A DNA stretch of 64,000 nucleotides from Natronomonas salina (GTDB taxonomy: Archaea; Halobacteriota; Halobacteria; Halobacteriales; Haloarculaceae): NCBI RefSeq assembly GCF_013391105.1, contig NZ_CP058335.1:3534001-3598000 (forward strand), given 5' to 3'. Under the pieces are notes generated by a model. The model searched no databases. It worked only from the letters and a program-made list of their open reading frames with translations, and was not told the origin of the DNA. The translations under genes were made by a program, and so were the position numbers. The stretch's first letter is position 1; every line of letters starts with the position of its first letter. Positions 1-64,000 of the stretch are shown piece after piece.

Positions 1-43
1 TGAGTAGACAGGTCTATCATCGGGCCGCTGTCGAGTACCTGGT

Positions 44-571
44 ATGAACCGTCGGCGCGTCGGGACGAGCCTCTACGCGGGGTTCCTGTTCACGGTGCTG
101 GGGACCGTCGCGTGGGCGAGCGGCCAGCCGTTCATCTTCCCGAGCCTCGGGCCGTCGGCGTTCATCCTGGCGTTCGACCGCCAGGGCGAGCGCACCCGCG
201 TCTACCGCGTCGTCGGCAGCCACCTGATCGGCGCCGTCGCCGGCTTCCTGGCGTACTCGCTGCTGGCGTCGGGCGTCACCCTGACGACGACGGCGGGGGC
301 GTTCTCCGCCGACGGGCTCCGGTTGGCCGCCAGCGGGATGCTCTCCATCGTCGCGACCAGCTGGGGGATGATCGCGACCGACGCCAATCACGCGCCGGCC
401 TGCGCGACGACGCTCATCGTCTCGCTCGGCCTGCTCTCGACGGCGTTCCAGGTGGTCACCATCGTCGTCAGCGTCGTCGTGCTCGTGGCGGTCCACGCCG
501 CGGTCCTGGAGTGCTTCAAGCGGGTCGTCGGCGAGTCCTACCCGCTCTACACGGGCGAGGAGACGGAGTAA
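44..571 (+). CDS. HPP-family integral membrane protein
   Basis: A 175-residue hydrophobic protein with about four or five membrane segments. The N-terminal stretch with PSLGPSAF and the later segment with ANHAPACAT fit the HPP family, whose defining motif is usually HPPAGA; here the first proline is alanine (HAPACA). Known HPP proteins are poorly characterised membrane proteins, with nitrite transport reported for a plant chloroplast member. The ATG at 44 is the first in frame and precedes the first membrane segment. The gene stands alone, converging on the membrane-protein gene at 577-1575. The substrate cannot be inferred. Confidence 0.75.
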   Translation: MNRRRVGTSLYAGFLFTVLGTVAWASGQPFIFPSLGPSAFILAFDRQGERTRVYRVVGSHLIGAVAGFLAYSLLASGVTLTTTAGAFSADGLRLAASGMLSIVATSWGMIATDANHAPACATTLIVSLGLLSTAFQVVTIVVSVVVLVAVHAAVLECFKRVVGESYPLYTGEETE

Positions 572-576
572 CCTGC

Positions 577-1575
577 CTAGTCGCCGGGGACGAACGGCCC
601 GAAGTCGGCGGTGCGGGCGGCGATGGTCGCGATCCGAAGCGAGTAGCTCAACAGCACGATGAACGGCAGAAAGACGAGCGTGACGCCGACCGCGGCGACG
701 ACGACCAGCGTCCCGATGGCGACGTCCCCCGCGAGCGTCGGATAGACCATGACGAGGAGGCCGCCGCCGACGAGCGTCGGGAAGCCGACGTAGAGCAGCA
801 GCCGCGAGAGGACCGCCAGCTCGTGCTGGACGTAGAGGGTCTTGAACGTCTGGCGGGCGACCGCCAGCGCCTCCAGCAGGTCGATGAGCTCGTCCAGCGG
901 CCCGGTGTCCGCGAAGGCGTCGGTCCGCTCCAGCCGGTGGACCCGCGCGGTGTGGAGGTGGTCGCCCTGGTGGTGGCCGAGGACGGCCGTCAGGGCGTCG
1001 AAGGTCCCGAACTCCGCGTCGTCGAGCGCGTCGATCACCGGCCGTCCCTCCGCGACGAGCGCGTCGCCGAACCGCTCGACGTCGGCGACGTCGTCCTCGT
1101 CGGCGTCGTCGGCCAGCGAGCCGGGCAGCCGCCGTCCCGTCTCCACGGTCGCCAGGACGACGTGCTTCAGGAAGTCGGCGGGCGACGCCGGGCTGACGGT
1201 CTCTCCGGTGAGCTCCTCGACGTCGCGGCGGAACGAGACCATGCCCTGGAACCGGTCGGCGAGTTCGTCCGTCCAGCCCAGCTCCTGGGAGAGCACGAGC
1301 TGGTTGATCGCGAGGACGATGGTGATGAACGGGAGCGTCCCGCCGACAAGCCCCGACAGGAGCGTCACCACCGCCTGGTCGTTCCGGACGCGCAGGACGC
1401 CGCCGAGGTGGAGGGCGACGACCGCCGTGAAGACGCCCGCCGCGAGCACCGCGGAGATGACCAGCCGGTCGCCGTCGAGGAGCAGCCACCGCTTGACCGG
1501 CGACTCGGAGACGGGGTCGTAGGTGAGTTCGCTGTCCTCGTCCTCGAACGGGTCGGGCCCGTCGTCGGGGGCCAT
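577..1575 (-). CDS. Haloarchaeal membrane protein, paralogue of the next gene
   Basis: A 332-residue protein with an acidic N-terminus, two membrane segments near residues 40-60 and 75-100, a central soluble region of about 150 residues and two more membrane segments near the C-terminus. It shares the order INQLVLSQE, MVSFRRDVE, then FKTLYVQHELAVLSRLL with the upstream neighbour (INQLILSRE, VVSFHEDIE, FKTTYMQREL), so the two are tandem paralogues about 55 bp apart on the same strand, probably cotranscribed. I recognise no characterised family. The topology resembles small membrane scaffolds with a cytosolic helical domain, but the function is unknown. Confidence 0.8.
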   Translation of the reverse strand: MAPDDGPDPFEDEDSELTYDPVSESPVKRWLLLDGDRLVISAVLAAGVFTAVVALHLGGVLRVRNDQAVVTLLSGLVGGTLPFITIVLAINQLVLSQELGWTDELADRFQGMVSFRRDVEELTGETVSPASPADFLKHVVLATVETGRRLPGSLADDADEDDVADVERFGDALVAEGRPVIDALDDAEFGTFDALTAVLGHHQGDHLHTARVHRLERTDAFADTGPLDELIDLLEALAVARQTFKTLYVQHELAVLSRLLLYVGFPTLVGGGLLVMVYPTLAGDVAIGTLVVVAAVGVTLVFLPFIVLLSYSLRIATIAARTADFGPFVPGD

Positions 1576-1630
1576 GGGGACGCTTCGACCGGGGGCTCCG
1601 TAAAACGGCCGCCACCGCGGCGGGGCTCCG

Positions 1631-2695
1631 TCAGTCGTCGGACCGGGCGGAGCCGCCGAAGGGCTTGGCGTCGGGGTCGGAGTTGGCGAGGAACGGGCCG
1701 ATGGTGACCGTCCGCCGCGTCACGGTCGCGGTCCGGAGCGTGTAGGTGACGAGGAGCGCGGCGGGGAACGCCGCGATCGAGACGAGCGCGCTGGCGGCGT
1801 ACGGGAGGTAGGTGGGCCGCAGGGTGGGGCCGCGGAGGTCGCCGTAGAGGAGCCCGAGCATCGCCGCGGCGACGAGACCGACGGCGCCGGCGACGACGAT
1901 CAGCCGGGAGAACCGGGTGAGCTCCCGCTGCATGTAGGTGGTCTTGAAGTGCTCCCGCGCGACGCTGAAGAACTCCAGGACCTCCTGCAGGTCCGCCAGG
2001 GCGCCGTCGAGGGCCGGCGACGTCTCCGCCGCGTAGCCGTTCCGCAGGTGCCTCGTCGCGTAGATCTGCCAGTGATCGTCGTACCGCATCGTCGCCGAGA
2101 GCGCCGAGAACGCGCCGACGTCCGTCGACTCGAGGCTGCTGTCGAGGCCGTCGGCGCTCTCGACGACCTCGTCGGTGACGGCCTTCGCGCGCCGCCGGAA
2201 CTCCTCGTCCGGGTGGTCCTCGGCGAGCCGCCGGACCGTCCGCGCCCGGTCGTCGACGACCACCGCGAGCAGTTCGAGCAGTTCGGTCGGTTCGGCGGGG
2301 ACCGTCGAGATGTCCGTGGCGTCCTCGATGTCCTCGTGGAACGAGACGACGCCGTCGAGGCGCTCGCGGGACTCCTTCGGGGTGGTGAACTCCCGGGAGA
2401 GGATGAGCTGGTTGATGGAGACGACGATGGTGGTCAGCGAGAAGACGCCGGCGATCAGTCCGCTGGCCACCCGGCTCACGGGTCCGCCGTCGTCGAACGC
2501 GACGAGTCCGAGGGCCTCGACGCCGACGAGGAAACAGAAGACGAGGGCCGTCACCGCACCGGCGATGAGGATCCGGTCTCCGTCGACGAGGACCCACTCG
2601 GTCCACCGCGACGGCGGCGACCGGTCGCCCGTCGCCGGGGGCTGCTCGCCCGCGGACGACGCGAGGTCGTCGCCGTCGCTGCTGTCGGCACCCAT
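1631..2695 (-). CDS. Haloarchaeal membrane protein, paralogue of the previous gene
   Basis: A 354-residue paralogue of the downstream gene with the same plan: acidic soluble N-terminus, two membrane helices near residues 40-100, a central helical domain rich in Glu and Asp, and two helices near the C-terminus. The start chosen is the ATG at 2695; a TTG nine bases further upstream is also open but less likely. A T-rich tract lies about 25-30 bases upstream and may contain the promoter. It is the first gene of the probable two-gene unit. Function unknown. Confidence 0.8.
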   Translation of the reverse strand: MGADSSDGDDLASSAGEQPPATGDRSPPSRWTEWVLVDGDRILIAGAVTALVFCFLVGVEALGLVAFDDGGPVSRVASGLIAGVFSLTTIVVSINQLILSREFTTPKESRERLDGVVSFHEDIEDATDISTVPAEPTELLELLAVVVDDRARTVRRLAEDHPDEEFRRRAKAVTDEVVESADGLDSSLESTDVGAFSALSATMRYDDHWQIYATRHLRNGYAAETSPALDGALADLQEVLEFFSVAREHFKTTYMQRELTRFSRLIVVAGAVGLVAAAMLGLLYGDLRGPTLRPTYLPYAASALVSIAAFPAALLVTYTLRTATVTRRTVTIGPFLANSDPDAKPFGGSARSDD

Positions 2696-2734
2696 ACCTG
2701 ACAATCTGCTGTCGAGACAGAAAAAGCGGGCGCC

Positions 2735-3304
2735 CTACGCCTCGTCGCGTCGGGCCAGCCCCGCGAGGTGGCCGGCCTCCTCGACGACGATCTCCTCGAC
2801 CCCGAGGCGGACCGCGTTCTCGCTGCCGGGTAGACAGAACACGGGGACGCCGTCGGCGACGCCGGCGGCCGAGCGCGTACAGACGATCTTCGTCCCGACC
2901 TCGTCGTAGGAGAGCCGCCGGAACAGCTCGCCGAACCCGGGGAGGCGCTTGTCGAACAGCGGGTCGACGGCCTCCAGGGTCACGTCGTCCGGGGTGACGC
3001 CGGTCCCGCCGGTCGTCACGACGCAGTCGGTGTCCTCGCGGTCGACGAACCGGTTGACGGTGTCCTGGACGCGGTCGTGCTCGTCGCGGACGAGTTCGCG
3101 GATCACGACCGAGTGGCCCTCCCCCTCGACGATCTCGGCGACGGCGTCGCCCGCCGGGTCGTCCGAGAGCGAGCGCGACGACGAGACGGTGAGGACCGCC
3201 ACGCCGAGTTCGTCGAGGTCGTGGTGATGGTGGTGGTACCGCTCCGGCTCGGGTTCGCCCCCGCTATCGCGCTCGTGGGAGCCCGCACCCTCGTTGTCGC
3301 TCAT
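2735..3304 (-). CDS. moaB: Molybdenum cofactor biosynthesis protein MoaB
   Basis: A 189-residue protein of the MoaB/MogA family, which adenylylates molybdopterin before molybdate insertion. Visible family features are the TTGGTG loop followed by VTPDDVT, the upstream VAVLTVSSSRSLSDD strand that opens the fold, and SENAVRLG near the C-terminus. The first 30 residues are a charged extension with a run of five histidines (YHHHHHDLDELG), common in haloarchaeal MoaB-like proteins. The ATG at 3304 is preferred because the open frame further upstream continues into sequence that is antisense to the next gene. It is divergent from the MDR oxidoreductase at 3431. Confidence 0.88.
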   Translation of the reverse strand: MSDNEGAGSHERDSGGEPEPERYHHHHHDLDELGVAVLTVSSSRSLSDDPAGDAVAEIVEGEGHSVVIRELVRDEHDRVQDTVNRFVDREDTDCVVTTGGTGVTPDDVTLEAVDPLFDKRLPGFGELFRRLSYDEVGTKIVCTRSAAGVADGVPVFCLPGSENAVRLGVEEIVVEEAGHLAGLARRDEA

Positions 3305-3430
3305 GGGAGCACCTCCGGACCCCATCGGGGTAAATCCCCGCCGTCGCCGTAGAGGCCGCCCGCGGGCGCCGTCCCGGGACAGCTTGCTGTCTTCGCTACT
3401 GTTTTGCACGGTGCGAGCGCACGTGGGGGT

Positions 3431-4486
3431 ATGCAAGCCATCTTCTACGAGGAGCACGGCTCGACGGACGTCCTGGAGTACGGCGAGTTCCCGGACCCAG
3501 AGATCGGGCCCGACGAGGTGCTCGTCGACGTCAAGGCGGGCGGGCTCAACCACCTCGACGTCTGGACGCGCAAGGGGATGCCGAGCCCCGAGGAACTGCC
3601 GCACGTCCCCGGCAGCGACGCGGCGGGCGTCGTCAGCGAGGTCGGCGACCGCGTGACCCGCTTCGAGCCCGGCGACCGCGTCGTCGTCGACCCGAACCTG
3701 TTCTGCGGAGACTGCGAGTTCTGCCGGAAGGGCGAGACCTCGCTGTGCGTCGACTTCAAGATGATCGGCGAGCACGTCCGCGGCGTCCACAGCGAGCAGG
3801 CGGCCCTCCACGAGGACAACCTCATCCACCTGCCCGACGACGTCGACTTCGTCACCGCCGCCTCGGCGCCGCTGGTGTTCCAGACCGCCTGGCGGATGCT
3901 CGTCACCCGCGCGGAGATCCAGCAGAACGACAGCGTCCTCGTCCACGGCGCCTCGGGCGGCGTCGGCCACGCCGCCGTCCAGATCGCCGCCAACGAGGGC
4001 TGCGAGGTCTGGGCGACGGCCTCCTCCGAGGAGAAGCTGGAGTACGCCTCGGAGATCGGCGCCGACCACCTCGTGAACTACGAGGAAGACGACTTCGTCG
4101 ACGAGATCAAGTCCGCCACGGACGGCCGCGGCGTCGACGTCGTCGTCGACCACGTCGGCGAGGCGACCTGGGACGGCTCCCTCTCGGTGGCCGCCCACGG
4201 GGGCGCCATCGTCACCTGCGGTGCGACCTCCGGCATCTCCCCGGAGACGAACATCCCGAAGGTGTTCTGGAAGCAGCTCGACATCCTCGGGTCGACGATG
4301 GGCACGCCCGGCGAGATGGACGACGTGATGGCGAAGGTCTTCGACGGCACCTTCGAGCCGCGGGTCCGCGACGTCATGCCGATGAGCGAGATCGTCCGCG
4401 CCCACGAGATGCTGGAGGACCGGGAGGGGTTCGGCTCGGTGGTCGTCGTCCCGGACAGCGAGTACGACCCCGACGACTATGAGTGA
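3431..4486 (+). CDS. MDR-family zinc-type alcohol dehydrogenase / quinone oxidoreductase-like protein
   Basis: A 351-residue medium-chain dehydrogenase. The N-terminal GroES-like domain has the structural-zinc lobe CGDCEFCRKGETSLC (four Cys). The Rossmann domain carries GASGGVGHAAVQIA near residues 175-190. The position that normally supplies a catalytic-zinc Cys is Asn (GLNHLDVW), so a classical zinc-dependent alcohol dehydrogenase is unlikely, while an NAD(P)H quinone or enone reductase remains possible. The start is the ATG after a GGGGGT stretch; the frame is open nine codons further upstream. The next gene starts within its last codons (8-base overlap), so the two are probably cotranscribed. 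Substrate unknown. Confidence 0.85.
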   Translation: MQAIFYEEHGSTDVLEYGEFPDPEIGPDEVLVDVKAGGLNHLDVWTRKGMPSPEELPHVPGSDAAGVVSEVGDRVTRFEPGDRVVVDPNLFCGDCEFCRKGETSLCVDFKMIGEHVRGVHSEQAALHEDNLIHLPDDVDFVTAASAPLVFQTAWRMLVTRAEIQQNDSVLVHGASGGVGHAAVQIAANEGCEVWATASSEEKLEYASEIGADHLVNYEEDDFVDEIKSATDGRGVDVVVDHVGEATWDGSLSVAAHGGAIVTCGATSGISPETNIPKVFWKQLDILGSTMGTPGEMDDVMAKVFDGTFEPRVRDVMPMSEIVRAHEMLEDREGFGSVVVVPDSEYDPDDYE

Positions 4487-4808
4487 CGGCTACACCCACG
4501 ACCCGGACGCCATCGACGGCGACGGCCCCGGGGTGGGCGACGGCGGCGCGGCCGACCCGGACCGCGACCCGACGGCCGACGAGCAGGGCGCCCACCCGGA
4601 GGGCGTCGACCGGGAGTTCGACTGGCGCGGCTGGACGCTCGTCGCCGCCATCGTCGTCGCGTTCCTCGTCGTCCCGGGACTCATCTACCTCTACCCGCAC
4701 GTCGGCTCCGCGATGGGACTGACCTTCTGGGACACCTACCTCGCGCTGCCGATGATCCCTGCCATCCTCCTCGGCATCCTCGCGGTCTGGGCGACGACCC
4801 GGCCCTGA
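4479..4808 (+). CDS. Small two-helix membrane protein
   Basis: A 109-residue protein with a 45-residue acidic, glycine-rich N-terminus followed by two membrane helices (about residues 50-70 and 87-107). The start overlaps the end of the MDR gene by 8 bases, which indicates translational coupling. The order of acidic tail then helices, with YLYP and FWDTYLALPMIPAILLGI around the turn, looks like a conserved haloarchaeal membrane protein, but I do not recognise a named family. A functional link to the oxidoreductase is suggested only by the overlap. Confidence 0.75.
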   Translation: MSDGYTHDPDAIDGDGPGVGDGGAADPDRDPTADEQGAHPEGVDREFDWRGWTLVAAIVVAFLVVPGLIYLYPHVGSAMGLTFWDTYLALPMIPAILLGILAVWATTRP

Positions 4809-4871
4809 ACCCCGGAACCCCGGGCGGGCGGCGCGGAACGCTTTTGCCGTCGCAGTGTGTCATCCCCTAGC

Positions 4872-6116
4872 ATGACTTCGACGGAGGAGCTCGCGGCCTT
4901 CGCGACCGAGGTGAGCTACGACGCCCTCCCGGAAGCCGTCCGCGAGGCGGTCAAGCGTCGGGTCCTCGACGCCGTCGGGGTGGGGCTCGGCGCGGTCGGC
5001 GACCACCCGACCGACGCCGTCCGCCGGGCCGTGTCCGTCCAGAACGCGACCGGCCGGAGCCGCCTGTGGGGCTCGGAGCTGAGCGCCTCGCCGTCCGACG
5101 CCGCGATGTACGACGCGGCGCTGGTCGCCTCGGGCAACGGCGCGGTGTTCCTCGCGCCGACGCTCGCTTCGGCCGGCGACGGCGTGGCCGCGGTCCTCGC
5201 GGCCGGCGAGGCCCGCAGCGCCAACGGCGAGGACGTCCTGGCTGGACTGGCGGTCGCCCACGAGGTCCGCGGCGAACTGGCCTGGAACGTCCCCGTCGAC
5301 GGCTTCCACCCGGCCAGCCACGGCGCCGTCGCCGGGGCCGCCGGCGTCGGGCGAACGATGGACCTCGCGCCGGACGTCCTGGCGAACGCCGTCGGCCTCG
5401 CGGCCACGCAGGCGACGCTGTCCGTCGGCGGCGAGGTCGATCCGCTGGCGGCCGGCACGGCCGCCCAGACCGCCGTCTACGCGTGTCTGCTGGCCGACGG
5501 CGGTATCGAGGGCCCGGACCCGCTGGACGACCCCGAGGGCTGGGCGGCCCACGTCGGCCCGTTCGACCTGGACCTGGACCCCGGCTGCGAGCGGGTCGAG
5601 GACGCAGCGCTGCTGCCCTACGCCGTCCACCCCTACGCCCAGACCGCAGTCGAGGCGGGGGTCGAACTCGCCGGGGACGCCGCGCTCGACCCCGCCGACG
5701 TCGAGTCGGTCCGCGTCGAGACGTTCGCCGACGCCGTCCCGGAGGTCGACCCGCGGGCGGTCGCCGCCGCGCTCGTCGACCGCGACCTGCCGGCCCGCCC
5801 GGGCGACCGCGCGGACCTCCAGCCGGTCGCCGAGACGGTCGCGATAGAGGAGACCGAGGACCTGACGTCGCGGGCGGCCGAGGGAGCGGTACCGGCCCGC
5901 GTCGTCGTCGAGTGCCGCGACGGCGCCGTCCACGAGGCCGACCGGCAGTGGTTCACCGGCCACCCCGCGGACCCGGCGACGTGGGGGACGGTCGAGGAGA
6001 AGTTCCACGCCGCCGTCGGCGACCGCTACGACGCGGACCGCCGCACCGAGATCGTCGACACGGTCCGCGGCCTCGAGGCCGAGAGCGCCGCCGAACTCAC
6101 CCGCCTGCTCGACTAG
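4872..6116 (+). CDS. MmgE/PrpD family protein
   Basis: A 414-residue protein of the MmgE/PrpD family, which includes 2-methylcitrate dehydratase and itaconate-pathway enzymes. Family features are the helical N-terminus (TSTEELAAFA, then VREAVKRRVLDAVGVGLGAVG), the SHGAVAGAAG stretch near residues 150-165, and the C-terminal GHPADPATWGTVEEKF segment. The ATG at 4872 is preferred to a GTG 15 bases upstream. No citrate synthase or methylisocitrate lyase is next to it, so propionate metabolism is not supported by context. Its stop codon shares the bases CTAG with the stop of the opposite-strand gene that follows. Confidence 0.85.
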   Translation: MTSTEELAAFATEVSYDALPEAVREAVKRRVLDAVGVGLGAVGDHPTDAVRRAVSVQNATGRSRLWGSELSASPSDAAMYDAALVASGNGAVFLAPTLASAGDGVAAVLAAGEARSANGEDVLAGLAVAHEVRGELAWNVPVDGFHPASHGAVAGAAGVGRTMDLAPDVLANAVGLAATQATLSVGGEVDPLAAGTAAQTAVYACLLADGGIEGPDPLDDPEGWAAHVGPFDLDLDPGCERVEDAALLPYAVHPYAQTAVEAGVELAGDAALDPADVESVRVETFADAVPEVDPRAVAAALVDRDLPARPGDRADLQPVAETVAIEETEDLTSRAAEGAVPARVVVECRDGAVHEADRQWFTGHPADPATWGTVEEKFHAAVGDRYDADRRTEIVDTVRGLEAESAAELTRLLD

Positions 6117-6298
6117 GCCGGTTCGGTGTTCGACTCGTCGTCGACGTCGGGGTCGGGCGCGGGGACGACCGTCCCGGAGGTCCGCGCGTAGTGCCGGAGT
6201 TCCGACCGCGAGATGTCGGCGCGCCGCACCGCCTCCTCCTCGGTCAGCGCCCCCGACAGGTACAGTGCCACGGCCGTCCGGACCTGGTCGTCGTACAT
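6113..6298 (-). CDS. Small helix-turn-helix-like protein
   Basis: A 61-residue protein: YDDQVRTAVALYLSGALTEEEAVRRADISRSELRHYART followed by a short acidic tail. The helical first 40 residues read like a helix-turn-helix of the type found in very small haloarchaeal DNA-binding proteins, with DISRSELRHYA as the likely recognition helix. The ATG at 6298 gives the compact domain; a longer frame starts nine codons upstream. The stop overlaps the stop of the PrpD-family gene through the palindrome CTAG, so the two genes converge with no spacer. Target unknown. Confidence 0.65.
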   Translation of the reverse strand: MYDDQVRTAVALYLSGALTEEEAVRRADISRSELRHYARTSGTVVPAPDPDVDDESNTEPA

Positions 6299-6639
6299 CG
6301 TACAGAATCGCGGTAATCTCCCCACTCTTGTAAATCTATCTCCGACGAAGGCGACCGAACAGCGTTTAGTACTTTGATAAAGACGACGGGCGTTTGTTCG
6401 AGGTCTAATCGGGTAACCAGACGTCCAGGAATCTTCTGTCCACTGAAACCGTCACAACCCCGACGCTCGCGGCCAGGAGGACGCGGGGAAATGGTAGCTG
6501 ATCGAGGGTTTCGCCGTACGACGCGGCAGCTTCGGCTAGTCGATCGAAGAATCTCGTTGGAGGATGGATGCATACGAAAGCCGGACCGTGCAGCGACTGG
6601 CGGCTTGGATCGGAACTGGAGAACGAGGTTTCGGTTACT
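6299..6639. other. Gene-free stretch, relatively AT-rich
   Basis: This 341-base interval shows no frame with haloarchaeal coding character. The part next to 6299 must contain the promoter of the small gene starting at 6298; on the minus strand a TAGATTTA-like element lies about 35-45 bases upstream of that ATG. Nothing else was recognised. Confidence 0.5.
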
Positions 6640-7233
6640 CTACGCGTCGCCGACGTCCCGACGCATGGCGATCTCGAACCACGGACAGAGGCGCAGTTGC
6701 CGGTACCACTTGGGGTGTTCGTGGAGCCGCTGGTAGGGCACCCACATCAGGCCGGCGACCTCCGCCTCGTCGGGGTCGAGTTCGTGGTCCTGGAGGGTGC
6801 ACTGCAGCACCGAGCAGACCTCCCACTCGACGCCCTCGTTCATGTAGTAGCGCTTGTACTCGAACTTGTCCGTGACCCGGAGGTCGTCGTACTGGTCCGG
6901 GGAGACGCCGAGTTCCTCCTCGAGCCGCTGGCGGGTCGCCTCGACCTGCGTCTGGCCCTCGACCGGGTGGGAGGCGACCGTGCCGTCCCAGAAGGTGTCC
7001 CAGAGGCGCTTGCCCGGGGCTCGCTGGGCCAGCAGGATGTTGTCGTCGCCGTCGAAGACCAGCGCCGTGAACGCGCGGTGGCGGATGCCCTCGCCGGTGT
7101 GGGCGTCGAGGCGGTTGACCAGCTCCGTCGGCTCGTCGTCGGCGTCGACGGCGATGACGTCCTGGAGGGCGTTCTCGTGGTCCTGCGCGCCCTCCGCGCT
7201 CGACCCCGCGGAGTCGACGTCGTCGGTGCTCAT
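6640..7233 (-). CDS. Isopentenyl-diphosphate isomerase type I-like Nudix protein
   Basis: A 197-residue protein aligned by eye with type I IDI along its length: RHRAFTALVFDGDDNILLAQRA, then GTVASHPVEGQ, the Nudix helix ATRQRLEEELGV (about 99-110), the metal-binding pair E136 and E138 in GVEWEVC, and CPWFEIAM at the end. IDI isomerises IPP to DMAPP for isoprenoid lipids. The position of the catalytic cysteine (C67 of E. coli, in NSVCGHP) is Ala87 here, while the neighbouring His89 is kept. The first 40 residues are an acidic extension. It may be a functional haloarchaeal variant or a Nudix hydrolase; the name is therefore given without a gene symbol. Confidence 0.75.
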   Translation of the reverse strand: MSTDDVDSAGSSAEGAQDHENALQDVIAVDADDEPTELVNRLDAHTGEGIRHRAFTALVFDGDDNILLAQRAPGKRLWDTFWDGTVASHPVEGQTQVEATRQRLEEELGVSPDQYDDLRVTDKFEYKRYYMNEGVEWEVCSVLQCTLQDHELDPDEAEVAGLMWVPYQRLHEHPKWYRQLRLCPWFEIAMRRDVGDA

Positions 7234-7324
7234 GGGCGTTCAATCGGTGGTGGTTGTTAAGGACTCTTCGAAACGGGTCACTCCGCCGGGTCCGCTGCCG
7301 GGGCTGGGTTCCGGCCCGCGGGCC

Positions 7325-8263
7325 TCACTCGCCCGGCGCGGGCTCGTAGGCCTCGCCGACCCGGAGCCCGAGGCACTGCCGGTCGACTGACAGCCGGAGG
7401 TCGTTGGCCGACAGCATCTCGCCGTCGAGGCTGAACGACACCGGCTCGTCGTCCCGGACGGCCAGCTGCAGCGCCGGCGTCCGCAGCCGCGTGATGTGGT
7501 CGGCCTCGGCGTCGAGCAGCCGCCGCCGGGCCTCCTCGCCGACGAGGTCGAAGGTGGGGCGGTCCTCGATGATCGCTACGTCGAGGAGACCGTCCTCCAT
7601 GTTGGCCTGCGTCGCTCCCTCGACGGGGAACCGACGGCCGTTGCCGATCAGCACCATCATCGCCTCGCCGTCCCACGTCGTCTCGATATCGTCGCTGGTG
7701 TGGACGCGCATCGGGATCGGGTCGAACTGCTGGGCCTCCCGGAGGCCGTTGAGCACGTACGCGAGCGTCCCGAGGCGGTTCTTCTGCTCGTGGTCGGTGC
7801 TCGCGCTGGCCTCGGCCGTGATGCCGCAGATACAGGAGTTGACGAACGGCCGGCCCTCGTCGGTCGCGGACTCCCAGGCCGTCCCGAGGTCGATCTGCCG
7901 TTCCTCGCCGTCGACGAGGACCTCGAAGGCCTGGGGGATGCTCTCGACCCCGATGTTGCCCGCGAAGTTGTTGCCGGTCCCGGCCGGGACGACCCCGAGC
8001 GTCGTGTCCTCGAGGGCGTCGGCGGCGACGAGCCCCCGGACGGTCTCGTTGATCGTGCCGTCGCCGCCGCAGGCCGCGACGAGCGACGCCCGGCGGGAGG
8101 CCCGCTCGGTTAGCGGCGCCGCGCCCTCCTCCTCTGTCGTCTCTACGACGTCGAACCCGTACTCGTCGGCGAGGCGCCTGACCTGCGGGCCGTGGTCGCC
8201 GGCCCCGGAGACCGGGTTCAACACGACGACGCGGCCGCCCGTCGCCTCGGTGGAGTCGGCCAT
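7325..8263 (-). CDS. Diacylglycerol kinase catalytic-domain (YegS/LCB5-type) lipid kinase
   Basis: A 312-residue protein of the DAGK-catalytic superfamily. VVVLNPVSGAGDHG opens the domain, GGDGTINE near residues 65-72 is the nucleotide-binding motif, GVVPAGTGNNFAGNIG follows, and the C-terminal beta-rich part ends with SFSLDGEML. Members phosphorylate diacylglycerol, sphingoid bases or other lipids; in archaea a diether lipid substrate is possible but unproven. The ATG at 8263 gives the standard N-terminus. The gene is divergent from the PHP gene, and a TATA element 28 bases upstream is shared with it. Confidence 0.85.
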   Translation of the reverse strand: MADSTEATGGRVVVLNPVSGAGDHGPQVRRLADEYGFDVVETTEEEGAAPLTERASRRASLVAACGGDGTINETVRGLVAADALEDTTLGVVPAGTGNNFAGNIGVESIPQAFEVLVDGEERQIDLGTAWESATDEGRPFVNSCICGITAEASASTDHEQKNRLGTLAYVLNGLREAQQFDPIPMRVHTSDDIETTWDGEAMMVLIGNGRRFPVEGATQANMEDGLLDVAIIEDRPTFDLVGEEARRRLLDAEADHITRLRTPALQLAVRDDEPVSFSLDGEMLSANDLRLSVDRQCLGLRVGEAYEPAPGE

Positions 8264-8286
8264 CGTATTCCGTTGAACCCAGAAAG

Positions 8287-8295
8287 ACAAATAAG
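8287..8295. promoter_or_regulatory. Candidate bidirectional TATA element
   Basis: The sequence ACAAATAAG reads CTTATTTGT on the minus strand. Its centre is 26 bases from the GTG start of the PHP gene (8317) and 28 bases from the ATG start of the lipid kinase (8263). Only 53 bases separate the two start codons and no other TATA-like element is visible, so one element may serve both directions with leaderless transcripts. Confidence 0.5.
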
Positions 8296-8316
8296 CTGGC
8301 ACCCGACGTTCCGGAC

Positions 8317-8967
8317 GTGTACCACGTCGACTTGCACGCGCACACGCGATTCTTCCACTCGATCCCGGAGCAAGCGACGCCGTACGATCCCATCGGGGCC
8401 CGACTCCTCGGGCGGACCGCCAGCGCCCGCGGCCTCGACGCCGTGGCGCTCACGAACCACGACTACTACGAGCCGTTCGCCGACAGCGGCGTGACGTTCA
8501 TCCCCGGCATCGAGGTGACGACGACGAAGGGCCACGTCCTCGTCGTCGGCCCCGACCCCCCCGACCACACCGAGGCGGGGACCCTGACCCCCGAGGAGGT
8601 CGTCGAGGAGGCCCACGACCGCGACTGCGCCGCCATCCTCCCGCACCCCTTCCGGAGCAGCTCCGTCCGGGAGAGCCAGGCGCCCTTCGACGCCGTCGAG
8701 CTCAACGGCAAGCACCCCGACACACACGACCGGGTCCGGCGGCTGGCCGAGGAGCGATCGCTGCCGATGACCGGCGGTAGCGACGCGCACTTCCCGTTCG
8801 AGGCCGCCCGCGGCTTCACGCGCGTCGAAGCCGAGGAGCTGACCCCGGAGAGCGTCGTGGAGGCGGTCCGCGACGGCCGCGTCGAGCCGATCTACCGCGG
8901 CGGCCCCCTGGAGCGGTTGCTCCAGCCGGCCTACCGGACGATACACAAGATGAAGGGCGCCAAGTAG
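8317..8967 (+). CDS. PHP-domain metal-dependent phosphoesterase
   Basis: A 216-residue PHP-domain protein. The domain opens with DLHAHTRFFHS (H-x-H), continues with LTNHDYYEPF and GIEVTTTKGHVLVVG, then ILPHPFR, and closes with GGSDAHFP near residue 160, the metal ligands expected of PHP phosphoesterases. Known members hydrolyse phosphate esters, including histidinol phosphate and nucleotide 3',5'-bisphosphates; the substrate here is not deducible. The start is a GTG because the first codons after it already encode the first beta strand (YHVDLHAHT) and no earlier in-frame start is near. It is divergent from the lipid kinase. Confidence 0.83.
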   Translation: MYHVDLHAHTRFFHSIPEQATPYDPIGARLLGRTASARGLDAVALTNHDYYEPFADSGVTFIPGIEVTTTKGHVLVVGPDPPDHTEAGTLTPEEVVEEAHDRDCAAILPHPFRSSSVRESQAPFDAVELNGKHPDTHDRVRRLAEERSLPMTGGSDAHFPFEAARGFTRVEAEELTPESVVEAVRDGRVEPIYRGGPLERLLQPAYRTIHKMKGAK

Positions 8968-8988
8968 CGGTCCGCCGACCGCCGTCCG

Positions 8989-9402
8989 TCACCCGAGCTT
9001 CTCGTCGAGGATGAGCCGCGTCTTCGTGGAGACGACCTCGTCGAGTTCGCGCGCACGGGTGATGAGGTCGTTGAGCGTCCCGGTGTCGGCGGTGTCGGCG
9101 ACGACGACGATGTCCTCCTCGCCGGAGACCTGCCAGACGAAGTCGACCTCGGTCCACTCGGCCATCCGGTCGGAGATGTGGCTGGTGTCGACGTCGACGG
9201 CGACGCCGACCTCGACCATGGCCTTGACGTTCCCGGTCCGCGTAGCGATGGTGAACCGCTCGATGACGCCGTCCTCGATGAGCCGCTCGACGCGGTTGCG
9301 GACCGTCCCCTCCGAGGTCCCGATGCGGTCGGCGATCTCCGTGTAGGGCGTCCGGGAGTCGCGACGGAGGATCGCGAGTATCTCGCGGTCGAGGTCGTCC
9401 AT
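8989..9402 (-). CDS. Lrp/AsnC family transcriptional regulator
   Basis: A 137-residue regulator with an N-terminal helix-turn-helix (LDREILAILRRDSRTPYTEIADRIG then TSEGTVRNRVERLIEDGVI, residues 3-50) and a C-terminal RAM/AsnC ligand-binding domain (VDFVWQVSGEEDIVVVADTAD). Such proteins sense amino acids or related metabolites and often repress their own gene. It is divergent from carA, and the 102-base spacer contains a perfect palindrome (9437-9455) directly upstream of its likely TATA element, so autoregulation and control of carA are the simplest inference. Confidence 0.9.
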   Translation of the reverse strand: MDDLDREILAILRRDSRTPYTEIADRIGTSEGTVRNRVERLIEDGVIERFTIATRTGNVKAMVEVGVAVDVDTSHISDRMAEWTEVDFVWQVSGEEDIVVVADTADTGTLNDLITRARELDEVVSTKTRLILDEKLG

Positions 9403-9436
9403 CGAGGTGCGTACCTTCCCCCCGGGACCACTTACC

Positions 9437-9455
9437 CGTTACGAATTTCGTAACG
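9437..9455. promoter_or_regulatory. Perfect palindromic operator between lrp and carA
   Basis: CGTTACGAA, a single T, then TTCGTAACG form a perfect 9+1+9 inverted repeat. The minus-strand TATA-like GGTAAGTGG of the regulator gene abuts it, and the carA TATA-like GCGTTATTTG (about 9470-9480) lies some 16 bases beyond it. A weaker partial copy (CTCGTAAT) sits at the carA start codon. The position and symmetry fit a dimeric Lrp-type operator. Confidence 0.7.
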
Positions 9456-9504
9456 ACGCTTCGAACACAAGCGTTATTTGGGGGTGATTCGTACGCATCT
9501 CGTA

Positions 9505-10569
9505 ATGACCGATGCCTACGTAGCGCTCGAGGACGGCCGCACCGTCGAAGCACGCGCCCGCGCGCCGGGTCGCAGCCGCGGCGAACTGGTGTTCACGACC
9601 GCTTACACCGGCTACGAGGAGTCGCTGACCGACCCGAGCTACGAGGAGCAGATCCTCACCTTCTCGTATCCGCTCATCGGCAACTACGGCGTCCGGGAGG
9701 AACGCTTCGAGTCCGACCGCGTCCACCCGCGGGCGGTCGTCGCTCGCGAGCTCACCGAGGACGTCGCCGAGTGGCTCGAGAGCGAGGGCGTCCCCGCCGT
9801 CGACCACCTGGACACCCGCGACCTCGTGACCGGCATCCGCGAGCAGGGTGCCATGAAGTGCGGCATCGCCGCCGGCCCCGACGCGACCCCCGAGGCCGCC
9901 CGGGAGGAGCTCGCCGAGTGCAAGGAGATGAGCGACCACACCGACATCGGCGCGCAGGTCTCCGTCGACGAGCAGCTCACCCACAACGCCGATGGCGACG
10001 GCCCGACCGTCGCGCTCGTCGACTGCGGCGCGAAGGGCTCCATCGTCGACTCCCTCGTCGAGCGCGACGCCGTCGTCGAGGTCCTGCCGTACGACGCGGC
10101 GCCCGAGGACGTCGAGGCGATCGACCCCGACGTGATCTTCATCTCCAACGGCCCCGGCGACCCGAAGAACTTCGAGGCCGCCGCAGACCTCGTCGACGAG
10201 TACGTCGGCGACGTCCCGATGGCCGGCATCTGCCTCGGCCAGCAGGTCATCGCCGAGGCCCTCGGCGGCGAGACCGAGAAGATGGAGTTCGGCCACCGCG
10301 GCGTCAACCAGCCCGTCCAGGACCTCCGTACCGGGAAGGTCGTCATGACGACCCAGAACCACGGCTACACGGTCTCGGAACCCGGCGAGCTCGAGGTCAC
10401 CCAGAAGAACGTCAACGACGACACCCCGGAGGGCCTCGAGAGCGACGAACTGGGCGTCATCACGCGTCAGTACCACCCCGAGGCCAACCCCGGCCCCCAC
10501 GACACGCTCGGCTTCTTCGACGACGTCGTCGAGATGATCGAGGCGGCGCCGAAGCCGAACGCCGACTGA
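9505..10569 (+). CDS. carA: Carbamoyl-phosphate synthase small (glutaminase) subunit
   Basis: A 354-residue protein that hydrolyses glutamine and passes ammonia to CarB for carbamoyl phosphate, used in pyrimidine and arginine synthesis. The N-terminal CarA domain has TTAYTGYEESLTDPSY. The class I glutaminase domain has the nucleophile Cys243 in GICLGQQ, with His324 and Glu326 in QYHPEANPGP, and FISNGPGDP near residues 212-220. Family members usually have GICLGHQ; here it is GICLGQQ. The ATG at 9505 gives the normal N-terminus and lies about 28 bases after a TATA element. carB is not adjacent; the next gene is on the other strand. Confidence 0.95.
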   Translation: MTDAYVALEDGRTVEARARAPGRSRGELVFTTAYTGYEESLTDPSYEEQILTFSYPLIGNYGVREERFESDRVHPRAVVARELTEDVAEWLESEGVPAVDHLDTRDLVTGIREQGAMKCGIAAGPDATPEAAREELAECKEMSDHTDIGAQVSVDEQLTHNADGDGPTVALVDCGAKGSIVDSLVERDAVVEVLPYDAAPEDVEAIDPDVIFISNGPGDPKNFEAAADLVDEYVGDVPMAGICLGQQVIAEALGGETEKMEFGHRGVNQPVQDLRTGKVVMTTQNHGYTVSEPGELEVTQKNVNDDTPEGLESDELGVITRQYHPEANPGPHDTLGFFDDVVEMIEAAPKPNAD

Positions 10570-10647
10570 CTAACTGACTGCCCGCGTTTCTCTCCTCCCG
10601 GTCACCGGCTCCCGTTCTTCGAGCGTTCCCGCCCGACGACCTGCCGG

Positions 10648-11187
10648 TCAGTCGAGGAACAGGTCCGTCCCCGGAATCTCGTCGGCGTCCGCTGGTCGTT
10701 CGTCGAACCAGCCGGCTTCCTCGACGGCCTCGCCGGCAGCCACCGCCGCGTCCAGGTCGTACTCCCCCGAGACGGGCGCGGCGCCGAACGTGACGAACCC
10801 GCGGGACGCCGTCCGTTCGCCGTCCTCGGTCCGGACGCCGATGTTCCAGACGCCGGCGACCGACTCCAGTTCGAGGGTGAACCCGATGGTCTCCTCGACG
10901 TGCTCGACGATCGACCGGGCGAAGTCGTCGCCGGGGCCGACCGTCGCGACCGGGATTTTCCAGGAACAGGTGTTGGTGAGTCGCCGGAACAGCAGGTCGC
11001 CGTCCGGGTTCGTGACGCCGACGGCGGCCAGATCCGGGAGGTCGGCGACCGCCCCGACGGTCTCGCCGTCGACGACGTCGCTCTCCTCGTGGTAGGGGAC
11101 GCCGTCGCGGTCGCGTAGCGACTCGTAGTCGTCGATCGAATCGATACCGGTCGAAGCGGGGTCGTCCGTGGCTCTGTGGCTCGTCAT
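10648..11187 (-). CDS. Nudix-fold-like protein
   Basis: A 179-residue acidic protein. The central part (VAAVGVTNPDGDLLFRR, CSWKIPVATVGPGDDF, then ARSIVEHVEETIGFTLE) has the layout of a Nudix domain, but the Nudix box is degenerate: the helix holds EHVEETIGF rather than REExxEExGU. This could be a divergent Nudix hydrolase or a non-catalytic relative. The segment AVAAGEAVEEAGWFDERPAD near the C-terminus resembles the tail of haloarchaeal Nudix proteins. The gene converges on carA, with about 80 bases between the stops. Confidence 0.6.
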   Translation of the reverse strand: MTSHRATDDPASTGIDSIDDYESLRDRDGVPYHEESDVVDGETVGAVADLPDLAAVGVTNPDGDLLFRRLTNTCSWKIPVATVGPGDDFARSIVEHVEETIGFTLELESVAGVWNIGVRTEDGERTASRGFVTFGAAPVSGEYDLDAAVAAGEAVEEAGWFDERPADADEIPGTDLFLD

Positions 11188-11472
11188 CGCGTAGTGATGG
11201 AGGTCCGCGTGGAGGCATTTCGGTACCGTGCTGTACCCCGTTCAGGGAGCGTCACCTACGCCAGCGGCGACTCCCGGGGTCAGCAGCAGTGCGAACGATG
11301 GTGCTACCTCCTCGGGTAACGGTAAATAGTTTTCCCGGTCTTCGACTGGAAGAATATCCTGGGAGACTGAAGCGCCGGACGTCGATACCGGGTCGCGGGC
11401 CTGGTCCCGAGCCCCAATACAGACCGCGGGACGGCCGGATCGCTGGCGTGCCGAACCGGCCGCGAGGACGCC
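11188..11472. other. Intergenic stretch without a recognised gene
   Basis: This 285-base region separates two minus-strand genes. It should hold the promoter of the Nudix-like gene and the 3' end signal of the histidine kinase. A GGTAAATAGTTTTCCC stretch near 11320 is AT-rich. No coding frame of typical composition was found. Confidence 0.4.
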
Positions 11473-12690
11473 TCACTGCTCGATCGGTTCGGCGGCGTCG
11501 ACGGCGTCCCGTCGCTGGAGGCCGGGCGGGAGGCTGAATGAGAACGTGGTCCCCTCGCCGACCGTCGAGTCGACCCAGATCTCGCCGTCGTGGCGCTCGA
11601 CGATTCGCTCGCAGAGCGCGAGCCCGATGCCCGACCCCTCGTGCTCGTCGATCGAGTGGAGCCGCTGGAAGATGTCGAAGATGCGGTCCTCGTTGCCGGA
11701 CTCGATACCGATCCCCTCGTCGCGGACCGAGACCACCGGATCGGAGCCGGCCGGCTCCTCGACGCCGACGTGTATCCGCGGCGGTCCGTCGCCGCTGTAC
11801 TCGATCGCGTTGCTCAGGAGGTTCTGGAAGAGCTGGTGGAGCTGTCGTTCGTCGCCGCGGACGGCCGGGAGGGGATCGCGGGTGAGTTCGGTGTCGGTCT
11901 CGTCGATCCTGAACTGGAGGTCGGTGAGCACGTCGTCGAGGACGTCGTCGAGTCCGACGGTATCGAAGGACTCGCCCCGCGTCCCCACCCGGGAGTAGTC
12001 GAGCAGGCCGTCGATCATCCCACGCATCCGCTCGGCGCCGTCGACGGCGTAGCCCATGAACTCCCGGCAGTCCTCGTCGAGGTCGTCGCCCAGCCGTCGC
12101 TCTACGAGTTCGAGGTACCGGGTCACCATCCGGAGCGGCTCCTGGAGGTCGTGGGAGGCGGCGTAGGCGAACTGCTCGAGGCGCTCGTTCGACGCCTCTA
12201 GCTGTTCGACGGCCTCCTCGCGCTCCCGTTCGGCGCGCCGGAGCTTCTCGTTCTGCGTCTCGAGGACGCGGGCGTTGGTGAACGCGATCGCCTCGTGGAC
12301 GCTGATCCCCAGTCCCGCGATGGAGCCGATCGACAGGAGGACGGCCTGCGTCCCGAAGGTGAACTGGACGTCGACCCCGGGGTGGATGACCCGCAGCCAG
12401 AGGACCACGCCCATCACGCCGATGCCGCCGAGGACCCAGCCCACGATGCGGGGGTACAGCTCCGGTTCGATGGACGCGGACGGCAGCCAGCGCCCGACGT
12501 ACAGCATCACGAGGCCCGGGGAACACAGGAGGACCAGATCCAGCGTGGCCTCCAGGAGTCCGTCACCCCCGGTCAGCGCGGCGAACGCTTTCACGAACGC
12601 GGCGACCAGCAGCACCCCTCCCATCGCGGGTATCACCAGCTGCCAGTATCCGGTCGCACCTCTCGACGTACCGGGGAGCGCCCCACTCAT
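11473..12690 (-). CDS. Membrane-bound sensor histidine kinase
   Basis: A 405-residue histidine kinase. Four membrane helices occupy about residues 15-130, followed by a coiled-coil linker rich in Glu and Arg, then the dimerisation domain with the H-box QFAYAASHDLQEPL (phospho-acceptor His about 180). The ATPase domain shows NLLSNAIEYSG (N box), DEGIGIE (G1) and GSGIGLALCERIVERHDGEI (G2). No response regulator is adjacent, as is usual for orphan haloarchaeal kinases. The ATG at 12690 is preferred; in-frame GTG and TTG codons lie just upstream. A TTATAAAG element on the minus strand (12746-12753) is about 57 bases upstream. The signal is unknown. Confidence 0.92.
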   Translation of the reverse strand: MSGALPGTSRGATGYWQLVIPAMGGVLLVAAFVKAFAALTGGDGLLEATLDLVLLCSPGLVMLYVGRWLPSASIEPELYPRIVGWVLGGIGVMGVVLWLRVIHPGVDVQFTFGTQAVLLSIGSIAGLGISVHEAIAFTNARVLETQNEKLRRAEREREEAVEQLEASNERLEQFAYAASHDLQEPLRMVTRYLELVERRLGDDLDEDCREFMGYAVDGAERMRGMIDGLLDYSRVGTRGESFDTVGLDDVLDDVLTDLQFRIDETDTELTRDPLPAVRGDERQLHQLFQNLLSNAIEYSGDGPPRIHVGVEEPAGSDPVVSVRDEGIGIESGNEDRIFDIFQRLHSIDEHEGSGIGLALCERIVERHDGEIWVDSTVGEGTTFSFSLPPGLQRRDAVDAAEPIEQ

Positions 12691-12803
12691 CACGCCCAAT
12701 ACAGTGGGCCGATTCCTTTGAGGACAGCCTTTAACTATACAAGGTCTTTATAAGCGGAGGTCGATTTGGTGGGTCGAATCCGTCCGCGGCGGCGGCCGAA
12801 CTG

Positions 12804-14147
12804 TTACTCGACGTACTGGTACTTCCGCTCGCCCATCCGGCCCCAGCCGTCGAAGACGAACTCCTCGTCGGGCGTCCGGAACTCCTCGACGCCGCGCTCC
12901 TCGTCGAAGTTGTGGGCGTCGTGGACGTCCTCGTATTCGTCGAAGTCGAGGTCGTAGCGGGCCTCGAGCTGCTCGTCGACGTTCAGCGCGTCGATCTCGT
13001 CGAGCCAGTTCTCCTGGACGGTCTCGACGTGAATCTCCGCCTGCGCGCCGGACCCGTAGGAGCCGACCAGCAGCTTCTGTCCGGTCGCGTCCTCGCCGTC
13101 CTCGGCCAGCGCCTTCAGCCCGGAGACGCGGGCGACGTGGACCGAGCCGGTGTACCAGTTGCCGACCTCCCGGGAGATGGACAGCGTCGGGTCGATGGTC
13201 CGGTCGTACCACTCCTGGTAGCGGTCGGTGTCCTTCAGCTTGTCCGTATAGTCGCCGAGGGCGTCCATGTACGCGGCATCGTCGTCGAAGGCCTCCGGAC
13301 GCGGCTGCCGGCCGATCTGGTCGTCGAGGTCGTCCTCGATCTCCGTGTCGCGGGTGATGTGCCGGTAGGCGAGCACGGCGGCCTTCCGGACCATCCCCGG
13401 GAACGGGGTGTGGAACGGCCCGAGCCGGAAGTCGTCGGGGTGGATGTCCCCCGCGACGGACTCGTAGTCGACCAGCGCCTCGCGCATGCGGGCGAGGTAT
13501 ACCTTCACCGAGCGCTTGCCGTCGACGCTGGGGAACTGCTGCTGGGGCTTCAGGAAGTCCGTCTCGTCGGCGGAGCCGTACCCCTGGGCGTTCGACAGCT
13601 CGACGAGGTCGGGGTCCTCGTCGATGAGCATCGCGACGGCGCCCGCGCCCTGCGTCGCCTCGCCGGGGTCGTCGCGGGCGTACAGCGCCGTGTCGGTCGC
13701 GATGACCAGCGCCGCGCGGCCGCGGTGCCGCCCCGCGCGGATCCAGTTGTACGCGTCGTCGATGCTCTGGGTGCCCGCGACGCAGGCGAACTTCCGCTCG
13801 CCCTTGTTGGCGTGGTGGAAGTCGCCCTCGTAGACCTGCTCCAGACAGCCCGCGATGTACGTCGAGACGGGCTTGGAGTGGTCGAAGGCGGACTCCGTGG
13901 CCACGTCGATGCGGCCGATGTCCTCGGGTTCGAGTCCCTTCCGGTCCATCAGCCGGTGGGCGGCGTTGGCGCCCATCGTCACGATGTCCTCGTAGGTGTC
14001 CGGGAAGGAACTCGCGTACAGCCCCAGGCCCTTTGTGTACTTGCCGGGGTCGTCGCCCATCTTCGGGGCGAAGGTCTCGGCGAGGTCGAGTTTGAGCTTG
14101 CCCGTGTGGATCTCGATGGCGTCGATGCCCACGCTCTGGTCGGTCAT
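12804..14147 (-). CDS. hmgS: Hydroxymethylglutaryl-CoA synthase
   Basis: A 447-residue HMG-CoA synthase of the archaeal/eukaryotic type, which condenses acetyl-CoA with acetoacetyl-CoA for the mevalonate pathway and so feeds archaeal isoprenoid lipids. Active-site residues can be placed by motif: Glu85 in ATES, Cys122 in KFACVAGTQS, and His246 in GPFHTPFPG. The conserved GNWYTGSVH stretch is also present. The C-terminus carries an acidic 60-residue segment ending FDGWGRMGERKYQYVE. It is a single gene on the minus strand, with a TATA-like TTATAG about 25 bases upstream of the ATG. The IDI-like Nudix gene of the same general pathway is 6 kb away and not linked by operon. Confidence 0.95.
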   Translation of the reverse strand: MTDQSVGIDAIEIHTGKLKLDLAETFAPKMGDDPGKYTKGLGLYASSFPDTYEDIVTMGANAAHRLMDRKGLEPEDIGRIDVATESAFDHSKPVSTYIAGCLEQVYEGDFHHANKGERKFACVAGTQSIDDAYNWIRAGRHRGRAALVIATDTALYARDDPGEATQGAGAVAMLIDEDPDLVELSNAQGYGSADETDFLKPQQQFPSVDGKRSVKVYLARMREALVDYESVAGDIHPDDFRLGPFHTPFPGMVRKAAVLAYRHITRDTEIEDDLDDQIGRQPRPEAFDDDAAYMDALGDYTDKLKDTDRYQEWYDRTIDPTLSISREVGNWYTGSVHVARVSGLKALAEDGEDATGQKLLVGSYGSGAQAEIHVETVQENWLDEIDALNVDEQLEARYDLDFDEYEDVHDAHNFDEERGVEEFRTPDEEFVFDGWGRMGERKYQYVE

Positions 14148-14257
14148 GTACGGAACGTCGGGAGTTTGCTATAAGGGTCTGTCGACGCAGGGTTCGACGT
14201 TTGTCGAAGAACGGTGGTCTGTCACTGTGCCTTCTCTAAGAATCCAATCTCCGAGGC

Positions 14258-15508
14258 CTAAAATTCCCCACCGACGAAGTACGTCGCTCGCTCTCCCGTT
14301 TCGAGGGTAAAGGTGATGACGATGAAATCCTGGTTCACGTTGATGTTCCTGTCGAACTCGATTTCGACCGAAGCCGTGCCGCCGTCACCTTCTAACAGTA
14401 CGGGTGGTGTAAGATCATTGAACTCACCCATTACCGGCCAATTTTCTCCCCGAGGATTGTCACCTGCTCCGATCGCGTTGACCGCGACTACCTTTTCCGG
14501 TTTCTGATTACCGTGGTAGAAATTGATCCGGCCTTCTGTGAAGTTATTTTGGCCACCGGAGTTCTCGAAGGTCAACGTCACGGCATTTTTGTTCCAATCG
14601 GCTCCGACGAGCTGGACTCCACCGGGTGCCGCCGGATTGATGTCGTCGTCCGCACCCCGCACTTGCGCTGGTGCGTTATCTGGCTGATCACCGACCCCGA
14701 TGACGGGACAGGTGATGTCGTACGAGCCGGCTTCGAGGGCGATGTCCACGTTGGAACCGTTGGGACTCACTGACTCGACCTTCCCGTCCTCGCCCATCTC
14801 GTCTTCCAGCAGGCGCTCCCACTGTTCTGCGCCGAGTTCTGTGGGGACAGTCAACGTCATACCGGACCCGGTCGCCTTACCGACGCCCGCCTTCCCCGGG
14901 TACAGATCCACAGTGTGCCGCTCCGTCCCGTGCTCCGAGACCTCACCCACGAGGGGCGGGATGAGGATGTCTGTCCCCTGGATGAGCGTCTGCTCGGTGG
15001 TCAGGGTCACGGCGTCGTTCCGGCTGAAGCGGTTGTAGGTGACGGTGTTCTCGTAGACGACCCGAGGGCTGTTCTGGTATTCGTTGTACGCGGGCTGGTA
15101 GACGAGCGCTTTGCTCGGGACGCCTCCGTCGCCGCCCTGTTCGACACCGCAGACCTCCGCCAGCGACTCGTCGCCAGTATCGAGGTAGAATCGACCGTTA
15201 CCCGGTTGTTCCGTGCGGAGTTTGCCACTGACCGGTGGCGGATTCAGCGCGATGAGCCTGGGCTGGTAGTCCGTTCCGAGCGTGAACCCGGCAGAGAAGC
15301 GTCGCCCGTCTTCCGCCGCTCCAAGGAAGTCCTCCCGGAAGGTCTGCATCTCGTTCGACGATTCCTGACTGTGCTGGAACTCCACCTGCGAGTTCTGGTT
15401 GGGGACGACGTAGCCCTGGTACCCCGCGAACGCGAGCACCAGGATGCCGAACAGCAGGATGAACCCGATCTGGACGGGTTGGCCGCGCTCGTCGCCCCAG
15501 AAATCCAT
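14258..15508 (-). CDS. Type IV pilin-like secreted protein
   Basis: A 416-residue protein. The N-terminus DERGQPVQIGFILLFGILVLAF resembles the class III signal and hydrophobic helix of haloarchaeal pilin-like proteins: a short charged leader, then an uncharged helix at residues 8-33. The rest is an extracellular beta-rich domain with few charged repeats, many Asn, Thr and Gly, and two cysteines in possible pairs. The gene uses more A and T at third positions than its neighbours, which suggests faster evolution or transfer. It lies between HMG-CoA synthase and DUF2150. A TATA-like CTTTTAGTT is about 25 bases upstream of the ATG. Confidence 0.7.
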   Translation of the reverse strand: MDFWGDERGQPVQIGFILLFGILVLAFAGYQGYVVPNQNSQVEFQHSQESSNEMQTFREDFLGAAEDGRRFSAGFTLGTDYQPRLIALNPPPVSGKLRTEQPGNGRFYLDTGDESLAEVCGVEQGGDGGVPSKALVYQPAYNEYQNSPRVVYENTVTYNRFSRNDAVTLTTEQTLIQGTDILIPPLVGEVSEHGTERHTVDLYPGKAGVGKATGSGMTLTVPTELGAEQWERLLEDEMGEDGKVESVSPNGSNVDIALEAGSYDITCPVIGVGDQPDNAPAQVRGADDDINPAAPGGVQLVGADWNKNAVTLTFENSGGQNNFTEGRINFYHGNQKPEKVVAVNAIGAGDNPRGENWPVMGEFNDLTPPVLLEGDGGTASVEIEFDRNINVNQDFIVITFTLETGERATYFVGGEF

Positions 15509-15683
15509 GGCCGACCAACGGAACTGGTAACTAAAAGGATGTCCCCTCGCTCCAGCCAGGAGGGAGCCACAGCGTTTACGTCACGCGTGTTGCCGCGACA
15601 CGTCGGTGATGGGGACGTCGAAGTTCGCCCGGCGAGAATCTTCGAACCGGATCGGCGGTGCCGTCGGAGGGTCGACCGCGGGT

Positions 15684-16262
15684 TCAGCCGTCCTCTTCGA
15701 CGACTTCGGGGTCGGCCAGCGCGGTCCCCAGCGAGTCGAGGCCGTTGACCCACTCGGCGACGAGGCCGTACTCGATGTCCTCGGCGACCTCCATGTCGAG
15801 TTCCTCGCCGGCGAAGAGCAGCGTTCCGGCCTGCGCGCAGTGGGCGAGGGCGGCGTCGAGGTCCTCCTCGGCCTCGGCGTCGGCCGCGCCGCGGATGTAC
15901 TCCTCGACGGTGCCGTCCTCGGCGGGGCCGGCGGCGATGTACTCCTCGGCGGCGTAGAAGACGCAGACCAGCGAGGTCTGGACGCCGTCGACGAGCATCA
16001 GCTTCTCCTCGTCCTCGAACTCGACCTCCGAGAGGACGATATCGCGGAGGTGGGCGAGCTCCTGGAGGGCGGCGTCCTCGTCGAGCTCCCCGTCCTCGTA
16101 GTCGGTGACGATCTTCGCGATCGCGATGGCGGTGTCGTCCTGGAGGTTCAACAGGAGGCGGGCGGAGTCCTCGTTCTCGGGGTCGATCTCCTCCTCCCGG
16201 AGCCTGTCGAGCCAGTTGTTCCAGCGTTCCTCGGTGTAGTACTCGCCGGGGGGCGTGCTCAT
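15684..16262 (-). CDS. DUF2150 family protein
   Basis: A 192-residue very acidic, largely helical protein beginning MSTPPGEYYTEERWNNWL. This opening and the central LNLQDDTAIAIAKIV stretch match the DUF2150 family, which is widespread in Halobacteria and of unknown function. It has no membrane segments or cysteine clusters. Being acidic and soluble, it is presumably cytosolic. The start is the only ATG at the beginning of the conserved region. The thiamine-binding-like gene lies about 90 bases upstream on the same strand, so cotranscription is possible. Confidence 0.8.
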   Translation of the reverse strand: MSTPPGEYYTEERWNNWLDRLREEEIDPENEDSARLLLNLQDDTAIAIAKIVTDYEDGELDEDAALQELAHLRDIVLSEVEFEDEEKLMLVDGVQTSLVCVFYAAEEYIAAGPAEDGTVEEYIRGAADAEAEEDLDAALAHCAQAGTLLFAGEELDMEVAEDIEYGLVAEWVNGLDSLGTALADPEVVEEDG

Positions 16263-16355
16263 GCCAGAACGTATGTTGGGCGGGGGATATGCCTTTTCCT
16301 TATCTCAGGCTGCGCGCCGCTCGCAACGGACGACCACCGGCCATCCACGTGGCCA

Positions 16356-16670
16356 TCACGACCGCTCTCCGCGGGGTTCGCGGCCGAGCTCGCGCTCGAC
16401 GGCCTCGACCTTCTCGGCGGCGTCGTGGTCCCGCGTCCGCTTGTCGTCGATCTTGAGGAACGTGCTCACGCGGTCGGCGTCGACCGCCCTGTGGGCGGCG
16501 GTCGCGGCGGCCATCAGCTCCTCGATTTCGTCGGCTTCGAGAATCGTCCCCATCGGCGTGGTCTCGTAGCTCACGTCGAAGTCCTCCAGGGCGTCGACCG
16601 CCTTCGCGACCTCCGGAGCCATGCTGTCCTCGATCACCGGTGCGACGCTCAGTAACGCGACGACGCTCAT
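16356..16670 (-). CDS. MTH1187-family thiamine-binding-like protein
   Basis: A 104-residue protein of the MTH1187/YkoF type, a ferredoxin-like fold of which some members bind thiamine. The opening VVALLSVAPVI, then FDVSYETTPMGTILEAD in the middle are typical. Charged residues (KIDDKRTRDHD) end the core. A CTATAACTCG element on the minus strand is 27 bases upstream of the ATG, suggesting a leaderless transcript. Further upstream lie short direct repeats (16718-16775). A role in thiamine handling is a family-based inference. Confidence 0.82.
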   Translation of the reverse strand: MSVVALLSVAPVIEDSMAPEVAKAVDALEDFDVSYETTPMGTILEADEIEELMAAATAAHRAVDADRVSTFLKIDDKRTRDHDAAEKVEAVERELGREPRGERS

Positions 16671-16717
16671 ACGGGGCCTACGTGCGCCACCGAGTTATAG
16701 CGTACCCCCGAGACGTG

Positions 16718-16775
16718 GCCGGTGGGCTGTAGCGCAACGTCGCCGGTGGGCTACAGTGCAGACTATAGTGCAGAC
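16718..16775. repeat. Short direct repeats upstream of the thiamine-binding-like gene
   Basis: A 19-base unit GCCGGTGGGCTGTAGCGCA (16718-16736) recurs with three changes at 16742-16760. A shorter unit, TACAGTGCAGAC then TATAGTGCAGAC, repeats within 16752-16775 with one mismatch. The repeats lie about 50-105 bases upstream of the ATG at 16670, beyond its TATA element, a position suited to a regulator-binding site. Confidence 0.5.
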
Positions 16776-16846
16776 GATTCTATCTCCTCACGCGTGCGCG
16801 TGAATTAACAAGAGAGCTACCGCGGCGGGGCTTTCGACCCGGTCGG

Positions 16847-17050
16847 TCACTTGGCCGGGAGTTCGTACTTCCGCAGCACGAGCATCCCGCGCTCGTTGAG
16901 AGCGAGGCTGTAACGCCCGACGGAGACGGTCACGAGGTCCTCGTCCGACCACGCGGCGAACCGGCTCCGACCGAGTACCCGCACGCTGGTCACGGCCGGT
17001 ACCTCGACGGAGACCGGCCCGAACTCCAGCACTCGACGGGTGGTACCCAT
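16847..17050 (-). CDS. Small hypothetical protein
   Basis: A 67-residue protein, LEFGPVSVEVPAVTSVRVLGRSRFAAWSDEDLVTVSV and onward, predicted to be mostly beta strand with a basic C-terminus (LRKYELPAK). The alternating hydrophobic pattern and the high GC at third positions support coding. I do not recognise a family. A GACTAAAG element on the minus strand about 27 bases upstream and a perfect inverted repeat at 17091-17107 beyond it support a real promoter. Confidence 0.55.
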   Translation of the reverse strand: MGTTRRVLEFGPVSVEVPAVTSVRVLGRSRFAAWSDEDLVTVSVGRYSLALNERGMLVLRKYELPAK

Positions 17051-17090
17051 AGACTCGCCACGGGGTCGCGAGTACTTTAGTCTACCACCC

Positions 17091-17107
17091 CTTTCAGCCG
17101 CTGAAAG
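17091..17107. promoter_or_regulatory. Inverted repeat upstream of a small gene
   Basis: CTTTCAG, CCG, CTGAAAG is a perfect 7-base inverted repeat with a 3-base centre. It is about 41-57 bases upstream of the ATG at 17050 and just upstream of that gene's likely TATA element, while it ends about 45 bases from the stop of the lipoprotein gene on the same strand. It could be an operator or a hairpin ending the lipoprotein transcript. Confidence 0.4.
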
Positions 17108-17153
17108 AGGTGAGATAGGTGACAGAATCGCCGGTGTCGTCCGCTACCGTGGA

Positions 17154-17525
17154 CTAGCTCCCGTTCTGACTGCTGCCATCGCCGCCACCGTCTCCGGTCC
17201 CGCTCTGGTTCCCGCCGGTTCCGCCACTGCTCTCAGTCTCCGCGTCACCCGGTGTCCGCTCCTCGACCGTCCTGTTGCCCGAACCCCGGGTCGAGTTATC
17301 CTCGGGGGCGTACGGGTCGTCCGCCTCCTCGTCGGTCGGGACTCCGCTACCGGATTCGTTACCCTCCTGGGCCACGGAGTCGGTCTCGGTTCCGCCGTCG
17401 CCGGAGGCGTTCCCGTCGTCGCCCTCGTCGCCGCCCGGGCTTCCACACCCTGCGAGCGCCGCCGCGAATGCCGCGCCGGTACCAGTGAGGACTCGCCGCC
17501 GTGTCGCGTCGTCTGGAACGTTCAC
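17154..17525 (-). CDS. Tat-type lipoprotein, low-complexity acidic
   Basis: A 123-residue protein starting at GTG: NVPDDATRRRVLTGTGAAF leads into AAALAGC. The twin-arginine motif RRRVL and lipobox LAGC mark a Tat-exported lipoprotein, the normal haloarchaeal route. After the lipid-anchored Cys the remaining 90 residues are Gly, Asp, Glu, Ser, Thr and Asn, with no domain. Frames upstream of the GTG stay open but lack a plausible signal. It may act as a surface spacer or a remnant of a longer protein. Function unknown. Confidence 0.65.
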   Translation of the reverse strand: MNVPDDATRRRVLTGTGAAFAAALAGCGSPGGDEGDDGNASGDGGTETDSVAQEGNESGSGVPTDEEADDPYAPEDNSTRGSGNRTVEERTPGDAETESSGGTGGNQSGTGDGGGDGSSQNGS

Positions 17526-17639
17526 GCCGAATGGTTGGACTTCTGAAGTGAAAAGAGGCGGGCCTAAACGCTGAATTTTGCCTCTACCCTCCGGATGGGC
17601 CGGGTGTCGGCGACGCTGTCGGTCGATTCGCCGTAGAAG

Positions 17640-17710
17640 TGCGTCGGCTGGGATTTGAACCCAGGTTGTGACCATGGCAAGGTCACGTGATACCACTACA
17701 CTACCGACGC
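17640..17710 (-). tRNA. tRNA-Gly (anticodon GCC)
   Basis: The minus strand folds as a tRNA: acceptor GCGTCGG pairs with CCGACGC, the D arm contains TAGTGTAGTGG, the anticodon stem GTGACC/GGTCAC encloses the loop TTGCCAT with anticodon GCC, and the T arm contains GGTTCAAATCC. The discriminator is A and no CCA is encoded. There is no intron. A TATA element (minus-strand GCCTTTTATCC) lies about 30 bases upstream. Confidence 0.95.
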
Positions 17711-17738
17711 CTTTCGCAATCTCTGGTACCGGGGATAT

Positions 17739-17749
17739 GGATAAAAGGC
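17739..17749 (-). promoter_or_regulatory. TATA box of tRNA-Gly
   Basis: On the minus strand the element reads CCTTTTATCC and is about 30 bases upstream of the 5' end of the tRNA, the expected distance for an archaeal promoter of a tRNA. Confidence 0.55.
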
Positions 17750-17838
17750 TTGCGGAACCTCGCCCCGTGTGTGAGTTTCCGCCCCGTCAGCCCCCACCAC
17801 GGGGCTGTCAACGGAAACCACGGCGGTCGAACATCGCG

Positions 17839-17850
17839 ATACTTTTAAGG
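17839..17850 (+). promoter_or_regulatory. TATA box of the ribosomal-protein operon
   Basis: ATACTTTTAAGG is the strongest TATA-like element in the 190-base gap before the operon. It predicts transcription near 17870, giving a leader of about 35 bases that includes the purine-rich stretch GAAGGGACGAGGAAG ahead of the first ATG. Confidence 0.6.
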
Positions 17851-17904
17851 TAGCATTCGGTAGGACCGTCACAGTCTAGTGAAGGGACGAGGAAGCGTCA
17901 CGGC

Positions 17905-18744
17905 ATGACACGCAGCGTGCTCGTGCCGTCGTCTCTGACCCGGGAGGCCGAGGACAAACGCGAGGCGACTCGCAAGCTCGGCTACGTCGCACGCGCGGCG
18001 GTCATCTTCCGGGTGGATCGGCTCGTCGTCTACCCCGATTCCGGGGGCGACGACGGCCGGTTCGGCGACGGGTTCGTCAGCACCGTGCTGTCGTACGCCG
18101 CCACGGCTCCGTACCTCCGAAAGGAGGCGTGGAGCAGGCGGGACGAACTAGAGTACGCGGGCATCCTGCCGCCGCTCCGCGTCCGTTCACAGACCGGCTC
18201 CGGATCGGACGGTTCGGGGTCGTTAAGACAGGGAATCGTGACCGAGGTCGGATCTGACGGGCGCGTCCGGGTCAATTGCGGACTGCAACACCCGATCTCC
18301 CTCCCCGTCCCTCCATCGATGGAGGTCGCGGAGGGGGAGCGCGTCACCATCAGGGTCTCTTCGAGAGAACCGGTTCGCGCGAAACTCGTGGACGAACCCC
18401 TTCCGGGGTTCTCCGTCGAGCGTGCGACCATCGCGGACGCCCTCACCCGCCCCGACGCCGGCGTACGGATCGCCGCGTCGCGGCACGGCGAGGTGCTGAC
18501 GGTCGACCGTCTCGGCCAGCTGGTCGAGCGGACGACGTCCGACGGACTGACAGTCGCCTTCGGCGCCCCCGAACGGGGGCTGCCGGAGGTTCTGGACTGC
18601 CAGCCCGGCGAGGAGACCATCGACGACGACGAACCCACAGCGCGGTTCGACCTTTGGCTCAATACGGTTCCGAACCAGGGTAGCGAGGTCGTGCGGACGG
18701 AGGAGGCTCTGTTCGCCACTCTCGCGCCCCTCACACTGGAGTGA
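17905..18744 (+). CDS. Putative SPOUT RNA (uridine-N3) methyltransferase
   Basis: A 279-residue protein homologous to the SPOUT-fold RNA methyltransferases related to human SPOUT1/C9orf114, typically found just before rpl3 in haloarchaea. The opening strand TRSVLVPSSLTREAEDKREATRKLGYVARAA fits. The middle (LRQGIVTEVGSDGRVRVNCG) looks like an inserted OB-type domain at about residues 108-165, with the knot-forming half after residue 185. Expected activity is SAM-dependent rRNA methylation, inferred from family only. It is the first gene of the ribosomal-protein operon, six bases before rpl3. Confidence 0.8.
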   Translation: MTRSVLVPSSLTREAEDKREATRKLGYVARAAVIFRVDRLVVYPDSGGDDGRFGDGFVSTVLSYAATAPYLRKEAWSRRDELEYAGILPPLRVRSQTGSGSDGSGSLRQGIVTEVGSDGRVRVNCGLQHPISLPVPPSMEVAEGERVTIRVSSREPVRAKLVDEPLPGFSVERATIADALTRPDAGVRIAASRHGEVLTVDRLGQLVERTTSDGLTVAFGAPERGLPEVLDCQPGEETIDDDEPTARFDLWLNTVPNQGSEVVRTEEALFATLAPLTLE

Positions 18745-18749
18745 GATAA

Positions 18750-19760
18750 ATGCCACAACCAAGCAGACCACGCAAAGGCTCGATGGGCTTCAGCCCCCGC
18801 AGCCGTGCGGCCAGTGAGGTCCCGCGATTCAACTCCTGGCCGGACGACGAGGGACAGCCCGGGCTCCAGGGTTTCGCCGGCTACAAGGCCGGTATGAGCC
18901 ACGTCGTTTCGATCAACGACGAGCCCAACTCCCCCCGCGAGGGTCAGGAGGAGACCGTCCCGGTGACCGTCGTCGAGACGCCACCGATGCGGGCTGTAGC
19001 CGTCCGAGCTTACGAAGACACGCCGTACGGGCAGCGTCCACTGACCGAGGTCTGGACCGACGACGTCCACGACGACCTCGAGCGGGCGCTCTCCGTACCT
19101 GAAGGACAGTCCGGCGACGCCGAAAGCGAGATCCGCGATGCACTCGACGAGGGTGCCCTCGGGGACGTGCGGGTCATCACCCACACGGTCCCGAGCCAGC
19201 TTTCGAGCGTCCCGAAGAAACGCCCCGACGTGATGGAGACGCGCGTCGGCGGCGGCTCGCTGGACGAGCGCGTCGACTTCGCGTTCGACCTCGTCGACGA
19301 GGGCGGGGAACACTCCGTGACGGACGTGTTCCGCGCCGGCGAGTACGCCGACGTCGCGGGCGTCACGAAGGGCAAAGGCACGCAGGGTCCCGTCAAGCGA
19401 TGGGGCGTCCAGAAGCGGAAGGGCAAGCACGCCCGACAGGGCTGGCGCCGACGCATCGGCAACCTCGGCCCCTGGAACCCCTCGCGCGTCCGGTCGACCG
19501 TCCCCCAGCAGGGACAGACCGGCTACCACCAGCGTACGGAGCTGAACAAGCGGCTCGTCGACCTCGGCGACGACGACGTCACCCCGGACGGTGGCTTCGT
19601 CAACTACGGCGAGGTCGACGGTTCGTACGCGCTGGTGAAGGGCTCCGTTCCGGGCCCCGACAAGCGCCTCGTGCGCTTCCGCCCGGCGGTGCGACCTGCA
19701 GACCAGCCGCGCCTCGACCCCGAGGTTCGGTACGTCTCAACCGCCTCCAACCAGGGATAA
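18750..19760 (+). CDS. rpl3: 50S ribosomal protein L3 (uL3)
   Basis: A 336-residue uL3, the archaeal/eukaryotic long form. The N-terminal stretch PSRPRKGSMGFSPRSRA and the GYKAGMSH motif are conserved, as is KGKGTQGPVKRWGVQKRKGKHARQG near residues 210-235, the part that reaches toward the peptidyl transferase centre. It opens the S10-type gene series, five bases after the SPOUT gene stop. Two bases separate its stop from rpl4. Confidence 0.97.
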   Translation: MPQPSRPRKGSMGFSPRSRAASEVPRFNSWPDDEGQPGLQGFAGYKAGMSHVVSINDEPNSPREGQEETVPVTVVETPPMRAVAVRAYEDTPYGQRPLTEVWTDDVHDDLERALSVPEGQSGDAESEIRDALDEGALGDVRVITHTVPSQLSSVPKKRPDVMETRVGGGSLDERVDFAFDLVDEGGEHSVTDVFRAGEYADVAGVTKGKGTQGPVKRWGVQKRKGKHARQGWRRRIGNLGPWNPSRVRSTVPQQGQTGYHQRTELNKRLVDLGDDDVTPDGGFVNYGEVDGSYALVKGSVPGPDKRLVRFRPAVRPADQPRLDPEVRYVSTASNQG

Positions 19761-19763
19761 CAC

Positions 19764-20510
19764 ATGAACGCAACAGTACGAGACCTGGACGGCGACGACG
19801 CGGGCGAGGTCGACCTGCCGGACGTCTTCGAGACGCCCTACCGGCCCGACCTCATCAAGCGCGCGGTGCTCGCCGCCCAGGCCAACCGACAGCAGGACAC
19901 AGGTACAGACGAGTACGCGGGTCTCAGGACCCCGGCGGAGTCCCACGGCAGCGGCCGCGGGATGGCGCACGTGCCCAGACAGAACGGGCGCGCACGCGAG
20001 GTGCCGCAGGCCGTCTCCGGCCGCCCGGCGCACCCGCCGAAGGTCGAGACGGACCGCGGACTCGAGATGAACACCAAGGAGAAGAAGCTCGCCACCCGCA
20101 GCGCCATCGCGGCGACCGCGGACCCGGAGCTCGTCGCCGAGCGCGGTCACGCGTTCGACGACGACCTCGAGATCCCGCTCGTCGTGAGCGACGACTTCGA
20201 GGACCTCCAGAAGACGAAGGAGGCCGTCGAGTTCTTCGAGACGCTGGGCGTCTACGCGGACGTCGAGCGCGCCGAGGACGGCAAGACGGTCCGGGCCGGC
20301 CGCGGGACGACCCGCGGGCGGAAGTACACGCAGCCGAAGTCGCTCCTGGTCGTCACCAGCGAGGAGCCGTCGCTGGCCGCCCGCAACCTCGCGGGCGCCG
20401 ACGTCGCGACGGCCGGCGAGGTCAACGCGGAGGATCTCGCGCCCGGCACGCAGGCCGGTCGCCTCACGCTGTGGACCGAGAGCGCCGTCGAGGAGGTGGC
20501 GGGGCGATGA
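19764..20510 (+). CDS. rpl4: 50S ribosomal protein L4 (uL4)
   Basis: A 248-residue archaeal uL4 (related to eukaryotic L1/L4). The internal loop that lines the exit tunnel is recognisable as GRGMAHVPRQNGRAREVPQA, followed by HPPKVETDRGLEMN. The C-terminal part has DVATAGEVNAEDLAPGTQAGRLTLW. Its last codons overlap the ATG of rpl23 (ATGA), which favours coupled translation. Confidence 0.97.
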   Translation: MNATVRDLDGDDAGEVDLPDVFETPYRPDLIKRAVLAAQANRQQDTGTDEYAGLRTPAESHGSGRGMAHVPRQNGRAREVPQAVSGRPAHPPKVETDRGLEMNTKEKKLATRSAIAATADPELVAERGHAFDDDLEIPLVVSDDFEDLQKTKEAVEFFETLGVYADVERAEDGKTVRAGRGTTRGRKYTQPKSLLVVTSEEPSLAARNLAGADVATAGEVNAEDLAPGTQAGRLTLWTESAVEEVAGR

Positions 20511-20755
20511 CGCTGAAGCACCCGCTCGTCACCGAGAAGGCCATGAACGCCATGGACTTCGACAACAAGCTGCAGTTCATCTGCGACACCGGCGCCAGCA
20601 AGGGCGAGATCGCCGAGGCCGTCGAGCAGCAGTTCGACGTCTCGGTCGCCTCGGTCAACACGCAGAACACGATGAACGGCGAGAAGAAAGCAACCGTCGA
20701 ACTCGGGGAAGGCGACGACGCACAGGAAGTCGCCTCCCGGATCGGGGTGTTCTGA
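20507..20755 (+). CDS. rpl23: 50S ribosomal protein L23 (uL23)
   Basis: An 82-residue uL23 beginning HPLVTEKAMNAMD, the standard archaeal opening. The protein sits at the tunnel exit, where the signal recognition particle and the Sec channel dock. The start overlaps the stop of rpl4 by four bases. The following gene uses GTG after a two-base gap. Confidence 0.96.
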   Translation: MTLKHPLVTEKAMNAMDFDNKLQFICDTGASKGEIAEAVEQQFDVSVASVNTQNTMNGEKKATVELGEGDDAQEVASRIGVF

Positions 20756-20757
20756 CC

Positions 20758-21489
20758 GTGGGACGCAGAATCCAGGGTCAGCGACGTGGCCGCGGGACGT
20801 CGACGTTCCGCGCGCCGTCGCACCGATACAAGGCGGACCTCTCGTACCGCAACGTCGAGGACTCGGACGTCGTCTCCGGCGAGGTCGTCGGCATCGAGCA
20901 CGACCCCGCGCGGTCGGCGCCGCTGGCCGACGTGCAGTTCGAGGACGAGGACCGCCGGCTCGTGCTCGCCCCCGAGGGCGTCACGGTCGGCGACACGATC
21001 CAGATCGGCGTCTCCGCCGAGATCGCACCCGGCAACACGATGCCGCTGGCGGAGATCCCGGAGGGCGTCCCGGTGTGCAACGTCGAGCGCCAGCCCGGCG
21101 ACGGGGGCAAGTTCGCCCGCGCCTCCGGCGTGAGCGCGACGCTGCTCACCCACGACCGCAACGCCGCGGTCGTCCAGCTGCCGAGCGGCGAGATGCGCCG
21201 GCTGTCCCCGGAGTGCCGCGCCACGATCGGCGTGGTCGCCGGCGGCGGTCGGACGGAGAAGCCGTTCGTGAAGGCCGGCAACAAGCACCACAAGATGAAA
21301 GCGCGCGGGACGAAGTACCCGCGAGTCCGCGGTGTCGCGATGAACGCCGTCGACCACCCCTTCGGTGGCGGCGGCCGACAGCACCCCGGCAAACCTAAGA
21401 GCATCTCCCGGAACGCGCCCCCGGGCCGCAAGGTCGGCGACATCGCCTCCAAGCGGACCGGACGCGGCGGCAAAGGAGGTAGAGAATGA
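20758..21489 (+). CDS. rpl2: 50S ribosomal protein L2 (uL2)
   Basis: A 243-residue uL2 starting at GTG ([20 protein letters not shown]). The C-terminal [21 protein letters not shown] is the highly conserved segment at the peptidyl transferase centre, including the histidine studied in bacterial L2. [21 protein letters not shown] precedes it. Its last four bases overlap rps19. Confidence 0.97.
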
Positions 21490-21908
21490 GTTCGGAATAC
21501 CAGATCGGCCACGAGGGGGAGTTCTCCTTCCGTGGTCACACGCTCGACGAGCTGCAGGACATGGAGCTCGACGAGGTCGCGGAACTGCTGCCCGCACGCC
21601 AGCGGCGAACCATCGCGCGGGGCCTCTCCGTCGAGAAGCAGAAGCTGCTCGAGAAGGCACGGAACGCCGAGGAGGAGGAGACCGCGAACGACCCGATCCG
21701 GACGCACCTGCGGGACATGCCGATCCTGCCGGAGTTCGTCGGACTCACGTTCGCGGTGTACAACGGCCAGAGCTTCGAGCGCGTCGAGGTCGAACCCGAG
21801 ATGCTCGGGCACTACCTCGGCGAGTTCCAGCTGACTCGCACGTCCGTCGAACACGGACAGGCAGGAATCGGGGCCACCCGCTCCTCGAAGTTCGTACCGC
21901 TCAAGTAA
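21486..21908 (+). CDS. rps19: 30S ribosomal protein S19 (uS19)
   Basis: A 140-residue uS19 of archaeal length, with an extended helical N-terminus ([29 protein letters not shown]) before the conserved core that includes [12 protein letters not shown] and [11 protein letters not shown], then [10 protein letters not shown]. It binds the head of the small subunit with S13. Overlaps rpl2 by four bases, and a two-base gap precedes rpl22. Confidence 0.97.
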
Positions 21909-21910
21909 CC

Positions 21911-22381
21911 ATGGGAATCAGCTACTCAATCGACGCGGATCCGGACACGACGGCGAAAGCCATGCTCCGGGAGCGTCACATGAGCCACAAGCACAGCAAG
22001 GAGATCGCCCGCGAGATCAAGGGCAAGACGGCCGGCGAGGCCGTCGAGTACCTGGAGGCGGTCGTCGACGAAGAGCGGTCGGTTCCCTTCAAGTCCCACA
22101 ACACCGGTGTCGGTCACCGCAACGACATCGACGGCTGGGACGCGGGCCGGTACCCGAACAAGGCGTCGAAGGCGTTCCTCGACCTGCTCGAGAACGCCAT
22201 CAACAACGCCGACCACCAGGGCTTCGAGGGCGAGGCGATGACCATCGCGCACGTCGCGGCGCACAAGGTCGGGGAGTCCCCCGGCCAGAAGCCGCGGGCG
22301 TTCGGTCGTGCCTCCCCCTGGAACACCCCGCAGGTCGACGTCGAACTCGTCCTCGAGACCGAGGAGGAGGGTGACGAATAA
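21911..22381 (+). CDS. rpl22: 50S ribosomal protein L22 (uL22)
   Basis: A 156-residue uL22 (archaeal form). The helical core HMSHKHSKEIAREIKGKTAGEAVEYLEAV and the conserved HAAHKVGESPGQKPRAFGRASPW segment that forms the tunnel-lining hairpin are visible. The ATG lies three bases after the rps19 stop. Its TAA shares its last base with the ATG of rps3. Confidence 0.96.
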   Translation: MGISYSIDADPDTTAKAMLRERHMSHKHSKEIAREIKGKTAGEAVEYLEAVVDEERSVPFKSHNTGVGHRNDIDGWDAGRYPNKASKAFLDLLENAINNADHQGFEGEAMTIAHVAAHKVGESPGQKPRAFGRASPWNTPQVDVELVLETEEEGDE

Positions 22382-23358
22382 TGGCCGACGAACACCAGTT
22401 CATCGAGAACGGGCTCCAGCGGACCCAGATCGACGAGTTCTTCTCGGACGAGCTGAGCCGCGCGGGCTACGGCGGCATGGACGTCGCCAAGACGCCGATG
22501 GGCACCCAGATCGTGCTCAAGGCCGAGAAGCCCGGCATGGTCATCGGCAAGGGCGGGAAGAACATCCGGAAGATCACGACGGAACTCGAGGAGCGGTTCG
22601 ACCTCGACGACCCACAGATCGACGTCCAGGAGGTGGACGAGCCGGACCTGAACGCCCAGATCGTCGCCGACCGGCTGGCCAACGCCCTCGAGCGCGGCTG
22701 GTACTTCCGGAAGGCGGGCCACACGACCATCGACCGCATCATGGACTCCGGCGCCCTCGGCGCCGAGATCGTCCTCAGCGGGAAGGTCACGGGCGCCCGC
22801 TCGCGCGTCGAGAAGTTCAATCGCGGGTACATCAAGCACAACGGCGAACCCGCCGAGGAGATCGTCGACCACGGTATCGGGACGGCGGTCATGAAGCTCG
22901 GCACCATCGGCGTCCAGGTGAAGATCATCCCGCCGAACGCCGAACTCCCCGACGACTTCGAGGTCTACGAGGACATGGAGGTCGAGGACTTCGTCGAGGA
23001 ACCCGAGGGCGACGTCGAGGAGCTCCTCGAGGAGCCCGACGAGGCCGACGAACCCGACGCGGCCACCGGCACCGAGGCCGAGGGCGCGGAGGCCCGCGGC
23101 GAGGCCGAGGAGGCCGCCGACATCGAGGAGGAGGTCGTCGAAGAGGAGATCGTCCAGTCGGAGGCGGCCGACGAGTCCGACGCCGGCCAGACGAAGTCCG
23201 GCGTCTCGGAGACGGCGGCCCAGGAGTCCGACGAGGACATCGACGACCTCGAGGACGCCGAGGAGGACCTCGACGAGGACGTCGCCGCCGAGGCGGAGGA
23301 ACTCGTCGCCGAGATGGAGGGCGAGGGAGACGCGGACGCCGACGAGGAGGGTGAGTGA
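22381..23358 (+). CDS. rps3: 30S ribosomal protein S3 (uS3) with long acidic tail
   Basis: A 325-residue uS3. The KH type 2 domain has the GKGG loop (residues 56-59), and the C-terminal S3 domain follows ([18 protein letters not shown], then [16 protein letters not shown]). About 130 residues after that are almost entirely Glu, Asp and Ala, much longer than the core requires. Such tails occur in haloarchaeal S3 and probably aid solubility in high salt, though another role cannot be excluded. It starts on the last base of the rpl22 stop codon. Confidence 0.96.
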
Positions 23359-23360
23359 TC

Positions 23361-23570
23361 ATGGCCATCCTGCACGTCGACGAGATCCGCGACATGACGC
23401 CCGCCGAACGCGAGGTAGAGCTCGAGCAGCTCGAGACCGAGCTGCTCAACGAGAAGGCCGTCCTGGCCGCCGGTGGCGCCCCGGAGAACCCGGGCCGCAT
23501 CGGCGAGCTCAAGCGCACGATCGCGCGGCTGAAGACGGTCCAGCGAGAGGAGGGCGATCTGGACGAATGA
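23361..23570 (+). CDS. rpl29: 50S ribosomal protein L29 (uL29)
   Basis: A 69-residue two-helix uL29: [26 protein letters not shown] with the usual [22 protein letters not shown] second helix. It sits near the tunnel exit next to L23. ATG at 23361 is preferred to an upstream ATA/ATC-region extension. The last four bases overlap the start of rnp1. Confidence 0.95.
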
Positions 23571-23845
23571 CTCCCGAATCGCTCGTCCGCCACGAACTCG
23601 CCGGACTCGACGTCGCCGTCGAGGACTCGCCCAATCCCGACCTCGTCGGGGTAGCCGGGCGCGTCGTCGACGAGACGATGCACACGTTGCTCGTGGCGAC
23701 GGGCGAGGGAGTCAAGCAGGTGCCGAAGGCCGACGCGACGTTCCGGTTCGACCTAGACGACGCCACAGTGCTCGTCGACGGTGACCGACTCGTCGCCCGG
23801 CCCGCCCGGCGCACCGAAACGAATGGAGGTTCACTATGGCAATAG
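23567..23845 (+). CDS. rnp1: Ribonuclease P protein component 1 (Rpp29/Pop4)
   Basis: A 92-residue Rpp29 homologue, one of the archaeal protein subunits of RNase P, which trims tRNA 5' ends. The Sm-like barrel is visible: [48 protein letters not shown] and [11 protein letters not shown]. Its place between L29 and S17 is the standard archaeal order. It overlaps rpl29 by four bases and runs ten bases into rps17. Confidence 0.92.
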
Positions 23846-24180
23846 GACTCGACGTAACCAAACCTCCGGAACCCGAAAATCCGGAGGAGTACGACTACGA
23901 GACGTGTCCGTTCTACGGTGACCTGCCCGTCCGCGGGCAAATCATCGAGGGGACGGTCGTCTCCAACGACATGGACCGTACGGTCGTCGTCGAGCGAGAG
24001 TACGACGTGAAGGTACCCAAGTACGACCGCTACATGAAGCGGCGGTCGCGCATCCCGGCGCACGTGCCGGAGGTACTGGAGCCGCTCTCGGTCGGCGACG
24101 ACGTGAAGATAGCAGAGACGCGACCGCTCTCGAAGACGAAGAGCCACGTGGTCGTGGAAGTCAAGGAAGGTGAGGAGTGA
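23836..24180 (+). CDS. rps17: 30S ribosomal protein S17 (uS17)
   Basis: A 114-residue uS17 in the archaeal form, with an N-terminal extension [27 protein letters not shown] before the OB fold ([23 protein letters not shown]) and KSHVVVEVK at the end. It binds 16S rRNA. The start overlaps rnp1 by ten bases, and the stop TGA shares bases with the start of rpl14. Confidence 0.96.
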
Positions 24181-24578
24181 TGGAGGCGCTGAACGCCGAC
24201 GTCACGCAGGGCCTCGAGAAGGGGTCGCTGATCACCTGCGCCGACAACACGGGCGCCCGGGAGCTGAAGGTCATCTCGATCTCCGGCTACTCCGGCACCA
24301 AGAACCGCCACCCGAAGGCGGGCCTCGGTGACAAGGTGACCGTCTCGGTCACCAAGGGCACCCCGGAGATGCGGCGACAGGTCCTCGAGGCGGTCATCAT
24401 CCGCCAGCGCAAGCCGGTCCGGCGGCCGGACGGCACGCGCGTGAAGTTCGAGGACAACGCGGCGGTCATCGTCGACGAGAACGAGGACCCCCGCGGGACC
24501 GAACTGAAGGGCCCCATCGCTCGCGAGGTCGCAGAGCGGTTCGGGAGCATCGCCAGCACGGCGACCATCATCGTATAG
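24180..24578 (+). CDS. rpl14: 50S ribosomal protein L14 (uL14)
   Basis: A 132-residue uL14: [23 protein letters not shown] and [27 protein letters not shown] are conserved, with [22 protein letters not shown] at the end. It contacts the small subunit in the 70S particle. The start could also be the GTG at 24177; the ATG at 24180 gives a TGATG overlap with rps17 and is preferred. Confidence 0.96.
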
Positions 24579-24580
24579 CA

Positions 24581-24937
24581 ATGACACGACAACCAACCAA
24601 ACAGCGCAACCGACAGGAGCGCGCCGCGCTGCACGACAAGCAGAAGCAGGTCCGCGCGCCGCTGTCGCCCGACCTCCGCGAGGAGTACGGCCAGCGGTCC
24701 GTCCGCGTCAACGTGGGCGACACGGTCGAGGTCCAGCGCGGCGACTTCGCCGGCGAGACCGGCGAGGTCGTCGACGTCGACCTCCGTGCCGCGGAGATCA
24801 ACGTCGAGGACGTGACGCTGGAGACGGCGGACGGCGAGGAGGTTCCCCGTTCGCTCGAGGCCAGCAACGTCCAGGTCACCGACCTGGACCTCTCCGACGA
24901 CGTGCGCGAGGCGCGCCTCGAGGAGGACAACGAATGA
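24581..24937 (+). CDS. rpl24: 50S ribosomal protein L24 (uL24)
   Basis: A 118-residue uL24. The KOW motif lies in [21 protein letters not shown], and the N-terminus [21 protein letters not shown] is typical of archaeal members. It starts two bases after the rpl14 stop and overlaps rps4e by four bases. Confidence 0.96.
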
Positions 24938-25695
24938 CGAAGCACCAGAAACGGCTCGCGGTACCGAAGTCGTGGCCGGTCGAGCGGAAGGAGGAGAAGT
25001 ACACGACGAAGGCGGGCGCGGGACCGCACGGCGAGGAGGGGGTTCCGCTCCTCATCGTCCTGCGCGACGTGCTCGGCTACGTCGACTCGAAGAAGGAGGC
25101 GCGCTACGCCCTCGAGCAGGACAGCGTCCTGGTCAACGGCAAGGCGGTCTCCGACGAGCGCATCCCCATCGGGATGTTCGACATCCTGGCGTTCGTCGAA
25201 CGCGAGGAGTACTACCGCGTGTTCCCGGACGAGGGCGGTCGGCTCTCGCTGACGGCCATCGCCGAGGACGCCGCGCAGTCGAAGCTCGGTAAAATCGCCG
25301 GCAAGCAGCAGGTCGCCGGCGGCGACACGCAGCTGACGCTGCACGACGGACAGACGCTGCTCGTCGACGACGACGCCGGCTACAGCACGAACGACTCCAT
25401 CGTCGTCTCCAACGAGGGCGACGAGGTCGTCGCCCACTTCACCTACGAAGAGGGCGCGCTCGTCACCGCCGTTCGCGGCGCCCACGCGGGCCAGATCGGC
25501 ACCATCGACGAGATCCAGGTGACCCCCGGGTCCTCCGACAACAACGTGCTGATCGACGCCGAGAACGGCGACGACTTCGAGACGATCGAGGAGTACGTCG
25601 TCGTCATCGACGAGAACTTCACGGGCGACTCGGGCACCGAGTCGGAAGACGCGAGCGGCGGGAGCCGCGAGCAGGACGGAGGTGACGGCGAATGA
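24934..25695 (+). CDS. rps4e: 30S ribosomal protein S4e (eS4)
   Basis: A 253-residue eS4, an archaeal/eukaryotic protein. The S4-type domain ([25 protein letters not shown]) and KOW region ([20 protein letters not shown]) are clear. About 25 extra residues ([22 protein letters not shown]) make an acidic tail not needed for the fold. Overlaps rpl24 and rpl5 by four bases each. Confidence 0.96.
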
Positions 25696-26228
25696 GCTCC
25701 GAATCGGACGCCGACGCCGGCGAGTTCCACGAGATGCGCGAGCCCACCGTCGAGAAGGTCGTCGCCCACATGGGCATCGGCCGCGGTGGCGAACCGCTCG
25801 CCGAGGCCGAGACCATCCTGAGCGAGATCACGGGGCAGGACCCCGTCAGGACGACGGCCCAGCGGACCATCCAGGACTTCAACGTCCGCGAGGGCGACCC
25901 GATCGGCGCGAAGGTCACCCTGCGCGGGGACGCCGCCGAGGCGTTCCTGGAGACGGCGCTGCCGCTGGCCGACGTCTCGGCCTCGCAGTTCGACGAGACC
26001 GGCAACTTCAGCTTCGGCGTCGAGGAGCACACGGAGTTCCCGAGCCAGGAGTACGACCCGGAGATCGGTATCTTCGGGCTCGACGTGACGGTGAACCTGG
26101 TCCGGCCGGGCTACCGCGTGCGCAAGCGAGACAAGGTCGCACGGCAGATCCCGTCGCGACACCGGCTGACCGCCGAGGACGCCATCGCGTTCCTCGAAGC
26201 GAACTACGACGTGGAGGTGACCGAATGA
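25692..26228 (+). CDS. rpl5: 50S ribosomal protein L5 (uL5)
   Basis: A 178-residue uL5, which binds 5S r[27 protein letters not shown] opens the core, [27 protein letters not shown] follows, and the conserved [16 protein letters not shown] leads to the C-terminus. An acidic N-terminal extension of about 15 residues is present. Coupled to both neighbours by four-base overlaps. Confidence 0.96.
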
Positions 26229-26404
26229 GCGAATCAGAGACAGAACCTGAGACGGGCGAGCAGGCCGCCAAGCGAACCGGCCAGCTCGAATCGTGTCAGC
26301 GCTGCGGGCGCGAGCAGGGACTCGTCGGCAAGTACGACATCTGGCTGTGCCGACAGTGCTTCCGCGAGGTCGCCCGGAGCATGGGCTTCAAGAAGTACAG
26401 CTAA
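26225..26404 (+). CDS. rps14: 30S ribosomal protein S14 (uS14), zinc-binding
   Basis: A 59-residue uS14 of the zinc-binding class: Cys24 and Cys27 in [10 protein letters not shown] and Cys42 and Cys45 in LCRQCFRE. The typical end MGFKKYS is present. The gene overlaps rpl5 by four bases. A two-base gap separates it from rps8. Confidence 0.96.
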
Positions 26405-26406
26405 CA

Positions 26407-26799
26407 ATGGCGGACAACGATCCACTGGCCAGCGCGCTGTCGGGACTCGACAACGCCGAGAGCGTCGGCCACCTAGACCAGACGGTATCGCCCGCCTCGA
26501 ACGAGATCGGCTCCGTACTCGAGGTCCTCTACGACCGCGGGTACATCAACGGCTTCCAGTTCGTGGAAGACGGCAAGGCCGGTCGGTTCGAGGTCGAACT
26601 GAAGGGAGCGATCAACGAGTGTGGCGCGGTCAAGCCCCGCTACTCGGCGGGCGCAGACGAGTTCGAGAAGTGGGAGAAGCGGTTCCTCCCGGCCCGCGAC
26701 TACGGGACGCTCGTCGTCACGACCAGCCACGGCATCATGAGCCACTACGAGGCCCGAGAGGCGGGCATCGGTGGCCAGGTGATCGCCTACGTCTACTAG
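26407..26799 (+). CDS. rps8: 30S ribosomal protein S8 (uS8)
   Basis: A 130-residue uS8. The opening DPLASALSGLDNAESVGHLDQTVSPAS, the central VEDGKAGRFEVELKGAINECGAVKPRY and the conserved end TTSHGIMSHYEAREAGIGGQVIAYVY, which binds 16S helix 21, are all present. It begins two bases after rps14 and ends four bases before rpl6. Confidence 0.97.
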   Translation: MADNDPLASALSGLDNAESVGHLDQTVSPASNEIGSVLEVLYDRGYINGFQFVEDGKAGRFEVELKGAINECGAVKPRYSAGADEFEKWEKRFLPARDYGTLVVTTSHGIMSHYEAREAGIGGQVIAYVY

Positions 26800-26803
26800 A
26801 ACA

Positions 26804-27337
26804 ATGCGCACAGAAATCGACATCCCGGACGACGTCACGGCGACGATGGACCACCTCGAACTCACCGTCGAGGGACCGGAGGGGAGCGTCACGCGACGCC
26901 TCTGGTACCCCGACGTGAGCGTGAGCGTCGAGGACGGCACCGTGGTCGTCGAGACGGACGACGAGAACGCCAAGGCCCGATCGACGGTCGGCACCTTCGA
27001 GAGCCACGTCACGAACATGTTCCACGGCGTGACCGAGGGCTGGGAGTACACCATGGAGGTGTTCTACTCCCACTTCCCGATGCAGGTCTCCACGCAGGAC
27101 GAGGAGGTCGTCATCGAGAACTTCCTCGGCGAGAAGGCGCCGCGAACCACCGAGATCCGCGGGGACACCCAGGTCTCCGTCGACGGCGAGGAACTGACCA
27201 TCTCGGGCCCGAGTATCGAGGACGTCGGCCAGACGGCGGCCGACATCGAACAGCTGACGCGCGTGACCGACAAGGACACCCGCGTCTTCCAGGACGGGGT
27301 CTACATCACGCAGACGCCCGACCGAGGTGAGGTCTGA
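26804..27337 (+). CDS. rpl6: 50S ribosomal protein L6 (uL6)
   Basis: A 177-residue uL6 with two related domains: [30 protein letters not shown] in the first and [31 protein letters not shown] in the second, ending [13 protein letters not shown]. It sits near the sarcin-ricin loop. The stop base is shared with the ATG of rpl32e. Confidence 0.97.
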
Positions 27338-28050
27338 TGAGCGACGAGGAATACGACGAACTGACCGACATCAGCGGCGTCGGCCCCTCGAAGGCGGACG
27401 CGTTGGAGGACGCCGGCTTCGAGACGGTCGACGACGTCCGCGAGGCCTCCCAGGAGGAACTGGCCGAGGCCGAAGGCATCGGCAACGCGCTCGCCGCGCG
27501 GATCAAGGGCGACGTCGGCGGCCTCGAGGTCTCCGACGACACCGAGGCAGAAGTCGAGGAGGAAGCGCCCGAGGAAGAAGCGGCCGAGGAAGCCGACGAG
27601 GACGTCGAGACCGAACTGCAGCCGCGCGGGCTCGCGGACAAGACGCCCGACCTCTCGGAGAACGAGGCGCGGCTCCTCAAGCAGCGACACAGCGAGGGCA
27701 AGCCGCAGTTCAACCGGCAGGACTACCACAAGAAGAAGCGGACGCCCACCTCGTGGCGCAAGCCCCGCGGCGGCCTCTCCAAGCAGCGGCGAGGCATCAA
27801 GGGCAAGGGCCCGAAGGTCGAGGCCGGCTACCGGACGCCGAAGGCGGTGCGCGGCAAGCACCCCAGCGGCTTCGAGGAGGTCCGCGTCGAGAACGTGGAC
27901 GACCTCGAGGGCGTCGACGGCGACGCGGAGGCCGTCCGCATCGGCTCGACGGTCGGCGCCCGCAAGCGCGAGCGCATCGAGGAGGTCGCCGAGGAGGAGG
28001 ACATCCGCGTCCTCAACCCCACCTACGTCGAAGTGGAGGTGGAAGAATGA
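27337..28050 (+). CDS. rpl32e: 50S ribosomal protein L32e (eL32) with N-terminal HhH extension
   Basis: A 237-residue protein. The eL32 core occupies about residues 110-237 ([27 protein letters not shown]). The first 55 residues form a helix-hairpin-helix unit, [20 protein letters not shown] and [13 protein letters not shown], followed by a Glu-rich linker. This N-terminal extension is known from haloarchaeal L32e and is absent in eukaryotic eL32. It may bind DNA or RNA, but its role is not known from the sequence. Confidence 0.95.
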
Positions 28051-28496
28051 CCGACCTGAAGGCCCAGAAGCGTCTGGCGGCCGACGTCCTCGGCGTCGGG
28101 GAGAACCGCGTGTGGTTCGACCCGGACGCCCAGGGCGAGATCGCCGACGCCATCACCCGCGACGACGTCCGCGAACTCGTCGAGGAGGGCATCATCGACG
28201 CCGAGCGCGAGAAGGGCAACTCCCGCGGTCGGGCCCGCGAGCGCGCACAGAAGCGCGCCTACGGCCACCAGAAGGGACACGGCTCCCGGAAGGGGAAGTC
28301 CGGCGCCCGGCAGAACCGGAAGGAGGAGTGGCAGAGCAAGATCCGCGCACAGCGCAACAAGCTGCGCGACCTGCGCGACGACGACGAGATCAGCCGCTCG
28401 CAGTACCGCGCGCTGTACGACCAGGCCAGCGGTGGCGAGTTCGACAGCGTCGCGGACCTCGAGCGGTACATCGAAGACAACTACGGTGAACAATAA
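28047..28496 (+). CDS. rpl19e: 50S ribosomal protein L19e (eL19)
   Basis: A 149-residue eL19: [25 protein letters not shown], the [22 protein letters not shown] basic segment and a helical end ([14 protein letters not shown]). It contributes to bridges between subunits. It overlaps rpl32e by four bases and its stop shares a base with rpl18. Confidence 0.96.
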
Positions 28497-29047
28497 TGGC
28501 GACAGGACCACGATACAAGGTGCCGATGCGGCGTCGCCGCGAGGCCCGAACGAACTACCATCAGAGGTTGCGCCTGCTGAAATCCGGCAAGCCACGCCTG
28601 GTCGCTCGAAAGAGCAACAACCAAACCAGGGCGCAGCTGGTCGTCACGGGCCCGCAGGGTGACGAGACCGTCGCGAACGCCTCCTCGGCCGATCTCGAAG
28701 AGTTCGGCTGGGAGGCCCCGACGGGCAACCTCCCTGCGGCGTACCTGACCGGCATGCTGGCCGGCGCGCGCGCGGTCGAGGCCGGCCTCGAGGAGGCCGT
28801 CCTCGACATCGGGCTGAACTCGGCGACGCCCGGGAACAAGGTGTTCGCGGTACAGGAAGGTGCAATCGACGCAGGTCTGGAGATCCCGCACAACGAGGAC
28901 GTCTTCGCGGACTGGCAGCGCACGCGCGGTGCCCACATCGCGGAGTACGCCGAGCAGGAGGACGGCCTCTACTCGGGCGACTTCGACGCGACGGAGCTTC
29001 CGGACCACTTCGACGAGGTGCGAGAGCGCCTGGAGGATGAACAATGA
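28496..29047 (+). CDS. rpl18: 50S ribosomal protein L18 (uL18)
   Basis: A 183-residue uL18, partner of 5S rRNA together with L5. The opening [33 protein letters not shown] is characteristic, with [24 protein letters not shown] in the middle and [17 protein letters not shown] near the end. It overlaps rps5 by four bases. Confidence 0.96.
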
Positions 29048-29679
29048 GTCACGGATGGGAGCCGCGCACGCGGCTCGGACGACAGGTAGCTGAGGGAGAG
29101 ATCACCTCGATGCGGGAGGCCCTCGAGACGGGCCTGCCGCTGAAGGAACCGGAGATCGTCGACCAGCTCCTCCCGGGGCTGGAGGACGAGGTCCTGGACA
29201 TCAACATGGTCCAGCGGATGACCGACTCCGGTCGACGGGTGAAGTTCCGGTGTGTCGTCGTGGTCGGTAACCGCGACGGCTACGTCGGCTACGCGCAGGG
29301 CCGCGACGACCAGGTCGGCGGCGCGATCCAGAAGGCCATCGAGGTCGCGAAGCTGAACGTCATCGAGGTGCCGCTCGGCTCGGGGTCGTGGGAGGACCGC
29401 CCCGGCGGGCGCAACTCGCTGATGCGGCGGACGACCGGCAAGGCCGGCTCCGTCGAGGTCGAACTGGAGCCGGCGCCACGCGGGCTCGGGCTCGCGGCCG
29501 CGCCGACGGTGCGGCACGTGCTCGAACTCGCCGGCGTCGAGGACGCCTGGACGAAGTGCCACGGCAACACCCGGACGACGATCAACCTCGCGAAGGCGAC
29601 CTACATCGCGCTGAAGAACGCCTCGGAGTCCCGGACGCCGGAGCACGCCCAGCAGGTACAGCAGGAGGCCCGAGAATGA
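29044..29679 (+). CDS. rps5: 30S ribosomal protein S5 (uS5)
   Basis: A 211-residue uS5. The double-stranded RNA-binding part ([22 protein letters not shown] then [20 protein letters not shown]) and the C-terminal fold ([18 protein letters not shown], then [20 protein letters not shown]) are archaeal type. It acts in decoding accuracy at the mRNA entry side. Four-base overlaps with both neighbours. Confidence 0.96.
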
Positions 29680-30140
29680 GGGCGGTCGTCCAACTCCGCG
29701 GCGAGGTCAACCAGAACCAGGAGGTCCGCGACACCCTGGAGATGCTGAACCTCGGCCGCGTCAACCACGCCACGTTCGTGCCCGACACGGACGCCTACCG
29801 CGGCATGGTGAACAAGGTCAACGACTGGGTCGCCCACGGCGACCCGGACGAGGACACCGTCGCGCTGCTGCTGGAGCGCCGCGCACAGCCCGCCGAGGGC
29901 GCCGCGGACGTCGACGACGAGTGGGTCGGCGACAACACCGACTACGACGGCGTCGACGCGCTGGCGGCGGCGCTGGTCGACGAGGAGACGACCCTGCAGG
30001 AGCAGGGCCTCTCCCCGACGCTCCGGCTCCACCCGCCGCGCGGCGGCCACGACGGCGTCAAGCACCCGACCACGGAGGGCGGCCAGCTCGGCCCCCACTC
30101 CGACGCCGACATCGACGCACTCCTGGAGGCGATGCGATAA
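29676..30140 (+). CDS. rpl30: 50S ribosomal protein L30 (uL30)
   Basis: A 154-residue uL30 in the long archaeal form. [30 protein letters not shown] is the conserved uL30 domain; the rest ([16 protein letters not shown] near the end) is shared with archaeal and eukaryotic L7-type members. Its TAA shares the last base with the ATG of rpl15. Confidence 0.95.
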
Positions 30141-30649
30141 TGACAAGCAAGAAACGACGACAGCGCGGCTCCCGCACGCACGGCGGCGGCACCCACAAGA
30201 ACCGCCGCGGCGCCGGCCACCGGGGCGGGCGCGGGCGCGCGGGCCGCGACAAACACGAGTTCCACAACTACGAACCGCTCGGTAAATCGGGCTTCTCGCG
30301 GCCGCAGAAGACGCAGACGCAGGTCGAGACGATCAACCTCCGCGAGCTCGACGAGGACGCGGTCGTCCTCGCCGAGGAGGGCCTCGCCGAGGAGTCCGGC
30401 GACGGCTACGAGCTCGACGCCCGCGACATCGTCGAGGACGGCCACGACGCCGACGTCGTGAAGGTCCTGGCGGCCGGGCGCGTCCACAACGAGCTGACGG
30501 TCACCGCCGACGCCTTCTCCGACGGCGCCCGCGAGGCGCTGGAGGCGGCCGGCGGCGAGGCGGTCCTCACCGAACACGGCGAGGAACTCGCCGCAGCAGA
30601 TGAGTCAGCCGAAAGTGACTCTACCGAAGAGGAGAACGAGGAAGCGTAA
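30140..30649 (+). CDS. rpl15: 50S ribosomal protein L15 (uL15)
   Basis: A 169-residue uL15: KKRRQRGSRTHGGGTHKNRRGAGHRGGRGRAG is the basic glycine-rich N-terminus that penetrates 23S rRNA, and NLRELDEDAVVL with VKVLAAGRVHNELTVTAD forms the C-terminal domain. An acidic tail of about 20 residues ends the protein. The next base after its stop codon is the A of the secY start. Confidence 0.95.
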   Translation: MTSKKRRQRGSRTHGGGTHKNRRGAGHRGGRGRAGRDKHEFHNYEPLGKSGFSRPQKTQTQVETINLRELDEDAVVLAEEGLAEESGDGYELDARDIVEDGHDADVVKVLAAGRVHNELTVTADAFSDGAREALEAAGGEAVLTEHGEELAAADESAESDSTEEENEEA

Positions 30650-32131
30650 ATGAGCTGGAAGGAGGCCGCCGAACCGGTACTCACGCGCATGCCCGCAGTC
30701 AAGCGTCCGACGGGACACGTCCCGTTCCGTCGGAAGCTGGGCTGGACCGCGGGCATCCTCGTGCTGTACTTTTTCCTGACCAACGTCGGTATCTACGGAC
30801 TCGGTCAGAACTCGGACATATTCGGGCAGTTCCGTACCATCCTCGCGGGGTCGCAGGGGTCGATACTACAGGTCGGCATCGGGCCGATCGTCACCGCGTC
30901 CATCGTGCTGCAGTTGCTCGGTGGCGCGGACTTGCTCGGACTCGACACGGAGAACAACCCGCGCGACCAGGCGCTGTACCAGGGGCTCCAGAAGCTGCTG
31001 GTCGTCGTGATGACGGTACTGACGGCGCTGCCGATGGTGTTCGCCGGCTTCCTCCGGCCGAGCCCACAGATCGCCAGCCAGATCGGCGTCAGCACGTCGG
31101 TCCTCGGCTGGATCATGTTCGCCCAGATCTTCGTCGGTGGCCTCCTGATCCTCTACATGGACGAGGTCATCTCGAAGTGGGGCGTCGGCTCCGGGATCGG
31201 GCTGTTCATCATCGCCGGCGTGAGCCAGCGACTCATCGGCGGGTTCATCGCCTGGAGCGGCCTCGGCGCCGGCTACGTCGGGTTCTTCCCGCGCTGGTGG
31301 GGCATCCTCACCGGCCAGGTCGAGATGGACCCGATCCTGACGTCCGCCGGACTCCGGGACCTGTTCCTGGGGCCGGGCGAACTGCTCGCGCTACTGACGA
31401 CGCTGTTCATCTTCGGCATCGTCGTCTACGCCGAGTCCGTGCGGGTCGAGATCCCGCTGAGCCACGCCCGCGTGAAGGGCGCCCGCGGTCGCTTCCCCGT
31501 GAAGCTCATCTACGCGAGCGTCCTGCCGATGATCCTCGTCCGCGCGCTGCAGGCGAACGTCCAGTTCCTGGGCCGCATCCTCAACGCCCAGTGGGGCGGG
31601 ATGCCCGCGTGGCTCGGGAACTACTCGAACCCGGGTGGCGGCGGCTTCGCCGAACCGATCGGCGGGCTGTTCTACTACCTGGCTCCGATCTACGCGCCCG
31701 AGGACTGGATGTGGTGGCTCGGCGAGACCACCGCGGCGCCCTGGCAGATCATGATCCGCGTCGGGATCGACCTGACGTTCATGCTCGTCGGCGGCGCGGT
31801 GTTCGCCGTCTTCTGGGTCGAGACGACGGGCATGGGCCCGCACTCGACGGCCAAGCAGATCCAGAACTCCGGGATGCAGATCCCGGGCTTCCGGCAGTCG
31901 CCCGGCGTCACCGAGAAGGTCCTCGAGCGGTACATCCCGCAGGTGACCGTCATCGGCGGCGCCCTCGTCGGCCTGCTCGCCGTCATGGCGAACATGCTCG
32001 GCACCATCGGGCAGGTCACCGGCACCGGCCTGCTGCTGACCGTCTCCATCACCTACAAGCTCTACGAGGAGATCGCGGAGGAGCAGATGATGGAGATGCA
32101 CCCGATGATGCGCGAGATGTTCGGCGACTGA
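30650..32131 (+). CDS. secY: Protein translocase subunit SecY
   Basis: A 493-residue SecY/Sec61-alpha, the channel of the Sec translocase in the cytoplasmic membrane. Ten membrane segments can be counted, from WTAGILVLYFFLTNVGIYGL to VIGGALVGLLAVMANMLG. The plug region follows segment 1, and the cytosolic loop with VRVEIPLSHARVKGARGRFPVKLIY between segments 6 and 7 is conserved. It is the last gene of the long operon and starts directly after the rpl15 stop. A T6 tract (32153-32158) about 22 bases after its stop is a likely transcription end. Confidence 0.97.
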   Translation: MSWKEAAEPVLTRMPAVKRPTGHVPFRRKLGWTAGILVLYFFLTNVGIYGLGQNSDIFGQFRTILAGSQGSILQVGIGPIVTASIVLQLLGGADLLGLDTENNPRDQALYQGLQKLLVVVMTVLTALPMVFAGFLRPSPQIASQIGVSTSVLGWIMFAQIFVGGLLILYMDEVISKWGVGSGIGLFIIAGVSQRLIGGFIAWSGLGAGYVGFFPRWWGILTGQVEMDPILTSAGLRDLFLGPGELLALLTTLFIFGIVVYAESVRVEIPLSHARVKGARGRFPVKLIYASVLPMILVRALQANVQFLGRILNAQWGGMPAWLGNYSNPGGGGFAEPIGGLFYYLAPIYAPEDWMWWLGETTAAPWQIMIRVGIDLTFMLVGGAVFAVFWVETTGMGPHSTAKQIQNSGMQIPGFRQSPGVTEKVLERYIPQVTVIGGALVGLLAVMANMLGTIGQVTGTGLLLTVSITYKLYEEIAEEQMMEMHPMMREMFGD

Positions 32132-32152
32132 TTCGGTATCCGACGCCGCTCG

Positions 32153-32158
32153 TTTTTT
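32153..32158 (+). terminator. T-tract terminator after secY
   Basis: Six consecutive T residues follow the GC-rich GACGCCGCTCG about 22 bases after the secY stop. Archaeal transcription ends at oligo-T tracts, and this is the first such tract after the 14-kb operon. Confidence 0.55.
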
Positions 32159-32255
32159 GTCGACGTAGCCGCGAACGCCGGGGAATAGCCCGGCGGCCGT
32201 CCATCCCAAAGAGCGTAGGCTCTCCCCTTACCCGTGTCTGCGACCAAGTCGACGT

Positions 32256-32517
32256 ATGGAGTTACCAGGCTCGCTACGGCTCGCGGCCGACCAGCGCGAC
32301 GACGTGACCGTCAGTCGGCGAGAGTATCCGGACGAGACCGTGGTCGCGGTGGACTTCGGGCCGGGCGTCGAGGCAGTGGTGGACGTCGTCGGCGGGACGG
32401 CCATCGTCGTGGCGGGCGACCGGCAGTTCGAGTTCGAGGGTCCCGGAGGGGGCGACGGACGTCGCCACCAACGGCGGCATGCTGTTCATCACGTCGGCGC
32501 CGGACGCGACGGCGTGA
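32256..32517 (+). pseudogene. Frameshifted small haloarchaeal protein (DUF7127/Hsp20-like)
   Basis: The first frame reads ELPGSLRLAADQRDDVTVS with VVAVDFG and TAIVVAGDRQFEFE, a beta-rich sequence, then turns into Arg- and His-rich nonsense. Shifting frame by one base within the GGG run at 32438-32440 continues the sequence as VPEGATDVATNGGMLFITS followed by APDATA and a stop at 32515-32517. The restored 86-residue protein has the pattern of a small alpha-crystallin-like domain; similar small haloarchaeal proteins exist (I recall DUF7127, not certain). Either the gene is broken by one inserted base or the assembly has an error at that run. A short overhang could also be read through by slippage. 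Confidence 0.7.
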
Positions 32518-32530
32518 CGCCGGCGGCTCC

Positions 32531-33010
32531 CTATTCTCCTGTCGTCACTGCCACGACCAGATGCTGGCCCTCGCGCACCTGGTGGGCAGTCGGGTCAACC
32601 GGGTCGCCGTCGACGCGGAAGGCGATCTCGGTCCCCGGCTCGCGGCCGTCGTAGGTGGTCCCGTCGACGGTCGCGACGTGGGCGTCCTCCTCGCGGGCGT
32701 ACGCGAAGCGCGGCAGGAGGTCGACGGCCGTCGCAAAGGTGACGCGCTCGCGTTCCATGTGCCAGCGGTCGTCGCCCTCGTGGAAGTGAAAGCGGACGTC
32801 CTCGTCGGCGTGCTCGGCCTGGAACCGGTCGGCCGTGAGGTCGACGGCCTCGCCGTCGACGGCGACCTCGATGGTGCCGGACTCGTAGAACTCCCCGTCA
32901 CCGCTGCCGCCGCCGTCGCCACCCCCTTCGTCGCCGACCGAGCGGACGTCCAGACAGCCGCCGAGCGCCAGGGTCGACGCGGCCCCGGCGAGGACGGATC
33001 GTCGCTGCAT
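32531..33010 (-). CDS. Tat-type lipoprotein of unknown function
   Basis: A 159-residue protein with twin-arginine and lipobox signal QRRSVLAGAASTLALGGCLD; the Cys at position 19 would carry the lipid. After a Gly/Asp linker the mature domain (about residues 40-159) is beta-rich: TIEVAVDGEAVDLTADRFQ, FHFHEGDDRWHMERERVTFA and VREGQHLVVAVTTGE. The HFHEGDDRWHMER stretch has several histidines that could bind metal. No family was recognised. It converges on the frameshifted gene, 13 bases from its stop. Confidence 0.78.
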   Translation of the reverse strand: MQRRSVLAGAASTLALGGCLDVRSVGDEGGGDGGGSGDGEFYESGTIEVAVDGEAVDLTADRFQAEHADEDVRFHFHEGDDRWHMERERVTFATAVDLLPRFAYAREEDAHVATVDGTTYDGREPGTEIAFRVDGDPVDPTAHQVREGQHLVVAVTTGE

Positions 33011-33172
33011 GGGTGGGGAGTCGGCGCGGTCCGGGATAGGGGTTGCGTCGGACGCCCGGTCCGGCCACGGACGGGACTGGTGCTTTATGGGCGTCGACGG
33101 AGTTCAACCACACATGCACGACCGACAACCGATCTCACCGACCGGGCGTCGCGACGGTGCGGGGGGCGACCG

Positions 33173-33598
33173 ATGACGCTGCTCGACCACGTCCTGCTCC
33201 CGGTGGCCTCGGAGGAGGACGCGCGGGCGACCTGCGCGGCCCTGGAGCCGTACCTGTCCGACGTCGATCGAGTCACCGCGGTCCACGTCGTCGAGAAGGC
33301 GGGCGGGGCGATGGACAAAGCGCCGATGGAGAAGCGCCGCGAGGACGCCGCGGCGTTCCTCTCCATCGTCGACTCGCGGCTGGGCGACCGGGTGGCCGTC
33401 GAGACCCGGACCGCCTTCGGCACCGACGTTGTCGAGACGCTGTTCGACGAGGCGGCCGACGCGGGCGCGACCGCGATCGCGTTCCGGGCGCGCGGCGGGA
33501 GCCGCATCGTCCAGTTGCTCACCGGGGACGTGGCGACCGACCTCGTCACCGACCCGGAGCTCCCCGTCGTCTCGCTGCCCGTCCCCGACGGGGGGTGA
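33173..33598 (+). CDS. Universal stress protein (Usp) family, single domain
   Basis: A 141-residue Usp-like protein: TLLDHVLLPVASEEDARATCAALEPYL at the start, VDRVTAVHVVEKAGG and VETRTAFGTDVVETLFDEAADAGATAIAF in the middle, and RGGSRIVQLLTGDVATDLV at the end. The ATP-binding loop of classical members (G-x2-G-x9-G-S/T) is only partly kept (RGGSRIVQLLTGDVAT). It is followed with a GTGA overlap by the second Usp gene, then TrkA and two TrkH genes, so a link to potassium transport is likely by context. Confidence 0.82.
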   Translation: MTLLDHVLLPVASEEDARATCAALEPYLSDVDRVTAVHVVEKAGGAMDKAPMEKRREDAAAFLSIVDSRLGDRVAVETRTAFGTDVVETLFDEAADAGATAIAFRARGGSRIVQLLTGDVATDLVTDPELPVVSLPVPDGG

Positions 33599-34458
33599 GG
33601 GCCGTGGGCGCCTCGAGCGACGAGCCGGCGAGCACCGTGCTGGTCGCTCTCGCCAACCCCCGGACCGAGCGGGCGCTGGCGACGCTCGGCGCCGCGCTCG
33701 CCGACCACCGGGGTGGCCGCGTCCTCGCCGTCCACGTCGTGACCGTCCCCGACCAGACGCCGCTGGCGGCCGCCGCCGAGAACCGCGACCGGATCGAGTC
33801 CGCCTCCGCGGACCTGCTCGCGGACGCGACGGCCGACGTCGAGGCGGTGGGCGTCCCGGTCGAGACGCGGACCGTCCTCTCACACCGGGGGCTCGCGGAG
33901 GTCTTCGACGCGGCGCGGACGCACGACGCCGACGCGGTGGTGATGGGCTACGGCGGCGCGCAGTTCGCCGGCGGCCGCGCGGAGGGCGTCCTCGACGAGC
34001 TGGCGGCCGACCTCCCCTGCGACGTCCTCGTCCTCGACGGCGAGTCCGTCGACGCGTCGTCGGTACTCGTCCCCACGGCCGGCGGCTACTCGTCGGACCT
34101 CTCGGCGGAGGTCGCCGTCGCGCTGCGGGAGACGACCGGCGCCGACGTCGCGCTGCTGTACGTCGCCGACGAGAGCGAGGCAGCGGCGGGCCGTGAGTTC
34201 CTGACGGAGTGGGCGGCGGAACACGGTCTCGGCGACGCCGAACGCCGCGTCGAGACGGGCGACGTCGAGGCGGCCATCGCGCGACACGGCGCCGAGGCGG
34301 ACCTCGTGGTCGTGGGTGCGACCGGGCGCGGGCTGCTCGCGCGGGTCGTCCGGGGCTCGCTGACCTTCGACGTGATCGAGGACCTCGAGACGCCGGTGGT
34401 GATGGCCGAGCGGCCGACCTCGCGGTCCATCTGGCGGCGGCTGTTCGGCCGGCGGTGA
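33595..34458 (+). CDS. Two-domain universal stress protein
   Basis: A 287-residue protein with two Usp domains. The first (about residues 10-145) has VLVALANPRTERALATLGAAL and a partial loop MGYGGAQFAGGRAEGVLDEL. The second has VVGATGRGLLARVVRGSLTFDVI with the complete ATP-binding pattern. The start chosen is the GTG at 33595, which overlaps the preceding stop (GTGA); a GTG nine bases downstream is possible too. A basic end, RSIWRRLFGRR, follows. Usp proteins are often fused or adjacent to transporters, and here trkA begins 81 bases downstream. Confidence 0.85.
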   Translation: MRAVGASSDEPASTVLVALANPRTERALATLGAALADHRGGRVLAVHVVTVPDQTPLAAAAENRDRIESASADLLADATADVEAVGVPVETRTVLSHRGLAEVFDAARTHDADAVVMGYGGAQFAGGRAEGVLDELAADLPCDVLVLDGESVDASSVLVPTAGGYSSDLSAEVAVALRETTGADVALLYVADESEAAAGREFLTEWAAEHGLGDAERRVETGDVEAAIARHGAEADLVVVGATGRGLLARVVRGSLTFDVIEDLETPVVMAERPTSRSIWRRLFGRR

Positions 34459-34539
34459 GGCGGTGATCCGCGCCGATCTCCCGAAGCGGTCACTTCGCCG
34501 ATAGTAATCCACTTACGGGCGGCCCGAGACGGATTTTGC

Positions 34540-35877
34540 ATGCACGTCGTCATCATCGGGGCGGGGGAGGTCGGCACCTCGATCGCCGAGAGCCTCGACG
34601 ATAGCCACGACGTCGTCGTCATCGACGTCGATCAGGCCCGCGCCGACCAGCTGAAGTACGAACTCGACGTGATGACGCTGGCCGGCGACGGCACGTCGCT
34701 GTCGGTCCTCCAGGAGGCCGGCGTCGCCGACGCCGACATGCTCATCGCCAGCACCGACGACGACCGGACGAACCTCGTCGCCTGCGAGACGGCGAAGACG
34801 GTCTCGGACCCCTTCACCATCGCGCGGGTGAAGAGCGTCGAGTACCTGCGGACCTGGGAGATGACGGAGGCGGCCTTCGGCGTCGACTTCATGGTGTGCT
34901 CGGACCTGCTGACCGCCGAGAACATCGTCCGCGTCGTCGGGCTCCCGGCGGCGGTCGACGTCGACCCCTTCGCTGGCGGCCGGATCCAGATGGCGGAGTT
35001 CGAGATCGCAGACGGCAGCCCGGTCGACGGCCAGACCGTCGCCGAGGCCGACCGCTTCGAGTCGCTGACCTTCGCCGGCCTGTTCCGCGACGGCGAGATG
35101 ATCCTCCCGCAGGGGTCGACCGAGATCCGCGCCGGCGACCGCGCGGTCGTCATCGGCAGCCCCGAGAGCGTCCAGGGGTTCGCCGACGACATCTCGCCGG
35201 AGGCGACGCCCGACGAGGCCGACGAGATCGTCATCATCGGCGGCTCCGAGATCGGCTACCACACCGCCCGGCTGCTCGAGAAGCGGGGGCTGAAACCCCG
35301 GATCATCGAGCGCGACCACGACCGCGCCCGGTATCTGGCCGAGGAACTCCCGAAGACGCTCGTCATGGAGCACGACGCGACGGACACGGAGTTCCTCGCC
35401 CGCGAACACGTCGACGAGGCCGACATCGTCGTCGCGGCGCTGGACTCCGACGAGAAGAACCTCCTGGTGTCCATCCTCGCGAAGCGGCTGGGCACCGACC
35501 GCGTCGTCGCCATCGTCGACAGCGGCGACTACGTCACCGTCTTCGAGGAGATCGGCGTCGACGTCGCGATCAACCCCCGGCAGGTAACCGCGGAGGAGAT
35601 CACCCGCTTCACCCACGAGGGGGTCGCAGAGAACCTCTCGGTCCTCGAGAACGACCAGGCGGAGGTCCTGGAGCTGGAGCTGTCGCCTGACAGCAGCCTC
35701 GTCGGCAAACCCATCCGCGACATCTCGGCGGAGTTCGACTCCGACATCGTCATCGGGGCCGTGACGCGGAACGGCGACCAGATCACGCCGCGCGGCGACA
35801 CAGTCCTCGAGGCCGGCGACCACGTCGTCGTCTTCGTCGAGACAGCCTGCGTCGAGGCGCTGATGTCGATGGCGTAG
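34540..35877 (+). CDS. trkA: Trk potassium uptake regulatory subunit TrkA
   Basis: A 445-residue TrkA with two RCK units in tandem. The first Rossmann motif is VVIIGAGEVGTSIAESL (residues 3-19) and the second is IVIIGGSEIGYHTARLL near residue 230; each is followed by an RCK C-terminal domain (IRAGDRAVVIGSPE, and LEAGDHVVVFVE at the end). It gates TrkH by binding NAD(H) or ATP. A TATA-like CCACTTACGG 28 bases upstream suggests a leaderless transcript. The next gene, trkH, begins on the base after the stop. Confidence 0.94.
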   Translation: MHVVIIGAGEVGTSIAESLDDSHDVVVIDVDQARADQLKYELDVMTLAGDGTSLSVLQEAGVADADMLIASTDDDRTNLVACETAKTVSDPFTIARVKSVEYLRTWEMTEAAFGVDFMVCSDLLTAENIVRVVGLPAAVDVDPFAGGRIQMAEFEIADGSPVDGQTVAEADRFESLTFAGLFRDGEMILPQGSTEIRAGDRAVVIGSPESVQGFADDISPEATPDEADEIVIIGGSEIGYHTARLLEKRGLKPRIIERDHDRARYLAEELPKTLVMEHDATDTEFLAREHVDEADIVVAALDSDEKNLLVSILAKRLGTDRVVAIVDSGDYVTVFEEIGVDVAINPRQVTAEEITRFTHEGVAENLSVLENDQAEVLELELSPDSSLVGKPIRDISAEFDSDIVIGAVTRNGDQITPRGDTVLEAGDHVVVFVETACVEALMSMA

Positions 35878-37377
35878 ATGCACCTCCGCGTCGACTGGCG
35901 CGCGAGCCTGGATCTGACCGGGCGCGTCCTGCTGTACGTCTCGGTCCCGCTGGGGATCCCCCTGTTCGTCGCCCTCTACTACGGCGACCCGATCGTACCG
36001 TTCCTGGCCGCCATCGCGGTCACCGTCCTAGCCGGCGCCGCCCTCCGGAGGCTCCCCGGCGAGCCCGGCGAACTCGGCGCGCGGGAGGCGTTCCTCGGCG
36101 TCTCGCTGATCTGGTTGCTCGTCGCCGTCGTCGGCGCGGTCCCGTTCTACGTCGCCGGCACCGGCGTCCTCGCGCACCCGGTCGACGCTCTGTTCGAGTC
36201 GATGAGCGGCCTGACGACCACCGGCGCGACGGCGCTCCGCGACTTCTCTGTACACTCCCGTGCGGTCCTGATGTGGCGGCAGGTCCTCCAGTGGCTGGGC
36301 GGACTCGGCATCCTCGTGCTCGCGACGGCGGTGCTCTCGGAGATCGGCGTCGGGGGCGCACAGCTGATGGAGACGGAGACCCAGACCCAGAGCGTCGACA
36401 AGCTGACGCCGAAGATCACCCAGACGGCACAGCTCATCTGGGGGCTCTACATCGGTCTGACGGTGCTGGCCGTCGCCGTCTACTTCGGGCTCCACCTGGC
36501 GGGATTGGCCCCGGAGATGACGTTCTACAACGCCGTCGCCCACGCACTGACGTCGGTGTCGACGGCCGGATTCTCCCCGGAGCCGGAGAGCATCGGCGCC
36601 TTCACGCCCGTCGTCCAGTGGGCGGTGATCCCGTTCATGCTCGTGGGGTCGACGAGCTTCGTCCTGCTGTACTTCGCCATCCACGGCGACCCCTGGCGGC
36701 TGGTCGAGAGCGAGGAGTTCCGCTTCTACATGGGCGTCGTCGCCACCGGCAGTGCCGTCGTCGCCCTCTCGCTGACGGTCGACCCCGACGTCAACTACGG
36801 GCTGGAGCCGACGATCCGGCACGCCCTGTTCAACGTCGCCTCCATCGTGACGACGACCGGCTACGCGAGCGTCGACTTCGACGCCTGGTCGCCGGCTGCA
36901 AAGCACGTCCTCTTCCTGGGGATGTTCGTCGGCGGGATGGTCGGGTCGACGACCTGCTCGATCAAGTCCCTGCGGTGGCTCGTCGCGCTGAAGGCCTTCC
37001 GGCGGTCGCTGTTCACCACGATCCACCCGTCCGCGGTCCGCCCCGTCCGGGTCTCGGGTCGGGCCGTCGACGAGGCGACCATCCGCGATATCTACCAGTA
37101 CCTCCTGTTGAGCATCGTCATCTTCGTCCTGCTGACGGTGTTCATCGTCGTCGACGGCTCCCGGGTCTCGGACTCGGTGACCGAGTTCGAGGCGATGAGC
37201 GCGGCGGCCTCGACGTTCCTCAACATCGGCCCGGCGTTCGGGCTGGCGGGCCCCTACGACACGTACGCGAACTTCCCGCGGACGACCCGGGCGGTGATGA
37301 TCGTGCTGATGTGGATCGGCCGCATCGAGATCATCCCGGTGCTGGTGCTGTTCACGAAGGCGTTCTGGACGTCGTGA
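35878..37377 (+). CDS. trkH: TrkH family potassium transporter, first copy
   Basis: A 499-residue TrkH with four pore loops. The glycines of the filter are in TTTG (113-116), STAG (228-231), TTTG (325-328) and NIG (449-451). In the third repeat, the intramembrane loop that usually reads AGSTGGG is VGSTTCS here (residues 355-361). This loop is known to help gate TrkH of bacteria, so this copy may differ in gating. It starts immediately after the trkA stop, the usual arrangement of a TrkA-TrkH pair. Eight to ten membrane helices are visible. Confidence 0.93.
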   Translation: MHLRVDWRASLDLTGRVLLYVSVPLGIPLFVALYYGDPIVPFLAAIAVTVLAGAALRRLPGEPGELGAREAFLGVSLIWLLVAVVGAVPFYVAGTGVLAHPVDALFESMSGLTTTGATALRDFSVHSRAVLMWRQVLQWLGGLGILVLATAVLSEIGVGGAQLMETETQTQSVDKLTPKITQTAQLIWGLYIGLTVLAVAVYFGLHLAGLAPEMTFYNAVAHALTSVSTAGFSPEPESIGAFTPVVQWAVIPFMLVGSTSFVLLYFAIHGDPWRLVESEEFRFYMGVVATGSAVVALSLTVDPDVNYGLEPTIRHALFNVASIVTTTGYASVDFDAWSPAAKHVLFLGMFVGGMVGSTTCSIKSLRWLVALKAFRRSLFTTIHPSAVRPVRVSGRAVDEATIRDIYQYLLLSIVIFVLLTVFIVVDGSRVSDSVTEFEAMSAAASTFLNIGPAFGLAGPYDTYANFPRTTRAVMIVLMWIGRIEIIPVLVLFTKAFWTS

Positions 37378-37446
37378 CGGCCCCGGGAATCGCCCGGTTT
37401 ATTGTGACAGGTGCGAAACCACAGCGCCAATGGAGGTCGTCGTTCG

Positions 37447-38979
37447 GTGACGTTCCGGGTCCGGTGGCGGACCACGCTCAGCCTCGTCGGGACCGTGATC
37501 AAGTACCTCGCCGTGGCGATGCTGGTCCCGTTCGTCGTCTCGCTCGTCTACTGGGAGGACGTCTGGGTGTTCGTGGTGACGATGGTCCTGACCGTGACGC
37601 TCGGACTGCTGCTCGAACAGCTCGACCCCGACCCCGACGTGGGCGCCCCGGAGGCGCTGGCGCTCGTCGCCGTCTCCTGGCTCGCCGTCGCCGTCGTCGG
37701 CGCGATCCCCTACGTCCTCGCGGGGTACGGCACGGCCTCGACCGTCGCGCACCCGGTCAACGCGCTCTTCGAGTCGATGTCCGGCTTCACGACCACCGGG
37801 GCGACGGTGCTCGGCGAGATCAGCTTCGAGCGGCACTCCCACGCGCTGCTCATGTGGCGGCAGCTCACCCAGTGGCTCGGCGGGATGGGCATCATCGTCC
37901 TGATGATCGCCATCCTGCCGGAGCTGGCGGTCAACGGCGCCCAGCTGATGCAGGCGGAGGCTCCGGGGCCGGAACTGCAGAAGCTCACCCCCCGGATCGC
38001 CGAGACCGCGCGGGTCCTCTGGATCGTCTACTTCGGCTTCACCGTCGTCTACGTCGCCCTGCTGTACGCGCTGCACCTCGGGGGGCTGGCGCCGAACATG
38101 AACTTCTACAACGCCCTCGCCCACGGCTTCACGACGCTGCCGACCGGCGGGTTCTCGCCGGAGGCCGACAGCATCGCGGCCTTCTCCGCCGTCGTGCAGT
38201 GGGCGGTCATCCCGTTCATGTTCGTCGCGGGCGTCAACTTCGGGCTGTTCTGGTACGTCCTGCGCGGGGAGGTCCGGGAGCTCACCGACAACCCCGAGTT
38301 CCGGTGGTACGCGGGCGCGACCGCGGCCATCACGGGGGTGCTGGCGGCGCTGCTGTACTCGGGTGCGGCGCCGGTCCTGGACCTCGGCGGGGCGACCGAG
38401 GGCGTCGGCGAGAACGCGCTGCGGCAGGCGACGTTCCAGATCGTCTCCCTGCTGAACTCGACGGGGTACGCCACGAGCGACTTCGCCCAGTGGGACTCGA
38501 ACGCCCAGATGGTCCTCCTGTTCGCGATGTTCGTCGGCGGCTCCGCGGGGTCGACCGGTGGCGGCGTGAAGGTCGTCCGGTGGCTGGTCGTCCTCAAGGC
38601 CATCTACCGCGAACTGTTCGTGACCGCGCGGCCGAACGTCGTGGAGCCGATCCGCCTCGGCGGCCGGGTCGTCGACGAGGACGCCGTCCGCGGCGTCTTC
38701 GCGTTCACCGTGCTCTACCTCGTCATGTTCGGGGTGGCGACGGTGTTCATCTCGCTGGACTCCGCACGCGTCGGCTACGACCTCACGACGCTTGAGTCGA
38801 TCAGCGCCTCCATCGCGACGCTCGGGAACATCGGCCCGGGCTTCGGGTCGCTCGGGCCGTTCGGGAGCTACCTCCAGTTCTCGAACGCCTCGAAGCTACT
38901 GATGATCTTCCTGATGTGGGTCGGCCGCCTGGAGATCGTCCCCGTGCTGGCGCTGTTCGTCGGGACGACCCGCGAGTAG
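37447..38979 (+). CDS. TrkH family potassium transporter, second copy
   Basis: A 510-residue TrkH paralogue of the preceding gene. Filter positions are TTTG in MSGFTTTGATVL, PTGGFSPEA, NSTGYAT and NIGPGFG. The third-repeat loop is the canonical AGSTGGGVKVVRW, unlike the first copy. The GTG at 37447 is preferred because a GGAGGT site lies ten bases upstream (37432-37437), although the frame is open from 37411. A TATA-like GTTTATTG near 37397 suggests its own promoter, so it may be expressed apart from trkA-trkH. Confidence 0.93.
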   Translation: MTFRVRWRTTLSLVGTVIKYLAVAMLVPFVVSLVYWEDVWVFVVTMVLTVTLGLLLEQLDPDPDVGAPEALALVAVSWLAVAVVGAIPYVLAGYGTASTVAHPVNALFESMSGFTTTGATVLGEISFERHSHALLMWRQLTQWLGGMGIIVLMIAILPELAVNGAQLMQAEAPGPELQKLTPRIAETARVLWIVYFGFTVVYVALLYALHLGGLAPNMNFYNALAHGFTTLPTGGFSPEADSIAAFSAVVQWAVIPFMFVAGVNFGLFWYVLRGEVRELTDNPEFRWYAGATAAITGVLAALLYSGAAPVLDLGGATEGVGENALRQATFQIVSLLNSTGYATSDFAQWDSNAQMVLLFAMFVGGSAGSTGGGVKVVRWLVVLKAIYRELFVTARPNVVEPIRLGGRVVDEDAVRGVFAFTVLYLVMFGVATVFISLDSARVGYDLTTLESISASIATLGNIGPGFGSLGPFGSYLQFSNASKLLMIFLMWVGRLEIVPVLALFVGTTRE

Positions 38980-39000
38980 GGGCGCTGCGGGAAGACCACG

Positions 39001-39348
39001 TTACTCGGAGATCTGCAGTTCGTAGTCCTCGGGCGCGCCGTAGACCTCGCGGAACAGCCCCTCGAGGAAGTCGGCGGCGTGCTTGGGGTCGGTGACCGCC
39101 GAGAGGTAGACGACGCCGTCGTCGGCCTTCCGGGTCGCCGGCTGCTCGACCTTGAAGACGTGGTACGCCGCGAGCAGTTCGTCGAGGCGCTCGCGTTCGT
39201 CGGCGTCGACCTCCAGCCGGAGCGTCCGGTCGGCGTACCGGACGCGCGCGTCGGCGGACGAGAACACGACCGGCTCGTCGGTGCGCCTGGCCTCGACGAT
39301 GGCCGAGACGAGCGCCTGCCGGCGGCTCCGGGGGTCGTCGGCGTCCAT
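39001..39348 (-). CDS. Small hypothetical protein beside adk
   Basis: A 115-residue acidic protein: [78 protein letters not shown], then [16 protein letters not shown]. The predicted fold is mixed alpha/beta with no cysteines. The start at 39348 precedes the conserved-looking core, although the frame is open upstream. It is divergent from adk. I do not recognise a family. Haloarchaeal third-position GC supports coding. Confidence 0.68.
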
Positions 39349-39433
39349 GCGGTGTCTCGGGCGGGCGACGACAAGAAGGCGACGCTCGCCGCGTTCATAC
39401 AAGCCTTTTACCGGCGGTGAGAAACGACGAGGT

Positions 39434-40066
39434 ATGAGCCAGCCGAAGATCCTGCTGCTCGGTCCGCCCGGGGCCGGCAAGGGCACCCAGTCCAGCAACG
39501 TCGTCGAGGAGTACGGCGTCGACCACGTCACGACCGGCGACGCGCTGCGGGCGAACAAGGACATGGAGACCGAGCACGGCACCCCCCGCGAGTACATGGA
39601 GGCGGGCGAGCTCGTCCCCGACCCCGTCGTCAACGAGATCGTCCGGGCCGCCCTCGAGGAGGCCGACGGCTTCGTCCTCGACGGCTACCCCCGGAACCTC
39701 TCGCAGGCCGAGTACCTCGACGGGATCACGGACCTCGACCTCGTCGCGCTGCTCGACGTCGACCGCAGCGAACTCGTCGACCGGCTGACCGGCCGCCGCG
39801 TCTGCTCGGAGTGCGGCGCCAACTACCACGTCGAGTTCAACCCGCCGGAGGAGGAGGGCGTCTGCGACGAGTGCGGCGGCGAGCTGATCCAGCGCGACGA
39901 CGACAACGAGGAGACCGTCAAGGAGCGGCTGAACGTCTTCGAGGAGAACACCCAGCCGGTCATCGACTACTACGAGGACGAGGGCGAACTCGCCCGCATC
40001 GACGGCGAGGGGACCCCCGACGAGGTCTGGTCGGAGCTGCGGTCGGCCATCGAGGACGCGACCTGA
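39434..40066 (+). CDS. adk: Adenylate kinase
   Basis: A 210-residue adenylate kinase, which converts AMP and ATP to two ADP. The P-loop GPPGAGKGT is at residues 10-18, the NMP-binding TTGDALR follows, and LDGYPRN near residue 83 is conserved. The LID has a zinc site, Cys124, Cys127, Cys144 and Cys147, in [12 protein letters not shown] and CDECGG, as in long bacterial-type Adk. In archaea adk usually follows secY; here a 7-kb stretch with the potassium transport genes lies between. Confidence 0.95.
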
Positions 40067-40145
40067 CGCGGACCGCTCACTCTTCTCCCAGCGACCCCGT
40101 TCCCCACCCGCAAGACCGTAGTAGCCCCCCGCCGAAGTGTCGACG

Positions 40146-41252
40146 ATGCGACGACTGCTGGCCGTCCTGGCGCTGTGTACGCTGCTCGCCACCGCGGGCT
40201 GTACCGACGCGGGGATCGGCCTCGAGCCGACCGATTCGACCGAGGGGACGGAGACCCCGCTCCAGACGCCCGACTCGACCTCGTCGCCCGACGGTGATGG
40301 CGACGACGGGACCGGCGCGGAGGGCGAGCTGTCGGTCCACTACATCAACGTGGGGCAGGCCGACGCCACGCTGCTAATCTCTCCAGAGGGCGAGACGATG
40401 CTGATCGACTCCGGCGACTGGCGCAACGACGGCGAGACCGTCATCGACTACCTCGAGGCCCGCGGCGTCGACCGGATCGACCACCTGGTGTCGACGCACG
40501 CCCACGCCGACCACATCGGCGGCCACGCGGCGGTCATCGACCACTTCGAGACCGAGAAGGACGGCGTCGGCGCGGTCTACGACAGTGGTGTGGTCCACAC
40601 CTCCCAGACCTACGAGAACTACCTGGACGCCGTCGAGCGCCACGACGTCACGCTGTACGAGGTCGCCGATGGCGACGAGATTCCCTTCCCCGGGACCGCG
40701 ACTACCGTGCGCAACCCGGTAGAACCGGGCGGCGACGACCTGCACGCCAACGGCGTCGTCCTCGACGTCCGGTTCGGCGAGACGACGTTCCTGTTCACCG
40801 GCGACGCGGAGGGCCCCGTCGAGGACCGGCTGGTCGACGACTACGGCGACGACCTCGACGCCGACGTCTACCAGGCCGGCCACCACGGCTCCGAGACCTC
40901 CTCCTCGGCGTCGTTCCTGGGCGCCGTCGACCCGGAGGTCGCGGTCGTCTCGTCGGGCTACGACTCCCAGTACGGCCACCCGCACGACGAACCGCTCCAG
41001 CGGTTCGCCGAACGGGACACCAGGACGACCTGGACTGCGACCCACGGCACGACGGTCGTCGTCAGCGACGGCTCGGCGCTCTCCGTCCGGACCCAGCACG
41101 ACGTCACGACCGACCCGCTGGAGCTACGCGACGCCGGCGAAGCGACGGCGGACCCGAGCGACGCCACCGAGGAGCGGTTCACCGTCGGCGGGACGAACGA
41201 CCGGCTGGCGCCGCCCGCGCCGGCTGGGGCGGTCGCTGCGGCGGGAGGCTGA
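40146..41252 (+). CDS. ComEC-like metallo-beta-lactamase lipoprotein
   Basis: A 368-residue protein with signal RRLLAVLALCTLLATAGC; the lipobox Cys is residue 19 and the export route looks Sec-type rather than Tat. A low-complexity linker leads to a metallo-beta-lactamase domain with HAHADHIGGH (His118, His120, Asp122, His123), FTGDAE and GHHGSETSSS. This domain resembles the C-terminal part of ComEC/Rec2, where it may hydrolyse DNA or other phosphodiesters. It is lipid-anchored and extracellular here, and is followed by a DUF3006 gene, as in many bacteria and haloarchaea. Confidence 0.85.
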   Translation: MRRLLAVLALCTLLATAGCTDAGIGLEPTDSTEGTETPLQTPDSTSSPDGDGDDGTGAEGELSVHYINVGQADATLLISPEGETMLIDSGDWRNDGETVIDYLEARGVDRIDHLVSTHAHADHIGGHAAVIDHFETEKDGVGAVYDSGVVHTSQTYENYLDAVERHDVTLYEVADGDEIPFPGTATTVRNPVEPGGDDLHANGVVLDVRFGETTFLFTGDAEGPVEDRLVDDYGDDLDADVYQAGHHGSETSSSASFLGAVDPEVAVVSSGYDSQYGHPHDEPLQRFAERDTRTTWTATHGTTVVVSDGSALSVRTQHDVTTDPLELRDAGEATADPSDATEERFTVGGTNDRLAPPAPAGAVAAAGG

Positions 41253-41253
41253 C

Positions 41254-41532
41254 ATGACACTGGATGGAACCTACGCGGCGACGGTCGACAGGATCGAGGA
41301 GGGTCGGGCGGTCCTCCTCGTCGAATCGGACGGCGAGACAGTCGCGGAGCGGCACCTCCCCGAGGCGTCCCTCCCGGAGGGCGCCGGCGAGGGCGCGGTC
41401 CTGGAGTTGGACTTCGAGTCGGGCGACCTCGAGGACGTCGAGTACCGGCCCGAGGAGACCGAGGACCGCCGCGAGCGCATGCGCGAGAAGTTCGACCGGC
41501 TGTCGCGGCGCCTGGGCGACGACGAGGAGTGA
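41254..41532 (+). CDS. DUF3006 domain protein
   Basis: A 92-residue protein: YAATVDRIEEGRAVLLVESDGETVAERHLPEASLPEGAGEGAVLELD, then a charged helix ERMREKFDRLSRRLGDDEE. The first 55 residues fit DUF3006, a small beta-barrel-like domain that is repeatedly found next to ComEC-type metallo-beta-lactamase genes. The ATG starts one base after the preceding stop, so the pair is surely cotranscribed. Function unknown, but likely tied to the neighbour. Confidence 0.82.
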   Translation: MTLDGTYAATVDRIEEGRAVLLVESDGETVAERHLPEASLPEGAGEGAVLELDFESGDLEDVEYRPEETEDRRERMREKFDRLSRRLGDDEE

Positions 41533-41588
41533 CTCCCGGTCGGCGGGATGTAAAAGGTTGATTACCCGCGCTCGTATACGGACTGGTA

Positions 41589-42491
41589 ATGGCACGTACA
41601 GCGTCGAAGGTGCAGGAGCTCGTCAGGGAGGACCCCGAGATGGAGCCGGCCCTCGAGTACGTCCTCGAGCAGGCCGACCACGGGACCGTCTCCTGGGGGG
41701 ACGTCTCCGACGAGCTGTCGAGCGGCCAGTGGGGCCGGCTCATCGAGAAGGGGATCCTCGTCGACTCCGACGGCGAGGGGTTCGACGTCGCGGACCCGGA
41801 GGGCGTCCGAGAGGCCCTCTCCGACGACGAACTGGAGATCCCCGACGCCCCGGACACCGACTCCTCGTGGACGAAGTGGGACAAGATGGCCGCCGTCGGC
41901 TCGATCGCGATGTTCGCCGGCTACACGTTCCAGTCGGTCCGCGAACCGCTGGCGAGTGCGCTGCACGTCGTCCTCGGCCCGCTGATCGACGTGCTGCCGT
42001 TCTTCGCCGTCGTGATGGTGCTCGCGCTGTTCACCGGTCTGTACTCGACGCTGCTGCAGGCGAACCTCATGGACATGGAGGTCATGGGCGAGTACCAGCA
42101 GCGGATGAAGGACATCCAGGAGAAGCGCAAGCAGGCAAAGGAGCGCGGCGACGACGAGGAGCTCGAGCGCATCCAGGAGGAGCAGATGGAGGCGATGGCC
42201 GACAACATGGGCATGTTCAAGGAGCAGTTCCGCCCGATGGTGTGGATCATGGTCATCACCATCCCCGTCTTCCTGTGGATGTACGCCATCATCGGCTTCC
42301 GCGGCCAGCCGCTCTACCCGGAGATCGCCGACAGTCTCTCGAACGTGGTGATCCCGATCGCCGGCGAGGTCGCCTGGACCGACGGGTTCGTCGGCCCGCT
42401 GCAGGTGTGGATCGTCTGGTACTTCGTCTGCTCGATGTGCTTCACGCAGGTCATCCGCAAGGCGCTGAACATCCAGACGACGCCGACGTGA
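41589..42491 (+). CDS. DUF106/EMC3-like (YidC/Oxa1 superfamily) membrane protein
   Basis: A 300-residue protein with an N-terminal helical domain (VQELVREDPEMEPALEYVLEQ, about residues 1-85), then membrane segments around 100-120, 130-150, 215-240 and 270-290. The central YQQRMKDIQEKRKQAKERGDDEELERIQEEQMEAMADNMG is the cytosolic coiled-coil hairpin of DUF106 proteins. These belong to the Oxa1 superfamily with EMC3 and TMCO1 and probably insert membrane proteins. In archaea the gene lies between adk and cmk, near secY, as here. Confidence 0.9.
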   Translation: MARTASKVQELVREDPEMEPALEYVLEQADHGTVSWGDVSDELSSGQWGRLIEKGILVDSDGEGFDVADPEGVREALSDDELEIPDAPDTDSSWTKWDKMAAVGSIAMFAGYTFQSVREPLASALHVVLGPLIDVLPFFAVVMVLALFTGLYSTLLQANLMDMEVMGEYQQRMKDIQEKRKQAKERGDDEELERIQEEQMEAMADNMGMFKEQFRPMVWIMVITIPVFLWMYAIIGFRGQPLYPEIADSLSNVVIPIAGEVAWTDGFVGPLQVWIVWYFVCSMCFTQVIRKALNIQTTPT

Positions 42492-42625
42492 CGGCGTGGT
42501 CGTCCTTCCGTCCGTAGCGCGGCGGGAAACCGCGGAGAAACGAGATACTGCGTCCGCCCCGCGGCGGGGACGCCCTGTTCGTCGCGTTCGTTCTATCGAT
42601 TCGGTCCGGTCTTACGAGGACGAGG

Positions 42626-43273
42626 TCACTCCTCGTCGTCGCTCATCTCGTCGGCCTTCTCCTCGGCGTCCTCCTTGACGTCCTGGGCCTTCTCCTCGGC
42701 TTCGGACTCCTTCTCGTCGAGGCGCTGGCCCTGCTCTTCGATCTGCTCGGCGGTCATCTCGCCGCGCTCCTCGATGCGTTCGGCGATGACCTCGGTGCTC
42801 TCCTCGATGCGCGAGGCGGCGACCTCGCCGCGCTGCTGGATCGTGCTCGCGGCCTTCTCGGCGATGCTCTGGGTCTCGCCGGCGGCCTCCTCGGCGGCCT
42901 CGTCGACGGACGGGGTCTCGGACTGCGACTGCCGGCGGTTGCGCAGCGCGTAGCCGACGCCGAGGACGACGCCGGCCAGCAGCAGCCGCGGCAGCCGGCT
43001 CCCGCCGGAGCTCTGCTGGCTGGTCTGGGACTCGCCGTCCGTCTCGGCGGTCAGGTCGCTGGCGGCCTGGGCTGCCTCGTCGATGCCCGGCACCGGCGCG
43101 TCGCTCTTCCGGACCTTCTTCAGCGCGTTGCGCAGGTCGATGACGATGAACGGGCGGATCAGCCCGCTCTCGTCGGGGTTGTCGCTCTGGATGACCTGGA
43201 CGAGCTGTTCGCCGACCGTTCCTTCCATCGCGTCCTCCACCGCGTCGTCGAGGGACTGGGAATCTCGTGTCAA
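42626..43273 (-). CDS. Membrane-anchored coiled-coil protein
   Basis: A 215-residue acidic protein starting at a TTG with a GGAG site 10 bases upstream. A soluble N-terminal part (VGEQLVQVIQSDNPDESGLIRPFIVIDLRNALKKVRKSD) is followed by one membrane segment near residue 110-125 (LPRLLLAGVVLGVGYAL) and then about 90 residues of Glu/Ala/Gln-rich heptads. The start is uncertain: the first in-frame ATG is about 15 codons further on, in VEDAMEGTVGEQL. The gene is on the strand opposite to cmk and divergent from it. Function unknown; the coiled coil suggests a scaffold at the membrane. Confidence 0.7.
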   Translation of the reverse strand: MTRDSQSLDDAVEDAMEGTVGEQLVQVIQSDNPDESGLIRPFIVIDLRNALKKVRKSDAPVPGIDEAAQAASDLTAETDGESQTSQQSSGGSRLPRLLLAGVVLGVGYALRNRRQSQSETPSVDEAAEEAAGETQSIAEKAASTIQQRGEVAASRIEESTEVIAERIEERGEMTAEQIEEQGQRLDEKESEAEEKAQDVKEDAEEKADEMSDDEE

Positions 43274-43504
43274 AATGTACTCACTCCATGCTAGACGTGC
43301 CCCTATGAGTGGATAAGTAGTCGGACGGAACTCCCCACGGGCAGACCATAAGCCAGCGTTATCACGGAGTAAGCGGGACGCCACCTCGAACGGCCCGGCG
43401 GTAAGCCGTGGCACGCGCTCACTTGGACCCTGGGGACCGGCCGCTGTGGCCGTCTCGCCGGCGCGAAGGACAACCTCTTTGGGGCGTAGCGGCGGAGTAC
43501 TGAT

Positions 43505-44083
43505 ATGTTGCTGACCATCTCCGGCCCCGCCGGCAGCGGCAAGAGCACCGTCGCCGCCGCGCTGGCCGAAGAACTCGGCTACGACCACGTCAGCGGCGGC
43601 GACATCTTCCGCAACCTGGCGGCCGAGCGCGACCTCACGCCGCTGGAACTCAACCGGCTCGCCGAGGACGACGAGCAGATCGACCGCGACCTCGACCGAC
43701 GGCTGCGGGAGATCGCCGAGACCCGCGACGACCTCGTCCTCGAGTCGCGGCTCGCCGGCTGGATGGCCGGCGACCACGCCGACTTCCGCATCTGGTTGGA
43801 CGCCCCGCTGTCGGTCCGCGCCGAGCGCATCGCCGACCGCGAGGAGAAGGCCGTCGACGTCGCCCGCGAGGAGACCCGGAAGCGCAGCGAAAGCGAGGCG
43901 CTCCGCTACGAGGAGTACTACGACATCGACATCGAGGAACTCGGCATCTACGACCTCGCGCTCAACACCGCGCGGTTCTCGCCGGGCGCCGTCCTCGACG
44001 TCATCCTGACCGCGGTCGACGCCTACGACCCCGCCGACGACGAGGGGAAGGCCCCAGTGGAAGGCGTCGACTACGACTTCTGA
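43505..44083 (+). CDS. cmk: Cytidylate kinase
   Basis: A 192-residue archaeal-type CMP kinase. The P-loop GPAGSGKST occupies residues 7-15, GGDIFRNLA and [10 protein letters not shown] follow, and [13 protein letters not shown] is the conserved substrate region. It phosphorylates CMP and dCMP for the pyrimidine pool. Five bases separate it from cbf5, and the adk, DUF106, cmk, cbf5 order is standard for archaea. The start ATG follows the purine-rich GCGGCGGAGTACTGAT. Confidence 0.93.
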
Positions 44084-44088
44084 ACACC

Positions 44089-44973
44089 ATGGCAATGCGC
44101 GAACGCGGCCCGCCGGACGACCGCGACCCCGAGACCCTCCTGGAGTTCGGGGTCGTCAACCTCGACAAGCCGCCCGGCCCCTCGGCCCACCAGGTCGCCG
44201 CCTGGGTCCGCGACGCCGCCGACGTCGCCCGCGCCGCCCACGCGGGCACGCTCGACCCGAAGGTGACGGGCTGTCTGCCGATCCTGACCGGCACCGCGAC
44301 CCGCGCCGCACAGGTGTTCGACGAGAGCCGGAAGGGGTACGTCTCCGAACTCGAACTCCATGCGCCCGCGCCGAACGACCTCGCGGAGACCCTCGCCGAG
44401 TTCGAGGGCCCGCTCTACCAGAAGCCGCCGCGGAAGTCCGCGGTCGCCCGCCGGCTCCGCGTCCGCGAGATATTCAGCCTCGAGGCCCTCGAGGTCGAGG
44501 ACCGCCGGGCGCTGATCGACGTCGAGTGCGAGAGCGGGACCTACGTCCGGAAGCTCTGTCACGACCTCGGCCTCGCGCTCGGCACCGGCGCCAACATGGG
44601 CGACCTCCGGCGGACCAAGACCGGCACCTTCGACGACGCGTCGCTCGTCACACTGCACGACCTCGTCGACGGGCTGGCGTTCTGGCGCGAGGACGGCGAC
44701 GCAGACCTCCTGCGGGAGGTCGTCCAGCCCGCCGAGCGCGCGCTGGAACACCTGCCGGGGCTGACCGTCGCACCATCTGCGGCCCGCGAGATCGCCGAGG
44801 GCGCGCCGGTGTACCCCCCCGGTATCCTGGAGACGGACCTCGGGGCCGCCGACGAAGGCGACCTCGTCGCCAGTTACACGCCGGACGGCGCCGCGGTCTG
44901 TCTCGGCCACCTCGTCGGCGACCCGGCGGCAGATTCGGGCGTCGTCGTCGAACTGGAGCGCGTCCTGGTCTGA
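44089..44973 (+). CDS. cbf5: tRNA/rRNA pseudouridine synthase Cbf5 (TruB-type)
   Basis: A 294-residue Cbf5, catalytic subunit of archaeal box H/ACA RNPs, also able to make pseudouridine 55 in tRNA. NLDKPPGPSAHQVAAWV opens the catalytic domain, the nucleophile Asp56 is in HAGTLDPKVTG, and VECESGTYVRKLCHDLGLALG is the second conserved block. A C-terminal PUA domain covers about residues 215-290. The ATG at 44089 is used; an in-frame ATG two codons later is possible. It follows cmk by five bases. Confidence 0.95.
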   Translation: MAMRERGPPDDRDPETLLEFGVVNLDKPPGPSAHQVAAWVRDAADVARAAHAGTLDPKVTGCLPILTGTATRAAQVFDESRKGYVSELELHAPAPNDLAETLAEFEGPLYQKPPRKSAVARRLRVREIFSLEALEVEDRRALIDVECESGTYVRKLCHDLGLALGTGANMGDLRRTKTGTFDDASLVTLHDLVDGLAFWREDGDADLLREVVQPAERALEHLPGLTVAPSAAREIAEGAPVYPPGILETDLGAADEGDLVASYTPDGAAVCLGHLVGDPAADSGVVVELERVLV

Positions 44974-45046
44974 TTCCGGGCCGGCGCGGGGCGGCGACGT
45001 CCACCTGCGGGCCCTGCTTTTTGTGGCTGGCGGCCGACCTCCGACC

Positions 45047-46147
45047 ATGGACCTCCCAGACCCGGCGCCAGGGAGCCTCGAGCGCGCCTGGCTCGACGTC
45101 ACGGGGCTGCCGACGGGCGGCGCGGAGCGACTGCCGGTGATCGTCGTCGAGGGCGGAAGCCCCGGACCGACCGCCTGGGTGACGGCGGGCGTCCACGGCG
45201 ACGAGGTGACCGGCGTCGTCGCCGCCCAGGACGTCGCCAACGCGTTCGCGCCCGCGGACGGAGGGGCCGACGCCTCCGGACCGCTGGTCGACCCGGCTGA
45301 CCTCCGGGGCCGCCTCGTCTGCGTCCCGGTCGTCAACCCCGCCGGCCTCCGCCGGACGACGCGGCACTCCTACTACGGCGGCGAGGACCCCAACAGGACG
45401 TTCCCGGACCCGACGGCCGACTCCGTCGGCGAGCGAACCACCCAGGAGCGCGTCGCCGAGCGGCTGTACGACGCCTTCGCCGACGCCGACCTCCTGCTGG
45501 ACCTCCACACCGCGCAGGTCAACTCCATCGCCTACGTCATCCGCCACCGCGTGCTGTACGGCGAGCGCCGCGACCGCGAGACCGCCGAGGAACTGGCCGA
45601 CGACCTCGGCCGACTCACGGACGCGCTCGACCTCCCGACGGTCGTCCAGTACGCCCCCGAGGAGTACGTCGAGCGCGGGCTGCACCGCTCGGTCGCGGGC
45701 GCGGCGCTGAACGGCGCCGGCGTCCCGGCGTGCACCGTGGAACTGGGGAGCCACAGCACCGTCGACGACCGGACCCGGGCCGCCGGCGTCGCCGACGTCT
45801 TCCGCGCGCTCGTCGCCTTCGACGCACTCGATTCCGTTCCCGACCCAGTTCTCGAGTCCGACCCGGCGACCCCGGACCCGGTCGACTTCCAGGTCCGGCG
45901 GTACCGCGGTCCGCGCGTCGACGCCGCCGGTATCGTCCGTCCACGGGTCGGGCCCGGCGACACGGTCCAGGCGGGCGACGTCGTCGCCGACGTCCGCACC
46001 GCGAACGGCGAGTATCAGAGCTCGGTCACGAGCGACCACGACGGGTACGTCCTCGCCCACCGGACCGGCGTGGCGGTCTACGAGAACGACGCCGTCGCGG
46101 CGCTGGCCGTCCGCGACGAGGAACCCCTGGTGGGCGAGCGTCCCTGA
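45047..46147 (+). CDS. Succinylglutamate desuccinylase/aspartoacylase family protein
   Basis: A 366-residue zinc-dependent acylase-like protein. The N-terminal carboxypeptidase-type domain has GVHGDEVTG (His and Glu ligands), DLHTAQVNS (third ligand), NPAGLRRTTRH and PNRTFPDP. The C-terminal third (from about residue 280) is a beta-rich segment with a lipoyl-like pattern, RVGPGDTVQAGDVVADV, common in this family. Members deacylate N-acyl amino acids or related metabolites; the actual substrate is unknown. The ATG at 45047 is preferred over the upstream TTG-type extension and lies about 30 bases after CTTTTTGTGG. Confidence 0.85.
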   Translation: MDLPDPAPGSLERAWLDVTGLPTGGAERLPVIVVEGGSPGPTAWVTAGVHGDEVTGVVAAQDVANAFAPADGGADASGPLVDPADLRGRLVCVPVVNPAGLRRTTRHSYYGGEDPNRTFPDPTADSVGERTTQERVAERLYDAFADADLLLDLHTAQVNSIAYVIRHRVLYGERRDRETAEELADDLGRLTDALDLPTVVQYAPEEYVERGLHRSVAGAALNGAGVPACTVELGSHSTVDDRTRAAGVADVFRALVAFDALDSVPDPVLESDPATPDPVDFQVRRYRGPRVDAAGIVRPRVGPGDTVQAGDVVADVRTANGEYQSSVTSDHDGYVLAHRTGVAVYENDAVAALAVRDEEPLVGERP

Positions 46148-46160
46148 CCCTCGAAGCGAA

Positions 46161-46170
46161 GCGCTTAAAC
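46161..46170 (+). promoter_or_regulatory. TATA box of tRNA-Pro
   Basis: GCGCTTAAAC is about 30 bases upstream of the tRNA 5' end and right after the AstE-like gene stop. It is the only AT-containing element at the expected distance. Confidence 0.55.
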
Positions 46171-46197
46171 GTCAAACCGCCGTCCCTCGAAACGCGA

Positions 46198-46268
46198 GGG
46201 ACCGTGGGGTAGTGGTATCCTCTGCGGATGGGGTCCGTAGGACCCGAGTTCAATTCTCGGCGGTCCCA
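46198..46268 (+). tRNA. tRNA-Pro (anticodon GGG)
   Basis: Acceptor GGGACCG pairs with CGGTCCC, the D arm contains GGGGTAGTGG, the anticodon stem TGCGG/CCGTA encloses the loop ATGGGGT with anticodon GGG, and the T arm contains GAGTTCAATTC. The discriminator is A and no CCA is encoded. There is no intron. It follows the AstE-like gene by 50 bases. Confidence 0.95.
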
Positions 46269-46619
46269 CTCCAACTTCTTTCCACGACGAGCGGAGGCAC
46301 TGCCGACAGAAATTCCGACACGTGGCCCCCTGCAGGGTCGGACGTTGATTCCGCCCCCGTTTATCAGGAAGCGAATACTCGCCTTCCGATTTATATCTAT
46401 ACCGGTCGAATAAGTAGTTGACCGCGAACGCCTGGGGAAGCGTCGGCGAGGCCGTCGACGCGGGCGTCGCGGGAGTTGTCGCGAGCGGCGGCCCCCGGCC
46501 GTCCTTCTAATCCTCTCGAGCGGTTGGACTAGATGATCCGTCCTGCGTCAATCGGAACCACGGAGCTTCCAGCTTTGCATTTCCCTACGTCTTTATCCTG
46601 CGCTCTCGAACTCCACACT
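46269..46619. other. Gene-free stretch after tRNA-Pro
   Basis: No annotated-size gene fits this 351-base gap. The left half has TCTTTCC, a possible tRNA end. At 46389-46400 a TTTATATCT element stands about 28 bases upstream of a TTG that opens a 30-codon frame (46418-46510) with haloarchaeal third-position GC; this is discussed as a finding only. Near 46589 a GTCTTTATCC element fits the promoter of the zinc-type gene starting at 46620. Confidence 0.45.
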
Positions 46620-46967
46620 GTGCCAGAACCCTTCGACTCCTTCCCGGACGACGTCGACGACACGCCGACCGTCACGTGCTCCCGCTGCAACCGCGAGTGG
46701 GACCTCGAGTTCGAACTCGACGACCTGCAGGTGGGCAATCAGGCGATGGAGCAGTTCGCGCTCGACCACAAGCGCCACACCGGCCACTTCCCGGACGACG
46801 TGTCGCCGTGGATCGTCGCGTGCCGGCAGTGCCCCGACGGCGAGGAGTTCCTCGCCGAGCGGCCGGGCCGGCGGTGGGCGGAGACCCACGCGCGGCACAC
46901 CCAGCACGCGGTGACGGTGCGCCACGACGAGGAGGAGGAACCGACGATCGTCGAACCCGAGGATTGA
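46620..46967 (+). CDS. Small protein with two Cys/His zinc-finger-like repeats
   Basis: A 115-residue acidic protein starting at GTG (PEPFDSFPDDVDDTP). It has two similar blocks: CSRCNREWDL followed after about 25 residues by HKRHTGH, and CRQCPDGEEF followed by HARHTQH. Each offers C-x2-C and H-x2-H-x2-H, so each may bind one zinc ion. The frame is open upstream to 46533, but the GTG lies 26-30 bases after a GTCTTTATCC element, so the shorter form is preferred. I do not recognise the family. Confidence 0.7.
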   Translation: MPEPFDSFPDDVDDTPTVTCSRCNREWDLEFELDDLQVGNQAMEQFALDHKRHTGHFPDDVSPWIVACRQCPDGEEFLAERPGRRWAETHARHTQHAVTVRHDEEEEPTIVEPED

Positions 46968-46983
46968 ACGACCCGGATTCTGG

Positions 46984-47424
46984 CTACTGCGCTTCGTCCG
47001 CCAGCGCCTGCTCGCGCAACTGTTCGCCCTCCGCCGTACTGGTCTCCAGTTCCGGAACCTCGACCGGATGCCCGTCCTCGTCGATGGCGACGAAGACGAA
47101 GTACGACTCCGTCGTGACCTCGGTGTCTCCCGTCATCGGGTCCTCCGCGTGGGCCCGCACCCGCACGCGGACGCTCGTCCGGCCCGAGTTGTAGGTGTAC
47201 GCCTCGATCAGCGCGATGTCGCCGAGCTCGAGGGGCAACTGGAAGTCAACCGAGTCGATGTGGGCGGTCACGCAGGACTGTCCGGCGAACCGCATCGCGC
47301 TCATGGCGCCGACCTCGTCCATCCAGTGGAGGACGTTCCCCCCGTGGGCGGTGCCGAGGTTGTTGGCGTGGTGCGGCTGGACGCGGTTGCGGTCCTCGAT
47401 GTAGGTGTCCATCAGGTCGACCAT
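46984..47424 (-). CDS. Acyl-CoA thioesterase (hotdog fold, YciA-type)
   Basis: A 146-residue single hotdog-domain protein. DTYIEDRNRVQPHHANNLGTAHGG and VLHWMDEVGAMSAMRFAG are typical of YciA/BFIT-type acyl-CoA thioesterases, where the Asp of the helix is catalytic. The central SVDFQLPLELGDIALIEAYTYNSGRTSVRVRV and the end are family-like. ATG at 47424 (VDLMDTY) gives the usual length; the longer open frame starts at 47517. Substrate chain length cannot be inferred. The gene is divergent from the DUF2391 gene. Confidence 0.85.
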   Translation of the reverse strand: MVDLMDTYIEDRNRVQPHHANNLGTAHGGNVLHWMDEVGAMSAMRFAGQSCVTAHIDSVDFQLPLELGDIALIEAYTYNSGRTSVRVRVRAHAEDPMTGDTEVTTESYFVFVAIDEDGHPVEVPELETSTAEGEQLREQALADEAQ

Positions 47425-47531
47425 GTCCGGGGTACGAAGCCCGGCCTGGAAAACACCGGCGCCATCGGGGCTGCCCACCTCGCCGCGATAGCGGGGGAAT
47501 CTTTTTCGACCCGTCACCCCACTGTCGGGGC

Positions 47532-48200
47532 ATGACCGCAGGGGGGCGCGACGGCGGGGGCGACCCGTCGCCGGCGAAGACCGTCGCCGTCGAGGAGCTC
47601 CGCTCGCAGCTCGCGGAGCTGGAGGACACCGTCGACGACCCCGAGGAGCGCCGGGAGGTCGAGCAGGCGATCAGCCTCCTGGAGCGGCTGCCCGGCGGCG
47701 CCGACGGAGCCGACCTCATCAGGAAGTTCACCCGGCGCGACATCGCCGAGGGGTTCGTCGGCGCCATCCTCATCTCGCTGCCGATGCTCGTCGAGGACGG
47801 CGTGTTCGAGATCGCCGAGGTGTTCCTCGCCCGGCCCGCGCTGCTCGTCCTCAACGTCTGCTTCGTGTTCGCGGTGACCGCCGGCCTGCTGTACTTCGCG
47901 GACTTCCGGGACGTCCAGATCACCCGGCCCATCTTCGGCATCATCCCCCGGCGCTTCACCGCCGTCCTCGTCATCGCCTTCGTCACCGCGACGTTCACCA
48001 TGACGCTGTGGGGCCGCCTCGACGGCTGGTCTGACCCGGTCGTCGCGCTCGCGCGCATCTCCGTCGTCTGGACGCTCTGTGCGTTCGGCGCCGCGCTCGG
48101 CGACCTCCTGCCCGGCGAGTCCTCCGCGAAGGACATCAACGACGAACTCGACGACCTCGGCGAACGCATCGGTATCGGGGACCGGGAAGGGCGATTCTAG
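47532..48200 (+). CDS. DUF2391 family membrane protein
   Basis: A 222-residue protein. The first 70 residues are soluble and include a helix LRSQLAELEDTVDDPEERREVEQAISLLERL. Four or five membrane helices follow, starting at EGFVGAILISLPMLVEDGVFEIAEVFL, and a conserved turn contains RRFTAVLVIAFVTATFTMTLW. This layout matches DUF2391, an uncharacterised membrane family also found in bacteria. It is an isolated gene, and three hairpin-like repeats lie in the 267 bases after it. Confidence 0.82.
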   Translation: MTAGGRDGGGDPSPAKTVAVEELRSQLAELEDTVDDPEERREVEQAISLLERLPGGADGADLIRKFTRRDIAEGFVGAILISLPMLVEDGVFEIAEVFLARPALLVLNVCFVFAVTAGLLYFADFRDVQITRPIFGIIPRRFTAVLVIAFVTATFTMTLWGRLDGWSDPVVALARISVVWTLCAFGAALGDLLPGESSAKDINDELDDLGERIGIGDREGRF

Positions 48201-48227
48201 AACCCCCACTTTTTGCACGCTCCGGCG

Positions 48228-48250
48228 GTTCAGCGCCGATGGCGCTGAAC
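48228..48250 (+). terminator. Inverted repeat after the DUF2391 gene
   Basis: GTTCAGCGCC, GAT, GGCGCTGAAC is a perfect 10-base inverted repeat with a 3-base loop. A T5 tract (CACTTTTTGC) lies just before it, so the DUF2391 transcript may end at the tract or hairpin. Confidence 0.5.
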
Positions 48251-48299
48251 ACGCCTCCGCGGCAAAAACTTGGGGAAAATATGCGCGCCCTCCTCCTGT

Positions 48300-48397
48300 C
48301 GCGCGGCTTCGCTCCGCTCAGCCGCGCGATAGTCGTCGGGCGCTACGGCGGCTCACTTCGTTCGCCGCCGCGAACCGCGCTCGCTTCGCTCGCGCGG
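48300..48397. repeat. Cluster of three REP-like hairpins
   Basis: Three hairpins follow one another: stems CGCGCGGCT/AGCCGCGCG (48300-48308, 48320-48328), CGGCGGC/GCCGCCG (48346-48352, 48364-48370) and CCGCGC/GCGCGG (48375-48380, 48392-48397). Each loop is exactly 11 bases: TCGCTCCGCTC, TCACTTCGTTC and TCGCTTCGCTC. They lie between two converging genes, where they could stop transcription from both sides. A fourth copy occurs at 56655-56675. Confidence 0.65.
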
Positions 48398-48467
48398 ATG
48401 CTAGCTTTCGTTTCTACTCTCGTCTGGCCAAAGCAGCGCCTCTACAGTCGAGAAAGCAGTCCGGCGC

Positions 48468-50213
48468 TCAGTCGTTTCGCTTCGCGCCGGGGTTCGTCAC
48501 AGCGCCGTTGGCCGCCGAGTCGAACTGCTGGCCGTACTTCGCCAGCACGCCGTTCGTGTAGTTCGGCTCCGGCTGGCCGCGCTCCTCGATGCGGCGCTCG
48601 ATCTCCTCGTCGGAGAGGTCCACCGACATCTCGAGGTTGTCGATGTCGATGGTGATGGTGTCGCCGTCCTCCAGGGCGGCGATGGGGCCGCCGTCGAAGG
48701 CCTCCGGGGCGACGTGGCCGATGGAGAACCCGCGTGTGGCCCCCGAGAACCGGCCGTCGGTGAACAGCGCGACGTCCTCGGCGTGGCCCTGGCCGGCGAC
48801 CGCGCTCGTGACGCCGAGCATCTCGCGCATGCCGGGGCCGCCCTTCGGTCCCTCGTTGCGGATGCCGATGACGTCACCGGACTCGACGTGGCCCTCCTGG
48901 ACGTACTGCATCGCGGTCTCCTCGTCCTCGAAGATCCGGACCGGCCCCTCGTGGTGGAGGTGGTCCTCGCCGGTGATCTTGATGACCGCGCCCTCGGGCG
49001 CGAGGTTGCCGGTGAGGATGCGGATGGCGCCGCGCTCGTGGATCGGGTCGTCGACGGTGTGGAGGAAGTCCGCGTCGACGTCCTCGATTGCCGCCGGGTC
49101 GAGACGCTCGATCGCCTCGGCGATCGTCTCCCCGGTGACCGTGAGCGCGTCGCCGTGCAGGAGGTCGGCCTCGAGGAGCTCCCGGAGGACGACCGGGACG
49201 CCGCCGACCTCGTGGAGGTCGTTCATCACGCGCTCGCCGCCGGGCTGGAGGTTCGCGATCTTCGGGGTGCGGGCGCTGATCTCGTTGAAGTCCTTGACGT
49301 CCAGCTCGATGCCGGCCTCGGCGGCCATCGCCAGCAGGTGGAGGACGGCGTTGGTCGACCCGCCGACGGCGACCTGCAGCGAGATGGCGTTCTCGAAGGA
49401 CTCCCGGGAGAGGAAGTCGGAGGGTTTCCGGCCCTCCTGGACGGCCTCGACGGCGAGTTCGCCGCTCTCGCGGGCGACCTCGTAGCGGTCGTCGTCCTCG
49501 GCGGGCGGCGACGACGAGCCCAGCGGCGCGAAGCCGATGGTCTCGGAGATCGACGCCATCGTGTTGGCGGTGAACATCCCGCCGCAGGAGCCGGCGCCCG
49601 GGCAGGCGTTCCGCTCGAGGTCGTCGAGTTCGTCCTCGCTCATCTCGCCGTCGGCGACCGCGCCGACCCCCTCGAAGACGTTCTGGATGGTGACCTCGCG
49701 GCCGTCGTGCTCGCCCGGCATGATGGACCCGCCGTAGAGGAACACCGACGGGAGGTCCGTCCGGATGGCGGCCATCATCATCCCTGGCATGTTCTTGTCG
49801 CAGCCGCCGATGGTGACGAGGCCGTCCATGCGCTCGCCGAAGGAGACGAGCTCGACGCTGTCGGCGATGACCTCCCGGGAGACGAGGGAGGCCTTCATCC
49901 CCTCGGTCCCCATCGAGATGGCGTCGGAGATGGTGATGGTGCCGAACTCGATGGGCATGCCGCCGGCGTCGTCGACCGCGTCGTAGGCGGCCTGGGCGAC
50001 GTCGTCGAGGTGGACGTTGCAGGGCGTGATGTCGGCGGCGGGGTTGGCGACGCCGATCATCGGCGAGGAGAGGTCCTCGTCGTCGTAGCCCATCGCGCGG
50101 AACATCGCGCGGTGGGGGGCGCGCTCGACGCCCTCGGTCACCTCGTTGCTCGGGAGGTCGTCGGGCTTCTGGCGGTCGCCCGACTCGCGCTCGGGCGGTT
50201 CCTGCTGGCTCAT
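48468..50213 (-). CDS. ilvD: Dihydroxy-acid dehydratase
   Basis: A 581-residue IlvD/Edd family protein, which dehydrates 2,3-dihydroxy acids in valine, leucine and isoleucine synthesis. Iron-sulfur ligands are Cys65 (ITPCNVH), Cys138 (GGCDKNMPG) and Cys210 ([15 protein letters not shown]). [14 protein letters not shown] and [19 protein letters not shown] are conserved. A CGTTAAGTC element on the minus strand (50235-50243) is about 26 bases upstream of the ATG, which suggests a leaderless transcript. No other ilv genes are adjacent. Confidence 0.96.
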
Positions 50214-50234
50214 ACCGACCCCTTGCCGTCGAGT

Positions 50235-50243
50235 GACTTAACG
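50235..50243 (-). promoter_or_regulatory. TATA element of ilvD
   Basis: On the minus strand the element reads CGTTAAGTC, about 22-30 bases upstream of the ATG at 50213. The adjacent CCGTATACTGG is a second AT-containing element. Confidence 0.45.
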
Positions 50244-50455
50244 GCCAGTATACGGTCCAGTTTTTTCCGGGAGCCGCCTGCGAGCCGAACGTATTCGGTC
50301 GAACGGCGCCGGCCGGCTCTCGATAGCATCCTGACGGTTCTCGTTACAATCGCTCCCATAATCGGACGTTCGTCTACACGAAGCGGGCCAATGATTGTAC
50401 TCTACTAGGTGTTATAGGGATATGTCTATGTGTTCTTGAACCTATTCCGTGCTAC

Positions 50456-50596
50456 ATGCGCCCGAACAACCCGGAAGCGGGAGTGGAACTGTACGAGTGT
50501 TTCGACTGTGGCGAGCGGACGACCGACCCGCCGGTGCCGACCTGCGAGCACTGCGGCGGCGACCTGCGGAACCTCGGCCGGTCGAGGGACCTCTAA
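50456..50596 (+). CDS. Rubrerythrin-like zinc-ribbon microprotein
   Basis: A 46-residue protein: RPNNPEAGVELYECFDCGE, then RTTDPPVPTCEHCGGDLRNL and GRSRDL. The two pairs C-x2-C (ECFDC and CEHC) form a short zinc ribbon resembling the rubredoxin-like end of rubrerythrin, a type common in haloarchaea. A GTTATAGG element about 40 bases upstream may be its promoter. The RFAP synthase homologue starts 48 bases downstream, so the two may be cotranscribed. It lacks a diiron domain, so peroxidase activity is not expected. Confidence 0.8.
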   Translation: MRPNNPEAGVELYECFDCGERTTDPPVPTCEHCGGDLRNLGRSRDL

Positions 50597-50643
50597 CTGC
50601 CGCTGTCGAAACCCACAACTCGGCGACCGACCAACGGCCGGCA

Positions 50644-51615
50644 ATGCGCGTCCGCGTCGACGCCGGCGCCCGCCTCCACGTCGGCTTCCAGAACCTCTCG
50701 CTGGCCCACGAGCGCCTCTACGGGGGCGTCGGGGTCGCCCTCGACGAGCCGTCGGTGGTGCTGACGGCCGAACCCGCCGCCGCGGTCGCCTGCGAGGACC
50801 CGCTGGTCGCGGACTACGCCGACCGCGTCTGCGAGGTGCTGGGGGTCGACGGCGCCCGGATCGACGTCGAGGCGTCGCTGCCCCGCCACGTCGGCCTCGG
50901 CAGCGGGACGCAGCTCGCGCTGGCGACGCTCGCCGCCGTCGCTCGCGCCCACGAGATGGCGCCGCGAGTCAGAGAGCGGGCGCCCGAACTCGACCGCGGC
51001 GGCCGCAGCGGCGTCGGCGTGGCCGCCTTCGAGGCCGGCGGGTTCGTCGTCGACGCCGGCCACCCCACTGAGCGGTTCACGACCGCCCCGCCCGCTGCCG
51101 GCGAGTGGGAGGTCCCGGCGGTCGCCGCGCGCCACGAAGTCCCGGCCGACTGGCGGTTCGTCCTGGTGCTGGCCGACGCCGAGCAGGGCCGCAGCGGCGA
51201 CGCCGAGAACGAGAGCATGCGCGCGGTCGTCGAGAACGCCGACCCCGCCGTGGCCGACGACCTCGCCGCCCTGCTGGTCCGGCGGCTGCTCCCCGCCGTC
51301 GCCGAGGGTCGCCTGGAAGCGTTCGGCGACGCGCTGGGGGCGTTCGGCCGGCTCAACGGCGCCTGGTACGCCGACGAGCAGGGCGGCGTCTACCGACCGC
51401 CGGCGGGCCGGCTCATCGACGCCCTCGCCGAGCGGCCGTCGGTCCGCGGCGTCGGGCAGTCCTCGTGGGGGCCGGCCGTCTACGGCGTGACGGACGCGAC
51501 GCTGGCCGACGACGCCCGGGTGGCCGCCGAGGACGCGCTGTCGGCGGCCGACGTCGACGGCTCCGTTCGGGTCGTCGCCCCGCGGAACGAGGGCGCCCGC
51601 GTCGACCCGGCGTGA
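50644..51615 (+). CDS. Beta-ribofuranosylaminobenzene 5'-phosphate synthase family protein (GHMP fold)
   Basis: A 323-residue member of the GHMP kinase-like family that includes RFAP synthase, the first committed enzyme of methanopterin synthesis in methanogens. RVDAGARLHVGFQNLS and GVGVALDEPSVVL open the protein, PRHVGLGSGTQ (80-90) is the GHMP nucleotide motif, and RGGRSGVGVAAFEAGGFVVDAG and GVGQSSWGPAVYG follow. Haloarchaea use folates rather than methanopterin, so the actual product is uncertain. The preceding gene is the zinc microprotein and the next is the KaiC-like gene. Confidence 0.83.
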   Translation: MRVRVDAGARLHVGFQNLSLAHERLYGGVGVALDEPSVVLTAEPAAAVACEDPLVADYADRVCEVLGVDGARIDVEASLPRHVGLGSGTQLALATLAAVARAHEMAPRVRERAPELDRGGRSGVGVAAFEAGGFVVDAGHPTERFTTAPPAAGEWEVPAVAARHEVPADWRFVLVLADAEQGRSGDAENESMRAVVENADPAVADDLAALLVRRLLPAVAEGRLEAFGDALGAFGRLNGAWYADEQGGVYRPPAGRLIDALAERPSVRGVGQSSWGPAVYGVTDATLADDARVAAEDALSAADVDGSVRVVAPRNEGARVDPA

Positions 51616-51642
51616 GCCGTCACGGCGCTCGATTCCCCCTCA

Positions 51643-51651
51643 ATAATTTAA
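51643..51651 (+). promoter_or_regulatory. TATA element of the KaiC-like gene
   Basis: ATAATTTAAG spans 25-33 bases upstream of the ATG at 51676, and predicts a leaderless transcript. Confidence 0.5.
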
Positions 51652-51675
51652 GTAGCCGGGGTCGAAGGGACCCCC

Positions 51676-52509
51676 ATGGACCGCATCCCCTTCGGGATCC
51701 GACGCCTCGATACGACCATCGGCGGCGGCGCGCCGCCGGGGAGCGTCGTGCTGCTGTCGGGGCAGGCCGGCGCCGGGGCGCGGGAGTTCATGTACACCTG
51801 CGCCATCATGAACGGCCTCGCGGAGGGCGACCCCGACCTCTTCGACCTCTACTACGGCGGCATCGACGACCGCGCCGCGCCGCCGGAGGAGGTCCACTAC
51901 GTCTCCTTCACCTCGGACGAGCGGCAGGTGCGCCGCGAGATGACGCTGGCGATGGACGACGAGATCGTCGACGCCGCCATCGAGAACGTCGAGTTCCACG
52001 ACCTCTCCCCGGAGTTCTTCCGGCTGAGCCCCGTCCCGCGGGAGTGGTACGCCTCGAAGACCCAGAGCATCTCCGAGCTGGGGCAGTCCCAGGACCGCAA
52101 GAGCGTCCCGGAGGCACTAGGCAACCGGCTCACCGAACACGCGGCGGGCAACGTCGTCGTCATCGACTCCATCGCCGACCTCATCAGCTCGACCGACGAC
52201 CTCCCGTGGAACGACATCCCCGTCCTACTGAAGGGGCTCTCGCGGGCCGCCTACGACTGGGGCGGGCTCATCCTCGCGCACGTCAACCAGGAGACCCTCG
52301 ACGCCGAGAAGCACGGCCAGCTCATGGACTCCGCGGACGGGACGCTCCTGTTCGAGTGGGAGAGCGGCGGCTCCGCCCGCGCGCGGACGATGGTCGTCAA
52401 GCAGTTCCGCGGCGTCCTCTCGCGGATCGAGGACGAGGACATCGTCCGCTTCGAGACCGAGATCGGCGACTCCGGCTTCGACATCAGCGACGTCCGGAAG
52501 ATCCGGTAG
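51676..52509 (+). CDS. RecA-superfamily KaiC/HTR-like protein with altered Walker A
   Basis: A 277-residue protein of the RAD55/KaiC-like group. The fold starts FGIRRLDTTIGGGAPPGSVVLLSG, with the P-loop GQAGAGAREF (29-38), where the normal GxGK(T/S) is GAGAR: the lysine is absent. The Walker B strand NVVVIDSIADLI (Asp164) is intact, and ADGTLLFEW and RIEDEDIVRFET come later. It may bind nucleotide weakly or act as a non-catalytic signalling partner. It starts 60 bases after the RFAP synthase homologue and has its own likely promoter. Confidence 0.85.
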   Translation: MDRIPFGIRRLDTTIGGGAPPGSVVLLSGQAGAGAREFMYTCAIMNGLAEGDPDLFDLYYGGIDDRAAPPEEVHYVSFTSDERQVRREMTLAMDDEIVDAAIENVEFHDLSPEFFRLSPVPREWYASKTQSISELGQSQDRKSVPEALGNRLTEHAAGNVVVIDSIADLISSTDDLPWNDIPVLLKGLSRAAYDWGGLILAHVNQETLDAEKHGQLMDSADGTLLFEWESGGSARARTMVVKQFRGVLSRIEDEDIVRFETEIGDSGFDISDVRKIR

Positions 52510-52580
52510 CGCCCGCCCGACGGCTCGCTAGACGGCGTGACGCTCGGATCGCCCCGGGTCAGGGCCTGAGTGAGGCGAAC

Positions 52581-52588
52581 CATTAACT
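52581..52588 (+). promoter_or_regulatory. TATA element of the coiled-coil zinc-ribbon gene
   Basis: CATTAACT lies about 26-33 bases upstream of the ATG at 52614. Confidence 0.45.
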
Positions 52589-52613
52589 TGCTGTCCTGGA
52601 TAAGGAACAGCGA

Positions 52614-53429
52614 ATGGCTACGGAGTCGGCGGACGAGCCGGACGAGTCGGAGGTGTCCGTACGTCTGCCGCCGGACCTCGAGGAGTGGCTCGACGAGCGA
52701 GCCGCGGTACTGGACGTCGACCCCGGAGAACTGCTCGTCCAGCTCGCGAGCGCCTACCGCGCGGCGGCCGACCTCGGCGACGAGTCGCTGGCGGGGCTCG
52801 CCGGCGACGGCGTCGACCCCGAGGCGATCGAGGACGTCCGCGAACAGCTCGCGGCGGACGACGACGCCCTCCACGAGCTGAACGGCCGGATGAACGACGT
52901 CGAGGCGAGACTCGAGGAGAACGTCGAGGACCTCCGGAAGCGGGTCCTCCAGCTTCGGGACGCCGTCGGCGACACCGCCTCGCAGACCCACTCCCACCGC
53001 GAGTTCGCCCAGATCGACGCGCGCCTCGACGACCTCTCGGAGACCGTCGAGTCGGTCGCCACCGACCTCGATGCGCAGGGCAGCCGCGTCGCCGACGTGG
53101 AATCCCGGCTCGACGACGCCGACGAGAAGCTCACTCGGGTCGCCCGCGCGGTCGTCTCGCTTCGCCGCGAGGCCGATCAGACCGACGAGGGCACGGGGCT
53201 CGAGGAACTACGGCTGGCCGCCAACCGGAGCGGGGTCACCGAGGCGGCCTGCGGCGCCTGCGGCGGCGCGGTGACCATCGGATTGCTCTCCGAACCGTCG
53301 TGTCCGCACTGCGGGTCCGAGTTCGCCGAGATCGAACTCCCGGCGGGCGGCCTGGGGCGGACGCTCGGGTTCCGCCGCCCGGAGCTCCGGTGTGCGGAGC
53401 CGCCCGCCCTGGAGGCCGGCGATGACTGA
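52614..53429 (+). CDS. RHH-like, coiled-coil, zinc-ribbon protein
   Basis: A 271-residue protein of three parts. Residues 13-50 (EVSVRLPPDLEEWLDERAAVLDVDPGELLVQLASAYR) look like a ribbon-helix-helix DNA-binding unit. Residues 80-190 are mostly coiled coil (LNGRMNDVEARLEENVEDLRKRVLQLRDAV and later heptads). The end has two pairs, CGACGGAV and CPHCGSEF, a zinc ribbon. The combination suggests a DNA-associated, perhaps dimeric regulator; the target is unknown. The following gene starts within its last codons. Confidence 0.8.
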   Translation: MATESADEPDESEVSVRLPPDLEEWLDERAAVLDVDPGELLVQLASAYRAAADLGDESLAGLAGDGVDPEAIEDVREQLAADDDALHELNGRMNDVEARLEENVEDLRKRVLQLRDAVGDTASQTHSHREFAQIDARLDDLSETVESVATDLDAQGSRVADVESRLDDADEKLTRVARAVVSLRREADQTDEGTGLEELRLAANRSGVTEAACGACGGAVTIGLLSEPSCPHCGSEFAEIELPAGGLGRTLGFRRPELRCAEPPALEAGDD

Positions 53430-53835
53430 GGACGACCCCTTCGAGGACCTTGGTCCCGAAGACGACGACGCGGACGTGGACGCCGACGTCGACGACCTGT
53501 TCACCGAGGTGGAGGTCGACGAGGTCGACGACGAGGCGGTCTGGGACGCGCTCACCGAGGGCGACGCCGCATCCGGCGGTCCCGGTGGGAACGGCGCCGG
53601 GCAGGCCCGGGCCGTCGACGAACCAGCGGCCGACGACGAGCCCGAGGGGACGGTCGTCCCGAAGGCCAGCTACTGCCAGAAGTGCGAGCACTTCTCGAAG
53701 CCACCGCAGGCGGTCTGCGGCAATCCGGGGACGGAGATCGTCGAACTCGTCGACGTCGACCACTTCCGGGTGCGGGACTGCCCCGTGGTGGAGCGGCGGG
53801 AGAGCGCCTCCCGGGACATCGGCGACGAGGAGTAG
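53422..53835 (+). CDS. Cysteine-containing acidic protein
   Basis: A 137-residue protein. The first 80 residues are acidic low complexity (EDDDADVDADVDDLF, then a Gly-rich linker). The final part has four cysteines in SYCQKCEHF, AVCGNPG and VRDCPVV, consistent with a small metal-binding domain. The ATG at 53422 overlaps the previous gene by 8 bases, so the two are probably translationally coupled. I do not recognise a family name. The TFS gene follows 43 bases later. Confidence 0.75.
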   Translation: MTEDDPFEDLGPEDDDADVDADVDDLFTEVEVDEVDDEAVWDALTEGDAASGGPGGNGAGQARAVDEPAADDEPEGTVVPKASYCQKCEHFSKPPQAVCGNPGTEIVELVDVDHFRVRDCPVVERRESASRDIGDEE

Positions 53836-53878
53836 GCGAGACCGCACGTTTTTGCCGGGCGGGGCCGTCCCCTCGGGC

Positions 53879-54202
53879 ATGCAGTTCTGCGAGGAGTGCG
53901 GCTCCATGATGCACGGCCAGGGCGACGAGATGGTCTGCTCGTCCTGCGGCGCCACCCAGACGAAGGACGCGGACCGCGCCTCGGAGTTCGTCTCGACGGA
54001 GGCCCAGTCCGACGACGAACTCATCGAGACCGAGGAGGGCGCCGACTTCGAGGGCAAACCCACCGCAGACGACGTCACCTGCGAGGAGTGCGGCCACGGG
54101 AAGGCCTGGTACACGATCAAGCAGACCGGCGCCGCCGACGAGCCGCCGACGCGGTTCTTCAAGTGCCAGGAGTGCGGCTACCGCTGGCGGGAGTACAGCT
54201 GA
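53879..54202 (+). CDS. tfs: Transcription factor S (TFS)
   Basis: A 107-residue TFIIS-like protein that rescues backtracked archaeal RNA polymerase by stimulating transcript cleavage. The N-terminal zinc ribbon is CEECGSMM and CSSCGATQ; the C-terminal TFIIS ribbon is CEECGHGKAWYTIKQTG and CQECGYRW. The catalytic acidic pair is in AADEPPTRFFKC. Length and zinc spacing are normal. A CGTTTTTGCC tract lies about 20-30 bases upstream, probably the promoter and also the end of the previous transcript. Confidence 0.93.
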   Translation: MQFCEECGSMMHGQGDEMVCSSCGATQTKDADRASEFVSTEAQSDDELIETEEGADFEGKPTADDVTCEECGHGKAWYTIKQTGAADEPPTRFFKCQECGYRWREYS

Positions 54203-54274
54203 CACGGCGTCGACCCCGGAGCACCCCGCCGGCGACAGGCTTACCCCCTCTCCCTGCGACCCCGCCGCACGACC

Positions 54275-54976
54275 ATGCCGGCGAAGGTGACCGACCCCGC
54301 CACCGGGTACGAGGAGATCGACCGCTGGAACGGCGGCGTCGGGTGGATCGCCCACCCCGAGGAGACGATGGAGCGGGCCAGCCACGCGCTGGCGACCGAC
54401 GAGGGCGTCTGGCTCGTCGACCCCGTCGACGCCGACGGCATCGACGACCTGCTCGGCGAGTTCGGCGAGGTGGCGGGCGTCGTCGTCCTCTCGAACCACC
54501 ACACCCGGGACGCGGCCGTCTTCGCGAACCGACACGGCGTCCCGGTGACCCTCCCGGCATCGATGACCGACGTCGCCGGCTCCCTCGACGCCCCGGTGGC
54601 CTATCTCGACGTGGGCGGGACGGTCGGCGACTACGAACTCCTCGAGGTCGCCGACAGCGGCCCCGCCTGGCGGGAGTACGCCCTCTACGACGGCGAGACG
54701 CTCGTCGTCTCGGAGTCGGTCGGCGGCGCCGACTACCTCCGTGTCGGCGACGAGCGTCTCGGCGTGATGCTGCTCCGGCGCCTGACCCCGCCGCGCGAGG
54801 CGTTCGCCGACCTCTCGCCGGAGCGCGTCCTCTCGGGGCACGGCCCGGGCGTCCACGAGGACGCCGCGCCGGCGCTGGCGGAGGCCCTGACGTACTCCCG
54901 TCGGCGGTTTCCGAGCGCCCTGCTGGCCAACGGCCGTTCGCAACTACGCACCGTCGCCGCCGCGATCCGGACCTGA
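54275..54976 (+). CDS. Metallo-beta-lactamase-like fold protein with altered metal site
   Basis: A 233-residue protein. GVGWIAHPEETMERASHALATDEGVWLVDPVDADG, LSNHHTRDAAVFANRHGVPV, GGTVGDYELLEV and VLSGHGPGVHEDAAPALAEAL follow the strand order of the metallo-beta-lactamase fold. The usual HxHxDH is NHHTRDAAVF here, so only part of the metal site is kept. It may be a haloarchaeal branch with one metal or none. It is a single gene, 72 bases after TFS. Substrate unknown. Confidence 0.72.
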   Translation: MPAKVTDPATGYEEIDRWNGGVGWIAHPEETMERASHALATDEGVWLVDPVDADGIDDLLGEFGEVAGVVVLSNHHTRDAAVFANRHGVPVTLPASMTDVAGSLDAPVAYLDVGGTVGDYELLEVADSGPAWREYALYDGETLVVSESVGGADYLRVGDERLGVMLLRRLTPPREAFADLSPERVLSGHGPGVHEDAAPALAEALTYSRRRFPSALLANGRSQLRTVAAAIRT

Positions 54977-55054
54977 CGCCGCCTCGTCGGTACGGGACCG
55001 TGGCAACGCGGCCGCCCCGACACCCCTTTCCTTCTCCGCCCCCGAGCGAGGGAC

Positions 55055-55552
55055 GTGCGCGTCGAGGTGTATCCCGGGAAGGAAGCGGTCGTCGACTTCG
55101 ACCCCTCGCTGACGTTCGAGTGCGTCGACGACTGCACGTGGTGCTGTCGCCACGGCGTGCTGCTGTACGAGAAGGATTTCCTGGAGCTCGCCTCGCGGGA
55201 GTCCCTCGCCGAGGCGACCACCCAGTTCGAGGGGCGGGACTTCGTCCGCCAGGAGGAGAAGGCCGACGACCACCCCCACACCGGCGACGACGGTATGGCC
55301 TGCTTCTTCCTCCGCGAGGACGGCCTCTGCGCCCTCCACGACGAACACGACTGGAAGCCCGCCCGGTGTTCCGTCTTCCCGCTGGAGGTGTACGTCGATG
55401 ACGACGACATCCACGTCACGATCCGCGACGAGGCCCACGAGCACTGCGAGGGCCTGGACGTGAGCGAACGCCGCGTGGTTGACAACCTGGAGGCATTTCT
55501 GCCCGAACTACTGTGGGAACTGGACGACCCGACGACGAAGGTCGAACTGTAG
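55055..55552 (+). CDS. YkgJ-family cysteine-cluster protein
   Basis: A 165-residue protein with the YkgJ pattern of scattered cysteines: FECVDDCTWCCRHGVLL, GMACFFLREDGLCALHD, WKPARCSVFPLEV and HEHCEGL. The family is thought to bind iron-sulfur or zinc, but is poorly characterised. The start GTG at 55055 begins the first strand (RVEVYPGKEAVVDF). The gene ends 61 bases before deoxyhypusine synthase and may be cotranscribed with it. Confidence 0.85.
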   Translation: MRVEVYPGKEAVVDFDPSLTFECVDDCTWCCRHGVLLYEKDFLELASRESLAEATTQFEGRDFVRQEEKADDHPHTGDDGMACFFLREDGLCALHDEHDWKPARCSVFPLEVYVDDDDIHVTIRDEAHEHCEGLDVSERRVVDNLEAFLPELLWELDDPTTKVEL

Positions 55553-55613
55553 CGGGCCGCTCCCGCCCTCGGAAATCGCGCGGTTGAAAGGCCCGCCGGC
55601 CCACCACCGACCA

Positions 55614-56645
55614 ATGAGCGACGAGGACGAGCACGAACACCACCCGCCCGAGCGGGAGGAGTTCGGCCACGACCCCGTGGAGCACGCCGAGGTCTCGGCC
55701 GGCATGTCCGTCGCGGACCTGGCCGAGCAGTACGGTCGGGCGGGCATCGGCGCGGCGGACCTCTCGGAGGCCATCGACGTGACCGGCGAGATCTTCGCCA
55801 GCGACGAGACGACGGTCTTCCTGGGGCTGGCTGGCGCGATGGTGCCGGCGGGGATGCGACGGATCGTCTCGGACCTGATCCGCGAGGGCCACGTCGACGC
55901 GCTGGTGACGACGGGCGCGAATCTGACCCACGACGCCATCGAGGCCGTCGGCGGCAAGCACCACCACGGCCACCACGAGCACCCCGAACTGACGGAGCGG
56001 GAGTTCGACGAGCAGCTCCGCGACGAGGAGGTCGACCGCATCTACAACGTCTACCTGCCCCAGGAGCACTTCGCCTTGTTCGAGGAGCACCTCCGCAGCG
56101 AGGTCCTCGAGGACATCGGCGAGGAGGTCGTCTCCATCGCCGAGTTCACCCGCGAACTCGGGCGGGCGAACGCCGAGGTGAACGACCGGGAGGACGTCGA
56201 CGAGGACGCCGGTATCGCGGCGGCGGCCTACGAGAGCGACGTCCCCATCTACGCGCCGGCGATCCAGGACTCCGTGCTGGGGCTGCAGGCGTGGCTCCGG
56301 TCGCAGGTGACCGGCTTCTCGCTGGACGCACTGAAGGACATGTCGCCGCTGAACGACCTCGCCTACGAGGCGGAGTCGACGGCGGCCATCGTCGTCGGCG
56401 GGGGCGTGCCGAAGAACTACGTCCTCCAGACGATGCTGGTGACGCCGGAGGCCTACGACTACGCGGTCCAGCTGACGATGGACCCGCCGCAGACGGGCGG
56501 GCTCTCGGGGGCGACGCTGGACGAGGCGCGGTCGTGGGGGAAGCTCAAGAAGGACGCCCGGAACGTCTCGGTGTACGCCGACGCCACCATCACGCTGCCG
56601 CTCGTGGTCGCGGGCGCGCTCGACCGCGCTGACGAAGCCGACTGA
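55614..56645 (+). CDS. dys: Deoxyhypusine synthase
   Basis: A 343-residue enzyme that transfers an aminobutyl group from spermidine to a lysine of aIF5A, the first step of hypusine formation. VFLGLAGAMVPAGMRRIVSDLIREGHVDALVTTGANLTHD is typical. The catalytic lysine, by comparison with the human enzyme, is Lys310 in EARSWGKLKKDA, followed by VYADATITLPLVVAG. A His-rich loop (KHHHGHHEHPE) is present, and an acidic His-containing N-terminus precedes the core. Haloarchaea may use agmatine-derived substrates, which the sequence does not show. Confidence 0.95.
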   Translation: MSDEDEHEHHPPEREEFGHDPVEHAEVSAGMSVADLAEQYGRAGIGAADLSEAIDVTGEIFASDETTVFLGLAGAMVPAGMRRIVSDLIREGHVDALVTTGANLTHDAIEAVGGKHHHGHHEHPELTEREFDEQLRDEEVDRIYNVYLPQEHFALFEEHLRSEVLEDIGEEVVSIAEFTRELGRANAEVNDREDVDEDAGIAAAAYESDVPIYAPAIQDSVLGLQAWLRSQVTGFSLDALKDMSPLNDLAYEAESTAAIVVGGGVPKNYVLQTMLVTPEAYDYAVQLTMDPPQTGGLSGATLDEARSWGKLKKDARNVSVYADATITLPLVVAGALDRADEAD

Positions 56646-56654
56646 CTACTCCTC

Positions 56655-56675
56655 GCGGCTCACTGCGATCGCCGC
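56655..56675. repeat. REP-like hairpin, fourth copy
   Basis: GCGGC, loop TCACTGCGATC, GCCGC. The 11-base loop fits the pattern of the three copies at 48300-48397 (TC, purine, CT, any, CG, any, TC). It lies in the 67-base gap between two converging genes, as the others do. Confidence 0.5.
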
Positions 56676-56712
56676 TCGCAATTCTCGCTCCCTCCGGTCG
56701 CTCTGAATCGTG

Positions 56713-56937
56713 CTACTCCTCGACCAGCCGGTACTCCGTCGGCAGGTCGTCGGTCGCCTCGGCGCGCCCCTCCTCGACGAGCTCCTTGCAGACGTCCCGG
56801 ATGACGCCCGTGGTGACGTCGCGGCTCCGCGTGGCGAGCCGGCGCTGGATGCCGCTGGCCGAGAGCGGCTCGTCGGTGTCGGCCAGCACGTCGGCGATCC
56901 GGTCGGCGGTTTCGCCATCGCCGTCGCTTCCGTTCAT
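56713..56937 (-). CDS. Small winged-helix-like protein
   Basis: A 74-residue protein: ETADRIADVLADTDEPLSASGIQRRLATRS, RDVTTGVIRDVCKELVEEGRAEATDD, then LPTEYRLVEE. The helix order and the turn at RDVTTGVIRDVC read as a small winged-helix fold, of the kind that carries a few DNA contacts and a wing (YRLVEE). The ATG at 56937 gives the domain without the upstream low-complexity extension. Function unknown. Confidence 0.72.
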   Translation of the reverse strand: MNGSDGDGETADRIADVLADTDEPLSASGIQRRLATRSRDVTTGVIRDVCKELVEEGRAEATDDLPTEYRLVEE

Positions 56938-57020
56938 ACCCGCCGGTAGGCTCGCGCCGAAGGAAAACGTGGCGGGCGCCGCCGGCCTCGACGCGAGGGC
57001 CGGTCGTCTCGCCCGCGGGT

Positions 57021-57170
57021 TCACACCCGACGGTGCGTGTTCGTGCTGCCGCACTCCGGACACTGGGTGAGCTTCCCCAGCGGCGGGTGGTCGACGGTGC
57101 CCCAGTTCTCGGGGTCCGGGGTGGCCTCGTACCCGCACTCCAGGCATCGGTTCATGGTACCGAGGGACAT
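57021..57170 (-). CDS. Small zinc-ribbon microprotein
   Basis: A 49-residue protein, or 44 if the second ATG (57155) is used: SLGTMNRCLECGYEATPD, then PENWGTVDHPPLGKLTQCPE and CGSTNTHRRV. Two pairs, CLEC and CPEC, about 25 residues apart make a minimal zinc ribbon. On the minus strand a CGTTAAGTGG element lies about 25-30 bases upstream of 57170, so the longer form may be a leaderless message. The GT2 gene ends 25 bases upstream. Function unknown. Confidence 0.75.
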   Translation of the reverse strand: MSLGTMNRCLECGYEATPDPENWGTVDHPPLGKLTQCPECGSTNTHRRV

Positions 57171-57195
57171 ACCTGCCACTCGGTGGCCGGTCCAC

Positions 57196-57873
57196 TTAAC
57201 GTTGGTCCGTGCCGCGGCTGGCGCGGAGCCGGCCCCAGTCCAGCCAGAGGTAGTGGAGCAGCGTCCCCGTCAGTCCGAGCTCCGAGATCCGGCGACCGGA
57301 GCTCTCCACGAGCACCTCGGGGCAGTAGGCCGTCGGCGCGTCGCGACCCAGCCGCCGGCTGAAGGCGGTGTCCTCGTTGGGGACGTCCGGGAACCCGCCG
57401 ACGCGCTCGAAGGCGTCCCGGCGGACGAACGTGTTGAACCCCGGGAGGACGGGCGCGGCGAGCCGCGGGAAGACGTGGTTGATGGTCCACTCCATCGCCT
57501 TCGCGCGGTACGGCCCAGTCATCCGGCACCGCGAGGACGCGCCGACCAGGTCCTCCCGCTCGACGAACGCCAGCATCGTCGTCAGGTACTCGGGCGTGAG
57601 TGTCGTGTCGGCGTCGACGAACGCCAGCCACTCGCCGTCGGCGGCCGCGGCGCCCGCGTTCCGCCCCGCGGCGATGCTGTGGCCGCCCTCCGAGACGACC
57701 TCGGCGCCGTGTTCGCGGGCGACGTCGACGGTCCCGTCGGTGCTGCCGCCGTCGGCGACGACGACCTCGTGGTCGACATCGCCCCGCTGGGCGTCGATGC
57801 TCGACAGCGTCGCCTCGAGGTAGTCGGCCTCGTTCCGCGCCGGGACGACGAAACTGACCGCGGGAGGTGCCAT
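57196..57873 (-). CDS. Glycosyltransferase family 2 (GT-A fold)
   Basis: A 225-residue glycosyltransferase: [36 protein letters not shown], then the DxD motif Asp87 and Asp89 in [12 protein letters not shown], and the acceptor-side [13 protein letters not shown]. It may transfer a sugar from a nucleotide or polyprenyl donor, for example in surface glycan synthesis, but no substrate is visible. No clear membrane anchor except a possible C-terminal amphipathic segment. The ATG at 57873 is the first before the domain; a longer frame starts at 58020. Confidence 0.86.
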
Positions 57874-57973
57874 CACGCGACTGTTCGGCGCTCTGCCACT
57901 AATCGCTTGCCGCGCGCCGGCGGCTGCGACCCCAGAGCGAACGGCTTTTCCCACGTATCGCCGAACGGGCGCC

Positions 57974-58519
57974 ATGGACCGACTGCGCGAATCGCTCCAC
58001 GACGCGCCGATAATCGACAAGGACGGCTACGAGTACATGGTCCACCCGATCAGCAACGGGGTGCCGGTGCTCGACCCGGAGCTCCTCCGGGAGGTCGTCG
58101 TCGGCGTCATCCGCGCGGCCGACCTCGACGTCGACAAGATCGTCGCGCCCGAGGCCATGGGCATCCACCTCGCGACCGCCCTCTCCCTGCAGACGGACGT
58201 CCCGCTCGTCGTCATCCGGAAGCGCTCCTACGGCCTCGACGGCGAGGTCTCCCTCCACCAGACGACCGGTTACTCCGAGTCCGAGATGTACATCAACGAC
58301 GTCGAGGACGGCGACCGCGTGCTCATCGTCGACGACCTGCTGTCGACGGGCGGGACGCTCGCGGCCATCTGCGACGCCCTCGACGGGATCGGCGCCGAGA
58401 TCGCCGACATCGTCGTCGTCATCCGGAAGGTCGGCGAGTCGGCCCTCGACGACACCGGCTACGAGGCGACCAGCCTCGTCGACATCACCGTCGAGGACGG
58501 CGAGGTCGTCATCCACTGA
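57974..58519 (+). CDS. hpt: Hypoxanthine/guanine phosphoribosyltransferase (archaeal type)
   Basis: A 181-residue type I phosphoribosyltransferase. The PRPP-binding motif [14 protein letters not shown] is at residues 117-130, with [12 protein letters not shown] and TDVPLVV before it and [15 protein letters not shown] at the end. This form is close to the archaeal hypoxanthine/guanine or adenine-type salvage enzymes. It is followed by an NCS2 permease gene 96 bases downstream, so uptake and salvage of purines are probably linked. Confidence 0.88.
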
Positions 58520-58615
58520 TATCCACGACCGTGCATAATATGTCTCCGTAGAAGGTCAGAAATGCGCGTGGACACGGAACTATTATGGGGTGGGAGCCTG
58601 TCCAGCCGGCCATAG

Positions 58616-59992
58616 ATGTCGACCGATACCGACGGGGAGATCCAGCTCGAGTACGGGCTCGACGAGAAGCCCCCGCTGCCGAAGTCGATACTGCTCGGCC
58701 TCCAGCACGTCGCGGTGATGATCGTCCCGGCGACGGCCGTCGCCTACATCGTCGCCGGCGAGGTGGGCCTCGGCGGCGCGGACACCGCCTACATCGTCCA
58801 GATGGTGCTGCTGTTCTCGGGGCTGGCGACCGTCGTCCAGGCCTACACCGTCGGCCCCGTCGGCGCGAAGCTCCCCATCGTGATGGGGACGAGCTTCACG
58901 TTCGTCGGCGCCTCCGTGAGCATCGGGTTGAACTACGGCCTCGCGGCCGTCTTCGGCGCGATACTCGTGACGGGCCTCCTCGTCGAGGGGCTCATCGGCT
59001 GGCAGTTCAAGCGCATCGAACCCTTCTTCCCGCCGCTGGTGACCGGCCTCGTCGTCGTCATCATCGGCCTCTACCTCATCCCGGTCGCGATGGACTACTC
59101 CGCCGGCGGCGTCGGCGCCGAGGACTACGGCGCGGTCCACAACCTCGGCCTCGCGGCGCTCGTCCTCTCCATCGCGGTCGTCCTCAACCTCTTCACCCGC
59201 GGCGTCGCGCGACTGCTGGCGGTCCTCGCGGGTATCAGCATCGGTTACGTCGTCGCCGTCGCGATGGGCCTCGTCGACTTCGCGCCCGTCGCCGACGCGG
59301 CGTGGGTCGCCTTCCCCTCGCCCGGCAAGTTCGGCTTCGCCTTCGAGCCGGTCCCCATCGTCACCTTCGCCTTCCTCTTCCTCGTCTCCGCGATGGAGAC
59401 CGTCGGCGACATGTCCGGCATCACCGCCGCCGAGGGCCGCAACCCCTCCGACGAGGAGTTCCGCGGCGGCCTCCTCACGGACGGCCTGCTCAGTTCGCTG
59501 GGCTCCGTCTTCGCCGCATTCCCCGTCACCTCCTTCTCCCAGAACGTCGGCATCGTCAACTTCACCGGCGTGATGAGCCGCCACGTCGTCGCCATCTGCG
59601 GCGTCATGCTCGCCGTTCTCGGGCTGAGCCCGAAGGTCGGCGCGGTCGTCGCGACCATCCCCAGCGCCGTCTTCGGCGGCGCCGTCCTCCTGATGGCCGG
59701 CATGGTCGCCGCCAGCGGCGCCCGCCTCATCCTGCTGCACACCGACCTCGACCGCCGGAACATGGTCATCATGGCCGTCGCGCTCGGCCTCGGCCTCGGC
59801 GTCGCCACCAAACCCGAGGCCCTCGGTGGACTCCCGGAGGCCGCCGCGACCTTCTTCGGCGAACCGGTCATCATGACCGCGCTGTCGGCGCTCCTGCTCA
59901 ACACCCTCGTCCCCGGCGACCAGAGCCCGCTGTTCGACGCCCGGCCCGAGGACGGCACCGGGCCGGACGCGCCGACCCCGACCGACGACTGA
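58616..59992 (+). CDS. NCS2 family nucleobase (uracil/xanthine) permease
   Basis: A 458-residue membrane protein with about 12-14 helices. LGLQHVAVMIVPATAVAYIVAG opens the fold, MGTSFTFVGASVSIG, and SAMETVGDMSGITAAEGRNPSDEEFRGGLLTDGL and SVFAAFPVTSFSQNVGIVNFTGVMSRHV are the NCS2 signature regions. It likely imports uracil or xanthine with a cation. It follows the phosphoribosyltransferase gene. A TTATTATGG-type element lies about 30 bases upstream of the ATG. Confidence 0.9.
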   Translation: MSTDTDGEIQLEYGLDEKPPLPKSILLGLQHVAVMIVPATAVAYIVAGEVGLGGADTAYIVQMVLLFSGLATVVQAYTVGPVGAKLPIVMGTSFTFVGASVSIGLNYGLAAVFGAILVTGLLVEGLIGWQFKRIEPFFPPLVTGLVVVIIGLYLIPVAMDYSAGGVGAEDYGAVHNLGLAALVLSIAVVLNLFTRGVARLLAVLAGISIGYVVAVAMGLVDFAPVADAAWVAFPSPGKFGFAFEPVPIVTFAFLFLVSAMETVGDMSGITAAEGRNPSDEEFRGGLLTDGLLSSLGSVFAAFPVTSFSQNVGIVNFTGVMSRHVVAICGVMLAVLGLSPKVGAVVATIPSAVFGGAVLLMAGMVAASGARLILLHTDLDRRNMVIMAVALGLGLGVATKPEALGGLPEAAATFFGEPVIMTALSALLLNTLVPGDQSPLFDARPEDGTGPDAPTPTDD

Positions 59993-60046
59993 CCGACTGC
60001 ACGAACCCTCAAACCTTTGTTTCTGGCCGTGGAGCGTCCCTCCACG

Positions 60047-60409
60047 ATGTCCGACGCAGCCGACCTCGTGGACGAACTGCAGGCCGAACTCGAGGAGCGC
60101 GGCGAGACGCTCGGCGAACTGCTCCAGACCGCCGTCGAGGACCCCGCCTCGGCGCCCGACGTCGTCGCCGAACTGTTCCAGGAGGCCCAGGAGACCGGCC
60201 AGTCCCTCGGTGAGCTGTTCCAGCAGACCGGCGAGGACGTCTTCGAGGAGTTCGCCGACGGCGACCTCGCGATCGTCGACGACGAGCTGTTCCTCGACCT
60301 CGAGGACGAACGGCTCCTGCTGGACCCGACCGACGAGGACGTCCTCCACCAGCTCGACGTCTTCGGCGTCGGCGAGAGCCTGGGGCTGCTCCCCGCCGGC
60401 GACGAGTAA
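60047..60409 (+). CDS. Acidic helical protein
   Basis: A 120-residue strongly acidic protein. A pattern of ELQAELEERGETLGELLQTAVED, ELFQEAQETGQSLGELFQQTGED and later FLDLEDERLLLDPTDEDVLHQL suggests two similar helical repeats of about 45 residues (the block around GE(T/S)LGEL occurs twice). No membrane segment or cysteine. The ATG at 60047 follows CCTTTGTTTC about 25-30 bases upstream. I do not recognise a family. Confidence 0.7.
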   Translation: MSDAADLVDELQAELEERGETLGELLQTAVEDPASAPDVVAELFQEAQETGQSLGELFQQTGEDVFEEFADGDLAIVDDELFLDLEDERLLLDPTDEDVLHQLDVFGVGESLGLLPAGDE

Positions 60410-60569
60410 GCGACTTCACCCCCGCGTCCGTACCGTCGGCCGGCCGATGACGAGCGACCGGGCCGAGCCGGTGTAGGCAGCCGGCCGTGACGAGCCCTAT
60501 GAGTGCCGAGGCCACCGCGCTCTCGCGAACGCTGCTAAACAGTACCCGTCTGCTCCTTCCGCACCGCGA

Positions 60570-61526
60570 TCAGGAGAACGACGGGAGGACCTCCTCACGG
60601 TACATCTCGATCATGGCCGACTGGTCGTCGCCGATCTGCATCGGGTAGACGTGGTCGTAGCCGGCGTCGATCGCCTGCTGGATGTTGTCGATGTGGTCCT
60701 GTGGATCGGGGCTCGTGAGGACGCTGCTCTCGGCGATGTCCTCCTCCTCGACCATCTGGGTCGCCTGCTCGAAGAGCGCCGGCGTCGCGAGTTCGGAGCT
60801 GAGTTCGCCCGGCAGTGCGACGTTGGGCCACCGCTCGTAGACCGTCGAGATGGCCTCCGCCTCGGTCTCGGCGACGCAGGCCTGGAGCTGGCAGAACCGC
60901 GGGCCGGACCCGCCCTCCGCCTCCCAGGTGTCGACGACCTCCTGCGGGCCGACCGACCAGAAGCCGTCGCCGACCTCCGCGGCCGTCGTTGCCGTTCGGT
61001 CGCCGTACGCGGAGACGCAGAGCGGCGGGGTCTCCTCGGGAAGCGTGAACAGCTTCGCGTTCTCGACGGTGTAGTGCTCGCCGTGGTGGCTGACCTCCCG
61101 CCCGGTCCAGAGTTCCTTGATGACCTCGACGGCTTCCTCGAGCATCTCGAGGCGAACTGCGTGTTCCGGCCAGCGGTCGCCCAGCACGTGCTCGTTCAGG
61201 TTCTCGCCGGTGCCGACGCCGGCGTAGAACTCGCGGTCCTCGAACATGGCGGCGGCGGTGGCGGCGGCCTGCGCGTAGACGGCCGGGTGGAGGCGGATGA
61301 TCGGCGCCGAGACGCCGACGCCGACGTCGACGTCGTCGGTCGCGGCCGCGACGCCGCCGAGGGTCGACCAGACGAAGGGGGACTGCCCCTGCTCGCTGAC
61401 CCAGGGGTGGAAGTGGTCCGAGATGGAGAGGAAGTCGAAGCCGGCCGCCTCCGCCTGCCGGGCGTACTCGACGAGGTCGTTGGGGTGATGCTCCTCGCTC
61501 GACAGCGTGAAGCCTATTTCGGTCAT
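60570..61526 (-). CDS. LLM-class F420-dependent oxidoreductase (TIGR03557 type)
   Basis: A 318-residue luciferase-like oxidoreductase: IGFTLSSEEHHPNDLVEYARQAEAAGFDFLSISDHFHPWV, then SPFVWSTLGGVAAATDDVDVGVGVSAPIIRLHPAV, and EFYAGVGTGENLNEHVLGDRWP are typical of the F420-dependent glucose-6-phosphate dehydrogenase-like branch (TIGR03557). Substrates in haloarchaea are not known. The C-terminal HVYPMQIGDDQSAMIEMYREEVLPSF ends the TIM barrel. It is a single gene; the neighbour at its 3' end converges on it. Confidence 0.88.
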   Translation of the reverse strand: MTEIGFTLSSEEHHPNDLVEYARQAEAAGFDFLSISDHFHPWVSEQGQSPFVWSTLGGVAAATDDVDVGVGVSAPIIRLHPAVYAQAAATAAAMFEDREFYAGVGTGENLNEHVLGDRWPEHAVRLEMLEEAVEVIKELWTGREVSHHGEHYTVENAKLFTLPEETPPLCVSAYGDRTATTAAEVGDGFWSVGPQEVVDTWEAEGGSGPRFCQLQACVAETEAEAISTVYERWPNVALPGELSSELATPALFEQATQMVEEEDIAESSVLTSPDPQDHIDNIQQAIDAGYDHVYPMQIGDDQSAMIEMYREEVLPSFS

Positions 61527-61656
61527 GGTGGGATTGGACGGCGGTCCAGCGGGACCTACCTAGACGTGGGGCCCGGGGTGTGTGAGCCCTCTGCCGGCAC
61601 CTGAAAGGGGCTGCCGTCCTTGTTCGCTCGACGCGACGCAGCGTCAGACTCGGCGC

Positions 61657-62772
61657 TCAGTCCGTGTCGCCGGTCTCGGGCGGCGACCCGAGCGGCTCCG
61701 CGGACGTCACCTCGGGTGACAGCGGCTCGCCGTGGATCAGTTCTTCGAGGACGATCCGGACCGTCTGGACGCCGACGACGAGCAGGAGCGGGCCGAGGAA
61801 CAGCCCGTACCACCCGAACAGCATCGGCCCGAGGATGTACGCGAACAGTACCAGTCCCGTGTGGCCGGCCTTCCCGGCCACCTTCGGGAGGACGAACGTC
61901 ATCGGAACGAGGTCGAGGAACGCGAGGGCGACGCCGAAGAGGACGGCCGGGTAGACGAGCAACCCGGGGTCGGTCCGGACGGCCTGGGCGGCCAGGCCGA
62001 GCGTCAGCGGGATGTAGACGATCTTGCCGACGACAATCGGCACGAGGCTGGCGAAGCCGGTCAGCAGCGCCAGCGCGGTCGGCGCCGGGATGGAGACCGT
62101 GGCCGGCGCGACCAGGTTGTAGGCGTGGTAGACCACGGTCGCGGCCACCGCGACGACGGCCACGAGCAGGACGTTCCCGAAGTAGATCGTCGCGAGGTCG
62201 CGGTCGACGGCGGTCGCGTAGGCGTAGGCGGTGCTCCCCGCGCCACCGATCGTCGAGCGGAACCAGCCTCGGAGCCGGTGGTCGTCCCGGAGGAGGTAGA
62301 AGGCCGCCGTCACGGCCAGAAAGAGGTGCATGATGCCGCCGGCGAGCGCCGAGAGGACGCCGGCGCCCTGGAGGAGCACGCCGGTCGCCGACCCGGTGTC
62401 GCCGCCGGCGACGGACGAGAGCCGCTCGGTGATATCGCCCGAGCCACCCCCGAGGTACGGCTCCAGCGCGGACTGGGCCTGGTCGAGCAGTCCCGTGTTC
62501 CCGAGTTCGGTGACGCCGACGACGATGACTGCGGCGACGAGCAGTAACACAGGGAGACCGACGACGACGATGGAGACGGCCGCGGCCGCGCTGGTCGACA
62601 GGTACGACTCGAGGCGGCGGTCGAGCGGGCGCATCCCGTAGTAGATGAACACTGCGAGCACGAAGGTGCCGACGAAGGAGTGCAGGACGAAGGCCAAGCC
62701 CCCGGCGACGGCGAGGACGAGCAGCCACCAGCCGACGCGGGACCGGTCGAGCGCCCGACTACCGAGTTCCAT
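61657..62772 (-). CDS. AI-2E family transporter-like membrane protein
   Basis: A 371-residue protein with about eight membrane segments. VAGGLAFVLHSFVGTFVLAVFIYYGMRPLDRRLESYL near the start, then a long soluble loop and LVPIVVGKIVYIPLTLGL, LVYPAVLFGVALAFLDLVPMTFVLPKVAGKAGHTGLVLFAYILGPMLFGWYGLFLGPLLLVVG near the end fit the AI-2E (YdiK/PerM) family. Members export varied compounds or sodium; the name does not imply autoinducer-2 transport. The gene is divergent from the formamidase-like gene. Confidence 0.88.
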   Translation of the reverse strand: MELGSRALDRSRVGWWLLVLAVAGGLAFVLHSFVGTFVLAVFIYYGMRPLDRRLESYLSTSAAAAVSIVVVGLPVLLLVAAVIVVGVTELGNTGLLDQAQSALEPYLGGGSGDITERLSSVAGGDTGSATGVLLQGAGVLSALAGGIMHLFLAVTAAFYLLRDDHRLRGWFRSTIGGAGSTAYAYATAVDRDLATIYFGNVLLVAVVAVAATVVYHAYNLVAPATVSIPAPTALALLTGFASLVPIVVGKIVYIPLTLGLAAQAVRTDPGLLVYPAVLFGVALAFLDLVPMTFVLPKVAGKAGHTGLVLFAYILGPMLFGWYGLFLGPLLLVVGVQTVRIVLEELIHGEPLSPEVTSAEPLGSPPETGDTD

Positions 62773-62896
62773 ACGGACTAGACGGAGAGGCGACGAAAAA
62801 GCCTCCTGCCTGCCTATTCATCACTGCCCGTCGAGCCGGAGGGGACGGCGACCGACCGAACAACAGGGCTTAGCCTGCTCGGGCCGACGGTCGGGT

Positions 62897-63871
62897 GTGC
62901 CTCCCGACCCCTCGATCGACCACCGACTCGACGACCGTCCGGAGAACGTCCACGTCGGCGCCTGGAACCGCGACCTCGACCCCGTCCTCTCGGTCGAGTC
63001 GGGCGACGTGGTGGCCTTCGAGTGCCGCGACGCGGCGAACGGCCACTTCGACGCCGGGTCGACGGTCGCGGATCTGGAGGCGATGTCCTTCGAGGGGCAC
63101 CCGCTCACGGGGCCGGTTCGCGTCGCCAGGGCCGAACCGGGCGACGTCCTCGCCGTCGAGTTCCTCGACTTTCAGCACGAGGGCTTCGGAGTGAGCTACT
63201 TCTATCCGTCCGCGGCAGGGAAGGGACTCCTCCCTGACGAGTTCGACGAACCGGGGCTGCACGTGTGGAACCTCGAGGGCGACGTCGGCGAGTTCGTCGA
63301 CGGGATCGAGGTCCCGCTGGCCCCGTTCCCCGGGATCGCCGGCGTGGCCCCTGCAGCGCCCGGCGACCACAGCACCACGCCGCCGCGGCGCGTGGGTGGC
63401 AACCTGGACGTCAAGCACCTCACGGCCGGATCGACGCTCTACCTCCCCGTCGAGGTCGCGGGCGCACTGTTCAGCGTCGGCGACTGCCACGCCGCACAGG
63501 GCGACGGCGAGGTGTGCGTCACCGGCGTCGAGGCCCCGATGTCCGTCACCGCGCGCCTCACGCTCCGACCGGAGATGGAGATAGAGCAACCGCGGTTCGA
63601 GACGACCGGCCCGTTCGCTCCCAGCGGTGCTGACGGGACGGCGTACGCCACTACGGGCGTCGCGGACGACCTCGTGGACGCCTCCAGGCTGGCGATCCGA
63701 CACATGCTCGACCACCTGCAGGAGGAGCGCGGGCTCGCCCGTCCGGACGCGTACATCCTCTGTTCGGCCGCGGTCGACCTGAAGATCAATCAGGTCGTGA
63801 ACGACCCGACCTGGACGGTGTCTGCGTACCTCTCGGAGAGCCTCTTCCCCGAGTCGACCGACGCGATGTAG
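62897..63871 (+). CDS. Acetamidase/formamidase family protein
   Basis: A 324-residue FmdA-type amidase: NVHVGAWNRDLDPVLSVESGDVVAFECRDAANG, VARAEPGDVLAVEFLDF, GVSYFYPSAAGKGLLPDEF, and the conserved RRVGGNLDVKHLTAGSTLYLPVEVAGALFSVGDCHAAQGDGEVC segment. These enzymes hydrolyse short amides such as formamide to ammonia and acid. The GTG at 62897 is used since the sequence upstream is not coding and lies in the promoter region facing the AI-2E gene. The core is complete, ending SLFPESTDAM. Confidence 0.86.
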   Translation: MPPDPSIDHRLDDRPENVHVGAWNRDLDPVLSVESGDVVAFECRDAANGHFDAGSTVADLEAMSFEGHPLTGPVRVARAEPGDVLAVEFLDFQHEGFGVSYFYPSAAGKGLLPDEFDEPGLHVWNLEGDVGEFVDGIEVPLAPFPGIAGVAPAAPGDHSTTPPRRVGGNLDVKHLTAGSTLYLPVEVAGALFSVGDCHAAQGDGEVCVTGVEAPMSVTARLTLRPEMEIEQPRFETTGPFAPSGADGTAYATTGVADDLVDASRLAIRHMLDHLQEERGLARPDAYILCSAAVDLKINQVVNDPTWTVSAYLSESLFPESTDAM

Positions 63872-63927
63872 GCGACTCACTCCGTCGCCCCTGGTCGTTT
63901 TCTATCGCGAACCCCTATCCCGACGTG

Positions 63928-64000
63928 ATGCCCGAGTCACGAGTCCACGTGTTCGTCTCCGGAGAGGTCCAGGACGTCCACTTCCGCGACAACGCCCACG
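63928..64000 (+). CDS. Acylphosphatase, 5' part only (cut by the window end)
   Basis: The first 24 codons are visible: PESRVHVFVSGEVQDVHFR, then DNAH. This is the start of an acylphosphatase, where the Arg in VHFR and the following Asn-containing strand bind the acyl phosphate. Bacterial members usually read GRVQGVGFR, so the substitutions in VQDVHFR are typical of the haloarchaeal branch or unusual; only the complete gene can tell. The ATG at 63928 follows a GTG three bases upstream. Confidence 0.7.
   Translation, partial: MPESRVHVFVSGEVQDVHFRDNAH

Follow-up and report, generated by a model that had tools for sequence, protein, structure and literature searches.

Termination in archaea has mostly been described as a matter of a bare T stretch. 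In Haloferax (PMC7237163), intergenic termination takes place at a T stretch followed by C, and in vivo a T5C sequence terminated 95% of transcripts. T-tract terminators and dispersed palindromes are both already known kinds of element. Among the results listed by our searches of one open-access library, neither such a cap in haloarchaea nor a terminator-like cassette that is dispersed and carries GA/GNA-capped hairpins is described. A candidate lies between two converging genes in the window, the 64,000-nucleotide stretch of the Natronomonas salina genome analysed here. If our preferred reading is correct, this cassette would join termination, antisense-RNA shielding and the spread of a repeat in a single unit open to testing by deletion. 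Its cap, GA/GA plus GNA, provides a simple searchable signature.

Three hairpins and their shared cap

The sequence-only reading of this stretch had pointed to three consecutive hairpins between converging genes, and all three are present where it placed them, between a DUF2391 gene on the plus strand and ilvD on the minus strand. The plus-strand loops are found exactly: TCGCTCCGCTC at 48309-48319 on a perfect 10-bp stem, TCACTTCGTTC at 48353-48363 on a 7-bp stem and TCGCTTCGCTC at 48381-48391 on a 6-bp stem. The genes and hairpins are as follows.

47532-48200, plus strand: DUF2391 membrane protein gene, whose stop codon (48198-48200) abuts the element described below
48468-50213, minus strand: ilvD, encoding dihydroxy-acid dehydratase and pointing towards the element
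48375-48397, minus strand: hairpin 1, cap GAGCGAAGCGA on a 6-bp stem
48346-48370, minus strand: hairpin 2, cap GAACGAAGTGA on a 7-bp stem
48299-48329, minus strand: hairpin 3, cap GAGCGGAGCGA on a 10-bp stem

The same reading had proposed a fixed 11-base loop pattern on differing stems. The loops are there and the stems do differ, but the predicted minus-strand folds place two extra pairs within each 11-base loop, so that it appears to be no open loop at all, being closed by two inner pairs and GA/GA mismatches. On the minus strand the cap reads GA-X-C-GNA-G-X'-GA, in which X pairs with X', C pairs with G and GNA forms a triloop, while the flanking GA steps make a GA/GA internal loop. From nucleic-acid structure work, we expect these mismatches to be sheared pairs. 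The purine and the second free position of the proposed pattern covary, and TCRCTNCGNTC falls short as a full consensus because it misses the C-G version, GACCGAAGGGA. The predicted minus-strand fold reaches -76.8 kcal/mol against -58.5 for shuffled sequences (z -5.75); the plus-strand fold is weaker (predicted z -3.94).

We surveyed hairpins of this kind in an 864-kb sample made up of 40 evenly spaced 20-kb stretches plus the window. A scan of loop lengths from 3 to 17 that required a perfect stem of 6 bp or more showed capped-type 11-nt loops to be conspicuous among the longer ones, with GAGCGGAGCGA, GAGCGAAGCGA, GACCGAAGGGA and GAACGAAGTGA recurring. A search by shape (stem of at least 7 bp, 2x2 internal loop, 2 bp, triloop) returned 70 entries; 15 of these have GA/GA, and 15 more are the same GA/GA sites read as TC/TC on the opposite strand. 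Twelve of the 15 GA/GA entries carry a GNA triloop.

Covariation in rows chosen for their pairing arises partly by construction, and the figures that count are those from sets in which X and X' were unselected. In the 864-kb sample, all 20 such positions at stems of at least 6 bp are standard pairs. Among 123 hairpins, 117 are Watson-Crick at X/X' (52 GC, 34 CG and 31 AT), the remainder being five G.T and one G.A; the copies share kinship, so counts over them are not independent. Mismatches on the GA strand are G.T in 20 cases and A.C in 3 (10 versus 3 in stems, 10 versus 0 in the two inner pairs), compared with 555 versus 577 in 4,001 control hairpins with other 11-nt loops. Because G.T exceeds A.C there, it is the minus strand that folds, and the tolerance of G.T but hardly of A.C means that selection acts on the GA strand in single-stranded form, whether RNA or ssDNA.

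Could such structures simply be the GC-rich palindromes that a high-GC genome produces by chance? In the window, the bare loop string is no more frequent than expected (5 observed, 3.33 expected), in keeping with chance. With a stem attached, however, the 864-kb sample contains 25, whereas 20 first-order Markov simulations gave 0-4. Genome-wide, the loop string occurs 260 times against 100 for the pattern reversed, and in the host genome GAACGNAGTGA occurs 53 times against 1 for its backward control. The simulation counts, the GAACGNAGTGA control and the unselected X/X' pairing together refute the chance reading, which we regard as almost certainly wrong. Selection on the loop, or its spread, had been suggested from the three hairpins at this locus, and the genome-wide count and the chance and in-gene comparisons proposed alongside bear it out: the count is above expectation, and 98 of the 107 strong covariance-model matches (E ≤ 0.01) lie outside predicted genes, whereas 83% of the sampled sequence is coding.

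A dispersed element beside gene ends

The three hairpins form the leading modules of a dispersed element of about 200 bp, of which 16 copies can be aligned; their flanks are unrelated. At many clusters the modules recur in the order AGCATCCGCG, hairpin 1, CGCGGTTC, hairpin 2, GTAGCGCCCGACGACTA, hairpin 3, GGAGGAGGGCGCGCATATTTTCCCCAAG, TTTTTGCC, hairpin 4, GTGCAAAAAGTGGGG, and between copies the hairpins vary in sequence, length and number, with modules added or absent in some. At the ilvD locus the parts are the following, with element edges accurate to a few bases.

48202-48402, minus strand: whole dispersed element, reading 5' to 3' from AGCATCC (48402) to AAAAAGTGGGG (48204-48214) plus the edge
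48285-48343, minus strand: outer stem around hairpin 3 (GCGCCC:GGGCGC), varying in sequence among copies with pairing partly kept in the consensus fold
48276-48281, minus strand: TATTTT tract followed by CCCC, a proposed terminator for RNA from the ilvD side; the T run is conserved in aligned copies
48204-48275, no strand assigned: inverted repeat surrounding hairpin 4 and carrying T5 on both strands, a proposed bidirectional terminator core with covarying arms
48210-48214, plus strand: TTTTT tract, about 10 nt past the DUF2391 stop codon (48198-48200)

The far end of the element (48202-48275) thus stands against the DUF2391 stop codon. This core end has the form TTTTTGC-hairpin-GCAAAAA, and the arms beside TTTTT/AAAAA pair over at least 3 bp in 56 of 57 distinct cores, covarying as CCCA/TGGG, CGAA/TTCG, CGAC/GTCG, GAAC/GTTC and CGCA/TGCG. 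Some sites have a nested cap, in which a second GA/GA step lies five pairs beneath the first (CGAGCGGTGAACGNAGTGAGCCGCGAG) and the five-base stem also covaries (L061:1143, 1224 and 1297; L053:842; L057:18838). A two-hairpin block, CCCGC-cap-GCGGG followed by GGAAG.C-cap-GTCTTCC, is common to distant loci (L042:1619-1674, L060:15195-15250, L063:18399-18454).

Covariance-model searches of the host genome (3.75 Mb, a single contig) gave 148 matches at E ≤ 10, falling in 71 clusters. At least two hairpins are present in 48 of the clusters, mostly spaced 28-34 bases apart, and 45 of these 48 lie entirely on one strand. Eleven of the 71 clusters, mostly single hairpins, are within predicted genes. 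The 60 intergenic clusters comprise 32 tandem, 19 convergent and 9 divergent settings, as against 319, 88 and 165 among 572 background gaps 40 bp or longer. Where the flanking genes run in tandem, the GA strand is antisense in 23 of the 32 clusters, and in 21 of the 26 strong ones.

Placement relative to neighboring genes is tight. The adjacent gene reads into the TTTTT end in 27 of 30 element copies, with the stop codon 1-7 nt from that end in 22 and no more than 20 nt away in 26; the gene on the opposite side faces the element in 15. Across 30 core-pattern loci, two of them from the host genome, a stop codon lies 3-10 nt from GCAAAAA in 21, and 9 have none within 10 nt according to our gene calls, which used a gene finder trained on the host genome and applied unchanged to relatives. 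Only 30 predicted genes out of 851 have T4 within 15 nt of the stop, and 8 or more of these owe it to elements; given this rarity, we rejected a native T tract as the general insertion target. In two relatives the element edge is 1 nt from the 3' end of tRNA-Arg. There is also a second arrangement, in which sense-strand capped hairpins directly follow a stop codon or tRNA gene. Separately, capped hairpins stand beside apparent duplicated tRNA 3'-end fragments containing T-arm and acceptor parts at L113 (G000:C1:166975, 167333 and 172488), L163 (3293383), L114 and L367, as if inserted beside copies of tRNA ends.

In a wider survey, the hairpin model had matches at E ≤ 1 in 56 of the 60 genomes covered, and GAACGNAGTGA is found in 96 of 97 haloarchaeal genomes, usually far above its backward control; a few genomes show no excess, most of them small, distant or incomplete. 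In its exact form the core, GTTTTTGCC..GTGCAAAAA, occurs in 17 of the 97, mostly Natronomonas, with a backward control of 0. It numbers 27 copies in the host genome and ranges from 0 to 53 among congeners, the maximum being in G002. Related cores with different flanks occur in further genera, where none of 20 high-scoring loci, taken from the best-scoring places listed and not drawn at random, is inside a predicted gene. Viral contigs (IMG/VR, L240-L319) ranging from 30 to 71% GC contain the A-T version of the cap, in some cases on longer stems, which places the cap outside haloarchaea as well. That query was overly broad: of 85 matches at 80 loci, 25 have a stem of 4 bp or more.

The ilvD/DUF2391 junction could be compared directly across 30 ilvD loci. 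The element is present there in G001, G010 and G016 and absent in G005. The three junction elements have the same kind of core with differing hairpin modules, and junction modules are common to named Natronomonas loci and to the same-genus G016 and G001. Among culturable relatives, Natronomonas gomsonensis has the element. Differing modules on a like core, together with the absence in G005, suggest module exchange at a fixed place, with gain and loss over longer times.

A terminator, a mobile element or a structured RNA

We lean towards seeing the element as a T-tract terminator cassette, bidirectional and asymmetric, whose copies have spread among gene ends while exchanging hairpin modules, since T tracts are present on both strands, one of them against a stop codon or tRNA end. 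At the ilvD locus, plus-strand RNA from the DUF2391 side would meet T5 about 10 nt past the stop codon and end there. Minus-strand RNA from the ilvD side would pass the three capped hairpins and end at TATTTTC, behind which the minus strand carries a second T5. RNA polymerase would stop at the element in both directions, and the caps, with GA/GA, two pairs and GNA, would hold the minus-strand fold very stably and may protect or define the 3' end. Copies would spread among gene ends by some route in which hairpin modules are swapped.

Several observations count for the terminator cassette: the proportions of convergent and divergent settings among intergenic clusters, the T stretch downstream of a gene in the 26 of 30 copies within 20 nt of a stop, the 21 core loci with a stop close by, the Haloferax precedent for T-stretch termination, the tRNA-Arg edges, the rarity of T4 elsewhere, the covariation of the T5/A5 arms and the intergenic position of the 98 strong matches. 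Others count against it. Hairpins are not required for archaeal T-tract termination, and the T5 of the palindrome is ordered T-hairpin-A, not the bacterial A-hairpin-T. The nine core loci without a nearby stop are also unfavorable. In the tandem clusters whose folded strand is antisense to both genes (23 of 32), antisense transcription would be needed for that strand to be read.

The sharp edges, unrelated flanks and oriented arrays would also suit a mobile element of the non-autonomous kind (REP, MITE or PATE-like). A transposase would recognize its capped hairpins as folded ssDNA, and its siting at gene ends would reflect insertion preference or selection against harm and no function. The range of core copies among congeners and the presence or absence at the ilvD junction fit this as well. 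However, terminal inverted repeats and target duplications were not seen by eye in 29 flank pairs, the sole element with a Y1 transposase has other end palindromes, and insertion preference would not readily give so tight a stop distance (1-7 nt); we consider this reading possible but rather doubtful. Distinctly less probable is a structured RNA, in a 3' UTR or antisense, made from the GA strand and bound at its cap by a protein, with the terminator features incidental. It would account for the G.T tolerance of the GA strand, for the half of the copies in which a gene reads into the folded strand, and for the sense-strand hairpins after stop codons and tRNA genes. Against it, the stems, lengths and hairpin number vary freely, an Rfam match is lacking (Rfam 15 on 47900-48800 returned only a chance match of 17.4 bits, the gathering threshold being 60), and no fixed TATA-like position that might serve as the folded strand's own promoter appears upstream of 29 copies.

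The three readings are not mutually exclusive. They could be combined in a mobile terminator, a family that spreads by settling a few bases from transcript 3' ends (stop codons, tRNA ends) using its GA-capped folded RNA or ssDNA, each copy acting as bidirectional terminator and antisense shield, although we think this full version unlikely. As for the choice offered earlier between a REP family and a bidirectional terminator, the evidence favors a combination of dispersed repeat and terminator and does not support placing the element in the known REP family (GTAG/RAYT). A plasmid search with a 291 bp query at distant sensitivity gave no match. An origin from PATE/IS605 elements was rejected, the resident IS605-type element having palindromes with TCTTCA loops. 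That element, at L200 (G000:C1:1761836-1762183), contains the genome's only Y1 transposase match, followed by a TnpB-like frame and TCTTCA-loop end palindromes.

Relation to described systems

Like the T-tract terminators of Haloferax volcanii (PMC7237163), which have an intergenic T stretch after the gene and hairpins upstream of some sites, the element places T tracts at gene ends; here, in contrast, the tracts form part of a modular repeat that is dispersed and combines a covarying palindrome with hairpins capped on one strand. REP palindromes of the GTAG/CGTC type (PMC3733652) are likewise short, intergenic and often in oriented arrays near gene ends, and GTAG follows hairpin 2 in all 16 aligned copies. 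Shorter copies lack it, though, hairpins 1 and 3 are untagged, the stems vary while the cap is conserved, and no matching RAYT was found, the one Y1 transposase lying in an IS605-type element with other ends. Haloarchaeal PATEs and IS605-type ends (PMC3119063) resemble the element as transposase-free palindromic repeats with heterogeneous copies, but the IS605-type end palindromes of this host have TCTTCA loops in place of GA caps. Finally, the inner heptamer of the commonest cap is GCGAAGC, the sequence of the extraordinarily stable d(GCGAAGC) mini-hairpin (PMC10527192); in the element, the heptamer tops a GA/GA mismatch pair and a genomic stem that is long and variable, and it may act as RNA.
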